This document shows positions 1 through 64,000 of a stretch of 64,000 nt of DNA, in pieces (positions within the stretch are counted from its first letter, which is position 1; each line of letters starts with the position of its first letter). The stretch spans positions 496,001-560,000 of the forward strand of contig NZ_JAGSPB010000002.1 in the NCBI RefSeq assembly GCF_019204025.1, given 5' to 3'. A program made the translations under genes and the position numbers. The notes under the pieces were generated by a model. That model ran no database searches. It saw only the letters and a program-made list of their open reading frames with translations, and was not told the origin of the DNA. This stretch comes from Erythrobacter ani (GTDB taxonomy: Bacteria; Pseudomonadota; Alphaproteobacteria; Sphingomonadales; Sphingomonadaceae).

Positions 1-1608
1 GTCAATGCAGGCACTCAACTGGCGCAGATCGACAGCCTTTCGGGGATCGCATCGCCCGGCGTGATCGGCTCGTTCGTGCTGCTCGGCATTGCGCCCTGGA
101 TCGCCAAGGGCATCATCGGCATCATCAAGCGGCGTAAGGTGTATGCGGCCTTCACCAGGCCAAAGAGTTTCGACCGTAACCTCATCGTGATCGGGGCGGG
201 GTCTGCGGGGCTCGTATCCGCTTATATTGCTGCGCAGGTAAAGGCGAAGGTTACGCTCGTCGAAGCAAACGAGATGGGCGGCGATTGCCTCAACACGGGC
301 TGCGTCCCGTCCAAAGCGCTTATCAAGAGCGCGAAGGTTGCATCGACCATGCGGAATGCCGACAGATACGGATTGAGACCGGTCGAACCCGAAGTGCCGT
401 TCCGCGAAACAATTGCCCGCGTGATCGACATCATCAAGACCATCGAGCCGCATGACAGTGTGGAGCGGTATACCGATCTCGGAGTCGATGTGGTGAAGGG
501 ATACGCCACCATCATCGACCCCTGGACGGTCGAGATTGCGGGGAACGATGGTCAGTCGCAGCGTCTCACCGCACGCAGCATCATCATCGCCAGCGGCGCT
601 GAGCCAGTGGTCCCACCGATCGACGGGATCGAGGAAAGCGGCTACCTGACCAGCGAAACCATGTGGGATGCATTCGCGCAAATGGATGCTCCACCTGCGC
701 GCGTCGCTGTCCTCGGAGGCGGGCCGATCGGTTGCGAGATATCGCAGGCGCTGGCCCGGCTCGGATCGGATGTGTCTCAGGTCGAGATGGCTGACCGCGT
801 CCTCGGCAGAGAGGATGCAGAGGTATCGGAACTGGCCAAATCCGTGCTCGAAGGCGCAGGCGTGTCAGTCCTTACCGGTCACAAGGCTGTCCGCATTGAA
901 GGGAGCACGCTGATCGCCGAAGCGGACGGCAGCGAAAGCCCCATCCCGTTCGATACCCTGATCGTCGCCGTCGGGCGCAAGGCTCGGCTGAAGGGTTTCG
1001 GCCTGGAGGACATCGGAGTCGACACGGACAAGACTGTGAACACGGATGAGTTCCTGGCGACGAAATTCCCGAACATCTTCGCCGCCGGTGATGTGGCCGG
1101 GCCCTACCAGTTTACGCATACAGCCAGCCATCAGGCCTGGTTCGCCAGCGTCAATGCGCTGTTCGGCCAGTTCAAGAAATTCAAGGCCGATTACCGCGTC
1201 ATCCCGGCTGTGACCTTCCTCGATCCGGAATTCGCCCGCGTCGGACTGAATGAGACCGAGGCGAAGGAGCAGGGCACCGACTACGAAGTTACAACATACG
1301 GGCTCGACGATCTCGACCGGGCGATTACCGAGAGCGATACCAAGGGTTTCGTCAAGGTGCTGACGGTTCCAGGCAAGGATACGATCCTTGGTGCAACCAT
1401 CGTGGGAGCCCATGCCGGGGAATTGCTCGCCGAATACGTGCTCGCGATGAAGCACAAGCTCGGCTTGAACAAGATCCTTGGCACGATCCATTCCTACCCC
1501 ACCATGGCTGAGGCCAACAAGTTTGCTGCCGGCAACTGGAAGCGCGCGAACAAGCCCGAAAAGCTGCTGAAATGGGTCGAGAAATACCATTCCTGGCGGC
1601 GTGGATAG
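1..1608 (+). CDS. FAD-dependent pyridine nucleotide-disulfide oxidoreductase fused to a TVP38-type membrane domain (5' end outside window)
   Basis: The frame is open from base 1 to the stop at 1606-1608, so the start lies upstream; the GTG at 61 is only an internal codon. The first ~45 visible residues are hydrophobic and end in a basic stretch, resembling the C-terminal end of TVP38/TMEM64 (VTT) membrane domains. Next comes a mercuric reductase/lipoamide dehydrogenase-like enzyme: FAD fold motif IVIGAGSAGL, redox disulfide GGDCLNTGCVPSK, NAD fold motif VLGGGPIG, a second FAD motif with GDVAGP, and a C-terminal dimerisation domain (PTMAEANK). Such fusions are known in proteobacteria, but the substrate is not evident. 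It overlaps or abuts the next gene, so the two may be co-transcribed. Confidence 0.85.
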   Translation, partial: VNAGTQLAQIDSLSGIASPGVIGSFVLLGIAPWIAKGIIGIIKRRKVYAAFTRPKSFDRNLIVIGAGSAGLVSAYIAAQVKAKVTLVEANEMGGDCLNTGCVPSKALIKSAKVASTMRNADRYGLRPVEPEVPFRETIARVIDIIKTIEPHDSVERYTDLGVDVVKGYATIIDPWTVEIAGNDGQSQRLTARSIIIASGAEPVVPPIDGIEESGYLTSETMWDAFAQMDAPPARVAVLGGGPIGCEISQALARLGSDVSQVEMADRVLGREDAEVSELAKSVLEGAGVSVLTGHKAVRIEGSTLIAEADGSESPIPFDTLIVAVGRKARLKGFGLEDIGVDTDKTVNTDEFLATKFPNIFAAGDVAGPYQFTHTASHQAWFASVNALFGQFKKFKADYRVIPAVTFLDPEFARVGLNETEAKEQGTDYEVTTYGLDDLDRAITESDTKGFVKVLTVPGKDTILGATIVGAHAGELLAEYVLAMKHKLGLNKILGTIHSYPTMAEANKFAAGNWKRANKPEKLLKWVEKYHSWRRG

Positions 1609-2906
1609 CAGCCTTGGAACTGTTCGATCAGCTGCGCGGTATATTCGGCCTCGCCCTCCTGCTGCTAATCGCGTGGACGCTGAGCGAGGATCGCAGTGGG
1701 CGTCCAGGTTGGATCTGGATGGCAGGCGCGCTCGCGCTACAAGGCGTATTGGCGCTGGCTATCGTGCGCGTACCCTACATCTGGGACATCGTGACGCTCG
1801 CCAATGAAGGTGTCGCGGCGATCGAACGGGCGACGCTCGATGGATCGTCATACATGTTCGGGTATCTCGGCGGGGCGCCTCTCCCCTTCGAGCTGAAAGA
1901 GGGCGTCGATCCCCCGCTTATCATCGCGTTTCAGATATTGCCGCTGGTGATAGTGTTCAGCGCGCTTGCAGCGCTCCTGTGGCACTGGGGCGTCCTGCGC
2001 TGGCTTGTGAACGGCCTCTCTTTGCTGCTTCGCAAGTCGCTCGGAGTTAGCGGCGTGGTCGGCTTATCGGGCGGGGCGAACATGTTTCTGGGAGTGGTAG
2101 AAAGCCCGCTGGTCGTGCGGGCCTATTTCGCGCGGATGAGCCGCGCGGAACTGTTTCAGGTCATGGTGCTCGCAATGTCGACCATCAGCGGCGCGATCCT
2201 TATCCTTTATGCCACCACGTTGCGAGAGACGGTCGACGACGCTGTCGGGCACATGATCTCCGCGTCTCTCGTATCGCTCCCGGCAGCGCTGCTCATCGCA
2301 AAGCTGATGGTACCGGGAACGCCGGATGATGTCGCCACGGACACCGATAACTCCGACGACGAGCGCGGCGAGCCGGGGTTGAGATACGAAAGCAGCATCG
2401 ACGCAATAGTGAAGGGCACGATGGACGGAATGCAGCTGTTCCTCGCGGTCATCGCGGTCATCATCGTGGTGTTCGCACTGGTCTCTCTGACCGATCAAAT
2501 ACTCGCGCTCCTGCCGCTGGTGGGCGAGCAGCCGCTGACGCTCAAACGCATATTCGGCTGGATATTTGCTCCATTGATGTGGGCCATCGGCATCCCTTGG
2601 GCGGAAGCTCAGGCCGCGGGCGGAGTGATGGGGACGAAGGCCATCCTCAACGAATACGTGGCGTATCTGGAACTTGCAGCTCTGCCCGAAGGGACCTTCG
2701 CCCCGCGCAGCCTGCTGATCGTGACATATGCCTTGTGCGGGGTGGCCAATCTCGCGAGCGTAGGGCTGCTCGTCTCGACCATCGGTACGCTCTGCCCGGA
2801 GCGCCGTGCGGAGGCGGCTGGTCTCGGTATGAAGAGCTGGATCGCCGGCAATATCGCAACGGCGATGACGGGGGCATGGATCGGCCTCGTCACGATCGGA
2901 AGATAG
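1572..2906 (+). CDS. CNT-family (NupC-like) nucleoside:cation symporter
   Basis: This is a multi-pass inner-membrane protein of about 444 residues, typical for concentrative nucleoside transporters. Family signatures include the GGANMFLGVVESPLVVRAYF segment and GTKAILNEYVAYLEL, which matches the CNT pattern G-x-K-x3-NE-x3-Y. It should take up nucleosides using a H+ or Na+ gradient. The ATG at 1572 would overlap the upstream oxidoreductase by 37 bp, and an in-frame TTG at 1614, just after that gene's stop, is an alternative start. Substrate range cannot be read from the sequence. Confidence 0.88.
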   Translation: MGREIPFLAAWIAALELFDQLRGIFGLALLLLIAWTLSEDRSGRPGWIWMAGALALQGVLALAIVRVPYIWDIVTLANEGVAAIERATLDGSSYMFGYLGGAPLPFELKEGVDPPLIIAFQILPLVIVFSALAALLWHWGVLRWLVNGLSLLLRKSLGVSGVVGLSGGANMFLGVVESPLVVRAYFARMSRAELFQVMVLAMSTISGAILILYATTLRETVDDAVGHMISASLVSLPAALLIAKLMVPGTPDDVATDTDNSDDERGEPGLRYESSIDAIVKGTMDGMQLFLAVIAVIIVVFALVSLTDQILALLPLVGEQPLTLKRIFGWIFAPLMWAIGIPWAEAQAAGGVMGTKAILNEYVAYLELAALPEGTFAPRSLLIVTYALCGVANLASVGLLVSTIGTLCPERRAEAAGLGMKSWIAGNIATAMTGAWIGLVTIGR

Positions 2907-2918
2907 GGTTCGACGATA

Positions 2919-3524
2919 ATGCTCGATGCGAAGCTCAGACCGCTGATCGATCCCCCTTTGAACCGGATCGGCCATGCTCTGGCATCCGCGGGCATCAGCG
3001 CGAATATGCTGACATTCGCCGGTCTTGTGCTCGGCCTTTCAGGGGCGGCTGCGATTGCATTCGGGCATGTGTGGGCAGGCCTGGCGCTGATCATTGCCAA
3101 CAGGATATCCGACGGGCTCGATGGTGCGGTGGCACGGGTCAAAGGCCCGACCGACCTGGGAGGTTACTTCGATATCGTTGCGGATTTCGCGTTCTATGTG
3201 TCAATTCCGCTCGGCTTCGGAGTGCTGGCCGAGAGCAACACGCTGCCCGCATTGGTGCTGGTCGCCAGCTTCGTGCTAACCGGGGTAAGCTTCCTCGCCT
3301 TCGCCGTCATCGCGAGCAATCGGGGGGAAGAGACTGACGCACATGGAAAGAAGAGTTTTTTCTACTCGACTGGATTGGCCGAAGGCACCGAGACCATCGT
3401 GATCTTTATCGCGATGTGCGTGTTCCCCGGATGGTTCGCAGTGCTTGCCTACGGATATGCCGCGCTGTGCGTACTGACGGTGATCCAGCGCAGCGCGCTT
3501 GCGATCATCCAATTCAGCGACTGA
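2919..3524 (+). CDS. CDP-alcohol phosphatidyltransferase family membrane protein
   Basis: The 201-residue polytopic protein carries the family's catalytic motif, D-G-x2-D-G-A-x-A-R-x8-G-x3-D-x3-D, visible as SDGLDGAVARVKGP followed by DLGGYFDIVADF (about residues 65-90). Members transfer a phosphatidyl group from CDP-diacylglycerol, or a related donor, to an alcohol acceptor in the membrane. The acceptor (glycerol-phosphate, inositol, serine or other) cannot be assigned. It follows the nucleoside transporter by 12 bp on the same strand, so it is probably co-transcribed. It converges with the DUF1499 gene, whose stop is 4 bp away. Confidence 0.88.
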   Translation: MLDAKLRPLIDPPLNRIGHALASAGISANMLTFAGLVLGLSGAAAIAFGHVWAGLALIIANRISDGLDGAVARVKGPTDLGGYFDIVADFAFYVSIPLGFGVLAESNTLPALVLVASFVLTGVSFLAFAVIASNRGEETDAHGKKSFFYSTGLAEGTETIVIFIAMCVFPGWFAVLAYGYAALCVLTVIQRSALAIIQFSD

Positions 3525-3528
3525 TGTT

Positions 3529-4323
3529 TCAGCGCTGGCCGATCTGATTGGACACTCGCTCTCGCAGTTCGGCGATCCGGGCTGCATTGGCACCCAGGTC
3601 GCTTCGCCCGACCCGGCTGACTGAGCGGAAATCGATCTGGTTTTCTCCGATACGGGCGACGACATCGTCCTTGAAACCGAACCAGAAGGTCTCGGCCACG
3701 CCTTCGACCCGCCCGGTATCGGCATCAGTGCGTATGTCGGTAAAGCCCAGATTGCCCATTGCCGCCGCGACAGCAGCAATCGCATCGGCCTTGCTCGCTC
3801 CGCCAAGCGGAAGTGGCGCGAGATCCGCATAAGTCTCATTGATGATCTGCGCGTGCGATTTGATCGCGAGCTCGGGCGCCGCACCGCTATACATCTCCAG
3901 ATCGCCCAACGGCGTCTGGTAATCGCTAAGGGGATTTGCGCCGAACGCTTCGCGATCTTGCATTGTTGCAGCCGAAAACTCGGGAGGGTTCGATGTATCG
4001 GTCGCAATGTCGTGGATCGGATTTTCTTCAGCCGTCGATCCGGTCGTCGCGAGCATGGCGAAGATTGCAGCAGGCACGGCAATCCCGAATGCGGGGAGCA
4101 GCCAGCCTTTGCGGGGTTTCTTCACCACGGCAAGGATCAGCGCGATCAGGGATATGATGGCGGTCAGGCCGAGCAGAATGGGGCCGCCGTCCCTGATCAG
4201 AGTACCCAAGCTGAATTGCCAGCTCCACAGACCGAATTTCGTCCCCAGTGCCGCCACCATGAAATAGATGGGCACAATTACGATCAGCGCAGCGATCAGC
4301 CTATTTAGCGATAGTTTTTTCAT
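3529..4323 (-). CDS. DUF1499 domain membrane protein
   Basis: 264 residues. The N-terminal third has three hydrophobic segments (about residues 8-28, 45-68 and 75-95) separated by a basic KKPRKG loop. The C-terminal part is a DUF1499 domain, recognisable by ENPIHDIATDTSNPP and the terminal FRSVSRVGRSDLGANAARI signature. The domain has no established biochemical role that I can state. It stands alone, convergent with the phosphatidyltransferase and divergent from the copper protein gene. Confidence 0.85.
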   Translation of the reverse strand: MKKLSLNRLIAALIVIVPIYFMVAALGTKFGLWSWQFSLGTLIRDGGPILLGLTAIISLIALILAVVKKPRKGWLLPAFGIAVPAAIFAMLATTGSTAEENPIHDIATDTSNPPEFSAATMQDREAFGANPLSDYQTPLGDLEMYSGAAPELAIKSHAQIINETYADLAPLPLGGASKADAIAAVAAAMGNLGFTDIRTDADTGRVEGVAETFWFGFKDDVVARIGENQIDFRSVSRVGRSDLGANAARIAELRERVSNQIGQR

Positions 4324-4572
4324 GGGGCCTGTTTAGCGAGCGGGCAGCGGTTGGCAATGATCGAACTTTTATGCAAGAACTTGGCGTAGGGTAGCGGTCG
4401 CCCGCAGGAGAGGAACTTTATTGGGAAACTGAATGCTGCTCGTGCGTTGAGGTCACGCGGAAGGGACGGACTGCGCGAGAGAAAAACCGTGCCACTCCAC
4501 GAATTTACTGCCGCAAGAACTGGTTTATGCCTGCCCTCGTGCAGGTTTGAAGTCATAAAGAGGAAGACAGAC

Positions 4573-5166
4573 ATGAAGCGTACTACCCTGATGAGCGCGA
4601 TCGCGCTGGCAAGTCTTGTGACGGTTTCGGCCTGTGGCGGCCGTACCGACGGAGAAACCGCACCAGCTGAAGAAACCGCTGCAGCACCGGCCGAAGTGGA
4701 AGCGGCAGCGCCAGCAACGGCAGCTGCTCCGACCGAGCCAGAAGTGGAAGCGAACGGCACGGTCATCGACATCAACATGTATACGCGCGACCCCGACGAT
4801 TCGAGCGGTCTGCAGGTGTTCAAACCCCGCCTGATCACGGCGCAGGTCGGTGACACGGTCCGTTTCATCCCGACCGACCCGACCCACCAGTCGTCCTCGA
4901 TCGACGGCATGATTCCCGAAGGCGCACGCGGTTGGGAAGGCGAGATCAACCAAGAAGTTTCCTACGTCCTGCCGATACCGGGCATCTACGGTTACCAGTG
5001 CATCCCGCACTACGCAGCCGGCATGATCGGTATGATCATTGTCGAGGGCGACGGGATGACCGACAATCTCGATTCCGCGAAAGCCGTGAGCCATCCTGGT
5101 CTTGCTGGACGTGAATTCAACGAGATTTTCGAGCAGGCCGAATCCGAAGGCATGCTCGGCGGCTAA
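4573..5166 (+). CDS. Lipid-anchored pseudoazurin-like type 1 copper protein
   Basis: The start at 4573 is chosen because an AAGAGGAAG ribosome site lies about 7 bp upstream and the product begins with a lipoprotein signal (lipobox VSAC, Cys 21); the frame extends further upstream without support. Residues 22-60 are an Ala/Glu/Pro-rich tether, followed by a cupredoxin domain. Copper ligands are visible: a His in TDPTHQSS, then Cys-x2-His in YQCIPHYAAGM with Met as axial ligand, the Cys-His-Met spacing of pseudoazurins. It should be a membrane-tethered periplasmic electron carrier. It lies one gene from the PGC edge, and its partner is unknown. Confidence 0.9.
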   Translation: MKRTTLMSAIALASLVTVSACGGRTDGETAPAEETAAAPAEVEAAAPATAAAPTEPEVEANGTVIDINMYTRDPDDSSGLQVFKPRLITAQVGDTVRFIPTDPTHQSSSIDGMIPEGARGWEGEINQEVSYVLPIPGIYGYQCIPHYAAGMIGMIIVEGDGMTDNLDSAKAVSHPGLAGREFNEIFEQAESEGMLGG

Positions 5167-5198
5167 GTCTTTCGACTTTAGCGGCTTAGGCCAAACAG

Positions 5199-5234
5199 AA
5201 AGGGCGGCGTGGGAATTCCACGCCGCCCTTTTCT
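5199..5234. terminator. Bidirectional rho-independent terminator between the copper protein gene and hemA
   Basis: A near-perfect inverted repeat with arms AAAGGGCGGCGTGG and CCACGCCGCCCTTTT surrounds the 4-base loop GAATT-like centre. It has A/T tails on both sides, so it can stop plus-strand transcripts from the copper protein gene and minus-strand transcripts from hemA. Confidence 0.85.
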
Positions 5235-5277
5235 ATTGCCGAAATGTCGGATTTGACGCGGTGTTAGGTTCGCATGA

Positions 5278-6498
5278 TCAGGCGGCTGTCGCCATGCGGG
5301 CCAACTCGCATTGCGACCAGATCTCGCTTAATGCAGTGATCAGGGCATCGATATCACCATCGCTGTGCACGGGCGAGGGTGTCAACCGCAGCCGCTCCGT
5401 CCCGACCGGGACGGTGGGGTAATTGATCGGCTGCACATAAATGCCGTGATTATCCATCAGCCAGTCGCTGATGCGTTTACACTTGTGCGCATCGCCGACC
5501 ATCACAGGAATGATGTGGCTGGGATTGTCGAGATGAGGGATGCCCATGATATCGAGCTTGCGGCGCACCTGGCGCACCCGGTCTTTTTGCGCGTCGCGTT
5601 CCTCGTCGCTGGCCTTGAGATGACGAATGCTCGCGGCGGCACCGGCTGCGACGGCGGGGGGCAGGGCGGTCGAAAAGATGAATCCGCTCGCGAAGCTGCG
5701 GACGAAATCGACGAGGTTGCTGCTGGCCGCGATATAACCGCCCATCACGCCGAATGCTTTGCCCAATGTTCCCTCGATCACGGTGATCCGGTCCATCAGG
5801 CCTTCGCGCTCGGCAATGCCGCCGCCGCGCGGGCCATACAGGCCGACGGCATGCACTTCATCGATGTAGCTCATCGCTCCATGTTTCTCGCATACGTCGA
5901 GTATCTCGGCGATCGGGGCAATATCCCCGTCCATCGAGTACACGCTTTCGAACGCGACAAGTTTTGGCACTTCTGGTCCGAATTCGGACAGCATCCGATC
6001 GAGATCCTCCGGATCGTTGTGTTTCCAGATCTTGTAAGGCGCGCGGCTGTGGCGAATTCCTTCGATCATGGAGGCATGGTTGAGAGCGTCCGAGAACACC
6101 ACGCATCCGGGGATTTTGGAAGCGAGCGTGCCGAGGCCAGCCCAGTTAGAGACGTAGCCCGACGTGAACAGCAGAGCGGCTTCCTTGCCATGAAGGTCGG
6201 CAAGCTCGGCCTCAAGCTCGACATGGTAATGATTGGTACCCGAAATGTTGCGCGTGCCGCCAGCACCGGCACCGCATTCATCCAGGCAATCATGCATCGC
6301 CTCGATCACTGTCGGGTGCTGCCCCATGCCGAGATAATCATTGGAGCACCAAACCGTGACAGCCTGCGTACCCTCTTCGACGAAGCGCGTCGCATGCGGA
6401 AACTTGCCGCGATGCCGCTTGATATCGGTGAAGACGCGGTAGCGTCCCTCTTCGCGCACGCCGTCCAGCTCGCTTGCGAAATACGCTTCGTAATCCAT
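5278..6498 (-). CDS. hemA: 5-aminolevulinate synthase
   Basis: Pyridoxal-phosphate enzyme condensing glycine and succinyl-CoA to 5-aminolevulinate, the alphaproteobacterial (C4) entry to tetrapyrroles. The 406-residue chain has the class II aminotransferase fold; the cofactor Lys is in [13 protein letters not shown] (residue 247) and the preceding Asp in [10 protein letters not shown] start at 6498 because AGAGGGAA lies 7 bp upstream; an ATG at 6519 gives a 7-residue longer product without a ribosome site. It is the last gene of the long minus-strand PGC operon, 23 bp after puhE, so its supply of precursor can be co-expressed with bacteriochlorophyll enzymes. Confidence 0.96.
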
Positions 6499-6521
6499 CG
6501 GATTTCCCTCTGCTTGCATTC

Positions 6522-7325
6522 TTATAACCCCAGATCCGGTTTTGACCGATTACTTGTGGTCCGGCTTGGCAGAGCCCAGCCCCACAGCATTCCGTCCCTA
6601 AACGGAAGCGCGAGAAACATGTGCTCGAGCACTCCCAGAAAACACAAAGTCGTGAGCAGGCTTGCCCCGACCATTTCCGCACTGCCGACCGGGGCGGCAA
6701 GCGCGAGCGAACCGAACCAGGCGCCAACAGCGGTGATGGCCAGAATTGAGCCGGCGAGCAGCGCCGTCATGCGGTTCCGGCCGAAATACGTTTTGAGATA
6801 GGCGAGGTGCAGCGGGAGCATTTCTGCGGTCGAGTTGGGTACGCCCACGAACATATTGATCTTCGCCGTAAGTCTCAGCGCAAAGAGCAACACGAATACC
6901 GTCGCTCCGATCTGGTTGGGTGCATTCCACGATAGCGAAATCAGCAGGAGCGCGGTCAATGCCAGTGCGACCTCGTGATGGATCACTGTTGCGCTGGCCT
7001 GCGCAAAACGCCGCGCACCGCGAAGGCTTGCATCGGCGGCCACGCGGCGCGGACCGGCAGCCGCGCCGGTGAGGAAGCCGATTTCATGCCAGCCCCACAC
7101 CATCAGCGCACCGACGAATGCGAGGTATACCGCCCAAAGCTCCGCCGACTGCGAAGCGATTAGGATCGTGATGAGCCCGGCAATGCCGCATGCTCCGCCG
7201 ATCATGAGACTGCGAGAAAATGTCGCGCGCTCGCGGTTGTCGGCCCAGGCAATGAGCCCGGTTGCGACAAACCAGATCGCTACCGTCACGATGAACGGAA
7301 CAATATGGCCGCTCCAGCTTACCAT
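6522..7325 (-). CDS. puhE: Photosynthetic complex assembly protein PuhE
   Basis: 267-residue membrane protein with roughly seven hydrophobic segments, matching the PuhE (alphaproteobacterial photosynthetic complex assembly protein 2) family, with conserved HEIGFLTG and the [10 protein letters not shown] stretch. PuhE is known only from PGCs and influences reaction centre/LH1 assembly or bacteriochlorophyll supply; its mechanism is unresolved. The ATG lies inside the 3' end of acsF (7-bp overlap), indicating translational coupling. hemA follows. Confidence 0.93.
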
Positions 7326-8380
7326 GCAGGCTGCAGCCGGATCGATTGCGGGAGGGTGTTCGGCTTGGTGCGCTGGAAGTACATCTTTGCAAAATTCCAG
7401 CCTGCGCCAACCGTCCCGCTGACGCGTTTTGCGAGGCCGCCAATGCCGCCCTGCTCCTTGCCAGCCTCGATCCGCAGAGCTGCCTGGCGCAGCGCCTCCA
7501 TATTCGCGCGGAAGGCGGGATTGTCTATGTCGAGTTCGACCGGGAAGACCTGGCGGCTGATCTGGTTGCAGACCTTGAACACCTCATAGTCATATTCGGT
7601 TGGGTCGACGCCCAGCGCCCTGTGGAAAACCGGGCGGGCATGGTCGCGCACATACATCGTCGCGTACACCGAAAGCAGGAAGAACCGGATCCACAACTTG
7701 TTGTGGCCTTTTAGCAGCTGCGGATCGGCACGCATCAGCATCGCGAACGCTTCGCCGTGGCGGAACTCGTCGTTGCACCATTCCTCGAACCAGTCGAAGA
7801 TCGGGTGGAATCTGTGCTGCGGATTGGCGGCGAGGTGCCGATAGATCGTGATGTAACGGGCGTAACCGATCTTTTCGGAGAGATAGACCGCATACCAGAT
7901 GAATTTCGGTTTGAAGTAGGTGTACTTCTTTGTCTTCGTCAGGAATCCAAGATCGACACCGATCCCTGCGTCCTTGAGCGATTCATTGATGAAGCCTGCA
8001 TGCCTGCTCTCATCCCGGGCCAGCAGTTTGAACAACTGTTTCACGTCGGGGTTCTTCGTGCGACGGGCGATCTCGGCGTACAGCACGCAGCCCGAAAATT
8101 CCGATGTCATGGAGCTGACCAGAAAATCGGTGAACTCGGCACGCAATTCCGGCTCGAGGTTTTCTATGATTCCGGCGAAGCTGTCATTGTGTTTGAAGTG
8201 CGTTTTGTTCGGATCGCCTTTCATATCGGCGATAAGCTGGTCCCATTCCTCACGCACCAGCGACACATCGATCGCGTCGAGCGCATCGAAATCGGTGGTG
8301 TAGAAACGCGGTGTGAGGATGGTGTCCTGGGTCGCAATCTCCATCGCGTCTTCGCTGGTCATTGGAGCGTGAGCGTTCAT
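7319..8380 (-). CDS. acsF: Aerobic Mg-protoporphyrin IX monomethyl ester oxidative cyclase
   Basis: 353-residue diiron oxygenase that forms the isocyclic E ring of protochlorophyllide using O2. Diiron ligands fall in helices containing DESRHAGFI and [13 protein letters not shown] (two E/D-x-x-H motifs), plus an upstream Glu-rich helix near [15 protein letters not shown] strong GGAGGATCAA site precedes the ATG, and its ATGA overlaps the stop of the upstream small gene. No oxygen-independent cyclase (bchE) was found in the window, consistent with strictly aerobic pigment synthesis. Confidence 0.97.
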
Positions 8381-8694
8381 TTGATCCTCCCTGGATTGAA
8401 GCTGACTTCGTACAATTCCTTGAGATCGAAATACGCGGCCAGCCTGGTCATGGCGCGCTCCACTGGTCCGGCGCGCGTCACCGTCGCTGCACGTTCGAAC
8501 ACGGCGCTGTGACCAAAAGGAATGGTGATCGGATCGCCATGGACGCGGACCTTGTCACCGGGCTGCAATTCAACCTCGCCGTCGAGCTCGACATGCGCGT
8601 GGAAATGTTCCGAGCTTTGCTCGACTGAAATGGTGCAGGGCGTGTCGAACCGCCTTGCCCGTGCTGTGGATGTTTGAGTGGCGCCGGATCCCAT
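8377..8694 (-). CDS. Conserved small PGC protein between puhC and acsF, function unknown
   Basis: 105-residue soluble-looking protein without signal peptide or membrane segment. It starts at the ATG at 8694 sharing one base with the puhC stop (TGATG), and ends in an ATGA overlap with acsF, so it is translationally coupled on both sides. The middle is beta-rich ([20 protein letters not shown]), suggesting a small barrel, and the C-terminus is [12 protein letters not shown] gene of this size at this position occurs in other alphaproteobacterial PGCs, to my knowledge without assigned function. Its placement suggests a role in complex assembly or the cyclase step, but that is inference. Confidence 0.85.
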
Positions 8695-9176
8695 CAACGC
8701 ATCTCCTCTTTGAGCATGGCGGCAAACACCGCCCGGTTGTCCGACCCGAATGAGGCCAGTTCGACGCTTTCACCCGTCGTGCTGTCGCGCAGGGAAAGCG
8801 ATCCGTCAGTCCATCGAACAAGGTCGAAGGGAGTTGCGGAGCCGATGCCCCTGATGCGGCGCTCATGCACGAGGCTGCGCAGGCTCGAACGTACGAAACC
8901 GCCATGGCCGACCCCGAAACGCGCCACTTCCTCGCCGCTCATCGCATCCTCGACCCGGACCGACCCGTCGGCCTCGTCGTAGAATTTGAGGCTGCGGGTT
9001 TCGGCAGATGTGATGCCTTCCTGAGCGCGCACGTCATTCGCGACAGCTGTACGATCGACGAAGCCGAGGCTGACCGCCGCAGTCAGCACCAGGCAGAACG
9101 CCGCCACGCTGCCCATCATGATGAGTGGCAGTTTATGGACGGTGATTTCGTCTTCTTCGTACTCGCGGACGATCAT
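8694..9176 (-). CDS. puhC: Photosynthetic complex assembly protein PuhC
   Basis: 160 residues with one N-terminal membrane anchor (about residues 15-38) and a periplasmic domain, as in PuhC, which promotes reaction centre-LH1 assembly. Recognisable features are the LKFYDEADGSVRVEDA strand pattern and the GGFVRSSLRSLVHERR block, typical of the family. ATGA overlap with puhB upstream and TGATG overlap with the small gene downstream place it in a tightly coupled puhA-puhB-puhC-orf-acsF-puhE array. Confidence 0.93.
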   Translation of the reverse strand: MIVREYEEDEITVHKLPLIMMGSVAAFCLVLTAAVSLGFVDRTAVANDVRAQEGITSAETRSLKFYDEADGSVRVEDAMSGEEVARFGVGHGGFVRSSLRSLVHERRIRGIGSATPFDLVRWTDGSLSLRDSTTGESVELASFGSDNRAVFAAMLKEEMR

Positions 9177-9865
9177 GCAGGCGCTCCTTCAAAACCGCGA
9201 TCCTGAACCGCTCCGTTATGCGCGGGTGCAGCAGGGCCGTTCACCTGCTGACCGGTTCCGGCTCGCTCTTCCTTGATCTCGGTCAAATTGCGCTCGATGG
9301 CAGAGAAATTCGCGCAGGCATCCGAAAGCATGCTCGCGACGCTGGCCGCATCCGGGATGGCACGGAGCATTGGCTGCGGCTTCGTGAACTTCCACGGACG
9401 TGCATGCGGCCAGAGCAGCAGATTGCCCAGCATCCGCTCACCGTTGAGCTCGAGCGCGATGTCACCGCGCCCCTTGCCTCGGTCATTCAAATGCGCCGCG
9501 CCGATATGCTTCAGCGGAATGTTGATGCGCGTTTCGATCGCCATGCCGATCCGCATGATCAACCGCGCATCGGTCAGGATGTAAAGCGTGCTGCGCGCGC
9601 TCTGCCAGGCCAGCCCTTGCAGGATCGCAATCGCGGCCACGCCCAGCACGGTGCAGACAATCGCAGCGCTCGTGTTGCCGAACACCAGCGAGATCGCAAC
9701 GAGGCCCGCGAAATAGATCGCGACCGTGCGGGTGTGAAACGCGGTGCGGGCAAGGACCGGAAGGTCCGGGCGCCCCTGCCACAGCACCCGCTCATCTGCG
9801 GCTGGTGTGCCCATGGGATCACCATCGGCGCTCGGACCATCGAGCTCAGGAGGAGGCGTGTTCAC
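9173..9865 (-). CDS. puhB: Photosynthetic complex assembly protein PuhB (PH-domain membrane protein)
   Basis: About 230 residues: an N-terminal segment with WQGRPDLPVLARTAFHTR, two hydrophobic helices (about residues 48-90) and a PH-like beta domain (STLYILTDARLIMRIG). PuhB is an assembly factor for the reaction centre. Two GTG codons can start it: 9871 (10-bp overlap with puhA) or 9865, whose GTGA overlaps the puhA stop; I use 9865 because the GTGA overlap matches the coupling seen throughout this operon. ATGA overlap with puhC follows. Confidence 0.93.
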   Translation of the reverse strand: MNTPPPELDGPSADGDPMGTPAADERVLWQGRPDLPVLARTAFHTRTVAIYFAGLVAISLVFGNTSAAIVCTVLGVAAIAILQGLAWQSARSTLYILTDARLIMRIGMAIETRINIPLKHIGAAHLNDRGKGRGDIALELNGERMLGNLLLWPHARPWKFTKPQPMLRAIPDAASVASMLSDACANFSAIERNLTEIKEERAGTGQQVNGPAAPAHNGAVQDRGFEGAPA

Positions 9866-10662
9866 AGCCACGGTTCGCTCCGTTCCGCTGTGGCATGCAG
9901 GTAACCGCCGCCATAATAGCCCATGATCTTGTCTTCCTCGAGCCGGGTGATCTGGCCGGGCTTCGCGAGCCCCGGAACCGCCTCGAACTGCTCGGAAGTG
10001 ATCGCGCTGATTTCGACCTGCTCGGGATTATCCGGAAGGATGCCGGTGAGAAGCCCTTTGGTCTGGACCGCCACGACATTCATCGGCGCAAGGACTTTCG
10101 TCCCCGCGTTGGTAGTGATCTCGAGATAGCGGATGATGTGTTCCGATTGATCGACCCAGATATCGCTGACGGTGCCTGCGACCTTTTTGTCGGCGGCGAT
10201 GACCGGCCAGCCGACCAGATTGGGATCGTTGGGCGCGATGACGATGTCATGGCTGTCTGCGATAGGGACGATGCGCAGGTTTCCATCGAATGTCAGGTCG
10301 GGATAGTCGTTGCGATTGGCATACGATGCTGCGCCGAACCCGTCCTTCATGGCATCGCCGGTCGGGGAGTAGGGCGCACCGCCGGCGCGGAAGGTGCGAA
10401 CACCCGGCACTTCGACGGGATCGCGCGCGACATCTTCGGGCACGTATACGCCGCGCCCATGGGGCAGCTTGAACGTCTTCTTACCCGCATCGGAAAGCGG
10501 CAGTCCGGCCTGCACCTTCCCGGTGAATTCATCCTCGAGCGGGTATCCTTCGCGGCGGCTTTCGCGATTGAGGTAGATCACCAATCCGACGAAAAATACG
10601 AAGAATGCAAGGAAAGCGAGTTCGGCAACATCGAATGTCCCGACAATGTAAGTGTTATTCAT
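9862..10662 (-). CDS. puhA: Reaction centre subunit H
   Basis: 266-residue H subunit: short periplasmic N-terminus, a single membrane helix (about residues 11-31, DVAELAFLAFFVFFVGLVIY), then a cytoplasmic PRC-barrel domain containing the GWPVIAADKKVAGTVSDIWVDQSEH region. It caps the L/M core and shapes proton delivery to the secondary quinone. AGAGGAACG lies 8 bp before the ATG. It is 46 bp downstream of lhaA, the usual lhaA-puhA order of purple-bacterial PGCs. Confidence 0.97.
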   Translation of the reverse strand: MNNTYIVGTFDVAELAFLAFFVFFVGLVIYLNRESRREGYPLEDEFTGKVQAGLPLSDAGKKTFKLPHGRGVYVPEDVARDPVEVPGVRTFRAGGAPYSPTGDAMKDGFGAASYANRNDYPDLTFDGNLRIVPIADSHDIVIAPNDPNLVGWPVIAADKKVAGTVSDIWVDQSEHIIRYLEITTNAGTKVLAPMNVVAVQTKGLLTGILPDNPEQVEISAITSEQFEAVPGLAKPGQITRLEEDKIMGYYGGGYLHATAERSEPWL

Positions 10663-10708
10663 TACACGTTCCTCTCGGTATTAAGTGCGGCTGAAGCGGC
10701 GGCCGCAT

Positions 10709-12168
10709 TCATGTCGGGAACTCGCGCAAGCCGAACGGCTGGCCCGCGCCCTCCCGTAATTCTGTGGCGGATCTGCGAGCGCTACCGACGAGCGGTCCGA
10801 TCGCGGCGAGGCCTGCGATAAGCAGCAGGATTTCGATGACGTAGACGAAGGTGTACCCCGTCGCCCGCGTGGAGATTACGGTGGTCTGATCGCCGTTCAT
10901 GACGATCGCCGAGACCGTGTCTCGCAGCGCCCCGCCAATGGCGATACCGGCGCCCGCGCAGGTCGCCTGCACAGCGCCCCATGCACCGAGAGCAAGACCG
11001 GCGGAAGCGCTTTCGGCGAGGTTCATTGCCTCGATCAGTGTGCCGACCGAGAACAGGCCGAGGCCCAAACCGATGGCGGCAGCTCCGATGAAGAGCATCA
11101 CCGGCGATGCGAAGGGTGCGGCAAACAGGATGATGAGGAAAGCAGCAACGCCTGTTACGAGGCCGAGCCCGGCGATGCGTAGCGGATCACCTCCGCGCGA
11201 CAGCATCCGGCCCGAAAGCATAAAACCGATCAGCGCTCCAAATGCCCACGCCCCGGTGAGGCTGGTGGTTGCACCGACGGACAGGCCAAGCACTTCGCCG
11301 CCATATGGTTCGAGCAGCGCGTCCTGCATCGCGAAGCCGGCCGCGCCGATGCCGATCGCCGTCAGCAGACGCGCGTTGCGTCCGTCTCTCACGAAAGCCT
11401 GCCACAGCTCACGGAAATCCGGTGTTACACGACCTGGCGCGGTAACTTCGACATTGCGCGCTTCCTGCTTCCACAGCGCGACGACGTTGAGGATCATTGT
11501 GAGAACCGCTGCGCCCTGGATGACCTGCACGAGGCGGGTCGGCGTAAATTCGATCAGCAGGCCGCCGATCACGAAAGCGGAAAACATCATCCCAATCAGC
11601 AGCATCACGTATAGCAGCGCGACGGCGCGGGGCCGCTTGTCTTCCGGCGCGAGATCGGTGGCGAGCGCGAGGCCCGCGGTCTGCGTTATATGGAATCCGG
11701 CACCGGTCATCAGGAAAGACGCCGCAGCCGCGACGACCGCGATGTTGAACCGGTCCGGGTTATCGAACAGCAGTAGGGCAAAAGGCATGATCGCCAGTCC
11801 GCCGAATTGCAGCAGCGATCCGAACCAGATGTAAGGGACCCGGCGCCACCCGAGCACCGATTTGTGCGTATCCGACTTGTGCCCGATCAACGCGCGGAAC
11901 GGCGCGACCAGCAGCGGGATGGCGATCAATGTCGCGACGATCCATGCAGGCGTCTGCAATTCGACGATCATCACCCGGTTGAGCGTCCCGTTGAGGAGAA
12001 CCGTTGCCATCCCCACACTGAACTGGAACAGCGCAAGCCGCAGCAACCGGCCAAGCGGCAGGTCGGCGCTCGCTGCATCCGCGAAAGGCAGCATGGCCAT
12101 CGCGAATTCAGTCCAATTGGCCGGAGCCTTGGCGGCTGAGGCGTTGGAGGGAGGGCGGGGCGAGCTGC

Positions 12169-12172
<4 letters not shown>
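10709..12172 (-). CDS. lhaA: LH1 assembly protein LhaA (PucC/BCD-type major facilitator)
   Basis: 487 residues with about 12 membrane helices, in the PucC branch of the major facilitator superfamily. LhaA is needed for LH1 assembly, possibly by delivering bacteriochlorophyll. Family signs include VLNGTLNRVMIVEL near the N-terminus and GHKSDTHKSVLGWRRVPYIWFG. The start is set at 12172, where ATGA overlaps the bchM stop; the open frame reaches to 12247 but that would overlap bchM by 79 bp. A second PucC-like gene occurs at 24540. Confidence 0.93.
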
Positions 12173-17400
<5,228 letters not shown>

Positions 17401-17416
17401 AATCGAGGCGGGCGCA

Positions 17417-18985
17417 CTACCGGGCATAGTGGGCTTTCGCGTCATAGAGCGTCTCAAGGTCGATTTCCGCCCGGCCTTGGTCGAGTGCGAAAGCCTCTGT
17501 GTTGCGGCGGGCCTTGCCGCGCACGAAGAACGGGATTTTCTTCAATTCACGCTCGGCTTCGCTCGTCCATAGCGAACCGTCATTGGCAGCGAGGATCGGC
17601 TCTTCGACAAGATCGGCGTCGACGTTCGATGCATGCGCCATCGTCGGCCTGGGCGAATGCGCCGCATGATGCGATGCACCCGCCTCGTCGGAAAATTCGA
17701 AGTCCTCACGGAACATGGTGAGCAGGTGTTCTTCGAGACCCATGACCAGTGGGTGCACCCACGTATCGAAGATCACATTCGCGCCTTCGAAACCCATTTG
17801 CGGGGAATGCCGTGCGGGAAAATCCTGAACGTGGACGGGCGACGAGATCACCGCGCATGGAAGACCAAGCCGCTTGGCGATATGGCGCTCCATCTGTGTG
17901 CCAAGCACCAGTTCGGGCGATGCCGCCGCAATCGCGTCTTCAACCGCAAGATGGTCGTCCGTGATCAGCGGTTCGACACCGTGTTCTTTCGCAGCAGCAC
18001 GAATCTCGCGGGCGAATTCTCGATTGTAGCAGCCGAGACCGCAGACCTCGAAACCGAGCTCGTCGCGAGCGATCCGGGCAGCGGCGACGGCGTGCGTAGC
18101 ATCGCCGAAAATGAAGACACGCTTGCCGGTGAGGTAGGTCGAATCGACGCTCCGGCTCCACCAGGGCATCCGGGAATGATTGTCGCCGAGGGCAGGCGTG
18201 GGATCTGCACCTGCCAACTCGGCGACGTCGGTAATGAAAGCACGTGTGGCCCCCACTCCGATAGGGATGCTGCGAATGGCGGGCTGGCCGAATGTCTTTT
18301 CGAGCCAGCGTGCCGCTTCGTCAGCGATCTCTGGATAAAGTACGATGTTGAAATCGGCGGCGCCGATCTGCGTGATGTCTTGCGGTGTCGCGCCCAGCGG
18401 GGCGACGAGGTTCACTTCCACGCCGAGCGCATCGAGGATCTTACGGATTTCGACCAGGTCGTCGCGGTGGCGGAAGCCGAGAGCGCATGGTCCGAGGATG
18501 TTGGCGCGTGCCGCTCTGCCTTCGCGCTCAGGCCGCGTGATCGACTTGTCGGCCAGCGTGCGGACGATCTGGTAGAACGTCTCGGCAGCGCCCCAGTTCT
18601 CCTTGCGCTGATAGCTTGGCAGTTCGAGCGGGATCGCCGGACAGGGCAGGTCCATCGCTTCGCTCAGGCCAGCAGGATCGTCCTGAATCAGCTCGGCGGT
18701 GCACGACGCGCCGACGATCATCGCCTGTGGTTTGAACCGGTCGGCCGCTTCGCGTGCGGCAGTCTGGAAAAGTTCGGCCGTATCCTTGCCGAGATCGCGC
18801 GCTTCGAATGTCGTGTAGGTGACGGGCGGGCGTTTGCCGCGCCGCTCGATCATAGTGAAAAGCAGGTCCGCATAGGTGTCGCCCTGCGGGGCATGCAAAA
18901 CGTAGTGCAGCTTTTCCATCGCCGTTGCGACGCGCATCGCGCCGACATGCGGAGGTCCCTCATAGGTCCAGACGGATAGCTGCAT
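17417..18985 (-). CDS. bchB: Dark-operative protochlorophyllide reductase subunit B
   Basis: 522 residues, NifK-like partner of BchN. Asp36 ([10 protein letters not shown]) is the known unusual aspartate ligand of the NB [4Fe-4S] cluster, and Cys residues occur in [10 protein letters not shown] and the LPCPAIPLE segment. The C-terminal extension ends in the [20 protein letters not shown] block typical of BchB/ChlB. It reduces the C17=C18 double bond of protochlorophyllide in darkness. It lies 3 bp after bchN and immediately before bchH. Confidence 0.97.
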
Positions 18986-18988
18986 CGC

Positions 18989-20826
<1,838 letters not shown>

Positions 20827-20858
20827 CTCTTCGAGACTACCTTTCCCTCACGACTCGA

Positions 20859-20888
20859 TAACTACTCCATGACAACGTAAAGTGTCAA
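20859..20888 (-). promoter_or_regulatory. Putative sigma-70-like promoter of the bchF-hemA operon
   Basis: Reading the minus strand, TTGACA (20888-20883) and TAGTTA (20864-20859) are separated by 18 bp, about 33 bp before the bchF ATG. The -35 hexamer coincides with one arm of the PpsR-type palindrome at 20883-20900, which would place a repressor directly on the promoter. This is pattern matching only. Confidence 0.5.
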
Positions 20889-20900
20889 TCAAAGTTGACG
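20883..20900. promoter_or_regulatory. PpsR/CrtJ-type operator between bchF and ppaA
   Basis: TGTCAATCAAAGTTGACG fits TGT-N12-ACA with one end mismatch and has the six-base arms TGTCAA/TTGACg. A degenerate second site (CGT-N12-ACA) overlaps it at 20899-20916. The position between divergent bchF and ppaA promoters suits control of both. Confidence 0.7.
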
Positions 20901-21067
20901 TCTTGTTTTGTTGACATCCTGGTTCGGCAGGGATGATTGCTCATTGTTTGAAAAAGGGGTAAGCCTGAGTCGCTGGCGGGAGAGAGGCTGGACATCTTCC
21001 GGCTCCATCAGCAGCGACGCGATCCGCGCCGTTCCCGGCATTGTGGACCGGGAGACTGGAGGGTCTG

Positions 21068-21979
21068 ATGGCGAACACCAAGGGGAATGGCGTATTCGAG
21101 GCAGGTCAGGCTGCGCTACGAAAAGTGATCTCAAATCCATTGGGATTGCGAAAAACAGCACAGGCCGAACGCGATGAACGCGAAGCTGCTTTATCCGACG
21201 ATTCAATCAACGCCATTATAGAAGGCGAGATCATTCCGCGTCTGCTCATGGCCCACGCGTCCGGAAGACCTTCCAGCCGTGCTGGCCGGGATGTCGGGAT
21301 CGCGTCTTCCGACGCCAGCGATTTTGCGAAGCTCCCGATGAGCCTTGAAGCTGCGAATCTGATCGAGGAAGTCGACCGGTTTCTGGATGCAGGCGTAAGC
21401 GTCGAGACCATCTATCTCGATCTGCTCGCGCCGGCCGCAAGAAAACTCGGTGACATGTGGGAAAACGACGAATGCGATTTCGTCGACGTGACGATGGGGC
21501 TCTGGCGGTTGCAGGAAGTCATGCGCGATCTTGCCTCACGCGTTCCTCCACCGCCTTTGGAAGATAAGGCAAATCAACGCCGTGCGCTGTTTTCGGCCAT
21601 GCCCGGCGACCAGCACAGTTTTGGTGCGCTGATGATCGACGAGGTGTTTTCGCGCGCCGGATGGCACAGCGAGGCGCTGCCCAATGGCGAGCGCCGGGAG
21701 CTGCTGGACCGCTTGGCCAGCAGCCACTTCGACGTGGCAGGATTGACCGTTTCCCGGCACTGCCCTAGCGCGACGATCACCAGTTTGATTACAGCCATGC
21801 GAAGCGTTTCAGCAAATCCGCACCTATCCGTTTTAATCGGCGGCAAGATGATCAATGACGATCATTCGATTGTCGCCCAAGTGGGAGCCGATGGGACCGG
21901 CGCCGACGCTCGTGATGCGCTTGAGGAGGCCGACAGACTGGTCCGATCGAAGCCAGTGCGAGCGCAAGCTATGCGCTAA
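21068..21979 (+). CDS. ppaA: PpaA/AerR-type cobalamin-binding antirepressor
   Basis: 303 residues. A helical B12-binding-2-like region (about 95-160, with LLAPAARKLGDMWENDECDF) precedes a Rossmann B12-binding domain holding D181-Q-H183-S-F-G186, which fits the base-off/His-on D-x-H-x-x-G cobalamin motif, then SRHCPS and LIGGKM. AerR/PpaA proteins bind cobalamin in a light-dependent manner and modulate CrtJ/PpsR. The start at 21068 has GGAGGG 5 bp upstream. ppsR follows after 12 bp, the usual pairing. Confidence 0.92.
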   Translation: MANTKGNGVFEAGQAALRKVISNPLGLRKTAQAERDEREAALSDDSINAIIEGEIIPRLLMAHASGRPSSRAGRDVGIASSDASDFAKLPMSLEAANLIEEVDRFLDAGVSVETIYLDLLAPAARKLGDMWENDECDFVDVTMGLWRLQEVMRDLASRVPPPPLEDKANQRRALFSAMPGDQHSFGALMIDEVFSRAGWHSEALPNGERRELLDRLASSHFDVAGLTVSRHCPSATITSLITAMRSVSANPHLSVLIGGKMINDDHSIVAQVGADGTGADARDALEEADRLVRSKPVRAQAMR

Positions 21980-21991
21980 CCGGGACCATGA

Positions 21992-23422
21992 ATGCTAACA
22001 CGTAAGCACAGTATCGAAGGCAAGCACCCATTCGGCAAGGCGGCTGAACTCTTCAACAGCCTCGACGCCGACGCCGCGATGAAACTGGCCATGGTGGCCG
22101 GTGACGTCACGCTGGTACTCGACGATGCTGGCACGATCCTCGACGCAGCCTTCGATCCCTCCGATTTCCCCGAGCTGGACGACTGGGTCGGAACCAACTG
22201 GATCGAGACCGTCACCGAGGAAAGCCGGTCCAAAGTCATGGAAATGCTGGCCGCCGCACGCCGCGGCGAGGTGCAGCACTGGCGGCAGGTCAATCATCCC
22301 ACGCGAAAGGGCGATGTACCGATCCGCTATGCGGTGCTGAGCGTGAATGGCGGCGAGCATCGCATCGCTTTCGGGCGCGATTTGCGTGACGCGGGGCGGC
22401 ATCAGCAGCGCCTGCTCCAGGTCCAGCAATCGCTGGAGCGCGATTATCTGCGCATGCGCCAACTCGAAGCCCGCTATCGGATGCTGTTCGAACTTTCTTC
22501 GGAAGCGGTGCTGATCGTCGAAGCATCGACGCTGCGGATCAGGGAAGCCAATCCGGCTGCGCATTCGATGACAGGGTACCGGGCTGGCTCGCTGCCCGGA
22601 AAGAAGCTGCCGAGCCTGATGGACAAAAGCTCGCGAGATGCGCTTCAGGCACTTGCGGGATCTGCGATGGCCTCCGACGCGGTGGCGCCGATCGAGCTTC
22701 GGCTGGCAAAAGGATCGCGGCTCGTAAACGCCGCAATCACCGGTTTCACGCAGGACAGAGGGCAGTTCCTGCTGCTGAGACTGACGCCATCGGGCGATAG
22801 CGACGACAAGGTGGATTCGCCGCTGTTCGACCTGATCGACTGCATGCCCGATGCCTTCGTCATGGCAAATGCCAATCTTGAAATCATCAGCGCAAACCAC
22901 GCCTTCGTCGAACTGGTCCACGCGGCAAGCGTCGACCAGCTCCGCGGCAAGCACCTGTCCGAGACGATCGGCAGGCCGGGCATCGACCTCGATCTGATCG
23001 AGGGGCAGATCGATCAACACGGAGCCGCGCGAAACGTGAGCACGGTGCTGCGGGCGGGCGGAGAGCCCGACGGCGAGCCTGTCGAGCTTTCGGCTGTTCG
23101 CAGCAGCGGGGACGAATCTCTCTATGCCTTCGTCATCAGGCCCATCGGTCGGCGGTTGCGCGACCTGCCGCCCGGGGCTGAAGATCTGCCGCGCTCGGTC
23201 GAGCAATTGACCGATCTTGTGGGCCGTATGTCGCTCAAGGACATCGTTCGGGAATCGACGGACCTGATCGAGCGACTGTGCATCGAAGCCGCCCTGAACT
23301 ACACTTCAGACAACCGTGCGTCGGCGGCGGAAATCCTGGGGCTGTCGCGCCAGAGCCTCTATTCTAAGCTGCACCGTTATGGCCTGGGCAACCTGCCATC
23401 CGACCCTGACGAAGGCGGCTGA
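21992..23422 (+). CDS. ppsR: Transcriptional regulator PpsR/CrtJ
   Basis: 476 residues: an N-terminal PAS region (about 30-135), a coiled linker rich in Gln/Leu/Arg (135-165), two further PAS domains (about 165-270 and 275-390) and a FIS-type helix-turn-helix (425-468, NRASAAEILGLSRQSLYSKL). It represses photopigment genes aerobically or in light at TGT-N12-ACA palindromes, several of which lie in this window. Only two cysteines occur: Cys430, in the HTH at the position of the redox-active Cys of Rhodobacter homologues, and Cys284 at the start of the third PAS domain. Confidence 0.96.
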   Translation: MLTRKHSIEGKHPFGKAAELFNSLDADAAMKLAMVAGDVTLVLDDAGTILDAAFDPSDFPELDDWVGTNWIETVTEESRSKVMEMLAAARRGEVQHWRQVNHPTRKGDVPIRYAVLSVNGGEHRIAFGRDLRDAGRHQQRLLQVQQSLERDYLRMRQLEARYRMLFELSSEAVLIVEASTLRIREANPAAHSMTGYRAGSLPGKKLPSLMDKSSRDALQALAGSAMASDAVAPIELRLAKGSRLVNAAITGFTQDRGQFLLLRLTPSGDSDDKVDSPLFDLIDCMPDAFVMANANLEIISANHAFVELVHAASVDQLRGKHLSETIGRPGIDLDLIEGQIDQHGAARNVSTVLRAGGEPDGEPVELSAVRSSGDESLYAFVIRPIGRRLRDLPPGAEDLPRSVEQLTDLVGRMSLKDIVRESTDLIERLCIEAALNYTSDNRASAAEILGLSRQSLYSKLHRYGLGNLPSDPDEGG

Positions 23423-23590
23423 GGCACGCCGAAATACAGTCAGGCGAAAACCTCAAATGGCCAGGGCTGCCATGCGCGCAGCGCCCAAGACGTCACGCTG
23501 ACGCGACACCTCCCTGTCAACATCCGCATGACGGCAAAAAGCCCCGATAGTGCGAAGTCTGATGAGTTTTGCGCAATCGAGGGCGAATAG

Positions 23591-23608
23591 TGTCAATTTA
23601 ATTTGACG
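23591..23608. promoter_or_regulatory. PpsR/CrtJ-type operator upstream of bchG
   Basis: TGTCAATTTAATTTGACG, 29 bp before the bchG ATG, fits TGT-N12-ACA with one terminal mismatch and has arms TGTCAA/TTGACg around an AT-rich centre. It suggests that bchG-carrier-bchP is independently repressed rather than read through from ppsR. Confidence 0.7.
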
Positions 23609-23637
23609 CCCACGACTGTCAGGCATAGCCTTCATCC

Positions 23638-24540
23638 ATGGAACGCTCCGCGGTATCGACTCGCCCTGCGCCGATTCCGGCGCTCCGCGATGTCGTCCAG
23701 CTCCTGAAACCAATCACGTGGTTCCCGCCCATGTGGGCATTCATGTGCGGTGCAGTTTCGTCCGGCGTCGGGCTCGATGGCCGCTGGCTGTTCGTACTTG
23801 GCGGCATTCTCCTTGCAGGACCGTTGGTATGCGGGACGAGCCAGGCGGTGAACGACTGGTTCGACCGCGATGTCGATGCCATCAACGAACCGAACCGCCC
23901 CATTCCATCAGGCCGGATTGCAGGGCGCTGGGGGCTGTATATCGCTCTCATCGGGACGGCCATTTCCGCGGCCGTCGCGTGGATGCTCGGCATCTGGGTG
24001 TTTATCGCCGCGCTGGTCGGCCTCGCACTCGCGTGGGGATACAGTGCACCGCCATTCCGGTTTAAGACGAGCGGCTGGACCGGCCCAGCCGTGGTCGGAC
24101 TGACTTATGAAGGCCTGAGCTGGTTCACCGGGGCGACCGTGATGCTGGGCGCTTTGCCGTCGTCGCAGGTTCTGATCGTGCTGGTGCTATATAGCCTCGG
24201 CGCGCACGGCATCATGACATTGAACGATTTCAAGGCAGTCGAAGGTGACCGTGCAACCGGTCTCAAATCGCTGCCGGTGACGATGGGAGTGGCCGGTGCC
24301 GCCAGATTCGCCTGCGCAGTCATGGCGGTGGCACAGATCATCGTCATCGCGCTGTTGGCGCGGTGGGGCCATGTCATCTCGGCGGTGCTGGTTGGCGGCG
24401 TGTTGGCCGCACAGTTCACCGCAATGCCGCGCCTGCTGCGCGATCCGAAGAAATATGCGCCGTGGTACAACGCCGTCGGCGTGACCCTCTACGTGTTCGG
24501 CATGCTCGCTGCCGCGCTTGGCCTTGGTGGATATCTGTGA
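23638..24540 (+). CDS. bchG: Bacteriochlorophyll synthase (geranylgeranyl/phytyl transferase)
   Basis: 300-residue UbiA-family prenyltransferase with about eight membrane helices. The Asp-rich motif NDWFDRDVDAINEPNRPIPSG and the second motif NDFKAVEGDRATGLKSLPV match BchG. It esterifies bacteriochlorophyllide a with geranylgeranyl (or phytyl) diphosphate. Its stop overlaps the next gene (TGATG). A polar N-terminus precedes the conserved LLKPITWFPPMWAF segment. Confidence 0.96.
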   Translation: MERSAVSTRPAPIPALRDVVQLLKPITWFPPMWAFMCGAVSSGVGLDGRWLFVLGGILLAGPLVCGTSQAVNDWFDRDVDAINEPNRPIPSGRIAGRWGLYIALIGTAISAAVAWMLGIWVFIAALVGLALAWGYSAPPFRFKTSGWTGPAVVGLTYEGLSWFTGATVMLGALPSSQVLIVLVLYSLGAHGIMTLNDFKAVEGDRATGLKSLPVTMGVAGAARFACAVMAVAQIIVIALLARWGHVISAVLVGGVLAAQFTAMPRLLRDPKKYAPWYNAVGVTLYVFGMLAAALGLGGYL

Positions 24541-25913
24541 TGGCCGGAGCGCGCGCCTCGACACAGGGCCTGGGCTGGCTTGCAATAGTTCGGATCGGAC
24601 TTGTCCAGGCGTCGATTGGCGCGATGGTCATGCTCACGACGACGGTGCTCAACCGTTTGATGGTCGTCGAATACGCGCTGGCTGCGGGAATTCCAGCGGG
24701 GCTCGTCGGCTGGCATTATGCGGTGCAATTGTGCCGCCCGCTCTGGGGTCACGGATCCGATAAGGGCAGAAGCCGAGCCGTTTGGATCGTCGGTGGTATC
24801 ATGGTCCTCGCTGTCGGTGCGATCATGGCGGTGCAGAGCACTCTTTTGATGAGTGACGATTTCACGGCCGCGATGATCCTCGGCGTGCTGGCTTACACTT
24901 TGATCGGAATTGGCGTCGGTGCGAGCGGAACATCCGCGCTGGCGCTTCTCGCATCCGGCGTAGCGCCCGAACGCCGCGCTGCCGCTGCTGCCGTCACATG
25001 GATCATGATGGTCGCCGGCATCGTTGTTTCCGCCATTACGGTTGGCGCACTCTTGCAGCCATATTCTCCCGAGCGATTGTTCATCGTGGCATCGGGCCTG
25101 CTGATGACTTGCGTGGCTGTGACCGCGCTGGCGGTGTTCCGACTGGAGCCGCGCGGCGGGATCGGCGCTCACGATTTCGCACAAACCGCGAAAGCGGGAC
25201 CTTCGCCCAGTTTTGGAGAAGCGCTGCGTGAAATCCTTCACGAGAAAGCGGCGCGGCGCTTCACCGTATTCATCTTCGTCTCGATGATGGCGTTTAACAT
25301 GCAGGACCTGATCCTCGAACCGTTCGCGGGACTGGTATTCGGGATGACGCCGGGCCAGTCGACCCAGCTCGGAGGAATGCAGAGCGGCGGAGTGCTGGCA
25401 GGCATGATCGTTGCAGGCATTGGCGGCAGCGCCTTTGCCGGGCGGATGCCGGTTGAGCTTCGACACTGGATCGTATTCGGCTGCCTCGGCTCCGCGCTCG
25501 CACTGACGAGTCTCTCGATGGCCGCCATCGTCGGTCCGGGCTGGCCGATCGCGGCAAATGTGTTCGCGCTTGGTTTCTGCAACGGGCTGTTCGCTGTCGC
25601 GGCCATCGGTGCGATGATGGGCCTGGCCGGCGCGGGGAAGAAAACCCGCGAGGGCGTCCGCATGGGCGTCTGGGGCGCGGCGCAGGCGATTGCATTCGGC
25701 CTCGGTGGATTGATCGGCGCCCTCGGCGTGGACGCCGCACGCCGTGCGCTCGCCACTGACGGCAGTGCTTTCCAGCTAATTTTCGCCATTGAAGCGGCGC
25801 TATTCGTGCTTGCCGCCATACTCGCGGTTCGCGCCACCAGCGCGGGCGCGCAGACAGCACATCAAAACGAGAGGGGCCTGGAAACAGCAGGCGAGGGAGA
25901 GGTGTTCGCATGA
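24540..25913 (+). CDS. PucC/BCD-family carrier between bchG and bchP (ORF428-like)
   Basis: 457 residues, about 12 membrane helices, related to LhaA/PucC; signature VLNRLMVVEYALAAGIPAGLVGWHY and GHGSDKGRSRAVWI. The gene in this position in Rhodobacter PGCs is ORF428 of unclear role; the family (bacteriochlorophyll delivery) is thought to move pigment to apoproteins. The frame is open upstream to 24363, but the TGATG overlap with bchG at 24540 marks the start. Its end overlaps bchP by ATGA. Together with lhaA this is the second such carrier here. Confidence 0.9.
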   Translation: MAGARASTQGLGWLAIVRIGLVQASIGAMVMLTTTVLNRLMVVEYALAAGIPAGLVGWHYAVQLCRPLWGHGSDKGRSRAVWIVGGIMVLAVGAIMAVQSTLLMSDDFTAAMILGVLAYTLIGIGVGASGTSALALLASGVAPERRAAAAAVTWIMMVAGIVVSAITVGALLQPYSPERLFIVASGLLMTCVAVTALAVFRLEPRGGIGAHDFAQTAKAGPSPSFGEALREILHEKAARRFTVFIFVSMMAFNMQDLILEPFAGLVFGMTPGQSTQLGGMQSGGVLAGMIVAGIGGSAFAGRMPVELRHWIVFGCLGSALALTSLSMAAIVGPGWPIAANVFALGFCNGLFAVAAIGAMMGLAGAGKKTREGVRMGVWGAAQAIAFGLGGLIGALGVDAARRALATDGSAFQLIFAIEAALFVLAAILAVRATSAGAQTAHQNERGLETAGEGEVFA

Positions 25914-27106
25914 ACGAGACAATCTATGATGCAGTTGTCGTGGGCGGGGGACCGTGCGGGGCGACCACCGCAGCAGACCTGGCTCTGGCCGGCCATTCCG
26001 TTTTGCTGATGGAGCGAGGCGGGCGGATCAAACCGTGCGGCGGTGCCGTACCACCGCGAATGCTCGAGGATTTCGACATCCCGCAAAGCCTGCTCGTTGC
26101 GCGCGCGCGCTGTGCCCGCATGATCGCGCCGTCCGGGCGATCGGTCGACATGCCGGTCGGTGAGATCGGCTATGTTGGCATGGTCGATCGCGACGAATTC
26201 GATGAATGGCTTCGCGAACGCGCGCGTATGTCGGGTGCAGAACGCCTCAGCGCGGTTTTCGAAAAGGTTGAACGCGATGACAATCCCCATCCGCTCGTGA
26301 CTTTCCGGAGGAAGCGCGGCGGGCCGATCGAGCGAGTGCGTGCGCGCTGCATTATCGGAGCCGACGGAGCGCGGTCATCGGTAGCCAAACAGTGTCTTCC
26401 CGGTGCGGAGCGGGTGAAATGCGTCTTCGCCTATCACGAGATCATAAAGTCGCCCGCCAATGACGGCGAAGCTTTCGACGCCAATCGCTGCGATGTGTTC
26501 TATCAAGGGAAGCTCTCGCCCGATTTCTACGCTTGGGTGTTCCCGCACGGCGAGACGGCGAGCATCGGCGTGGGCAGTGCGAACAAGGGGTTCTCGCTGC
26601 GCGGGGCGGTTTCGCAAATGCGCACCGAGCTGGACCTGACGCGGTGTGAAACCGTGCGCCGCGAAGGCGCGCCGATCCCGCTCAAACCGCTCAAGCGCTG
26701 GGACAATGGCAAGGATGTCATCGTCGCCGGTGATGCGGCGGGCATCGTCGCTCCTGCATCCGGTGAAGGGATTTATTACGCGATGACCGGCGGACGCTAT
26801 GTTGCCGATGCCGCGAGCGAATTCCTGAAAACGGGAGAGGCCAAAGCGCTCAAACGCGCGCGCAGCCGTTTCATGAAAGAGCATGGCCGGGTGTTCTGGA
26901 TCCTCGGGATGATGCAGTATTTCTGGTATTCGAGCGACAAGCGCCGCGAGCGTTTCGTGACGATGTGCGACGACAAGGATGTGCAGCAACTCACGTGGCA
27001 GGCGTATATGAACAAGAAGCTGGTGCGCAAGAAACCGATGGCGCATGTAAAAATCTTCTTGAAAGATTGCGCGCACCTCTTGGGAATGCGGGCCGCCACG
27101 CGCTAA
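25910..27106 (+). CDS. bchP: Geranylgeranyl diphosphate/bacteriochlorophyll reductase
   Basis: 398-residue flavoprotein. FAD-binding motif VVVGGGPCGATTAADLALAGH at residues 9-30 (quoted in part), GADGARSSVAK in the middle and AGDAAGIVAPASGEGIYYAM for the second FAD contact. BchP reduces the geranylgeranyl tail to phytyl. It is the last pigment enzyme of the plus-strand bchG unit and starts in an ATGA overlap with the carrier gene. Confidence 0.96.
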   Translation: MNETIYDAVVVGGGPCGATTAADLALAGHSVLLMERGGRIKPCGGAVPPRMLEDFDIPQSLLVARARCARMIAPSGRSVDMPVGEIGYVGMVDRDEFDEWLRERARMSGAERLSAVFEKVERDDNPHPLVTFRRKRGGPIERVRARCIIGADGARSSVAKQCLPGAERVKCVFAYHEIIKSPANDGEAFDANRCDVFYQGKLSPDFYAWVFPHGETASIGVGSANKGFSLRGAVSQMRTELDLTRCETVRREGAPIPLKPLKRWDNGKDVIVAGDAAGIVAPASGEGIYYAMTGGRYVADAASEFLKTGEAKALKRARSRFMKEHGRVFWILGMMQYFWYSSDKRRERFVTMCDDKDVQQLTWQAYMNKKLVRKKPMAHVKIFLKDCAHLLGMRAATR

Positions 27107-27116
27107 GATCCATCCC

Positions 27117-27599
27117 ATGAAGGGCAGCTGGTTTCTCACAGTGTTGGTCGCGACCATCGCGGCAGGATGCGTTGCGGCTTTGGGCGCGACTATCACCGAT
27201 CTCGGGCCGTGGTATCAGGGGCTTCAGAAACCAAGCTGGAACCCGCCCGACGGGCTCTTCCCGATTGTTTGGACGATCATCTACGCTCTGATCTGGGTTT
27301 CCGGCATCACCGCGTGGCGTGCGGCTCCCAATAGCGCGAGCGCGCAATGGGTGATCAGCCTGTTCGCGCTCAATGGCTTCCTCAACATCACCTGGAGCCT
27401 GCTGTTCTTTCGCTTGCAGCGGCCAGACTGGGCTATGATCGAGCTTGTGTTCTTATGGCTCTCCATCCTGGCGCTCATTGTTTATTGCGGGCGGTTCTCG
27501 CGGCTCGCAGCGGCGCTGCTGGTTCCTTACCTGATATGGGTCGGCATTGCAGGCGCGCTGAATTGGGCAATCATCGATCTCAACGGTCCATTCGGTTGA
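27117..27599 (+). CDS. tspO: TspO/MBR family tryptophan-rich sensory protein
   Basis: 160 residues, five predicted membrane helices, with the family core LGPWYQGLQKPSWNPPDGLFPIVWT and tryptophan/tyrosine-rich loops. In Rhodobacter the outer-membrane TspO regulates photosynthesis genes in response to oxygen, probably through porphyrin export or degradation. Starting 10 bp after bchP, it is probably in the same transcript. Confidence 0.94.
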   Translation: MKGSWFLTVLVATIAAGCVAALGATITDLGPWYQGLQKPSWNPPDGLFPIVWTIIYALIWVSGITAWRAAPNSASAQWVISLFALNGFLNITWSLLFFRLQRPDWAMIELVFLWLSILALIVYCGRFSRLAAALLVPYLIWVGIAGALNWAIIDLNGPFG

Positions 27600-27657
27600 C
27601 GCAAGGCTGTGCTGCCAAGGCGCGGCGTAAGCGCAGCGGATCAGGCAGGAACGGTTA

Positions 27658-27912
27658 ATGGCTTGGTTTTTCCAATCCGGACATGCGGGAGACCTGATCC
27701 TCCTTGTACTGGCCGGAGAAGCGCTTTGGCTGAGGCTGCGCGGTTGGCGCTGGGCAGAAATCGCGGGGCTGCTTGGACCTGCCGTGCTGATTGTTCTTGG
27801 CTTGCGCGCAGCTCTGGTAGGTGCGGAGTGGTATTGGGTCGCAGCGCCGCTTGCCCTGTCGCTCCCGCTTCACCTGTTCGATCTGCGAATGCGGGCGAAA
27901 GCTCACCGCTGA
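27658..27912 (+). CDS. Small membrane protein downstream of tspO, function unknown
   Basis: 84 residues with three short hydrophobic stretches (about 10-24, 33-50 and 58-70), Trp-rich (WLRLRGWRWAEIAG). A GGCAGGAACGG site precedes the ATG. It lies 58 bp after tspO and ends before the convergent pufM terminator. A small membrane protein here is common in sphingomonad PGCs to my recollection, without known role. Confidence 0.7.
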   Translation: MAWFFQSGHAGDLILLVLAGEALWLRLRGWRWAEIAGLLGPAVLIVLGLRAALVGAEWYWVAAPLALSLPLHLFDLRMRAKAHR

Positions 27913-27975
27913 CCTGGACACGGTGCGCACCGAGTAGCGCCGAATCTCAACGGCGGTCATCGCCGCACAAATGAA

Positions 27976-28011
27976 AAGCCCGGCACCGCATATCGCGGGC
28001 CGGGCTTTTTC
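27976..28011. terminator. Bidirectional terminator between the tspO unit and pufM
   Basis: Inverted repeat AAGCCCGG...CCGGGCTT with U-run on the plus strand (TTTTTC) and AAAA on the other side, so it can end both the plus-strand bchG-tspO transcript and the minus-strand puf transcript. The stem is extended imperfectly inside by GC-rich pairs. Confidence 0.8.
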
Positions 28012-28068
28012 TTATGCCGACGGGTAGAGCATGTGCCGGAGCTCTGTCACTCTACCCTCCCGGGCGCA

Positions 28069-28992
28069 TCATTTGGGAGCGTAGTAATGCTCCTGCGCCC
28101 ATACGTACCAGTTATCGACCACCGTTCCGGTCAGCAGAATGCCAATGCCGCCCGTGAAGGTTGTAAGCACCGCAAACCACCAGGCCCAGCGGTGGATCGA
28201 TTCCATCGTGGCGTTGAAACCCATGGTCCAGCGCCAGAACAGACCCGCCCGTTCCGAGGCTGTGCCGCGGTCGGTGATCTGTTCGATCTCTCGTTCACCG
28301 CCATAGCGGCCCACCGCAAGGATAGTTGCACCGTGCATCGCGAACAGCACGGCCGAACCGTAAAGGAATACGATCGAAAGCGCGTGGAACGGATTGTAGA
28401 ACAGGTTGCCGTGGATCAGCGAGAAATTGTTCGTCCAGTCGAGGTGCGAGAACACACCGTAAGGAACCGCCTCGGCCCAGCTGCCGAGCAGGAGCGGGCG
28501 GATGAAGCCCAGCACCAGGAACAGCCAGATCGCGCTCGCGAAAGCCCACGGGATGTGCATGCCCATGCCGAGCATTTTCGCCCGGCGATAGGTCCGCGCC
28601 CACCAAGCAAGCACCGAGATGGTGAGGAACGCGCCGGTCAGGATGAACCAACCGCCCTCGTTCAGCGGCACGAACGGGCTGAAGCCGTACTCCGGTCCCG
28701 GAGGGTCAAGCGAGAGCCAGAACAGCTCGCGCATGAAAGTCTGCGGACTCCAGCCTGCCTCGGCCCAGAAATTGAGACCGATGATCATGATCGCAGCTGC
28801 CCCGAAAGCCAGCGAGATCACTCCTAGCGTGCCCAGATAGATCGGTCCGAACTGCGCCTGTCCGATCTTGCCCAGCCAGTAATTGTATCCGGTGGACGGG
28901 ATGCGGATGTCTTCGCCCGGCGGCAGCGGTACGCCCATTTCGGGCGGACCCTTTAGCTGCACCTGAGTGAAAATGTTTTGATAGGTAGCCAT
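28069..28992 (-). CDS. pufM: Reaction centre subunit M
   Basis: 307 residues, five membrane helices. Helix D/E residues for cofactors are visible: [17 protein letters not shown] (special-pair His), [22 protein letters not shown] (iron ligands His and Glu) and SIHRWAWWF. It starts at 28992, one base after the pufL stop; the frame extends 24 codons upstream into pufL but ATGGCTACC is the family start. The C-terminus is short and no cytochrome gene pufC follows; the next element is a terminator. Confidence 0.97.
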
Positions 28993-28993
28993 A

Positions 28994-29830
28994 TCAGATC
29001 GGCCCTCCTTCCCAGATCGGGATCTTTCTCCAGAAATCCCAGAATTCCGGCCAGCTGCCAACATACAAGGTTCCTGAAATCACGATGCAGATGGCGCTCC
29101 AGAACCCTGCGTTGAGTGCAAGGAAGAGGCCCACGCGGTGAATGCCGAGCGTGCCGACCGAATAGCCGATGAAGTCGCGGAAATACGTATCCTCGTATTC
29201 CGGCGTCTTCACGTCGGTCCCGTCGCTCGGGTTGACTGCTGAAAGCACCAGGCCGCCATGCAGAGCCAGGGCGAGGCAGTTCGTGAAGAAGAACGTGATC
29301 GCCAGCATGTGCACCGGATTGTAGTGGAAGTTTGCGTACATGTACCCGGTGTTCGAAACCCAATCGAGGTGCGACCAGATACCGTAGGGAAAGCCGTATC
29401 CCCACGCGCCCATCCAGACAGGCCGAATGACGACCAGCGTGAAATAAGCGAATACTGCAAAACTGAACGCGACGGGGATGTGCAAACTCATCCCCAGCTT
29501 GCGGGAGATTTCCGCCTGCCTGAGAACCCAGGAGGAGAACGCGACAATCGCGCAAGCAGTGATGACCTGCCAATACCCGCCCTCTGACAAGGGCGCGAAT
29601 GCCAGGCCGTTTTCAATGGCTGGTGGTTGAATGTCGATCAGCCAGGGGTTCAAGGTCGGACCTTCGATGGCCGCAGCAAAAATCAGCATCGTTCCAAGAA
29701 GCGCGCTGATCGCCACCAAGACTCCAAAGAATCCGACATAAAACGGGCCGACCCAAAAATCGAAGAGGTCGCCGCCGATCAATGTTCCACCGCGCACGCG
29801 GTATTTCCGCTCGAAACTAAGGAGCGCCAT
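28994..29830 (-). CDS. pufL: Reaction centre subunit L
   Basis: 278 residues, five membrane helices, starting [20 protein letters not shown]. Special-pair and iron His residues lie in [18 protein letters not shown] and [11 protein letters not shown]. It binds the primary-donor bacteriochlorophylls and the secondary quinone with PufM. GGAAGGA lies about 8 bp before the ATG. A 97-bp spacer with two stem-loops separates it from pufA. Confidence 0.97.
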
Positions 29831-29842
29831 AGGTCCATCCTT

Positions 29843-29906
29843 CCCGCCTGATGGCGGGTTCTGTTGTTTTACCGAAAGAAGTAGGAGGCAGGCAGGCGAA
29901 CCTGCC
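29843..29906 (-). other. Two stem-loops in the pufA-pufL intercistronic spacer
   Basis: Plus-strand CCCGCC-TGAT-GGCGGG (29843-29858) and GGCAGG-CGAA-CCTGCC (29891-29906) are perfect 6-bp stems with 4-base loops; in the minus-strand mRNA the loops read AUCA and UUCG. There is no U-run, so they are not obvious terminators. Hairpins at this point in Rhodobacter puf mRNA stabilise the pufBA segment relative to pufLM. Confidence 0.65.
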
Positions 29907-29927
29907 CCCTCGCATCTTTAGTGGCCG

Positions 29928-30122
29928 CTATAGGGCTACCGGCGCTTCCGATGATTCAATCACAGCGGTCGCAGTCGGATTGCCAGTGGTCGAGTTATCG
30001 AGCCAGTTGTAGCGATCCGTGCTGAGCAGGATGAAGTGAATCGAGAAGGCCAGAACAGCCAGGCCGACGTGCAAAGCCACAAGAACGCGGCGGACGTCGA
30101 AATGAAGCCAAATACTCCACAT
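29928..30122 (-). CDS. pufA: LH1 alpha polypeptide
   Basis: 64 residues: N-terminal [14 protein letters not shown], one membrane helix with the bacteriochlorophyll ligand His in [18 protein letters not shown], and a polar periplasmic tail. It pairs with PufB in the ring around the reaction centre. AAGGA lies 9 bp before the ATG. The order pufB-pufA-pufL-pufM is canonical. Confidence 0.97.
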
Positions 30123-30208
30123 GATGAAATTCCTTTGAGATTTTCAGTTGCGTATTTCAGCCAGTTTTCGTGGATCTCTCCCCGATCCCTGGCGGAGCAA
30201 GCGGCGGA

Positions 30209-30361
30209 TTAAATCGGGAACCAGGGCTTATCGAACCACACGAGTGCGTGCGCCACGACAGCGATCGCCACGTATAGCGTGAACGTGCCCATAAACCCTT
30301 TGTGGATCTCCTTTGCCTCTTCAGGCGTCAGGTGAGTCCCAATGCGTTCAGGATCATTCAT
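30209..30361 (-). CDS. pufB: LH1 beta polypeptide
   Basis: A 50-residue product found by translating the minus strand from ATG at 30361 to TAA at 30209. It begins [20 protein letters not shown], has one membrane helix and the beta-type ending AHALVWFDKPWFPI, where the His binds bacteriochlorophyll. GGAG lies 8 bp upstream. Its ATG overlaps the end of the small reading frame at 30354-30506. Confidence 0.96.
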   Translation of the reverse strand: MNDPERIGTHLTPEEAKEIHKGFMGTFTLYVAIAVVAHALVWFDKPWFPI

Positions 30362-30506
30362 AGAAATGTCTCCGTATCAGTTGGTTGGAGTGAAGGCCGA
30401 AGCCTCCGTCGGCATCCCCGCGTGATCCCCCACGTGGATTTGGTGTGCCCTTGAAATGGGCAATCTGGATGCCGGGCACAGCGAAGAGATTTGCATGACG
30501 CTTCAT
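30354..30506 (-). CDS. Candidate 50-codon reading frame between bchZ and pufB (pufQ position)
   Basis: The frame starts with ATGA overlapping the bchZ stop, preceded by AAGGGGAGA at 5-6 bp, and ends TGA eight bases into the pufB start (ATGAATGA). The product begins [20 protein letters not shown], is Gly/Arg/Asn-rich after that and has no membrane segment, so it does not look like PufQ, which occupies this place in Rhodobacter. It might be a leader peptide coupling bchZ to pufB translation. Function and even translation are unproven. Confidence 0.4.
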
Positions 30507-31972
30507 GCGGTCTCCCCTTCTAGCTGCGCCCCAGAAAATTGATCGTCGAGACAGTCGGGCGTGACTGCGCTCTGTCCGCGCACCCGTGCGGTGCGCTCGG
30601 CCGCATCGCGGATGCGCTTGGCGGCGGAGATACGGATGAGGACCGGCTGCGCTTCAACCAGCCTGTCGAGCCTGGCTTTCGCTGCGTCGTCCCAAGAGAC
30701 CTCGGTTTCGCTCCGGGCCGGGGTTGCCTCTGCCTTGTCCATATCGGTGCCGAGCGGCAAGATATGGAACAGCGCATCGAACAGCGCATTGCAGACTTCC
30801 TGCACGATATAGGTCGCGCCCGAATATCCCATGAAGGGCGTGCCCGTATGGCGGCGGATTGCTGCCCCGGGAAAGCTTGCCGGAATGAAGGTGCTGGTCG
30901 GACCGAAGCCGCTAGGGCATTCGGCGAGATACATCCGTTCGTTGTAACTGCCGAAAAGCACCATTGGCGGGCTGGCATGGATCGCCGCGCGCACGTCTTC
31001 GTTTTTCGGTTTGACGCCCGGCTCGCGCGAATAGGCGAAGGCGCAGGGCAGACCCATGTCCTCTTCGAGGAAGTGCCGCATTCCGCGCGCATAGGTGCCG
31101 TTGGCGACGATCCCGAAATTGGCGGTGCCGAAGAAATCCTGAGTGACCGAGCGCCACAGATCCCACAGCGGCTTGATCGTGGTGTGCTTCTCGCGCTCGA
31201 TGAACGGTTCCGGGTCCAGCCCCAGCTCTGCACCCAGTGCGCGGAGGAATCTGGTGGTCGAGGACAGCCCCACCGGTGCCTGGAAATACGGCCGCTCCAG
31301 CGTTTCGCAAAGATTGCGGCCGAACTCGCGGTACATGCAGACATTGGCGTCTGCCATGCCCAGCTGGCGGATGTCGGCAAGATGGCAGCCGAGCGGGAAG
31401 ACGACGCCAACTTCCGCGCCGATGCCTTCGACCAAGCGGCGGATCTCGGCAAGATCGGATGGCATGTTGAACATGCCGTAACTCGGGCCGATGATGTTGA
31501 CCTTCGGCTTTTCGCCTTCCTTGCGGTCCTTGGGCTTGGGAGCCTTCTTGGGGCCGAATTCGGTCCACAGCCATGTCAGCGCACGGTCGGCGCTTTCCCA
31601 CTGGTCTTCATCGATCGTGCGAGGCAGGAAACGCTTGATATTGGTGCCTTCGGGCGTCACGCCGCCGCCGATCATCTCCGAGATCGAACCGGTGACCACC
31701 ACGGCAGGCAGTTCGGGGTCGAGCGTTTCCCAAGCGCGCTTCATCGCGCCCTCTGTGCCAGTCTTGCCCAGTTCCTCTTCGCCGAGTCCGGTGACGACAA
31801 TCGGAAGCTCGTGCGGGGGCAGGGCGTCGGTGTAGTGCAACACAGAGGTGACGGGCAGGTTCTCGCATCCGACCGGGCCATCGATGATGACCTGCAGGCC
31901 CTTCACCGCCGTAAAGACGTAGGTGGCGCCCCAATATCCGCCTGCGCGATCATGGTCGAGGACTAGGGTCAT
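30503..31972 (-). CDS. bchZ: Chlorophyllide a reductase subunit Z
   Basis: 489 residues, NifK-like. Cys36 in [14 protein letters not shown] is the expected cluster ligand. With BchX and BchY it reduces the C7=C8 bond of chlorophyllide a, the step that makes the bacteriochlorin ring. ATGA overlap with bchY upstream. The C-terminal region ([31 protein letters not shown], positions near 30,600-30,700) is typical of BchZ. Confidence 0.97.
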
Positions 31973-33513
31973 GTGCCCACCGCCTCGGACGCCTTGCGCG
32001 CCGCTTCATTGAGAGCCGCGTATTTCTTGCGGAATTTCGGCCGGTCGACAGGGGTGTCTTCCCAGACGCCCGCGGCGTGCTCAGTCCCGACACCTTCGAA
32101 GAAGTCGCGCATCTTGTCGAAGCGCGCCTTGTTGCCCATTGCCGCGTTGATGACCTGCGCAAGGCTTCCCGCGCCGGCCGGACCCATCAGCGGGCGGGCC
32201 GAGATGAGGTTCGTGAAATAGAGCGCCGGAATAGCCTTGGCCTTCGCATGCTGCACCACTGGAGTGGTGCCGATCGCGAGATCGGGGCGGAATTCCTCGA
32301 CGGCTGCAATATCTTCTTCGAGGCTGGCGCGATAATTCACCCGCACGCCCATCACCTCGAGCCATTCGCGGTCCTGATCCGACCACTGCGTTGCAGGGCA
32401 GGCCGTGCCTACATACGGCACATCCGCGCCGCTTTCGATGAGCAGCCGCGCCACGAGCAATTCGGATCCTTCATAGCCCGAAACAGTGATCCGACCCTTG
32501 ATCGGATTGGCGGCCAGCGCCCCCTTGATAGCGCCGGTCATCGCGTCTTTGACGCCGTCGACTGCCTCTTGCGCCAGGCCAAGCTCATCGCGGATGCTTT
32601 GCAGCCAAGCGGCGGTACCATCGACGCCAACCGGTGCCGAGCCGATCACCGGGCGGCCTGCCGCCTGGAATTCGCGGATGCTCGCGGTGTAGAACGGATG
32701 GATCGCGGCGGCCACGGAGCAATCGAGCGCGGAATACAATTCGCGCCATTCGCGCGTCGGAACGACCGGACCTGCGGCGAGGCCAAGCGGTTCGAGCATC
32801 TGCCCGATGACCACCGGATCTGCCGGGAACATTTCGCCAAGCAGCGCGACCGTAGGCTTGTCCGAGCGCTCTTTGGGAGCGGCAACCGGGCCGGCGGCGA
32901 CTTCTTCGCGCGCATATTTCAGCATCGCGCCGGCAAGAACGTCTTTCGCCTCGGCATGGGTCGGGATGCCGAACCCGGGGACGTCAATGCCGATGATACG
33001 CACGCCGTTGATCTGTTTCTTCAGTAACCGCAGCGGGACGCCGCTCGCAGTGGGCACGCAAAGATTGGTGACCACGATCGTGTCGTAATGTTCGGGATCG
33101 GCGAGGTCTTCGACCGCTTCCTTGATATCCTCGAACAGTTTGCCGGTTACCAGCGTTTCCGAGGAGAACGGGACATAGCCAACCGTCCGCCGCGCGCCGT
33201 AAAAGTGCGAGGTGAACGTCAGTCCGTAAACGCAGCAAGCACTTCCCGATAACACGGTCGCCGTGCGTTTCATCCGCAGCCCTACTCGGAGCGACCCGAA
33301 GGCAGGGCACATGCTTTGCGGTTGATCGTGTGGACCCCGCTCGGGATCGACCGGGTAATCGGCGGCGTACTGGTCGAGTATCTCGCTCTTGCCCGCAGCA
33401 CGGGCGGCCTCCTGCATACGGTCCTTGCCGCCATGGCAACCGTCACCGCTGCCGGTATCGAGCTCGATCCGGTCGGGGGTGCGTTCCGCGTCGGAGGCAG
33501 CAAATTCCGTCAA
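31969..33513 (-). CDS. bchY: Chlorophyllide a reductase subunit Y
   Basis: 514 residues, NifD-like. Cluster cysteines are apparent at Cys69 ([12 protein letters not shown]), Cys93/94 (GSACCVYGL) and Cys152 (NLCVPTAS). The start is a TTG at 33513 directly after the bchX stop, with GAGG just upstream; no better start exists in the N-terminal region before the conserved core. It pairs with BchZ as catalytic component. Confidence 0.95.
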
Positions 33514-34503
33514 TCAGACCTCGTCGTAAATCACTTCAAGTGATGGCTTCTGTTCGAAGACGCCGCCGCGCATGTCGGCCTGCGTTGCCGGGACCAGTTT
33601 GATGTCGCGCCCCGTGTCTTCGGGAGAGAAAAGGTTGAGCAGGCCGTCCTGATCGAGCGGTGTGGGCTGTTTAGGAGGCGCCTCGGCGACATTCGTCGCA
33701 AGGTCTTCGAACAGGCTTGCCCACTCACCGCCGGGGGTACCGATAATCTGGTAATTGGCGCTCTTGCGGCGGATATCCTCGTTTGCCGGGATCGCGGTCA
33801 GAACCGGAATATCGACCGCCTCGGCAAAAGCCTGCGCCTCGCCCGTGCCGTCATCCTTGTTCACGATCATGCCCGCCACGCCGACATTGCCGCCCATCTT
33901 GCGGAAATATTCGACCGCGTGGCAGACGTTGTTCGCGACATAGAGGGACTGGAGGTCGTTCGAACCGACCACGATCACTTTCTGGCACATGTCGCGCGCA
34001 ATCGGCAGGCCGAACCCGCCGCAGACAACGTCACCCAGGAAATCCAAGAGGACGTAGTCGAAACCCCATTCGTGGAAGCCCAGCTTTTCGAGCAGTTCGA
34101 ACCCGTGAATGATCCCGCGCCCGCCGCAGCCGCGACCGACTTCGGGGCCACCAAGCTCCATGGCGAACACGCCGTCGCGCTGGAAGCACACGTCTTCGAT
34201 GGTGACTTCTTCGCCTGCCAGCTTCTTCTTGGACGAGGTCTCGATGATCGTGGGGCAAGACTTGCCGCCGAACAGCAGACTGGTCGTGTCCGATTTCGGA
34301 TCGCAGCCGATCAGCAGCACGCGCTTGCCCTGCTGCGCCATCATGTAGCTGAGGTTGGAAAGGGCGAAGCTCTTGCCCGAGCCGCCTTTGCCGTAGATCG
34401 CGATGACCTGCGTTTCGCTGGTTACCTCGCCGGTGTGAACCGGGTCGGGTTCCTGGGCAGCTTCATCGCGCAAACTTGCAGTCTGGGCGTCCAACATAGT
34501 CAT
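33514..34503 (-). CDS. bchX: Chlorophyllide a reductase iron protein BchX
   Basis: 329 residues, NifH-like ATPase. P-loop YGKGGSGKS (residues 37-45) and [4Fe-4S] ligands Cys126 (GRGCGGRG) and Cys161 (GDVVCGGFG). The GSGKS loop and the long C-terminus distinguish it from BchL. The start at 34503 overlaps the bchC stop (ATGA); ATG at 34497 is an alternative. The frame extends to 34674 within bchC but without homology. Confidence 0.96.
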   Translation of the reverse strand: MTMLDAQTASLRDEAAQEPDPVHTGEVTSETQVIAIYGKGGSGKSFALSNLSYMMAQQGKRVLLIGCDPKSDTTSLLFGGKSCPTIIETSSKKKLAGEEVTIEDVCFQRDGVFAMELGGPEVGRGCGGRGIIHGFELLEKLGFHEWGFDYVLLDFLGDVVCGGFGLPIARDMCQKVIVVGSNDLQSLYVANNVCHAVEYFRKMGGNVGVAGMIVNKDDGTGEAQAFAEAVDIPVLTAIPANEDIRRKSANYQIIGTPGGEWASLFEDLATNVAEAPPKQPTPLDQDGLLNLFSPEDTGRDIKLVPATQADMRGGVFEQKPSLEVIYDEV

Positions 34504-35435
34504 GCAGCGGTGCTCCAATCGAGAACCATTTTGAGACAGGCAGGGTCGTTGAAAGCCTGCGGATACGCTTCGCCTGCCGCAGTGGCAGGTCGCGCATCCG
34601 TGATGAGGTTCGACAGATCGAGCTTGTCCGCTTCGATCAGGTCTAGTGTCTGGGTGAGGTCGGCAGGTTGCCATTCGGCAGCGATGCGAAGGCGCGCTTC
34701 TTTCATGAAGGCTGCGGGGAAGGCGAAATTGACTCGCTCGGCGTAGAAGCCCGCCAGCACTATCTCGCCGCCTTTCGCGAGATGCGGTGCCGCGGCATCG
34801 ATGATCGCGGCATCGCCGCTCGCATCATAAACGGATCGGTAATCCCGGCGTTCGTCGGCATCGGGAGCGACGACATCATAACCCTGTGCGCCAGAGCGAC
34901 GGGCCTCACTGGTTTCCCAAACTATCGGTGCCGATGCTCCCAACGCGACGGTCAGACGAGCAAGCAATCGGCCAAGGACGCCGTGGCCGATGATGAGATC
35001 AGGCGGAGTGCCGCCATTGATGGCATGGAGCGCTGTCGCGGCAAGGGCGCAAAGCACGCCCGACTGCCCGAGGCGCTCGGGCACTGGCAAGGCGCGTGCG
35101 GACGGGACGACCACATGGCTTGCGGTGCCGCCGAAAAGTCCGCGTGCATCGGTGTAGCAATTCGCGCCGGGTACGAAGACCCAGTCGCCGATCCGGCCAT
35201 TCGCATCGCTGCCCACATCGACGATGCGGCCGATAGATTCGTATCCGGGGACGAGGGGGTAACCCATGCCGGGGAAATCGGGCATCCGGCCCGTCCACAG
35301 CAGTTTTTCGGTGCCGGAGCTGATCCCGCTCCATGCGATCTCGATCACGACATCGCCGGAGCCTGCCGGTGTCAACTCAAGCTCCCGCAGCGCAAGGCGC
35401 TCGGGTCCTTCGAGTATGACAGCCAGTGAGTTCAT
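34500..35435 (-). CDS. bchC: 3-hydroxyethyl bacteriochlorophyllide a dehydrogenase
   Basis: 311 residues, zinc-type medium-chain alcohol dehydrogenase fold lacking most structural-zinc cysteines, as usual for BchC: WSGISSGTEKLLWTG, PGYESIGRIVDVG and the nucleotide fold around GHGVLGRLLARL. It oxidises the C3 hydroxyethyl group to acetyl. The start at 35435 has AGAGGGGG about 10 bp upstream; a GTG at 35444 is possible. First gene of bchC-X-Y-Z-pufBALM, with two PpsR-type sites upstream. Confidence 0.95.
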   Translation of the reverse strand: MNSLAVILEGPERLALRELELTPAGSGDVVIEIAWSGISSGTEKLLWTGRMPDFPGMGYPLVPGYESIGRIVDVGSDANGRIGDWVFVPGANCYTDARGLFGGTASHVVVPSARALPVPERLGQSGVLCALAATALHAINGGTPPDLIIGHGVLGRLLARLTVALGASAPIVWETSEARRSGAQGYDVVAPDADERRDYRSVYDASGDAAIIDAAAPHLAKGGEIVLAGFYAERVNFAFPAAFMKEARLRIAAEWQPADLTQTLDLIEADKLDLSNLITDARPATAAGEAYPQAFNDPACLKMVLDWSTAA

Positions 35436-35512
35436 CCTCAGCACTTCCCCCTCTGCTTCTCACCGGTCCGATATTCGCGACTCGGTCAGTGGCAAGAGAT
35501 ACTTTCTCCAAG

Positions 35513-35530
35513 TGTGTGGTACGCTTTACA
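35513..35530. promoter_or_regulatory. PpsR/CrtJ-type operator, bchC-proximal site
   Basis: TGTGTGGTACGCTTTACA is an exact TGT-N12-ACA match. On the minus strand it covers a possible -10 element TACCAC (35521-35516). It ends 8 bp before the partner site at 35539. Confidence 0.78.
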
Positions 35531-35538
35531 AGCATGAG

Positions 35539-35556
35539 TGTCAATTTAGACGGACA
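35539..35556. promoter_or_regulatory. PpsR/CrtJ-type operator, bchC-distal site over the -35 region
   Basis: TGTCAATTTAGACGGACA is an exact TGT-N12-ACA match. On the minus strand its edge supplies TTGACA (35544-35539), 17 bp from TACCAC in the other site, so the two palindromes would sit on the -35 and -10 elements of the bchC promoter. Confidence 0.8.
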
Positions 35557-35564
35557 CCCGACCG

Positions 35565-36689
35565 TCAGGCATGGGCGACAATGCAGCTGGCGATTACCGG
35601 TTGCGCAGTCGGGACGACCCGAGTGCGCGAAAATCCGGCCGCGCGCAGCATGCGCGCAACCTCGTCCGGGGATCGCGGGCGGCCCGATCCCATCGCCCAC
35701 AGATAAAGGCCGAAAAACGCGTCGCCCATGGCCAGCGCTCCGGGAATGCCCGCCATCGGTTCCGCGATCAGCAGCCTGCCGCCAGGAGAGAGGCTGGCAC
35801 GGATATTCCTGAGCAGCGCCATTGCAGGCTCGTCATCATGGTCGTGCAGGATTCGAATCAGAGAAACGATATCGTATCCCTGAGGTATCCCGTTCTCGAA
35901 GAAATTGCCGGGATGACAGGTCAGCCGCTCGGCCCCGACCGATTGTGCGAGAGGCCCGCGAGCGGCCTCGGCCACTTCGGGCAAGTCAAACAGCCCGAGG
36001 CGTATATGTGGATAGGCGGCACCGACGCGGCGGATGAATTCGCCATGCCCGCCGCCCACATCGAGCAGGCTGCCTTGTTTGGGAAACCGGAATGCGCCGA
36101 TCACCTCGTCGGCGACGAAGCGCTGCGATGCAGCCATCAGCTCGGAATATTCCTGCGTTTCCGCGCCTCTTTCCGCCGCCCCGTGCAGCGCCCCCGCATA
36201 CGACCAGTAATGCGACAGCGCCGTCGGTTCCTTGCGATTGCGGCGCAGCAGATCGATCGGGTCGGCAAGGTCGCTGTAGAGGAGACGGTGATGGCGAATC
36301 ATAGCCTGCGTGCCGGGATCAGCCTGAAGCACCGCTCCCTGCTGGCCCAGCATCCACCCGTCCGACTGCGCTTCCTCGGCCAGGTCGAGCGCGCGTGCGG
36401 CCTTGAGCAGGCGCATCGCAGCATCCTCGCTCAGGTCGATATCCTGCGCGACCTCGCCCGCGCTCACAGGCCCCTTGGCCAGCAGGTCGAGCAGTCCGCT
36501 TTCGACGGCTGCGCGCAAGACCTGCGAATAGGAAAAACCGACGAGGTGATCGAACATCTGTGTTGCGCGGGTGCGAGCGACCGATCGGATGAAAGGGATT
36601 CGCGCGGCCCAGTATTGAAATCGAGAGCTGGCAAATATGGCGTTGCGGCGCGCGATCCAGCGGACCTTGAATGACGGTTCTGCCATCAT
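35565..36689 (-). CDS. crtF: Demethylspheroidene/hydroxycarotenoid O-methyltransferase
   Basis: About 374 residues. N-terminal winged-helix dimerisation domain (LVGFSYSQVLRAAVESGLLD, residues ~50-110) and a C-terminal SAM-binding domain with LLDVGGGHGEFIRRVG. CrtF methylates the 1-hydroxyl group of acyclic carotenoids. The frame begins at ATG 36707, but the operator at 36714 and lack of ribosome site make the ATG pair at 36689/36686 equally likely. It ends 130 bp before the bchC start on the same strand; the bchC promoter lies in that gap, so expression can be by read-through and by its own promoter. Confidence 0.93.
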   Translation of the reverse strand: MMAEPSFKVRWIARRNAIFASSRFQYWAARIPFIRSVARTRATQMFDHLVGFSYSQVLRAAVESGLLDLLAKGPVSAGEVAQDIDLSEDAAMRLLKAARALDLAEEAQSDGWMLGQQGAVLQADPGTQAMIRHHRLLYSDLADPIDLLRRNRKEPTALSHYWSYAGALHGAAERGAETQEYSELMAASQRFVADEVIGAFRFPKQGSLLDVGGGHGEFIRRVGAAYPHIRLGLFDLPEVAEAARGPLAQSVGAERLTCHPGNFFENGIPQGYDIVSLIRILHDHDDEPAMALLRNIRASLSPGGRLLIAEPMAGIPGALAMGDAFFGLYLWAMGSGRPRSPDEVARMLRAAGFSRTRVVPTAQPVIASCIVAHA

Positions 36690-36713
36690 TTTTGAGCGTT
36701 TTGACATCTCATA

Positions 36714-36731
36714 TGTCCAAATGATTGGACA
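36714..36731. promoter_or_regulatory. PpsR/CrtJ-type operator between crtF and crtD
   Basis: TGTCCAAATGATTGGACA is an exact TGT-N12-ACA match and a near-perfect palindrome (TGTCCAA/TTGGACA arms). It lies between divergent crtF and crtD; a TTGACA at 36701-36706 could be the -35 of a plus-strand promoter. Confidence 0.8.
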
Positions 36732-36811
36732 GGTGATAGGGTAAGGTCAATGATATTGTCCGCTGAAGGCCGCAGCTATCGCGGCGAATGCGCGCAGCTC
36801 AGGGGAGAGCG

Positions 36812-38383
36812 GTGGGAGAAAGGATCGCGATTATCGGTGCCGGGATGGGCGGGCTTGCCAGCGCGGCCATGCTCGCTGCACGCGGGCATGACGTCACCGT
36901 AATCGAGAAAGAGCAGTGGGTCGGAGGCAAGGCTCGAACCGTTGCGGTCGACGGGCAAGCGATCGAAGCCGGTCCGACCGTCTTTACAATGCGCGATGTC
37001 TTCGACCAGATATTCCACACCTGCGGTGCGCGACTCGAGGATTACATCAGTGTGCGCCGCGCCGAAGTGATCGCCCGCCACGCCTGGGATGACGCTGAGC
37101 GGCTCGATCTGTTTGCTGATCCCGTCCGCAGCGAAGAGGCGATCGGCGATTTTGCCGGAGCGGATGCCGCCGCCGGATATCGCGCATTTCGCAAAGAGGC
37201 GCGCCGCATTTACGAGGTGCTCGACGAACCTTTCCTGCGGGGGGACAAGTCTTCGACCCCGCTGCCGATGATGTGGCGCATGGGCCTCCACCGCATCGGT
37301 GACGCGATGGCAATGCGACCGTTCGACAATCTCTGGAAGGCGCTGGGCGAACATTTCGCCGATCCGCGCCTGCAGCAGCTCTATGGTCGCTATGCGACCT
37401 ATTGCGGGTCCGATCCGTTTCAGTCCCCTGCGACCCTGATGCTGATCGCTCATACTGAGGCGCGAGGCGTCTGGTTGATCGATGGCGGCATCAGCGCGCT
37501 CGCGAATGCTCTGCGGGCGTTGGCCGAGAAAAAGGGCGTGAGGTTCCTGTCTGGTTCCAATGCGGCGCAGATCCTGATCGAGGAGCGGCGGGTCGGCGGC
37601 ATAAGGCTGACAAGCGGGGATACGGTCCCGGCCAGCATCGTGATTTCCAATGCCGATCCCGCTGCGCTCGCCGGAGGCAAATTTGGCGAGCATGCGGCGC
37701 AGTCGGTGCCGAAGATGCCGGAAAGCAAACGCTCGCTTTCGGCGCTCGTCTGGTTCGCCCATGCCGAAACGGCGGGCTTCGATCTGAGCCATCACAACGT
37801 GTTCTTTTCGCCCGATTACGCGGGGGAATTCGCAGACATCGGTGCCGGCCGACCGCCATCCGACCCCACCGTTTACCTCTGCGCGCAGGACCGCAGCGCC
37901 AGCGAGCGCGCGCCCTTGCCGGCGCGGGAGAATGCCCGCGAGCGCATCCAGATCATCGTCAACGCCCCTGCCAATGGGGACACCCACCACTACTCAGCCG
38001 AGGAGATCGAGACATGCACACTCGCCATGAGGAGCAGCCTTCGAAGATGCGGGCTGACACTGGAGGATCCGATGCCGCACGAACTGGCAACGCCGGAGAC
38101 GTGGGAGGAGCTGTTCCCGGCAACGGGCGGCGCCCTTTATGGCAGAGCGTCGCACGGCTGGGCGGCCTCTTTCCAGCGGCAGGGCCCGAAAACGAAGATA
38201 CCGGGGCTGTATTGCGCGGGCGGGGCGACACACCCAGCGGCCGGAGTCCCGATGGCTGCCTTGTCAGGACTGCTGGCAGCGCGAACGATCGAACGGGACC
38301 TCGCTTCGATGCGGCGATTCCACCGGGCGGCTACACCTGGTGGTACATTGATGCGATCAGCGAAGACGGGCAGCACGGGCTGA
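36812..38383 (+). CDS. crtD: 1-hydroxycarotenoid 3,4-desaturase
   Basis: About 523 residues, phytoene-desaturase family flavoprotein. FAD motif IAIIGAGMGGLASAAMLAARG at the N-terminus and the C-terminal GLYCAGGATHPAAGVPMAALSG block. CrtD specificity is inferred from the crtC/crtF neighbours and hydroxy/methoxy pathway. The GTG at 36812 follows GGGGAG and begins at the FAD fold; ATG at 36788 adds eight residues. The last ~25 codons (after IERDLASM) look unlike the family and run through the conserved start of CrtC in another frame. Confidence 0.92.
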   Translation: MGERIAIIGAGMGGLASAAMLAARGHDVTVIEKEQWVGGKARTVAVDGQAIEAGPTVFTMRDVFDQIFHTCGARLEDYISVRRAEVIARHAWDDAERLDLFADPVRSEEAIGDFAGADAAAGYRAFRKEARRIYEVLDEPFLRGDKSSTPLPMMWRMGLHRIGDAMAMRPFDNLWKALGEHFADPRLQQLYGRYATYCGSDPFQSPATLMLIAHTEARGVWLIDGGISALANALRALAEKKGVRFLSGSNAAQILIEERRVGGIRLTSGDTVPASIVISNADPAALAGGKFGEHAAQSVPKMPESKRSLSALVWFAHAETAGFDLSHHNVFFSPDYAGEFADIGAGRPPSDPTVYLCAQDRSASERAPLPARENARERIQIIVNAPANGDTHHYSAEEIETCTLAMRSSLRRCGLTLEDPMPHELATPETWEELFPATGGALYGRASHGWAASFQRQGPKTKIPGLYCAGGATHPAAGVPMAALSGLLAARTIERDLASMRRFHRAATPGGTLMRSAKTGSTG

Positions 38384-39222
38384 CGATTATCGCCTTCCTG
38401 GGGAGTGTTTTCTCTCCCTATTACAAGCGCAGCGGCAGGAACGACCCGCTCAACCATTGCTCGCTCAACGTCGCGCTGTATGGCCCGCGCGCACGCTGGG
38501 CGATGACGGAGCGGCCCTCTGGCAAGGTGTCACGCGACGTGACCAACCTTCAGATCGGCCCGAGCCATGTCGAATGGAAGGGCGACGCGCTGGAGATCAC
38601 GATCGAGGAGCGCGACAAGCGGCTGTTCAATCCCTTTCGCCGGCCGGTTCGGGGCAAGGTCCGGGTCATTCCCGAAGCGCTCAATCCCGCATGTTTCGCG
38701 CTCGACCCAAGCGAAAACCACATCTGGCATTGCATGGCGCCGCGCGCCCGGATCGAGGTCGCCATGGAAGAACCGGCCGTATCTTGGAGTGGGGCGGGCT
38801 ATTTCGATCACAACCGCGGATCGGAGCCGCTCGAAAACGGTTTCAGAGTATGGCACTGGTCGCGCGCGCACATGAAAAGCGGGGCGGTGGTATGCTATGA
38901 AGGCGAACGCGGCGACGGATCCGTTTTCGCGAGCGCAATCCGTTTCGGCGCGGACGGAATTCCCGATGAAGCCCAGTTGCCGCCATCCGCCGACTTGCCC
39001 AGCAGCCGATGGGGCATTGCGCGCCGAACGCGCTCCGAAATCGGCTTTGCGGAAGTCAGCCGCACGTGGGAGGATACTCCGTTCTATGCACGGTCGGAGC
39101 TGGCCTCCAGGCTTTACGGTGAGGATGTGGTGTCGGTGCAGGAAAGCCTCGATATGCGACGTTTTGCTTCGCCACTGGTGCAGTTCATGCTGCCATACCG
39201 GATGCCGCGGCAAAAACGCTGA
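38212..39222 (+). CDS. crtC: Carotenoid 1,2-hydratase
   Basis: Homology to CrtC begins around GPRFDAAIPPGGYTWWYIDA (about 38,300) and includes GLTIIAFLGSVFSPYY, HCSLNVALYGPRARWAMTER and the WSGAGYFDHNRGSEPLE block. It adds water to the terminal double bond of acyclic carotenoids. The start cannot be fixed: in-frame candidates are TTG 38212 (used here), ATG 38047 and ATG 38014, the last with GAGGAG 8 bp upstream; all lie inside crtD, giving a 172-370 bp overlap. The stop is 3 bp from the convergent small gene. Confidence 0.88.
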   Translation: MRGRGDTPSGRSPDGCLVRTAGSANDRTGPRFDAAIPPGGYTWWYIDAISEDGQHGLTIIAFLGSVFSPYYKRSGRNDPLNHCSLNVALYGPRARWAMTERPSGKVSRDVTNLQIGPSHVEWKGDALEITIEERDKRLFNPFRRPVRGKVRVIPEALNPACFALDPSENHIWHCMAPRARIEVAMEEPAVSWSGAGYFDHNRGSEPLENGFRVWHWSRAHMKSGAVVCYEGERGDGSVFASAIRFGADGIPDEAQLPPSADLPSSRWGIARRTRSEIGFAEVSRTWEDTPFYARSELASRLYGEDVVSVQESLDMRRFASPLVQFMLPYRMPRQKR

Positions 39223-39225
39223 CCG

Positions 39226-39399
39226 TCACTCCTCCGGCGTATCCGCATTGGTTTTAGCCTCAGCTTCAGCTTCGGCCTCGGCCTTTTCCTTGCGGATCTG
39301 TTTCAGGTCACGGTCCATTTTCCACCACTGCCACAGGCCGAAACTGATCGCGATTCCATAGAAGAAAACGATCTCAATCCAGCCGAAATTGTCATCCAT
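39226..39399 (-). CDS. Small single-helix membrane protein with charged Ala/Glu tail
   Basis: 57 residues: MDDNFGWIEIVFFYGIAISF, a hydrophobic helix, then WQWWKMDRDLKQIRKEK and a (Ala-Glu)n acidic tail from a GCTTCA/GCCTCG-like hexamer repeat. The start at 39399 has GAGGA upstream and lies 14 bp past the bchO stop; the frame can be extended to 39435. As the last gene of bchI-bchD-bchO it may be a PGC membrane accessory, but no family is recognised. Confidence 0.7.
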   Translation of the reverse strand: MDDNFGWIEIVFFYGIAISFGLWQWWKMDRDLKQIRKEKAEAEAEAEAKTNADTPEE

Positions 39400-39412
39400 C
39401 TGCCGGTCCTCG

Positions 39413-40309
39413 CTAGGTCGCCGGCGCCATAGCATGCGCGGCGAGGAAGGGGGAGATGTGCGCCATCACCTGATCCGGCGCTTCCTCATGCGCGAGATGG
39501 CCGAGATTTTCGATCACTTCGAGGGCAGCGTCGGGCAGCCATCCATGCGCCTCCTGCGCCCAATCGAGGGGGATCGCCGCGTCCTTGTCCGAATGCACCA
39601 TAAGCACGGGATTAGAGACCGATCGCATCCGCGTGCGCAGCGTGGGCAGATCCCAGTTCGCCATCATCGCAAGCGCGCCTTTAGTGTGGCGGGAATTTGA
39701 CAGCAGCGCTTCGTAACAGGCGAGGCCATCGGCACCGATCTGCGAATTGGTGGCCCGGAGAATGAACCGGTCGGTATCGCCGGATAGCGCCGCTGCCCCT
39801 GAGAAGAGACGGGGCACGAGCGGATTGACGAAGAGGAGCTTCGCTACCGCGGGGAAGAGCTGGGCGGCGAGGCCGGGGAAGGGGCGAAGCGCTGAATTGA
39901 GGCCTATGATCGGCCCTGAATACTGATGGTCGAGCGCCAGCTGAAGGGCCAGCGCAGCGCCGGCCGAATGGCCGATTATCGCAGAGGGGGCGGCACCGAG
40001 TGTATCCAGCAGACGCGCAAGGGTGCTCGCCATTCGCGGAAGCGACATGTCATCGGGCGGGTGTCCCGCCGTGAATGCATGGCGGGGCAGGTCCGGGGCG
40101 ATGACATGATGCGTTTCCGCCAGCAGCGGCATCAACGGTCCCCAGGAATGCACCGACGCACCGGTGCCGTGGAGCAGCAATAGAAGCGGACTTTCCGGAT
40201 CGCCCATTCGCTGGACGTGCCAGCGGGTTCGGCCGACCGGCACGAATTCGCTCGCCTCGCGGTGCGGCCAGATCAGCCCTTCGTGGTCCCATCGGAGCGC
40301 GCGGCTCAT
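39413..40309 (-). CDS. bchO: Magnesium chelatase accessory alpha/beta hydrolase BchO
   Basis: 298-residue alpha/beta hydrolase with oxyanion-strand motif LLLLHGTGASVHSW, nucleophile elbow GHSAGAAL and a late Asp/His region (MVHSDKDAAIP, NLGHLAHEEAPDQV). BchO is invariably beside bchD and is presumed to help the chelatase, though its reaction is unknown. ATGA overlap with bchD. Confidence 0.93.
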   Translation of the reverse strand: MSRALRWDHEGLIWPHREASEFVPVGRTRWHVQRMGDPESPLLLLLHGTGASVHSWGPLMPLLAETHHVIAPDLPRHAFTAGHPPDDMSLPRMASTLARLLDTLGAAPSAIIGHSAGAALALQLALDHQYSGPIIGLNSALRPFPGLAAQLFPAVAKLLFVNPLVPRLFSGAAALSGDTDRFILRATNSQIGADGLACYEALLSNSRHTKGALAMMANWDLPTLRTRMRSVSNPVLMVHSDKDAAIPLDWAQEAHGWLPDAALEVIENLGHLAHEEAPDQVMAHISPFLAAHAMAPAT

Positions 40310-41997
40310 GCGGCTGACCGTGCAGGCTGCATCGCGGAGATCGCACCGTGCAGCGATTTTGCATCGGCGCGCGGCAGCGCCAGAAAACGGGCCTGCATCA
40401 GATCCGCAAGCGCGGGAGCGTCGGGTCCGGGCCGGGCGGAGATATCCACCACGAGCGCATCTATCCCCTCGCGGGCAATTGCCTTGGCAGCGGCCTCCGC
40501 GTCTTCTTTCGCCTGTTTTCTGCCCGGTGCACCGTCAGCAGCGATGTTGCCGCGCCCGTCGGTGAGGAACACGAGGCTGGCGGTGCGCCCCCGCGCCCTC
40601 ACGCTGATCGCGGCCTCGCGCGCAGCGTTCAATCCCATCGCCAGCGGTGTGCCGCCTCCGCCCGGCAGCTCTGCGAGCGCCCGGCGCGCCCGCGTTAGCG
40701 AGCGTGTGGGAGGCAGCAGCAACTCCGCATTATCGCCACGAAACGCGATCAGCGCGACTTCGCTGCGGGTGACGTAGGCCTGAGCCAGCATCAGTTCGAC
40801 AGCTCCCTTCGCCTCGGCAAGACGGGCAGCTGCCGCAGAGCCTGAGGCATCGACGGCAAAGATCGTGACGCGCGCGGCCTTTTCCTCGAACCGGCGAACC
40901 CTGAGATCATCTTTGCGCGTGAGGATCGCGTTGCGCTCCGCGCCGGGCTGTTCGCGGCGGCGGATTGCCTGCCACGGCACGGCGGCTCGCAGTGTGTCGA
41001 TCAGGGCGAGCCTCGCGCCTCCGTGCGGCATGCCGGGCCGGGCGCTCAGCGGTTTTCCGCGAACGCCCGATTTGCGCCTTTGACCCGATCCGCTTCCCGA
41101 TGATTTACGCGGTGCCTGACCCTTCGCCAATTGCGCAAGCAGGTCCGCCGGGATCGTCGCTGCGGCGGCTTCGACCAGCATTTCATCAAGCGTTTGATCT
41201 GGACGCTTGCTGTCCGTGTCCTCCCGCTCATCGCCATGATCCTGCGGCGGGTCAGCGGGGGTATCCTCTTGCTGGTGCTCTTCGGCGGGAGGAAGCTGCG
41301 TGGCGCGCGGGGCGAGCACCAGTCGCGCAGCAACCGCAAGATCAGTCTGTGAAGGAACACGCCGCCCGGTGAGGGCCGCATGCGCTCTTGCCGCCTGGCC
41401 CGCCGCCAGCAGCGGACGCAGGGAATGCACTCCAAGGGCTGCAGCCGTCGCGGCCAGCGCCTCGAGCGCTTCATCTTCGAGCGGGTCCACCGCACCCAGA
41501 TCGAGTGCGGTTTTTGCAGTCAGGTTGATCGGAGTAGCTGCGCGCGAATGGGTGAGGTTGCAGTGAAACGCGCACCGTTCCATCAGGCTTGCCGGCGGCG
41601 AATCATCGGGCTCTCGTCCGTCGTCCAGCAGGATAAGCGAGATATCGCCCTGATCGAGCGCCTGGGCGAGCCTGCCCGCAATGGCGTCGCCCATCCGCTC
41701 CGCCATGGGCACAAGCAGCAAGCCGCCCTTGGCCTCCGCCAGCAGGCCGGATTGCTTGATCGGGCGGCCTGCCGAAAGGCTTGCAGCGATGTCTATTCCA
41801 CCCAGCAATCGCTCGTCATCGATATGGCCGGGAAGCTTTCGGATCGCTCCAGACTCGCCCATTGCCTGGACCAGCAGATCGCGCGCGGGGCTCGATCCGC
41901 GCAGCGCCATGCCCCCGAACGATGCGGGAGCGATTAGGAGCAATTGCGCCGCCAGGGCGGCATCTTGAATGGGATCGGGCGGGTCCGCCGGTGTCAT
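40306..41997 (-). CDS. bchD: Magnesium chelatase subunit D
   Basis: 563 residues. A degenerate AAA+ N-terminal domain (to ~210), an acidic/Pro-rich linker (HQQEDTPADPPQDHGDERED), then a C-terminal integrin-I/VWA domain with the metal-site motif DASGSAAAARL and later FLTDGRGNIAADG. It bridges BchI and BchH in the ATP-driven Mg insertion. ATGA overlaps on both sides. Confidence 0.96.
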   Translation of the reverse strand: MTPADPPDPIQDAALAAQLLLIAPASFGGMALRGSSPARDLLVQAMGESGAIRKLPGHIDDERLLGGIDIAASLSAGRPIKQSGLLAEAKGGLLLVPMAERMGDAIAGRLAQALDQGDISLILLDDGREPDDSPPASLMERCAFHCNLTHSRAATPINLTAKTALDLGAVDPLEDEALEALAATAAALGVHSLRPLLAAGQAARAHAALTGRRVPSQTDLAVAARLVLAPRATQLPPAEEHQQEDTPADPPQDHGDEREDTDSKRPDQTLDEMLVEAAAATIPADLLAQLAKGQAPRKSSGSGSGQRRKSGVRGKPLSARPGMPHGGARLALIDTLRAAVPWQAIRRREQPGAERNAILTRKDDLRVRRFEEKAARVTIFAVDASGSAAAARLAEAKGAVELMLAQAYVTRSEVALIAFRGDNAELLLPPTRSLTRARRALAELPGGGGTPLAMGLNAAREAAISVRARGRTASLVFLTDGRGNIAADGAPGRKQAKEDAEAAAKAIAREGIDALVVDISARPGPDAPALADLMQARFLALPRADAKSLHGAISAMQPARSAA

Positions 41998-42995
41998 CCG
42001 AACAATTCGTCGATGGCGCGGGTGATCCGCGCGGTCGATCCGGTTTCGTCGAGCACATCGCGCCGCAGCCGGTGACGCAGCGCTGAGGGCGCTACTGCGA
42101 TGAGGTGTTCGCGCTTGACCGAACGCGCGCCGTCCAGCGCGGCAAGCGCCCGCGACGCCCGCATCAATGTCAGTTCGCCGCGCAGGCCATCAGCCCCGAC
42201 CGCAAGACACAATTGCGCCGCGTCGGTAAGCACGTCTTCGCCCGGCTCCAGCTTGGCCAGTTTCGCTTTTCCGCGTGCGATCTGTTTAAGGGTTTTCTCG
42301 TCCTCGCCAGCCCACTTTTCCGCGAAGCCTGCGGGATCGCGTTCGTTCGCCGCGACCAGCCGCATGATCTCCACGCGCGTTTCGATGTCTTCGGGCGTGC
42401 GCACCTCGACCGAGAGGCCAAACCGGTCGAGCAGCTGAGGGCGCAATTCCCCCTCTTCGGGATTGCCGCTGCCGATCAGGACGAACTTGGCCCGGTGGCG
42501 CACCGATAACCCCTCGCGCTCGACCACGTTCTCGCCCGATGCGGCGACGTCGAGCAGCAGGTCGACAAGGTGATCTTCGAGCAGGTTGATCTCGTCGATA
42601 TACAAAAACCCGCGATGCGCCTTTGCCAGCAGTCCCGGTTCGAACGCCTTCTCACCTGCCCTCAATGCGCGTTCCAGATCGAGCGAGCCGATCACGCGGT
42701 CTTCGGTCGCGCCAAGCGGCAGATCCACAAACGGGACGTCGCGTTTGCGCACCCGGCCCGATGTGCACGGATCGGGGCAGGTGCCACGCTGCTCCCCGGT
42801 GCAGCCATAGCGGCAATCCGCAATTGCGGAAATTTGCGGCAATAGCCCTGCGAGCGCTCGCGCTGCGGTGGATTTGCCCGTCCCGCGATCACCGAAAACC
42901 ATCACCCCGCCGACGCTCGGATCGACGGCCGCGATCAGCAACGCCTGCTTCATCTCGTCCTGACCGACGATTGCAGAAAAAGGAAACCTAGCCAT
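41994..42995 (-). CDS. bchI: Magnesium chelatase ATPase subunit I
   Basis: 333-residue AAA+ ATPase starting MARFPFSAIVGQDEMKQALL, the canonical BchI beginning; the frame extends 21 codons further without homology. Walker A GDRGTGKST (35-43), Walker B FLYIDEINLLED, sensor motif GSGNPEEGELRPQLLDRFGL. It hydrolyses ATP to drive the chelatase. First gene of bchI-D-O; degenerate PpsR-like sites lie upstream at 43040-43070. Confidence 0.97.
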   Translation of the reverse strand: MARFPFSAIVGQDEMKQALLIAAVDPSVGGVMVFGDRGTGKSTAARALAGLLPQISAIADCRYGCTGEQRGTCPDPCTSGRVRKRDVPFVDLPLGATEDRVIGSLDLERALRAGEKAFEPGLLAKAHRGFLYIDEINLLEDHLVDLLLDVAASGENVVEREGLSVRHRAKFVLIGSGNPEEGELRPQLLDRFGLSVEVRTPEDIETRVEIMRLVAANERDPAGFAEKWAGEDEKTLKQIARGKAKLAKLEPGEDVLTDAAQLCLAVGADGLRGELTLMRASRALAALDGARSVKREHLIAVAPSALRHRLRRDVLDETGSTARITRAIDELFG

Positions 42996-43039
42996 TGCGG
43001 GCTCTTGTGAACGCTGCTGCGCGATTGGACAAGCGCCTC

Positions 43040-43070
43040 TGACGATTTGAGGTGACAATTCGCCCTGACA
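43040..43070. promoter_or_regulatory. Two overlapping degenerate PpsR-like sites upstream of bchI
   Basis: TGACGATTTGAGGTGACA (43040-43057) and TGACAATTCGCCCTGACA (43053-43070) each fit TGT-N12-ACA with one mismatch, 45-75 bp before the bchI start. With this looser rule chance matches are common, so support is weak. Confidence 0.35.
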
Positions 43071-43081
43071 CTCGGGCCTGA

Positions 43082-44764
43082 CTATTGTTTCGCGATCCGA
43101 TTGAGCAGCAGCACGGGCAGAAGACCTGCGGCGAGCAGGATGAGAGCGGGGATCGAGGCTTCGACCAGCCGTTCATCGCTCGCAAGGCGGTAAGTGCGCG
43201 TCGCCAGCGTTTCGAGGTTGAACGGGCGCAGGATCAGGGTCGCGGGCAATTCCCGGACTGTGTCGATGAAGACGAGCGCTGCCGCGCCCAAAAGGCTGGG
43301 CCGCAGCAGGGGCACATAGATGCGGGCAAGGACGCGCGCGGGGTTTGCACCCAGCGACCGGGCCGCCGCGTCGAGCGAGGGGGGGATCTTCGACAGGCCG
43401 CCATCGACCGAATTGTACGCCACCGTCAGGAACCGAACCGATAGCGCGTAGATTAGGATGATGCTTGTACCGGTGAGCAGCAACCCGCCGTCATAACCCA
43501 GGCTGTCGCGGGCAAAGCGCGTAAGGCTGACATCGACAGCTCCCAGAGGCGCAAGCAATCCGACCGCCAGCAATGCGCCGGGCAGCGCATAGCCAAGAGT
43601 CGCGATGCGAATGGTCCCTTTGACCGCGCGGCTGGTGGTGCGCGCCTTCGCAAAGGCAAGCAGCAGGGCCGTAAGCAGACATGCGATTGAAGTCGCTAGG
43701 CCCAGCCACAGGCTTCCGCTGGCATAGGTGCCGAGCCCGCCCGCTGCCTGAAGCGCGACATCGCTTGCCGATAGCCACAGCAAGTGCGCAGCGGGAATGA
43801 CGAAACCGAGGAGAACGGGCAGGATGCAGGCCAGCGCCGCTCCGGCCTTGCCCATGGGAGACAACGCGATCAACGGCCCGGCCGTGCCTCTCGCAAGACC
43901 GTCTTGGCTGTCGCTCCGCCCCTTGCGGGTCGCGGTCTCCAGCGCAATCAGGACGATCACGAACACAAGCATGATCGCTGCGAGTTTCAGTGCGACCTGC
44001 TTGTCCCCCATCAGCAGCCAGCTGCGGAATATGCCTGTGCTGAAAGTCGGGATGGCGAAATATTGGGCGACACCGAAATCGGCGAGCACTTCCATCAGGA
44101 CCAGCGCCAATCCCCCTGCAATGGCAGGCCGCGCGGCAGGAAGTGCAACGCGGAAGAACGCGCGCGAAGGGGACGCGCCAAGGCTGCGCGCGGCCTTGAA
44201 CTGAGACTGGCTTTGCGTAGCGAAGGCAGCGCGGGCGAGCAGGTAGACATAAGGATAGAGCACGATTGCGAGCACGAAGGCGCCGCCCGCCAGCGAGCGC
44301 ACTTGCGGGAACCAGTATTGGCCCACTTGCGCGCCGGTGAGCGCGCGAAGGCCCGATTGGACGGGTCCGGTAAAATCAAGCAGGTCTGCGTAAATATACG
44401 CCCCGATATAAGCGGGCACCGCCAGCGGAAGGACGAGGGCCCAGCTCAACAAACGACGGCCCGGAAACTCCGCCGCACTCACCAGCCAGGCGCAGCCTGC
44501 GCCGATCATCAATGCCAGGCCGCCAGCGAGCAGCATCAGCAACAGCGTATTACCCGCGTACCGCGGCAGGACCGATCCCGCGAGATGCGACAGCGCTTCC
44601 ATCCCCCCGCTGGGAGCGGAGGCAAGGATCGCGATGATCGGCAGTGCGGCGAGCGCCGCAACGATGACCGCCGATAGCAGCCAGCCATCCACGCTCCAGC
44701 TTCGCATCGAAGCGCGAGGCGTGCTTGCTTCGGACGCGTCAACTTGCCTAAGGCGGCTTACCAC
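43082..44764 (-). CDS. fbpB: Ferric iron ABC transporter permease (two-domain FbpB type)
   Basis: 560 residues with about 12 membrane helices in two homologous halves, each with a BPD-permease loop (AARSLGASPSRAFFRVALPAARPAI and AARSLGANPARVLARIYVPLLRPS). This fused architecture is typical of iron(III) permeases. A GTG at 44764 starts the frame; the ATG at 44707 is another option. It is divergent from fbpC with a 32-bp gap and is followed by bchI on the same strand after 86 bp. Confidence 0.92.
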   Translation of the reverse strand: MVSRLRQVDASEASTPRASMRSWSVDGWLLSAVIVAALAALPIIAILASAPSGGMEALSHLAGSVLPRYAGNTLLLMLLAGGLALMIGAGCAWLVSAAEFPGRRLLSWALVLPLAVPAYIGAYIYADLLDFTGPVQSGLRALTGAQVGQYWFPQVRSLAGGAFVLAIVLYPYVYLLARAAFATQSQSQFKAARSLGASPSRAFFRVALPAARPAIAGGLALVLMEVLADFGVAQYFAIPTFSTGIFRSWLLMGDKQVALKLAAIMLVFVIVLIALETATRKGRSDSQDGLARGTAGPLIALSPMGKAGAALACILPVLLGFVIPAAHLLWLSASDVALQAAGGLGTYASGSLWLGLATSIACLLTALLLAFAKARTTSRAVKGTIRIATLGYALPGALLAVGLLAPLGAVDVSLTRFARDSLGYDGGLLLTGTSIILIYALSVRFLTVAYNSVDGGLSKIPPSLDAAARSLGANPARVLARIYVPLLRPSLLGAAALVFIDTVRELPATLILRPFNLETLATRTYRLASDERLVEASIPALILLAAGLLPVLLLNRIAKQ

Positions 44765-44796
44765 GTGCGCGCATCCATTTTAGCCGGAACCCACAA

Positions 44797-45816
44797 TTGA
44801 GCCTCGAATTTCGCCATATTGCCCATGCTTACGGTTCAGTGCAGGCACTTGAAGACGTCAGCTTCACCGCACCGACGGGTGAGATCACCTGCCTGCTTGG
44901 ATCGTCGGGTTGCGGAAAGTCAACCTTGCTGAACCTTGCTGCCGGATTATTGCCGGTGCAGCGGGGGTTGGTGCGGCTCGGCGATGAAGTGCTTGCCGAC
45001 GAGAGCCGCAATCCGCCGCCGGAGAAGCGCCCCGTCGGGCTGGTGTTCCAGGACGGCGCGCTCTTCCCGCACATGACGATCGCGCAAAATATCGGTTTCG
45101 GGCTTGGCCGGGACGATATCGGCAAAGTGGAAAGCTGGCTCGATCACGCGGGGCTGACGGGGCTGGGTGCGCGCTATCCGCACCAGCTTTCCGGCGGGCA
45201 ACAGCAACGCGCCGCGCTTGCAAGAGCGATGGCACCTGGCCCGCAGGTGTTGCTGATGGACGAACCATTCGCGAGCGTCGATATCGTGCTGCGCCGCCGC
45301 CTGCGCCGCGATTGCCGCATCCTCCTTCGCGAGCAGGGCGCGACCACGGTGCTGGTCACTCACGATCCGTCCGAAGCGCTCGATATCGCAGACCGGATCG
45401 CGGTGATGGAAGCGGGGCGGATCGTGCAATTCGGCACTCCCGATGAACTGCACCAGGCGCCGGCGACTGCATCTGTCGGTGCGATCTTCGGCGGTGCGCA
45501 GGTCGTCTCGGCGGAGCGCGACGGTGCTGGCCTGCGGACGGCGTTCGGAACATGGTTGCAGGATACGGTTGCAGGAGATTTGCCGGATACGGCGCAATTG
45601 GATTTGCTGTTGTTCGCAAACGGGCTCGACATCGTGCCTGATCCCGCTGGACTTGCGGTGCGTGACATTCACCCGGTAGGCGCTGATTTCCGCGTGCTGC
45701 TTTCAGCGCAGGACGGTCAGGAAATCACGGTCGAAACCGGCACCGCCGCTGCACCCGGAACGCGGTACAAGGTGACCCCTAAACCGAACAGCATTCGCGC
45801 ATTTGCGCGCACTTAG
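44797..45816 (+). CDS. fbpC: Ferric iron ABC transporter ATP-binding protein
   Basis: 339 residues: ABC domain with Walker A GSSGCGKSTLL, signature LSGGQQQRAALARAM, Walker B VLLMDEPFASVD and H-loop VTHDPSEALD, followed by a TOBE-type C-terminal domain. It energises the FbpB permease. Start codon TTG at 44797. fbpA follows 60 bp later with a Fur-box-like element in the gap. Confidence 0.92.
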   Translation: MSLEFRHIAHAYGSVQALEDVSFTAPTGEITCLLGSSGCGKSTLLNLAAGLLPVQRGLVRLGDEVLADESRNPPPEKRPVGLVFQDGALFPHMTIAQNIGFGLGRDDIGKVESWLDHAGLTGLGARYPHQLSGGQQQRAALARAMAPGPQVLLMDEPFASVDIVLRRRLRRDCRILLREQGATTVLVTHDPSEALDIADRIAVMEAGRIVQFGTPDELHQAPATASVGAIFGGAQVVSAERDGAGLRTAFGTWLQDTVAGDLPDTAQLDLLLFANGLDIVPDPAGLAVRDIHPVGADFRVLLSAQDGQEITVETGTAAAPGTRYKVTPKPNSIRAFART

Positions 45817-45833
45817 CGCTTGCGTGATCCTGT

Positions 45834-45852
45834 AATAATGATAATCACTCGC
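45834..45852. promoter_or_regulatory. Fur-box-like site upstream of fbpA
   Basis: AATAATGATAATCACTCGC agrees with the classical 19-bp Fur consensus at 15 of 19 positions by eye, with the AATGATAATCA core intact. It lies 25 bp before the fbpA start, suggesting iron repression of fbpA separately from fbpC. Confidence 0.65.
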
Positions 45853-45876
45853 AAAACTTGGATGGAAGGGTTTTCG

Positions 45877-46911
45877 ATGAAAAAGAGTATTGTGGCCGGC
45901 CTGCTGGCGCTCGCCGTCACAGCGTGCGGGTCGGGGGAAGAAGCGGATACGGAAACCGATGCCGGGGTGGTGAACCTCTATTCCTCGCGCCACTACGACA
46001 CCGATCTTGCGCTCTATGAAGACTTCACCGCGCAGACCGGGATCGAGGTAAACCTGATCGAGGCGGAAGCCGACGCCCTGATCGAACGGATCCAGAGCGA
46101 AGACGAATTCTCACCGGCCGATATTCTCATCACGGTCGATGCCGGACGGCTCTGGCGCGCAGAAGAGGCTGGAGTGCTCTCTCCGGTAGAAAGCGAAATT
46201 CTCGCCGAGCGTCTGCCGATCTACCTTCGTCATCCGGACAATCTCTGGTTCGGGCTGTCGACCCGCGCCCGGGTGATTATTTATAACAGGGATGCGGGCG
46301 AGCCCGAGGGACTGGAAAGCTACGCCGACCTCGCCGATCCTGCATTCGAGGGCGAAATCTGCATTCGCTCGTCGTCCAACATCTACAACATTTCGCTGCT
46401 TTCCAGCATCATCGCCAATCGCGGCGAGGAAGCGGCCGAGGAATGGGCCAAAGGCGTCGTGTCGAATTTCGCGCGCGATCCGCAGGGCAACGACACCGCG
46501 CAGATCGAGGCTGTCGCATCGGGCGAATGCCGCATTGCGGTTGTGAACACCTATTACCTCGCACGCTTTGCAGGTGGAGGTGAAGACCAAAAAGCGATCT
46601 TCGATAATCTTGGCGTCATCTTCCCCGATCAGGACGGCGCGGGCACCCACATCAACATCAGCGGTGCCGGGGTGGTGAAGACCGCACCCAACCGTGAAAA
46701 CGCCATCCGTTTCCTCGAATACCTGACCTCGGAAAGCGCGCAGCGGTACTTTGCCGATGGCAACAATGAATACCCGGCAGTCAGCGGCCTCGAAGCAAAC
46801 TCGGCGGTCGAAATGCTCGGCGATTTCAAACCCGACACTTTGAACGCGGCTGAGATCGGCAAGAATCAGCGTGAAGCTGTGGAGATATTCGACCGGGCCG
46901 GGTGGAACTGA
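45877..46911 (+). CDS. fbpA: Ferric iron-binding lipoprotein of the ABC transporter
   Basis: 344 residues with lipoprotein signal (lipobox VTAC) and an FbpA/FutA-type solute-binding fold: VVNLYSSRHYDTDLALYEDF near the N-terminus, NIYNISLLSSIIANRG, and the Tyr pair in VVNTYYLARF, typical iron ligands. It captures Fe3+ in the periplasm. Start at 45877 has GGAAGGG upstream. It overlaps the next lipoprotein gene if that begins at 46902. Confidence 0.92.
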   Translation: MKKSIVAGLLALAVTACGSGEEADTETDAGVVNLYSSRHYDTDLALYEDFTAQTGIEVNLIEAEADALIERIQSEDEFSPADILITVDAGRLWRAEEAGVLSPVESEILAERLPIYLRHPDNLWFGLSTRARVIIYNRDAGEPEGLESYADLADPAFEGEICIRSSSNIYNISLLSSIIANRGEEAAEEWAKGVVSNFARDPQGNDTAQIEAVASGECRIAVVNTYYLARFAGGGEDQKAIFDNLGVIFPDQDGAGTHINISGAGVVKTAPNRENAIRFLEYLTSESAQRYFADGNNEYPAVSGLEANSAVEMLGDFKPDTLNAAEIGKNQREAVEIFDRAGWN

Positions 46912-46913
46912 CC

Positions 46914-47609
46914 GTGCGATCCGCGAGGCTGTTTGGACGCGCGCTTGCCGCCGCCATAGCCTTGGCGGTGACGGGTTGCGCTGCTGAACAGTCCGCCGAC
47001 ACAGCGCAAGAGACACCAGTCTCCACCGATCGCGATGAGCTGGCCAAACGGCTGGTATTCATGGCGGGCCATGTCGAAGCAGGCATAGCGCTTTACCGTG
47101 CCGGCGAAGGGGCAGAGGGCGGTCCGCATCTGCTGCACCCAGTCTCGGAAAGCTACGCTGAGGAGCGCGAAGGGTTGGACGCGATCGGATTCGACCCCGC
47201 GCCGTTCGAAGCCGTGTCCCAAGCGCTGGACGCAGGACGACCCGCACAAGAAATCGAGCCGCAGCTGGCAAAAGTCGAGGCCAATCTGGCCGATATGCGC
47301 GCGGCTGCCGGCGGAGAGACGGGCGCGCTCATCGAGTATCTCATGGACCTTGCGGTCGAGGAATATGGCGTCGGGGTGACGGATGGCGCTGTGACAGACG
47401 CGGGCGAGTACCAGGACGCCTGGGGCTTCGCCGTCGTCGCGCGGCAGCTCGCGCAGGACCTCCCTACGGAACAGCGCAGCGAAGTGATGCCCGAGCTTGA
47501 CGCCCTGATCGCCCTGTGGCCGGAGAACGCGCCGACCTTACCCGATAATCCTGCCAGTTCAGAGGCAATCAGCAATCAGGCAGAGCGAGTGAAATCACGC
47601 CTTCCCTGA
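46914..47609 (+). CDS. Lipoprotein coupled to fbpA, function unknown
   Basis: About 231 residues with an N-terminal lipoprotein signal (lipobox VTGC). The mature part is helical, acidic and Ala/Glu-rich, with HVEAGIALYRAGEGAEGGPHLLHPVSE and a C-terminal four-helix character. GTG codons at 46902 (overlapping the fbpA end) or 46914 can start it. The operon position suggests a role in iron uptake; resemblance to imelysin/EfeO-like helical lipoproteins is only superficial (it has paired His in the first helices). Confidence 0.75.
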   Translation: MRSARLFGRALAAAIALAVTGCAAEQSADTAQETPVSTDRDELAKRLVFMAGHVEAGIALYRAGEGAEGGPHLLHPVSESYAEEREGLDAIGFDPAPFEAVSQALDAGRPAQEIEPQLAKVEANLADMRAAAGGETGALIEYLMDLAVEEYGVGVTDGAVTDAGEYQDAWGFAVVARQLAQDLPTEQRSEVMPELDALIALWPENAPTLPDNPASSEAISNQAERVKSRLP

Positions 47610-47751
47610 CTCCACTTAGGGCCGCAGCGGCAAGCCGCACTTTCAACCCTTATTACTAAACTACCTTGATGCAGCGGCGCGAAACGTCCATTTGCGCCCC
47701 CGATATTGCCGCGCGAAGTGCGGCGAACATTTCACATTCGAGGCCCAAGTT

Positions 47752-48567
47752 TTGAACCAGCCCATCACCGATCGTGAGCAATTTCAGGAAAGCGGCGCGC
47801 TTTCGGTAGAAACCGTCACGCACGTCCACCATTGGACCGATACGCTCTTTTCATTGAAGATGACCCGCCCGCCGAGCTTCCGCTTTCGCTCGGGCGAGTT
47901 CGTGATGATCGGCCTGCCGGGCGACAATGGGAAGCCCCTGCTGCGCGCCTATTCGATGGCGAGCCCCAGCTATGCCGAGGAAATCGAATTCCTCTCGATC
48001 AAGGTGCAGGACGGCCCACTGACTTCACGGCTCCAGCATATCAAGGTGGGCGATCCTATCTATCTCGGCAAGAAGCCGACCGGCACGCTCGTCACCGACG
48101 CGCTGCTGCCGGGCAAGCGACTTTTCATGCTTTCGACCGGCACCGGCCTCGCGCCTTTCATGAGCCTGGTGCGCGATCCCGAAGTGTATGCGATGTATGA
48201 CGAGGTCATCGTCGTCCATTCGGTCCGTCACAAGGATGAGCTGGCGTACCGCGAATTACTTGAATCGAAGCTCGAAGGCGATCCGCTGCTTGAAGACGAA
48301 GACCGCGAACGGTTCATCTATGTGCCGACGGTGACCCGTGAAGCATTCCGGACAACAGGCCGGATCCAGACGCTGCTCGACAGCGGCGACCTGTTCAAGG
48401 ATAGCAAGGGCCCGCAGAAATTCGTGCCGGAGGATGACCGGGTGATGCTGTGTGGATCAATGGCCATGATCAAGGACCACGCCGCCGACCTGGAAAACCG
48501 CGGATTCGAGGAAGGCGCAAACAACAAACCCGGCCAGTTCGTGATTGAGCGTGCTTTCGTAGGGTAA
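47752..48567 (+). CDS. fpr: Ferredoxin--NADP+ reductase
   Basis: About 271 residues. FAD-binding RAYSMASP, NADP-binding LSTGTGLAPFMSLVRD, and the C-terminus FVIERAFVG are diagnostic of bacterial ferredoxin/flavodoxin-NADP reductase. The start is set at TTG 47752 (GAGG upstream) because family proteins are 255-272 residues; the frame is open from 47692. It may supply or drain reduced ferredoxin, the donor for BchL/BchX, but there is no operon link to the PGC. Confidence 0.92.
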   Translation: MNQPITDREQFQESGALSVETVTHVHHWTDTLFSLKMTRPPSFRFRSGEFVMIGLPGDNGKPLLRAYSMASPSYAEEIEFLSIKVQDGPLTSRLQHIKVGDPIYLGKKPTGTLVTDALLPGKRLFMLSTGTGLAPFMSLVRDPEVYAMYDEVIVVHSVRHKDELAYRELLESKLEGDPLLEDEDRERFIYVPTVTREAFRTTGRIQTLLDSGDLFKDSKGPQKFVPEDDRVMLCGSMAMIKDHAADLENRGFEEGANNKPGQFVIERAFVG

Positions 48568-48645
48568 GGCGCGAGCCCGATAGGTCTCAAGACCGAGAGG
48601 CTGTCACCTCTCAAATTGCCAGACGGGCTGGCGATCGATCCTATG

Positions 48646-49248
48646 TTATCGATTGCGGCGCTGCAAAATGTCTACGACCGGGCGGTCGCTCCAGAGTTGC
48701 ACTTCAATGTACTTCTCGAATTCTCGCTTGTGATAACCGTCGTATTCGTCGTCTTCTGCACCATTGGGGAGTCCGAATTCGGCGACGACGTCCTCCAGCT
48801 CATCAAGGAGAAACACTTTTTCGTGGTAGGGCTTGAGAGGTTCGGGCGGGAGGCCAAACTCAGCTCCCAGCCGCATGGAGATAAAACTGTCGGGGTAAGT
48901 GAAACTCACTTGCTCTCGCGCTAGCGTGCGCCAATCGAGTTTTACGGCCTCCGGATCAGGATATAGACCGGAAAACCACGCGCATTCGCCCAAGACAAAA
49001 TAGTGCGGCGATTGCCTGCCCGGTTTGCCACCGCGTTCCTTGAAGAGACGTAGTAGTTTTCGTTCCGTCTTCCTCCGTAAATCCATGTAACGACCGCCGA
49101 ATACCCGCTTGAAATCCGGATTGTTCGCTTTGCGCTCGTTCAAGGCCGCGAGGACTTCTGCCAGCTCGCCCGGCGGCAAATCACTCAAGTTTTGAAACGG
49201 GCGGTCAGAGCGCGAGTAGTAATGCGTGATTTCGGGAGGAACAGTCAT
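48646..49248 (-). CDS. Hypothetical protein
   Basis: 200 residues from the ATG at 49248 (frame extends 13 codons upstream). Soluble, charged, with RRKTERKLLRLFKERGGK (basic helix) and an aromatic-rich centre HYFVLGECAWFSGLYPDPEA. No family recognised. GAAAGGAAGC is about 14 bp before the ATG, a suboptimal distance. It is convergent with fpr. Confidence 0.7.
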   Translation of the reverse strand: MTVPPEITHYYSRSDRPFQNLSDLPPGELAEVLAALNERKANNPDFKRVFGGRYMDLRRKTERKLLRLFKERGGKPGRQSPHYFVLGECAWFSGLYPDPEAVKLDWRTLAREQVSFTYPDSFISMRLGAEFGLPPEPLKPYHEKVFLLDELEDVVAEFGLPNGAEDDEYDGYHKREFEKYIEVQLWSDRPVVDILQRRNR

Positions 49249-49378
49249 TGAGCGGCAGCTGCTTCCTTTCAGCGGCACCCCTAGCAAAGCTTCGGGAAAG
49301 GACCAGCGCTTGCAACTGGAGCAAACCCCTTATTCCACAAGCTCGCATGCAATCGAAGCGCCCGCCGCCTCGCGATCA

Positions 49379-50719
49379 CTATGCCGTAGCCATTGCCCTC
49401 TTCCTCATCGCCGGGGCCTCCATGTAGGTGAGGTAGCGCCACAGCCATTCGAGCGGGCCCATCTTGAAATATTTGAGCCAGATGGGGCTGAGGATCAATT
49501 GCGCGACGCACACGATCAGGACGACATAGTACAGCTCGAACCGTTGTAGCTGACCGAAATACCCAAAGCCGACAAAGAAGATCGCGCAGACGACAGAATG
49601 CGTCAGGTAATTGGTGAACGCCATTCTGCCCACTGAGGCCACCGCATGCTGGAGCAGCGGGAACACGCGCGATCGCGCGATCAGCAGCAGCAGCCCCAAA
49701 TGGCCTGCAGTCGTCGCCAGCCTGCCAAGATCATATGTCACCCAGCTCTGGTTGAAGGCCAGCAGGCTGAAATCATTCTCCATCACCCATCGCGTTTCGA
49801 GCGTGTTTGTGGTCAATCCGATGCCATAGCCCACGATGACGAGACCCCAGTAAAAGCGCTGCGACCTTTCAAGCGTGAAAACGCCCCATTTGAACAACGC
49901 CATGCCGATCAGCATCATGCCGAACCCGTCGAAGGCCATGTAGCGATAAAAACCCCAGCTTTGCGCCTGCCCGGTTTCGGCTGCGACCTGTGAGAATGCA
50001 CTCGAATATCCGCCAGTGCGCGCGGCTGTGTAGGCCTGCCGTTCTTCCTCTGTCTGCTCGTGATCGGCTACCGCTTTTTCCCAGCTTTCCGCCTGTTCTT
50101 GCCTCTCATCCGTAAGCTGTGCGCCGCTGACCTGCGACGCGGCAAACGTGTTGTAATCGTCCATCATGCCCGTTGCGCTTTTCACGCTGAGTGCCGCGCT
50201 GAACAGCAGAGCCCCCGCTCCGATCAGCAGCAACCATTTCGGCATCATGTTGCGGAACGAAAAGATCAGCAGAGCGGTCAATCCGTAATAGAACAGGATG
50301 TCTCCGCTCCACAGCAGGAGATAGCCGTTCACCAGGCCGAACGCCGCGAGCCACAGATTTCGCCGCATGTAAATGTCTGCCACATCGGAGCGGCCCTTCG
50401 CTTCCAGCCTGCTCGTGAACAGGATCACGCCCGCGCCGAACAGCATGGAAAACAATCCGCGCTGAGTCCCTTCGAAACCGATCTGGATGATGATCCAGGA
50501 GAGGAGGTTAGCGCCCTCTGCGCCTCCCGCATTCATCGGATTGCTGTAGGCATTCGGCAATCCGAAGCCGGTGATGTTCATCAGCAGGATGCCGAACAGC
50601 GCCGCTCCCCGCACAAAATCCAGCGCGGCAATGCGGCTGGACGTCGGACTGGCAGGCGCCATGTCCGGTGTTGCGGCGTCGAATTTTCGATCTTCAAATG
50701 CGGTCGCACTGCTGGCCAT
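49379..50719 (-). CDS. DUF418 (YeiB-like) membrane protein
   Basis: 446 residues with about ten membrane helices. The N-terminal ALDFVRGAALFGILLMNITGF and the C-terminal LTHSVVCAIFFVGFGYFG...GPLEWLWRYLTY features mark the DUF418/YeiB group, related to acyltransferase-like membrane proteins. No substrate known. Monocistronic by appearance, divergent from the acyl-CoA dehydrogenase. Confidence 0.9.
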   Translation of the reverse strand: MASSATAFEDRKFDAATPDMAPASPTSSRIAALDFVRGAALFGILLMNITGFGLPNAYSNPMNAGGAEGANLLSWIIIQIGFEGTQRGLFSMLFGAGVILFTSRLEAKGRSDVADIYMRRNLWLAAFGLVNGYLLLWSGDILFYYGLTALLIFSFRNMMPKWLLLIGAGALLFSAALSVKSATGMMDDYNTFAASQVSGAQLTDERQEQAESWEKAVADHEQTEEERQAYTAARTGGYSSAFSQVAAETGQAQSWGFYRYMAFDGFGMMLIGMALFKWGVFTLERSQRFYWGLVIVGYGIGLTTNTLETRWVMENDFSLLAFNQSWVTYDLGRLATTAGHLGLLLLIARSRVFPLLQHAVASVGRMAFTNYLTHSVVCAIFFVGFGYFGQLQRFELYYVVLIVCVAQLILSPIWLKYFKMGPLEWLWRYLTYMEAPAMRKRAMATA

Positions 50720-50953
50720 CGTACCCCCCCAAGGTCTGGCTTTTCATGTGCGACCCATGAAACCTGAAGGCGGCAGGTGGCCTGCGCGTTCAGTCGCTCC
50801 CTGTGTATAGCTGATTGCGCTCGATGCAACTGGCTGAGGCGCTTTGTCCTCTTTGATCGCCAACGTTGCACCTTTCGCGCTTGACCCCCGCGGCCCCACG
50901 CGCTTCAATCCGTTCCAGAAGAAAACCCAATTTTTGGAAGAGAGATAATCTGC

Positions 50954-52096
50954 ATGCTCGATACCTCGTACCGCACCGCCTACAACGAAGACCACGAGGC
51001 GTTTCGCGATACCGTTCGCAAAGTGCTGTCCGAGCATATGGAGCCGTATCTCGACCAGCATGAGGAAGAGGGCGTAGTCCCGCGCAAGGCGTGGAAGGCA
51101 CTGGGCGAGGCGGGCATGCTGTGCCCCACTGTCGCCGAGGAGAATGGCGGGCTGGGCCTCGATTTCGGGTTCAATTGCGTGCTCGCCGAAGAACTCGCCT
51201 ATCTCGGCACATCGGCGGGCTTCACCCTGCAGAACGACATCACGGTCAATTATTTCGAACGGCTCGGCAGCGACGAGCAGAAGGCGAAATATCTCCCCGG
51301 TATGATTTCGGGCGATATCATCACCGCCATCGCCATGACGGAACCGGGTGCAGGGTCCGATCTTCAGGGTGTGAAAACCACTGCGATTCCGGATGGCAAT
51401 CACCTCGTCGTCAACGGCTCGAAAACCTACATCACGAATGGCCAGAACGCCGATGTCGTGATCGTCGTGGCGAAGACCGATCCTACCGCCGGGGCGAAAG
51501 GCACTAGCCTCGTGCTGGTAGACGCCGACACGCCGGGGTTCGAACGGGGGCGCAATCTCGACAAGATCGGGCAGCACTCCGCCGACACGTCCGAGCTGTT
51601 TTTCCAGGATGTGCGCGTGCCCAAGACCAACATCTTGGGCGGCGAGGGACGCGGCTTCATCCACCTGATGGAAGAATTGCCGCAGGAACGTCTCAGCATC
51701 GCCGTCAGTGCGCAGGGCGGGGCGCAGCGCGCGTTCGACGAAGCGGTGAAGTTCACCAAGGACCGCAAGGCGTTCGGGCGCACCGTGTTCGAGTTTCAGA
51801 ACACCAAGTTCACGCTCGCCGATCTGAAGGCGAAGCTCCAAGTCGGCTGGGCGCACCTCGATTGGGCCATCGCCCGGCACCTGCGCGGCGAACTGACCAC
51901 GGACGAGGCTAGCGCGGCCAAGCTGTGGCACACCGAAATGCAGTGGGAGATGGTCGATGCCTGCCTGCAGCTGCATGGCGGTGCGGGTTACATGAACGAA
52001 TACCCGATCGCGCGGCTGTGGCGCGATGCACGCGTCCAACGCATCTATGGCGGTACCAGCGAGATCATGAAGGAAGTGGTGAGTCGCTCGATTTGA
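50954..52096 (+). CDS. Acyl-CoA dehydrogenase
   Basis: 380 residues, three-domain fold: FAD/substrate segments AMTEPGAGSDLQGV and YITNG, and C-terminal GGAGYMNEYPIARLWRDARV. The usual medium-chain catalytic Glu position (Y-E-G-T) is YGGT here, whereas Glu245 in LPQERLSIAV matches the alternative catalytic Glu of long-chain/isovaleryl-type enzymes. It therefore probably acts on long or branched acyl-CoAs. Confidence 0.93.
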   Translation: MLDTSYRTAYNEDHEAFRDTVRKVLSEHMEPYLDQHEEEGVVPRKAWKALGEAGMLCPTVAEENGGLGLDFGFNCVLAEELAYLGTSAGFTLQNDITVNYFERLGSDEQKAKYLPGMISGDIITAIAMTEPGAGSDLQGVKTTAIPDGNHLVVNGSKTYITNGQNADVVIVVAKTDPTAGAKGTSLVLVDADTPGFERGRNLDKIGQHSADTSELFFQDVRVPKTNILGGEGRGFIHLMEELPQERLSIAVSAQGGAQRAFDEAVKFTKDRKAFGRTVFEFQNTKFTLADLKAKLQVGWAHLDWAIARHLRGELTTDEASAAKLWHTEMQWEMVDACLQLHGGAGYMNEYPIARLWRDARVQRIYGGTSEIMKEVVSRSI

Positions 52097-52130
52097 GCCT
52101 GCTCAACCCGGTATCGGTCCGATAAGCTCT

Positions 52131-52805
52131 TTGTCTAAACCTGCCCCATTGGGTTGGTCCGCGCCGGCCTGGGCCTGCGTGGTGCTGATCGGTATTGTGG
52201 CTCCCGCTGCGGCAATACTGCTGGTTTCGCACGAAGCTTCTCCGTTGCCGGTCGCCTCAGGGGTTGGCCCGATAATTGCCATTGGTCTGATGGGATCCGG
52301 AATGATCGCCGCGGCAGCGACCGGCCGCTTTGCGATAGGCGTCTTTCTCGCCCTGGCGACCGTCGTCGCTCTTTTGCTTCTGGCACAAACTGTCGGACTG
52401 CCGCAGCTGCCAAATCTGCTGACGTTCGGGCTGGCAGTATTTGTGGCGAGTATCAGTTTCGCAGCACGGGGCGCTTTGTTTGCCAAGAGTACGCCCGGCA
52501 AGGGATGGTGGATCGCAGTATTCGTAGTCGCTGGCGAGGCCGCGATCGTGCTCACCGCCTTAGCGCAGCCGGACGCATTGCCGGACTGGCTGTTGGCCCT
52601 GTTGCCCGCTCAATGGGCAAATATGGCAATCCAAGCTGCGTTCACAGGCATCGGCATGTTCGCGGCATGGGCGGCGTTGCTCGCTTTGGGCGGAACTGGC
52701 GCGGCCACGCTGCTGGTCGCAAGGCTTTGGCCAAGTCGCTGGCCTTATCTGGTGATGTTTACAACCTGGCTAGGTATGTCGGCGCTTGTGTACTACCAAT
52801 CCTGA
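52131..52805 (+). CDS. Hypothetical polytopic membrane protein
   Basis: 224 residues with about six hydrophobic helices; no family recognised. It starts at a TTG (52131) 34 bp after the acyl-CoA dehydrogenase, with a poor ribosome site (AAGCTC), and ends 43 bp before the SDR gene on the same strand, so the three may be co-transcribed. Ends with WLGMSALVYYQS. Confidence 0.65.
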   Translation: MSKPAPLGWSAPAWACVVLIGIVAPAAAILLVSHEASPLPVASGVGPIIAIGLMGSGMIAAAATGRFAIGVFLALATVVALLLLAQTVGLPQLPNLLTFGLAVFVASISFAARGALFAKSTPGKGWWIAVFVVAGEAAIVLTALAQPDALPDWLLALLPAQWANMAIQAAFTGIGMFAAWAALLALGGTGAATLLVARLWPSRWPYLVMFTTWLGMSALVYYQS

Positions 52806-52848
52806 TCGCCGGTCCGAGTGACCGGGGCGAAGAGGCAAAAGGAGCGCT

Positions 52849-53595
52849 ATGATGACGACCAACCCTCTTGATTTTACTGGCAAGCGCGTCCTCGTCATCG
52901 GCGGGTCGAGCGGGATCGGCAATGGCATCGCGCAGGGCTTTCGCGCGAGCGGCGCTGACGTGATCGTCACCGGCACGCGGCCCGATGCGGGCGATTATCT
53001 GGAAGCGGAAGACAGCGATTTTCGCGGGCTTTCCTATCACTGCCTCAACGTGATGGATCGCGGTGCGGCAGCCGCACTGGCCGAAACCGTCGGCCCGGTC
53101 GATGTGCTCGTTCAGAGCCAGGGCATCGTCCGGTACAAGCGCAAGGAATTCGAGCGCGAGGGGTGGGACGACGTCGTCGACGTCAACTTGAACTCGGTGA
53201 TGGACGTCGCCCGCGCTTTCCATTCCGGCTTGGCAGAACGCGACGGCGCTATGATCATCGTGTCATCTGTGGCCGCGTTCAAATCGACCATCGGTACGCC
53301 CGCCTATGCCGCGTCCAAAGCGGGAGCGGCGAGCCTTGTGAAGACGCTCGGCGAAGCGTGGGCAAGAGACGGCGTCCGCGTAAACGGCATTGCGCCGGGT
53401 CTTGTTCCGACCAAGCTGACGAGCGTGACCACGGACCATCCCGACCGCCGCGAAGGTGCGCTGCAATCGATCCCGCTTCGGCGGATGGGCACCCCAGAGG
53501 ATATGGCGGGCGCGGCCCTTTTCCTCGCCTCGCCGCTGGCGAGCTACATCACCGGACAGACGATCGTGGTCGATGGCGGGCTGACGCTGAGCTGA
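52849..53595 (+). CDS. Short-chain dehydrogenase/reductase
   Basis: 248 residues, classical SDR: cofactor motif GGSSGIGNG, structural NVN-like VDVNLNSV, catalytic Ser (IIVSSVAAF) and Y-x3-K (YAASKAG), C-terminal [24 protein letters not shown] precedes the ATG. Preference for NAD(H) or NADP(H) and substrate unknown. Its last 160 bp are duplicated at 55641-55800. Confidence 0.93.
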   Translation: MMTTNPLDFTGKRVLVIGGSSGIGNGIAQGFRASGADVIVTGTRPDAGDYLEAEDSDFRGLSYHCLNVMDRGAAAALAETVGPVDVLVQSQGIVRYKRKEFEREGWDDVVDVNLNSVMDVARAFHSGLAERDGAMIIVSSVAAFKSTIGTPAYAASKAGAASLVKTLGEAWARDGVRVNGIAPGLVPTKLTSVTTDHPDRREGALQSIPLRRMGTPEDMAGAALFLASPLASYITGQTIVVDGGLTLS

Positions 53596-53911
53596 GGGAC
53601 TTCGGTTGATTGGATTTATGCGGGGAGAGGCAGGCGCGCCTCTGAATCCATACGGAACCAAAGCCGTCGTAGATTTCATAATCGGCTAATCACAGCTTCC
53701 GACCCAGTTTCGGACTGCAAGGTGGATGGTGTCTATGCGAAAAGCTTCACAAACCCGGACATAGTGACAAGCACTTTGCTGGATTGACTTCGGCGCTAAT
53801 TGAGGCCGCTACTCATTCAAGCTCTAAGAGCAGAATATGCGGATAAAATGCATCAAGCGTCTTAGCGCCATATCGGAAAGCTATTCTAGGAGCATCTCGT
53901 TATGCTGGAGA
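53596..53911. other. Gene-free lower-GC gap after the SDR gene
   Basis: A 316-bp stretch with stop codons in all frames and visibly lower GC than the neighbours. A small inverted repeat AGAGGC...GCCTCT at 53626-53643 lacks a U-run. Nothing else is seen. Confidence 0.6.
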
Positions 53912-55396
53912 TTAATCCGTTTCTTGAGACACTTCGAAAAGCTCACCATCGCTATCTAAGAGATAGAAGAATGTAGAGGCAATTCCTGCGCCATATCCTA
54001 CCAAGGTTCCAATTTCGCCTTGATCCGGCTGGAAGTCTTGGGTCTTGTCTTCGAATTCGTCGGCGCTGTGAAGAAACCCATCGGCCAGCTTCTCTGACTC
54101 GATCGAGAATACAGTCCCGTTGACGTCGAAAAAGACAAACGAGTCGCCGAATGCGGGATCGAACGAACTTCGAAATAATTGCCCCGCGATCACCCCTTCG
54201 CCCTGCTTGGGTCCATCGCCGACCTCGTAGATGAGATTTGGACCATTAATCTGATCGGGTGGGTCTGCGGTAACAGCCTCCGAACCCTCGAAGTTAGGCC
54301 AACCAAAGTCCAAAGGTCTCCAGTTCGGCCCGAAAACTGTTAGCTCATGAAAGACCGAAGAGCCGCGATCCGCAAGTATAGAGAGATCAGAGTCGACCAC
54401 ACGACTGTCTGAATCTGGAAGTGCGAAACCTCCAGGACGTTGCATCCCATCACCTATGACTTCAGGCCGGATCAGGATATTCCTCGGAAGGCTGGCTCCA
54501 GCAAAAGGGTCAACGAATGGCAGTCGGACAAGCTTGCCATACATTGTAGACGGATCTTGCGCGTCCGTCTGCGTTGGAGAACCGATCGCAATCAAAACCT
54601 CTGGCTGGTAGATGAAAGATACCGTTGTCGGCTCAGTCCAAGGGTCGGCCAACCTCGCAAATCCCGTGGTGCCGCGATCCGCATTAAAGGCTTGCAGCAT
54701 AAGCCCATCAGTGGGGCTGTGCGTGACCATGTAGATGCCCTTCTGATAAGTGGTACTGAAGAAGGCGGCACCGATCGCAAGGATTTCGCCAGGACGCCTG
54801 TTATCCCGAATGAATATATCCTCGACAACCGAGTTGTCGTCCTGGTTGAACCTCAAAACCCGTCCATTGCGCTCAGCAATAAGCAAGATCGGTTCACCTG
54901 CGATCTGAGCCATAGCTACCGGATCAACGATCCCATCAGCCACGCGTCGAACGACGATCCCTTCACGATCATTCGTGACTTCAACGCTAAGCGCGAGAGT
55001 AGCTTGCTCCCCACCGGCTTGCACTCGAAGGGTGACTTCGTAAGTGTTATCGAGATCCGCATCATTCGGCAGGTCGAAGTTGGGAACCTCGACAAACCGT
55101 AGACTACCATTGCTATCGATGACAAACGCGCTGGCATCCACTCCTGCGAAGATATCAAATGTGAGCGGATCGTTTTGCGGATCGCTAGCCGTCGCGGTGT
55201 AGAAGGTGCCGTCGGTGTTTTCGACTACACTTGCCGCGCTTGAAGATGTGAAAGTCGGCGCGGTCGCCACAGGGGTTGGGGTTGGGGTTGGGCTAGGTGA
55301 CGAGCTCCCTCCACCCCCACATGCTCCCAACATAAGAGAAATTGGCACAAGTATGCCGACCAGCACGCGCTGGTCAGATAAATGGAAGAAAGACAT
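53912..55396 (-). CDS. Lipoprotein with cadherin-like domain and glucose/sorbosone dehydrogenase-like propeller
   Basis: 494 residues from ATG 55396; the signal ends in lipobox LGAC followed by a GGGGSSS and (Pro-Thr) repeat tether. Residues ~45-140 are a cadherin-like beta domain (FTSSSAASVVENTDGTFYTA, NDPLTFDIF), then a beta-propeller of the soluble dehydrogenase type (MAQIAGEPILLIAERNGRVL, FGPNWRPLDFGWPNFEG). Cofactor-binding residues cannot be confirmed, so catalysis is open. Codon use is distinctly more AT-rich than its surroundings, and it sits between an SDR gene and a duplicated SDR tail, suggesting acquisition. Confidence 0.8.
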   Translation of the reverse strand: MSFFHLSDQRVLVGILVPISLMLGACGGGGSSSPSPTPTPTPVATAPTFTSSSAASVVENTDGTFYTATASDPQNDPLTFDIFAGVDASAFVIDSNGSLRFVEVPNFDLPNDADLDNTYEVTLRVQAGGEQATLALSVEVTNDREGIVVRRVADGIVDPVAMAQIAGEPILLIAERNGRVLRFNQDDNSVVEDIFIRDNRRPGEILAIGAAFFSTTYQKGIYMVTHSPTDGLMLQAFNADRGTTGFARLADPWTEPTTVSFIYQPEVLIAIGSPTQTDAQDPSTMYGKLVRLPFVDPFAGASLPRNILIRPEVIGDGMQRPGGFALPDSDSRVVDSDLSILADRGSSVFHELTVFGPNWRPLDFGWPNFEGSEAVTADPPDQINGPNLIYEVGDGPKQGEGVIAGQLFRSSFDPAFGDSFVFFDVNGTVFSIESEKLADGFLHSADEFEDKTQDFQPDQGEIGTLVGYGAGIASTFFYLLDSDGELFEVSQETD

Positions 55397-55800
<404 letters not shown>

Positions 55801-56050
55801 TTTGCAGGTTGTGCTTGCATCCGGTCGAGATCGACCCATCAGTCAGGCCTTGTGCGACTGCTTACCGCTGCGAAATGGACGGAAGCCGGTGGAAGCGCAC
55901 GTCTGAGCGTGCAGTCATTGCGTACAAATTCTGACTGCCCGTAGCTTGTAGATCATGGCGGTCATCACCATCTCGTAACCATCGAGAGCACTTTTCAATG
56001 CGCCCCTCGACTGAGAGACAATTGCGCTCCCGCATTAGGGAGAACGCAAG
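55801..56050. other. Gap downstream of the SDR remnant
   Basis: 250 bp without a supported gene. It holds the presumed promoter for the small TTG-started frame and SET-domain gene that follow. Confidence 0.5.
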
Positions 56051-56254
56051 TTGAGCCTCAACAGACTGCTTTATGACCACCAGATCGCTTTGATGAATGC
56101 CGCAGCGGCAGAAGCCAGGGCTGTGCGACGCGATTGCGTCGATCATCACGAAAACCTGATTCAAAAAGCTCGGCAGCAACTCGGTGTCGCGCAATACCCT
56201 GTCGCAAGGATCAGGGCCAATGCCGCTTGGTCTCGTCACGCCATTGCCGATTGA
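56051..56254 (+). CDS. Small hypothetical protein upstream of the SET-domain gene
   Basis: 67 residues from TTG 56051 preceded by AGGGAGAA at 6 bp. The sequence (LLYDHQIALMNAAAAEARAV...RDCVDHHENLIQKARQQLG) looks like a short helical soluble protein. It ends 10 bp before the SET-domain gene, consistent with a two-gene unit. No family recognised; the non-ATG start keeps confidence moderate. Confidence 0.5.
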   Translation: MSLNRLLYDHQIALMNAAAAEARAVRRDCVDHHENLIQKARQQLGVAQYPVARIRANAAWSRHAIAD

Positions 56255-56264
56255 GGGATCTCAC

Positions 56265-56783
56265 ATGAAGACTGTTATCGAAGAGCGAACTGCGAACGGG
56301 CGCGGGCAAGGGGTTTTTGCCTTGGGATCATTCAGCAAAGGCGACATTCTCTACGTCGGCGTGCTCGATGATAGTCCGATAGCCAATCACTCGCATGCCT
56401 CGCAGATCAGCAAGACCAGATTTGGATTTCACAAGGGATTGGGCTCCAAGTTCAACCATTCGTGCGATCCGAATTGCGGCATCGCACTCAACGAATCAGG
56501 CGGCCATGACATCGTGGCCATGCGCGACATCGCGGTTGAAGACGAGGCCACATACGATTACGCGATGCGCAACTACCGGATCGAACATTTCGCCGGCCCA
56601 TGCGGATGCGGGCACGCAAACTGTCGTGGGTCGATCACCGGTTGGAAAGACCTGCCTCAACAACGCAAGCAAGACTACGCCGGATTCGTCGCGCCCTACC
56701 TGATCGAGATGGACGTCGAGGATACCGCAGCCGCTCGGGAAGAACGCGCATATGCGGGTTTCGCGAGCCAGACCTCCGCGTGA
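56265..56783 (+). CDS. SET domain-containing protein
   Basis: 172 residues. SET signatures in order: GRGQGVFALGSFSKGDIL, FNHSCDPNCG (SAM/substrate core), YDYAMRNYR and a post-SET-like Cys cluster CGCGHANCRG that could bind zinc. Such proteins are lysine methyltransferases; the bacterial target is unknown. The start at 56265 has GAGGGA 6 bp upstream; the frame extends 27 codons further without support. Confidence 0.88.
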   Translation: MKTVIEERTANGRGQGVFALGSFSKGDILYVGVLDDSPIANHSHASQISKTRFGFHKGLGSKFNHSCDPNCGIALNESGGHDIVAMRDIAVEDEATYDYAMRNYRIEHFAGPCGCGHANCRGSITGWKDLPQQRKQDYAGFVAPYLIEMDVEDTAAAREERAYAGFASQTSA

Positions 56784-56891
56784 TTACAAGACCGATATGC
56801 GTGCGATCCAGGCCGCTACTGATGGACACGCAAGGCGCACGTTTTCGGGCTGGGAAGCGTAGAGCTTTCGCCTCGAAAGGATAAACACATC

Positions 56892-57146
56892 ATGATCCCA
56901 GACAATTTCCTTCCGCGCTGTCACCCCCACATGTTGGGTGAAGGCGGCGGTGTCGATATTTCTCAATGTGAGGCATTGGCAAAAGACATGGCTGAGCTTC
57001 GTGGGATGGGCGTTATTCTCACGCTGGTCGGGAGCTATCAGGTGGGCGCTTATCGCTACACAAACCTTGGGGATGCTCTGGCTCATGCTCGCCATCAGCG
57101 TGTCCTGCCCGAAAAAGAGCCCCCGTCGACTGGCGACGGAGGCTAA
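56892..57146 (+). CDS. Small hypothetical protein
   Basis: 84 residues, ATG at 56892 with AAAGGAT about 10 bp upstream. Begins MIPDNFLPRCHPHMLGEGGG and contains VILTLVGSYQVGAYRYTNLGDALAHA, a pattern that looks like a genuine small alpha/beta protein. No function can be assigned. Confidence 0.5.
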   Translation: MIPDNFLPRCHPHMLGEGGGVDISQCEALAKDMAELRGMGVILTLVGSYQVGAYRYTNLGDALAHARHQRVLPEKEPPSTGDGG

Positions 57147-57262
57147 AGTCAGAGGTCGGAAGGCAACTTGCCTCAGACTCTCCTTCGGGTCGCGTCGTTG
57201 CAGATGCACCCTGCATTTCGTGAGCCGGAAGTGGTTAAGCTCCCGGCCCTGTGTGTTCGGTG

Positions 57263-57517
57263 TCAGCCCTGCTGTTGGCTGGCTTGGTTCTTATGGCTCG
57301 CGCCTTCGCCCTGCTCGTGCTGCAGGTTCACAGCATGTTTCTTGCCACCGTCGACTTCGCTGGTTTCATAACTGAAACGCTGATCGACCTTAGGCATCTG
57401 GCCTTCCTGTTGAAGGTCGGCCTTCTTGAACCGAAGGACGTCGCCACCCTTTTCGGGGGTGATTGCGCCGGTTCCCGAGCTGCTGTCGTAGCTTTTGATC
57501 TTGCCATAATGTGTCAT
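57263..57517 (-). CDS. Divergent cold-shock-like protein
   Basis: 84 residues from ATG 57517 (AAGGA 7 bp upstream; the frame runs further upstream but without homology). The beta-barrel pattern GKIKSYDSSSGTGAITPEKGGDVLRFKKADL follows the CspA outline, but RNP1 (K-G-F-G-F-I) is S-G-T-G-A-I and the RNP2 aromatic/His residues are missing. A Gln/His-rich tail follows. It may have lost single-strand nucleic-acid stacking or changed ligand. Confidence 0.75.
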   Translation of the reverse strand: MTHYGKIKSYDSSSGTGAITPEKGGDVLRFKKADLQQEGQMPKVDQRFSYETSEVDGGKKHAVNLQHEQGEGASHKNQASQQQG

Positions 57518-57958
57518 GCGTGATTCCTTCGGACGAGTGTGCAGCGCGCCAGAATTGACCCGGCTGCGACTAAGAGGCGGAACTGAAGGATGGGGCTGCC
57601 AAATGTGGGAGCGGTGACCGTCGATTGCGACTGGAAGCTTACATTTAGATGGGGCTGACCGAGGCCACCTACAACCTGTCGGGCGATTTATATCTGGGTC
57701 TGACACCTTGTCCGCAATCGGGTCGCTAACAGTACGGTGTGCTAACCAAAGCGCATGACTTTCCTACATGGGGCATTCGTGCGATCCATAATTCAGGCTA
57801 GTGGACTACGAAACACGGTTCGAGTTGGAAAAGTGTCACCCTGGCGAAATGGGCCAATTGTTGAACTAAACCAGATATTTGATCGTGGATTCCTTGCTTG
57901 ACACCCTGTCAAATCTGTCACCCTCGTAGGAAATATTCCGCTATCACGGAGATACGTT
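57518..57958. other. Intergenic region between the cold-shock-like and aldo/keto reductase genes
   Basis: 441 bp without a supported coding frame; AT content rises toward 57,850-57,950. It holds the dyad at 57898-57912 and two copies of TGTCACCCT (about 57,833 and 57,917). Confidence 0.6.
57898..57912. promoter_or_regulatory. Perfect dyad TTGACA-CCC-TGTCAA before the aldo/keto reductase gene
   Basis: A 15-bp perfect inverted repeat 46 bp before the ATG; its left arm is also a consensus -35 hexamer. It could be a repressor operator, but no adjacent regulator gene is present. Confidence 0.4.
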
Positions 57959-58981
57959 ATGAAATTTACCCGTCTCGGAAATTCCGGCCTGATGGTCTCG
58001 CGGCTCTGTCTTGGCTGCATGAGTTATGGTGACACGACCAAAGGCTGGCACGGTGACTGGTTGCTGGGCGAAGAGGAGAGCCGTCCTTTCTTTAGAAAGG
58101 CGCTGGAAGCGGGCATCAACTTCTTCGACACGGCTAACGTGTATTCGGGCGGCACGTCCGAGGAGATTACCGGCAAGCTGCTCGGCGAGATGGCGCGCCG
58201 CGATGAGATTGTGGTCGCGACCAAAGCCTACTTTCCGTGGCGGCAGGCTCCCAATGCTGGCGGCAATTCCCGCAAGGCGCTGATGCAGGCGGTCGATGAC
58301 AGCCTGACCCGGCTCGGCATGGACTACATCGATCTTTACCAGATCCACCGCTGGGATGAGGCTACGCCGATCGAGGAGACGATGGAGGCGCTGCATGACA
58401 TCGTGAAGGCGGGCAAGGCCCGGTATATCGGCGCGTCGTCCATGTATGCGTGGCAGTTCGCCAAGGCGCAGGAGACCGCCCGGGCGAATGGCTGGACGGC
58501 CTTCATTGCGATGCAAAACCAGCTCAACCTGCTCTACCGCGAGGAGGAGCGCGAGATGCTTCCTCTATGCGAGGAGGAAGGGGTGGGTGTGATCCCGTGG
58601 AGTCCGCTTGCGCGTGGACGGCTGGCGCGGCCGCTCGGCGAGGAGACGGTGCGGAGCGAGACCGACAGTGTGGGCAAGATGCTGTACAAGGAGGACGAGG
58701 CCGACAACGCTGTCGTATCGGCATTGGCCGATCTGGCGGAGAAGCGCGGCGACACGATGGCAAGCCTGGCGCTGGCGTGGCACTACACCCATCCGGCAGT
58801 TACCGCGCCGATCATTGGTGCGACCAAGCCGCACCATATCGAGGATGCGGTTGCTGCGCTGGACATCGCGCTCAGCGATGATGAGGTCGCTCTGCTTGAG
58901 AAATCCTATCGCCCCAAATGGCCGACCGGCATGGGGATGCCCGCGCCGGCCATGGATCAGGTCAGTGTTTTGGGCGAGTAA
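57959..58981 (+). CDS. Aldo/keto reductase
   Basis: 340 residues of a TIM-barrel NADP-dependent oxidoreductase: active-site Asp and Tyr in FFDTANVYSGGTSEE, Lys in EIVVATKAYF, His in YQIHRWD, and cofactor segment PIIGATKPHHIEDAV. It reduces carbonyl compounds of unknown identity. CGGAG precedes the ATG. Convergent with the TonB receptor gene. Confidence 0.92.
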   Translation: MKFTRLGNSGLMVSRLCLGCMSYGDTTKGWHGDWLLGEEESRPFFRKALEAGINFFDTANVYSGGTSEEITGKLLGEMARRDEIVVATKAYFPWRQAPNAGGNSRKALMQAVDDSLTRLGMDYIDLYQIHRWDEATPIEETMEALHDIVKAGKARYIGASSMYAWQFAKAQETARANGWTAFIAMQNQLNLLYREEEREMLPLCEEEGVGVIPWSPLARGRLARPLGEETVRSETDSVGKMLYKEDEADNAVVSALADLAEKRGDTMASLALAWHYTHPAVTAPIIGATKPHHIEDAVAALDIALSDDEVALLEKSYRPKWPTGMGMPAPAMDQVSVLGE

Positions 58982-58985
58982 GCGG

Positions 58986-59016
58986 GCGGCGCGAATTCCC
59001 GAACGCACCGCGCCGC
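58986..59016. terminator. Possible hairpin between convergent genes
   Basis: GCGGCGCG (58986-58993) pairs with CGCGCCGC (59009-59016) between the aldo/keto reductase stop and the TonB receptor stop. There is no U-run, so termination is uncertain. Confidence 0.3.
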
Positions 59017-59026
59017 TGCACCTGGA

Positions 59027-61729
59027 TCAGAATTCTGCCTTCACGCCGAAGGAGAACGAGGTGCCCACGTCGAACGTGTTGATCTCGATCCGGTTCTCTC
59101 CGAGTTCCTGAAACTCGAAATTGTCGCGGCCAAAGATGTTTCGGACCTCGAAGGAGAGCTCCAGCGGCACACCCCAGGCGCCCACTTCCGACCGGGCGAC
59201 GAGATCGACGGTGATGCCGGGATCCTCCACCACATCGGGCAGGGCTCCGCCGCGCAGGGTAACGCGCTCGCTCGCATAGTTCACGAGCACGGTCAGCTGC
59301 TGGGTCTTTTCGGTATCCTCGATCCCGAGCGACACGTTGGCGACGTGGTCCGATTGACCGACCAGGGGCGCACCGTCATCGAAGATGAGGGCGGAAAGCT
59401 GGCTCGGATTCGAAGTGGTCGGAGAGATATCGTCCGGTCCCACCGCGATTTCGGACTGGGTGTAGGTGTAGTTGGCCAGCAGCAGGAGCTGCTTCGTTTC
59501 GAAGAAGGTTCCGCCAAGATCGTAGAGATCGAAACTGTAAACCAGGTCGAGTTCAGCCCCGTACAATTCAGCAGAAGGAGCGTTGGCGAAACTGGTAAGG
59601 ACCTGACCCGATGCCGAGATCAGCGTGTTTTCGATCGGGTTGTCGATCTCCTTGTAAAAGCCTGCAAGACTGACGCGGTTCGATCCGTTCAGATAGTATT
59701 CGGCGCGCGCTTCCACGTTGGTCAGTTCGCTGTCATCGAGCAGCGGGTTGCCGCGGAACCGGCGGTTCGATTCCGGATCGAAATAGGTTTGCTCGACCAG
59801 TTCACGAAACTGCGGGCGGGCGATGGTCTGGGACGCGGAGAGCCGCAATTGCAGGTCGTCGATCGGCTCCCAGGTGATCGTGCCGCCGGGAAGGAAGTAA
59901 TCGTTGGCGAGATTGGTGGGCGTTGCGCCGGCGATCGGAGTGATGAAGATCGATTGGTCGAGCGCGACGAACTGGTCTGCATCTTCGTAGCGGACGCCTG
60001 CTTCCAGGGTGAGCGTATCGGTCGGAAGCCAGCGGAACAGTCCGTAGCCCGCGACGATCTCGATCCCGGCGTCGAAAACGGGAAAGGGCGATGCTTCGGT
60101 GAGGGTGACGTTGAACGCTGCGAGTGTTGCGTCGTTGAGAATGTCTCCCGGTCGGCGCAGACCGAGTGCGGGGACGATCTCATCGCCGAGCACGTCGCCG
60201 GTGATGAAAGGTCGGAATTCCCGGCTGGAAGACCGACGGGTCGTGTCCGAATACGCGCCGCCCACGGTCACTTCGAAATTGGCCGCTACCTCGTAAGACA
60301 GATCGGCGCCGCCGAAATACAGCTCTTCCTGAAGATCGTCGAATGCGACGGTCGTAATCCCGGCGTCGGAAAGCTGGTTGAAATACGCAACGAAGCGATC
60401 GCCGAACGGATCGCCGGGGATGTTCGTCCGGGTGTAGCTGACGGTCGTGTTGAACGGTGCCTCACGATCTGTTCGGGCATAACCGCCGCGCAAGTCGACA
60501 TCGATGTTGCCGAAATCGAATTCGGTCACGAGCTGTGTGTCGATAAGCTGGCGTTCGAACCAGGCGGTCTGCTGGTTCTGGAAGTCAAAGCCGCTGAAGC
60601 CGGGAAGAATATCGGTCCCTTCCTCGAACCGAGCAGTCTTCAGCGTGTCGCGAATATAAAGGTTGGTCCAGCGGATCGTGTGAGGGCCGGTATCGAGACC
60701 CAACGACAGCAGCGCGTTGAACAGGACATTTTCATCGGTGATGAAGGTGCGGAAATCCTGAAACAGTTCGGACAGGTCAGAACTGCCGCCCTGGCTGATC
60801 ACGGTGCGATTGCGCAGGCTGTTCTTCAGCGAAGCGGTCGCGATCACGCCGAGATAGGTATCCCCGCCCAGTTCGAAGGACGCACCCCCGCTAAGTGAGC
60901 CGGAGAAGTTCGGGCGCTGCGAATCCTCCTGCTGCAAAGTGACGAGGTTGACCGGCAGCAGCTGACTGGCAATGCCTTCGCTGATTTGGAGCGGAACCGC
61001 GCCGATGCGCTCACCGCTGTCCAGAAATGCCTGAAGGTTGGAGGGAATGTCGCGGTTGCCGGTGTCGAAGCCGAACGAATCCAGATCGGAGCCAAAATAG
61101 GTCAGACCATTTTCGAATGTCGTTTCAGTGTCGCCGCTGACCGAAAAGCTGACATTGAGGAAGTCCTCGACAGGAACTGCTTTGGTCGTGAGGTTGATAA
61201 CACCGCCGCCAAACTCGCCAGGGTAATTGGCCGAGTAGGTTTTCTGAACCAAAGAAGACGCAACAACATTGGTCGGGAAGATATCGAGTGGTACGACCCG
61301 GCTGAGCGGTTCCGGGCTGGGAAGCGGGAGCCCGTTCAAAAGAGCGAGCGAGTAGCGATCTCCCAAGCCGCGAACGAAAACCCGGCCGTCGCCGACCACG
61401 GAAAGGCCGGTCACGCGGCCAAGCGCGCCTGCGATGTCGCTTTCGCCGGTGCGGGCAATGTCCGCCTCCGAAAGCACATTCAGAACCTGTGTCGAAGATC
61501 GTTCCGGATTGCGGTTGCGACGTCCGGTGACGATGATTCCGCCTCCGGGAACCGAAATGTCCGGCTGTTCCACCTCGTCCTGTTCCTGCACGCCATCGAC
61601 GTCTTCGATCAGGTCGTCTTCGGCCTGCTGCGGATCGCTTGTGTCATTGGACTGCGCGTAAACGGCAGCCGGAAATGTCAGCGAGGTTGAAAAAAGCAGC
61701 AGTCCTGCAAGACGCTTGCCAGTCGACAT
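59027..61729 (-). CDS. TonB-dependent outer-membrane receptor
   Basis: 900 residues. Signal peptide ending AVYAQS, an acidic linker, plug domain (VLSEADIARTGESDIAGALG, RGLGDRYSLALLNGLPLPSPEP, EFGGGVINLTTK) and a beta-barrel ending in FGVKAEF with terminal Phe. It imports an unidentified ligand. Start at 61729 has GAAGGGG upstream; the frame extends 20 codons more. It follows a secreted lipoprotein gene on the same strand by 120 bp, suggesting one functional unit. Confidence 0.92.
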   Translation of the reverse strand: MSTGKRLAGLLLFSTSLTFPAAVYAQSNDTSDPQQAEDDLIEDVDGVQEQDEVEQPDISVPGGGIIVTGRRNRNPERSSTQVLNVLSEADIARTGESDIAGALGRVTGLSVVGDGRVFVRGLGDRYSLALLNGLPLPSPEPLSRVVPLDIFPTNVVASSLVQKTYSANYPGEFGGGVINLTTKAVPVEDFLNVSFSVSGDTETTFENGLTYFGSDLDSFGFDTGNRDIPSNLQAFLDSGERIGAVPLQISEGIASQLLPVNLVTLQQEDSQRPNFSGSLSGGASFELGGDTYLGVIATASLKNSLRNRTVISQGGSSDLSELFQDFRTFITDENVLFNALLSLGLDTGPHTIRWTNLYIRDTLKTARFEEGTDILPGFSGFDFQNQQTAWFERQLIDTQLVTEFDFGNIDVDLRGGYARTDREAPFNTTVSYTRTNIPGDPFGDRFVAYFNQLSDAGITTVAFDDLQEELYFGGADLSYEVAANFEVTVGGAYSDTTRRSSSREFRPFITGDVLGDEIVPALGLRRPGDILNDATLAAFNVTLTEASPFPVFDAGIEIVAGYGLFRWLPTDTLTLEAGVRYEDADQFVALDQSIFITPIAGATPTNLANDYFLPGGTITWEPIDDLQLRLSASQTIARPQFRELVEQTYFDPESNRRFRGNPLLDDSELTNVEARAEYYLNGSNRVSLAGFYKEIDNPIENTLISASGQVLTSFANAPSAELYGAELDLVYSFDLYDLGGTFFETKQLLLLANYTYTQSEIAVGPDDISPTTSNPSQLSALIFDDGAPLVGQSDHVANVSLGIEDTEKTQQLTVLVNYASERVTLRGGALPDVVEDPGITVDLVARSEVGAWGVPLELSFEVRNIFGRDNFEFQELGENRIEINTFDVGTSFSFGVKAEF

Positions 61730-61849
61730 AGAATTAGACCCCTTCGTTTCAGGCCCTGAACCTGGTGAGCCTGGGATGGCTCGATACATTTGCGTAGGGG
61801 AGGCACCGCGGTGTTCGCAGCGCCTCCCCCGAAAAGCGTTACGGCGCGA

Positions 61850-63409
61850 TCAGTAAACCGGCAGCGATGTGCAAGCGCCCGTCGCGCTGCCGAAATCCAA
61901 GATCGATGAATTGCAGGTCCAGTCGCCGAAATTGTCGGCGACGTTGTCGTCCTCTGCCCCGATGAAAGTCGAGGTTGAGAAGAACGAGGACCGTGCGGTC
62001 GCATCGAACACCGGATGGGCATTCTCATTGGCACCGTTCACGAATGTATTCGTGAGCGAGAGCGTAAACGTGAGATCGTTGTTGGTCCCGGCGTCCACCT
62101 CAGCCTGCACCTCAGGGTCGGAGACCCCCGCATCGCCGCGCACCGGACGGGTCACGCCATCGCACACGATGGAATCGAAACCGATGATCGCATTCAGCGT
62201 GATCTGTTCATCGATGCGAATGCAGACATCTTCGTCCGTGTCGACATCGATGACGCCGTTGGTCAGCCCCAGCGCTGCACCGCCACGTGCACGGACGGCT
62301 TGGCCGGAAGAGGACGATTGCTGAATGAAAGTGAAGTTGTTCACCTGCAGAGTCGACTGGGGAAGAGCATTGCCAGGCGTCCCGTCGGCAAGATCGTCAG
62401 GAGAATCGAATTCGATCAGACTGTCGCCGGTGCCGGTCCGCTGCACCACCACCACTGTTTCCAGATTGGCCTGTGCTCCGCTGTCGACATCGAGAGAGTC
62501 GTCCGAGGCGCCGATCACGGCGATATTGCGGGCATTGACCGAGCCGCCGAAGAATTCGAGGCCATCATCCGAGCTGTTGAACGACAGGAGGTTCTCGATG
62601 ACCGTGCCCGATCCCGTCCCGCCTGTTGTAAGCGATTGAAGCTCGTTCGACTGCTGCAATTCGAAGCCGGAAAAACGGATCTGGTTGAACGTTATCGAGC
62701 CCGAGCTGTCGGCGCTGTCGGTGCCGCCAAACGGCGTGGCGACGACCGTACCTTCGAGCTGCTGTTCGCATTGCGGGTTGGCAGTCGGGTTCGCCGCGGT
62801 GTTGAAGGTTTGGTCGGCGCAGTCGGAAACCGGGGCGCGGCCCAGAAGGACGACACCGCCCCATTGTGCCTGACTGTTGTCGTTGCTCAGGCCGAGAACA
62901 TTGTCGCGGCTGGTCCAGACAATCGGCATCGTTGCCGTGCCGTTGGCTTCGATCGCGTTGCCGCGGTTCACGACGAAGAACGATTCGGCCTGTGCGAAGA
63001 GGATCGCGCCCGGCTCGATCGAAACGGTCACATCGGTGCCTGTGCTGTTGAAACCCTGGTCGGTCCCGACATTCACGCGGCCGACGATCTCGTAAAGAAG
63101 ACCATTTACGAAAGGCAGATTGTCATCGACATCGAAAGTCGAGGGAAGCTGGCATACCCGGTATTCGCCGGTGGGGCCGCTGATAGTGCCGGCATCGGTT
63201 AGGCCGCCAGCGGTGTTGATCGTGGGGCAGCCCGCCGCTGGCGTGACGCCTCCGCCGGTCGTTGGCGTCGGAGTGGGCGCAGGCGCAGGAGTCGGATTTT
63301 CTATTATGATGTCACCGCTTGTTCCGGGCGAGACGATTTCATCCGCGCCGCAGCCAGCCAACGCAATCATGCTGGCACCAAGGATGAACGTATGTTGGAT
63401 CGTTTTCAC
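61850..63409 (-). CDS. Secreted beta-helix-like lipoprotein paired with the TonB receptor
   Basis: 519 residues from GTG 63409 with GAGGGG about 10 bp upstream (a TTG at 63427 also opens the frame). Lipobox LAGC is followed by a Pro/Thr tether. The rest is Asp/Asn/Ser/Thr-rich with repeated short strands (QWGGVVLLGRAP, IRFSGFELQQSNELQSL, SFNSSDDGLEFFGGSVNAR), suggesting a right-handed beta-helix. Six cysteines could form disulfides. Probably surface or periplasmic, helping ligand capture for the neighbouring receptor; no enzyme motif recognised. Confidence 0.8.
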   Translation of the reverse strand: MKTIQHTFILGASMIALAGCGADEIVSPGTSGDIIIENPTPAPAPTPTPTTGGGVTPAAGCPTINTAGGLTDAGTISGPTGEYRVCQLPSTFDVDDNLPFVNGLLYEIVGRVNVGTDQGFNSTGTDVTVSIEPGAILFAQAESFFVVNRGNAIEANGTATMPIVWTSRDNVLGLSNDNSQAQWGGVVLLGRAPVSDCADQTFNTAANPTANPQCEQQLEGTVVATPFGGTDSADSSGSITFNQIRFSGFELQQSNELQSLTTGGTGSGTVIENLLSFNSSDDGLEFFGGSVNARNIAVIGASDDSLDVDSGAQANLETVVVVQRTGTGDSLIEFDSPDDLADGTPGNALPQSTLQVNNFTFIQQSSSSGQAVRARGGAALGLTNGVIDVDTDEDVCIRIDEQITLNAIIGFDSIVCDGVTRPVRGDAGVSDPEVQAEVDAGTNNDLTFTLSLTNTFVNGANENAHPVFDATARSSFFSTSTFIGAEDDNVADNFGDWTCNSSILDFGSATGACTSLPVY

Positions 63410-63427
63410 AGCGAGCGGTCCCCTCAA

Positions 63428-63735
63428 AAAACCGAGAATCGATGAACGCGGTTGCGTTCTCAGGGGCCGCGCTAGGGGCCGCGCATGACAGAATTTTTGC
63501 AGGATTACGGTACCGTGGCAAAACGCGACGAATTCTTGGTTTGCGACTCAAATGTGACAAGAATTTTCAGAATGCGTGGTTAGTGCGCCGTATTCTCGGA
63601 AATGCTGCCGTTAAAAAAGGTAGCGAGGTCATGGTCTTAGACCGAAAAATGGCTCAAAAATGACAATGTTTCAATTATGTTGCATTTTGATGAAATCTGT
63701 TTCACATTACTCGAACACGAGATGGGAGACATGGA
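63428..63735. other. Divergent promoter region between the lipoprotein and TPR genes
   Basis: 308 bp without a convincing gene. It holds a GC-rich tandem repeat at 63463-63484 and an AT-rich stretch before the TPR gene. A 73-codon frame at 63442 has no supporting features. Confidence 0.6.
63463..63484. repeat. Short tandem repeat GGGGCCGCGC x2
   Basis: GGGGCCGCGC occurs at 63463-63472 and again at 63475-63484 (12-bp period), about 55 bp upstream of the beta-helix lipoprotein start. Confidence 0.7.
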
Positions 63736-64000
63736 ATGACACTCACAGCTATCGCGCTCGCTATCGCAGCGGCCAACCCGGTCGTTGGTGCACCTGCGAC
63801 CTCGCAGCTGGGCGCTGAACCCGATGCAAAGCTGGGCGCAGCCTCGCTTTCCGAGGGCAAGGGCGTGGAAGCCATGCAAGTTCTGGAGAGTGAGCTCGAC
63901 GCGAACCCTCATGATCCGGCTGTGCTTATCAATCTCGGTATCGCTCATGCCCATCGCGGCGATGACGTCAAAGCGCGCGCTTTGTTTAAGGCTGCCTTGA
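63736..64000 (+). CDS. Tetratricopeptide-repeat protein (3' end outside window)
   Basis: Reading from ATG 63736 (GGGAGA about 6 bp upstream) gives an N-terminal secretion-type segment MTLTAIALAIAAANPVVGAP, then one clear TPR unit: GKGVEAMQVLESELDANPHD followed by PAVLINLGIAHAHRGDD. The frame is open to the window end, so length and partners are unknown. Divergent from the TonB/lipoprotein pair. Confidence 0.75.
   Translation, partial: MTLTAIALAIAAANPVVGAPATSQLGAEPDAKLGAASLSEGKGVEAMQVLESELDANPHDPAVLINLGIAHAHRGDDVKARALFKAAL

Follow-up and report, generated by a model that had tools for sequence, protein, structure and literature searches.

The bchC promoter of Erythrobacter ani raises the question of what controls it. 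Aerobic phototrophs make bacteriochlorophyll in air, so that a repressor responding to oxygen needs another input, and the region upstream of bchC carries two predicted sites for such a repressor, PpsR. We analysed the 64,000-nucleotide stretch that contains this locus (the window) together with bchC promoters of other bacteria. Our overall explanation, in which we have high confidence, is a tandem PpsR operator lying over a sigma-70 promoter of bchC (and bchXYZ), with the lower site rebuilt and a GANTC motif added in the close relatives. The genome encodes the oxygen-dependent cyclase AcsF and gave no match to BchE, which fits an aerobic lineage that makes bacteriochlorophyll in air. Of at least 568 confirmed BchC relatives the 80 best were taken, and the nearest named ones among them are Erythrobacter. 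The genes and sites to which the argument refers are as follows.

34500-35444, minus strand: bchC (TIGR01202, 433 bits against a cut-off of 291)
30503-34674, minus strand: bchX, bchY and bchZ, downstream of bchC (TIGR02016, TIGR02015 and TIGR02014, above cut-off)
28069-29830: two reaction-centre proteins, puf-type by position (PF00124)
35565-36707, minus strand: O-methyltransferase gene, crtF by position (PF00891, 129.6 bits), upstream of the promoter
21992-23422, plus strand: ppsR (TIGR02040, 375.8 bits against a cut-off of 275.4)
21041-21979, plus strand: gene for a B12-binding protein, AerR/PpaA-like (PF02607 above and PF02310 just below cut-off), adjoining ppsR
35509, minus strand: predicted transcription start, placed by the geometry of Rhodobacter capsulatus bchC, where the lower palindrome lies at -21 to -4 (PMC5362033)
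35539-35556: upper predicted PpsR operator TGTCAATTTAGACGGACA, minus-strand reading TGTCCGTCTAAATTGACA, exact TGT-N12-ACA
35531-35538: spacer between the operators, 8 bp, CTCATGCT in the minus-strand reading; length fixed, letters free
35513-35530: lower predicted PpsR operator TGTGTGGTACGCTTTACA, minus-strand reading TGTAAAGCGTACCACACA, exact TGT-N12-ACA
35544-35539, minus strand: -35 hexamer TTGACA, the right end of the upper operator
35521-35516, minus strand: putative -10 hexamer TACCAC within the lower operator, 17 bp from TTGACA
35563-35580, minus strand: possible third, weaker operator TGTCGCCCATGCCTGACG, one mismatch, 6 bp upstream of the upper operator, containing the stop codon of the crtF-like gene
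35479-35483, minus strand: GANTC (here GAGTC), a CcrM-type methylation motif, within CGAGTCG at 35478-35484, about +27 to +31 from the predicted start

The minus strand 5' of bchC reads TGTCCGTCTAAATTGACA - CTCATGCT - TGTAAAGCGTACCACACA, and the stop codon of the O-methyltransferase gene lies 8 bp upstream of the upper operator. An earlier note had claimed two exact palindromes 8 bp apart, with TTGACA and TACCAC 17 bp apart on the minus strand, and a PpsR gene at the position listed; the coordinates and letters are right, and the gene assignment is borne out by its TIGR02040 score. TTGACA is clear and conserved, and TACCAC is a weak match to the -10 consensus, poor when set against TATAAT. The true start of bchC is possibly the ATG at 35435 (residue 4), since in most relatives the alignment begins at residue 3 or 4. 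The AerR/PpaA name of the B12-binding protein is our assumption, taken from its domain and its position.

The exact pair occurs in one place in the 3.15-Mb genome, where simple arithmetic predicts about 0.023 (about 0.0005 per 64 kb) and a reversed control pattern gave 0. Single TGT-N12-ACA sites are no commoner than chance, with 8 counted in the window where 5.5 are expected, and at least 8 in 18 of 100 shuffles, which is the one point in favour of functionless chance palindromes. That reading, whose probability we consider negligible, is refuted by the conservation of the pair. The comparison set consisted of 114 other bchC upstream regions, each the 300 bp before bchC, with a dinucleotide-shuffle control; 80 are the best-scoring of the confirmed relatives, 26 come from 385 genomes of the class and 8 from among 11 plasmid-borne bchC genes, and, since those 80 are the nearest relatives, Sphingomonadales are over-represented in the set. 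A pair of palindromes separated by 8 bp was found with at most one mismatch in 92 of the 114 loci and was exact in 42, against a shuffle mean of 0.0. Among the remaining 22 loci, 19 have such a pair with two mismatches (in L019 a pair other than the promoter-like one) and L076 has one with three; no recognisable PpsR pair was found upstream of bchC in L079, a Phenylobacterium MAG, or in L081, a gammaproteobacterial assembly.

The spacing of the operator is rigid. A gap of 7 was found in 13 loci and a gap of 6 in 7 loci, mostly arising from the third upstream palindrome, and every other gap in no more than 2 loci; a 9-bp spacing is rejected because none of the 114 loci has a pair with at most one mismatch at that gap. 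The plasmid-borne genes of Roseobacter, Tateyamaria and Sulfitobacter have exact pairs and the gammaproteobacterium Thiodictyon has a pair with one mismatch. With the window included, TTGACA closes the upper site in 102 of 113 loci, and a PpsR match was found in all 30 genomes chosen for that search. From the frequency of the pair and its range across loci, the 8-bp architecture is a general property of bchC promoters. A third site with at most one mismatch occurs at gaps of 6, 7 and 8 in 5, 15 and 13 loci, respectively (33 of 113 in total), and at any other gap in 2 loci or fewer; its letters in the window may be partly held by coding. A further PpsR-like palindrome pair lies at 36689-36731, between the methyltransferase gene and the divergent crtD, with a gap of 7 and one mismatch in all, and its palindrome TGTCCAAATGATTGGACA at 36714-36731 is symmetric over seven bases per arm.

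Beneath this constant spacing the register of the -10 hexamer differs between lineages. The 113 loci, including the window, divide into 71 in which the TA of the -10 occupies positions 9-10 of the lower palindrome, giving a 16-bp spacer, 30 (with the window) in which it occupies positions 10-11, giving a 17-bp spacer, and 12 with neither register, which were left out of the register counts and in several of which the automatic choice appears to have been an upstream pair. The hexamer ends in T in 66 of the 71 and in none of the 30, and in the relatives of the window within the group of 30 it is mostly TAGCAA or TAGCAC. TACCAC is best read as the -10 hexamer of this group. The GGCGTAG context of the group resembles, by eye, the bchG and bchF -10 regions of the same genomes. 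The group was defined by register, and its status as a single lineage comes from a quick BchC tree in which the 30 loci form one branch and a single change accounts for the register (support is weak for 42 of its 110 inner branches, and the 12 loci with neither register were not counted). A corresponding -10 shift at bchG as a change of this group was considered and rejected, as the bchG 17-bp spacer is common to the group and the outgroups.

The two palindromes have fared differently in the shifted lineage. The upper is exact in 29 of the 30 shifted loci, and in 42 of 43 new loci that bear the GANTC motif described below; the lower is exact in 7 of the 30 and 6 of the 43, compared with 44 of the 71 loci of the older register. 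Within the 30, the six TTGACA columns of the upper operator are unchanged and its TGT end hardly changes while its interior varies, and the 8-bp spacer columns have undergone 2-16 changes each. The lower palindrome shows the reverse: its interior GT.A.GC.TA is unchanging, its outer T has changed 3 times and its outer ACA 1, 2 and 7 times. Since 23 of the 30 have an inexact lower palindrome, the group may have weakened or lost the cooperative binding of two sites. The 30 loci have thus preserved the phase of the operators over a promoter that was rebuilt. The earlier note had proposed that the architecture is conserved into a strictly aerobic lineage; the conservation stands for the 8-bp spacing, which is found in Erythrobacter and far beyond, but the exact double palindrome is untypical of the close relatives.

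These patterns admit the reading that working PpsR operators in the group are confined to the upper site, and that the lower is a remnant held by the -10 and perhaps by another factor, the exact match in the window being partly chance. We regard this as a serious possibility, although we lean against it. The loss of exactness in the lower site and the confinement of change to its outer bases are what it would predict. Against it, at least 27 of the 30 pairs have no more than two mismatches overall (none in 7, one in 18, two in 4 and three in 1) and the 8-bp phase is kept; loci with the shifted -10 but without GANTC have an exact lower site in 5 of 7 cases; and the PpsR of Rubrivivax gelatinosus protects crtI sites with one mismatch each, although more exact sites bind better (PMC4452267). 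We retain the tandem operator with a rebuilt lower site as the preferred explanation.

The second peculiarity of the group is the GANTC motif. It is present in all 30 shifted-register loci, starting 28-33 bases after the lower palindrome, whereas shuffling leads one to expect a GANTC anywhere in the leader in 6.5 of the 30 and in at most 13. On the tree of the 30 the G, A, T and C have not changed at all and the N has changed five times; the following G has not changed, the preceding C has changed twice, and other columns within about a dozen bases have changed 5 to 17 times. The flanks of CGANTCG are accordingly C in 28 of 30 and G in 30 of 30, and a single change accounts for the trait on the tree of 113. 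It is not a general feature of bchC leaders, because outside the 30 it occurs anywhere in the leader in 16 of 83 loci against 13.2 expected, which is no enrichment. Over the entire window there are 90 GANTC where base composition predicts 227, a 2.5-fold deficit.

The genus provided a test on new data: BchC was found in 85 of 114 genomes, and the further loci were those outside the first set with the shifted -10 (L153, which was reached through the family search, is counted with the genus, and G661, at a contig edge, was left out). GANTC lies 26-36 bases after the palindrome in 43 of these 47 further loci. When reduced to 43 distinct leaders (from 46 loci, with L153 left out), 41 contain it and the next best XXNXX pattern is found in 23. 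Despite the shifted -10, GANTC is absent from L153, L239, L247 and L250 in the genus and from L154, L156 and L158 elsewhere in the family, and from these seven loci it follows that the -10 shift and the gain of GANTC were not the same event. Five new genus loci with the older register have no GANTC at that place, L161 has the older register and a GANTC at 29, and the family locus L176 has no recognisable pair. Judged by this pattern of conservation, the GANTC element is real.

Similar motifs are found near other photosynthesis promoters of these genomes. In the window, the bchG promoter at 23591-23634 has a weaker PpsR-like pair, with a gap of 8 and two mismatches, over TTGACG-N17-TAGCCT, and a GANTC at 23658 lies 27 bp after the -10, within the first bchG codons. 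A GANTC is found 27-29 bp after the bchG -10 in 15 of 16 group loci, compared with 2 of the 13 other loci whose -10 could be recognised; at other positions inside 60 bp, four of those 13 have one. The motif occupies codons 7-9 of bchG, and in L129 and L134 it persists despite a change in the encoded amino acid. The bchF-aerR intergenic region of the window contains two GANTC, at 20852 and 20967, one of them just after the presumed bchF -10. This region contains a GANTC somewhere in 13 of 16 group loci and 13 of 15 others. As only 9 of the 16 group loci have one 24-26 bp before the bchF start codon, we claim no conservation at bchF.

GANTC is the site of the methyltransferase CcrM and is read by GcrA. 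The genome encodes GcrA (PF07750 at 82.1 and 58.9 bits in one frame) and a protein with a RAMA domain as in CcrM (PF18755, 68.2 bits), which is probably CcrM itself. The conserved motif suggests a methylation or cell-cycle input to the PpsR promoter. In its specific form, this would be a CcrM-methylated and GcrA-bound site through which bchC transcription in the Erythrobacter group is coupled to replication or growth, an interpretation that we put forward tentatively. It would account for a motif in which the N is free and the rest fixed, and which is kept in all of the 30 and most of the further genus loci, and for the corresponding site at bchG. All 30 sites also fit, on one strand, the extended GcrA motif YGAKTCK (PMC7987155), although only the flanks count in this fit because in every GANTC one of the two strands has G or T at the N, and in the available text of the same source Brevundimonas shows no clear preference for the extended motif. 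The Caulobacter GcrA regulon was defined with peaks at -40 to +40, a range that covers about +27 (PMC7987155), and methylated GANTC is known from the phototroph Sphingomonas AAP5 (PMC8067484). On the other hand, methylation sites in Caulobacter were counted within the 50 bp upstream of starts, a range that does not take in about +27 (PMC4287350), GANTC is commoner between genes in Alphaproteobacteria anyway (PMC7987155), the motif is missing from the seven shifted loci named above (4 of the 47 in the genus and 3 elsewhere in the family), and some bchG genes outside the group have a GANTC at other places. A broader proposal, that the photosynthesis genes of the Erythrobacter group answer to the cell cycle through an added CcrM/GcrA site at the rebuilt bchC promoter (and one at bchG), with PpsR repressing mainly via the upper operator and methylated GANTC and GcrA setting activity during replication, is more doubtful still.

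Other explanations of the motif do not involve methylation. CGANTCG could be the palindrome of another regulator, or a contact point of an AerR-PpsR complex extended downstream, either of which we think unlikely. The conserved flanking C and G would suit a longer palindrome, and AerR-CrtJ binding reaches about +58 of R. capsulatus bchC (PMC5362033); yet the N varies, the core is exactly the CcrM motif, and the distance of GANTC differs among the bchC, bchG and bchF promoters. That the motif owes its conservation to an RNA structure which it helps to form in the bchC leader is very improbable: single leaders form hairpins near or around GANTC, and the mean pairing probability of the five columns is 0.51-0.75, but RNAalifold over the 30 leaders gave no consensus structure (energy 0.0) and the motif is paired differently from one sequence to the next. 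A second promoter with GANTC between its -35 and -10 was also considered and rejected, as by eye there is no -10-like hexamer downstream. Among the open-access papers listed for this subject, no title joins CcrM or GcrA with PpsR promoters. GANTC is retained at the bchC promoter by most of the photosynthetic members of a large genus, which offers a concrete test of whether the additional input is replication or growth phase.

The PpsR of the window has two cysteines only, Cys284 and Cys430; the latter, in the DNA-binding domain, is present in all 31 aligned PpsR sequences and is presumably equivalent to CrtJ Cys420, an equivalence that we draw from its place in the HTH domain. No second conserved cysteine for an intramolecular disulfide was found, as no other cysteine column is occupied in more than 4 of the 31 sequences. 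The lack of a conserved partner for Cys430 and the adjacent gene for a B12-binding protein point to light or AerR control of PpsR, and not to the disulfide switch of Rhodobacter, as the more plausible inference.

We envisage that two PpsR dimers or one tetramer would bind both 18-bp palindromes, probably cooperatively, with the 8-bp gap being fixed because the bound proteins touch, and that bound PpsR would shut RNA polymerase out of the -35 and the -10. The strength of repression would be set by the adjacent AerR/PpaA-like B12-binding protein and perhaps also by Cys430 of PpsR. In the close relatives, the lower site would have been remodelled to suit a -10 of the GGCGTAG type and a 17-bp spacer, leaving the upper site with the cleaner palindrome, and GANTC would have been added near +27. 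What the operator pair confirms is a known design and its rigidity: Alpha- and some Gammaproteobacteria share the spacing of 8, whereas the letters, the -10 register and the third site have drifted.

The closest known system is bchC of R. capsulatus. Ponnampalam, Elsen and Bauer reportedly described cooperative CrtJ binding in 1998, as named in their title. The palindromes of R. capsulatus lie at -47 to -30 and -21 to -4, which is a gap of 8 bp, and span the -35 and -10; these published coordinates agree with the precedent that the earlier note had named, and DNase I and ChIP-exo footprints and a sixfold aerobic rise without CrtJ have been reported for this promoter (PMC5362033). The window shares with it two TGT-N12-ACA sites 8 bp apart over the -35 and a putative -10, and a genome with ppsR/crtJ and a B12-binding aerR-like gene. 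It differs, as far as the available text of that source describes the R. capsulatus promoter, in that the close relatives of the window usually have an inexact lower site, a -10 without the final T and a downstream GANTC.

Tandem sites in aerobic phototrophs are not new and have already been published (PMC2654016, PMC10890935). Dinoroseobacter shibae is likewise an aerobic anoxygenic phototroph with PpsR motifs over the -10 and -35, and there the repressor role was shown with a ppsR mutant, in which bchF expression was more than 2-fold higher, even in the dark; it is unlike the window in that the gene is bchF rather than bchC and the antirepressor is the LOV protein LdaP (PMC10890935). In Congregibacter litoralis, also an aerobic phototroph, 12 of 15 predicted PpsR sites are in tandem, 7 or 8 nt apart, although this is a gammaproteobacterium and its sites are prediction only (PMC2654016). 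The crtI and pucB promoters of Rubrivivax gelatinosus similarly have tandem PpsR sites, 8 or 9 bp apart, and in the available text of that report binding was redox-dependent at the 9-bp sites but not at the 8-bp sites, so redox control need not follow from the 8-bp geometry (PMC4452267). The GANTC motif has its counterparts in the CcrM/GcrA promoters of Caulobacter and Brevundimonas, where GANTC likewise lies near a sigma-70 promoter in the extended YGAKTCK form (PMC4287350, PMC7987155); unlike the Caulobacter sites, which were counted upstream of the start (PMC4287350), the GANTC of the window, a candidate methylation site, lies at about +27 from the predicted start.
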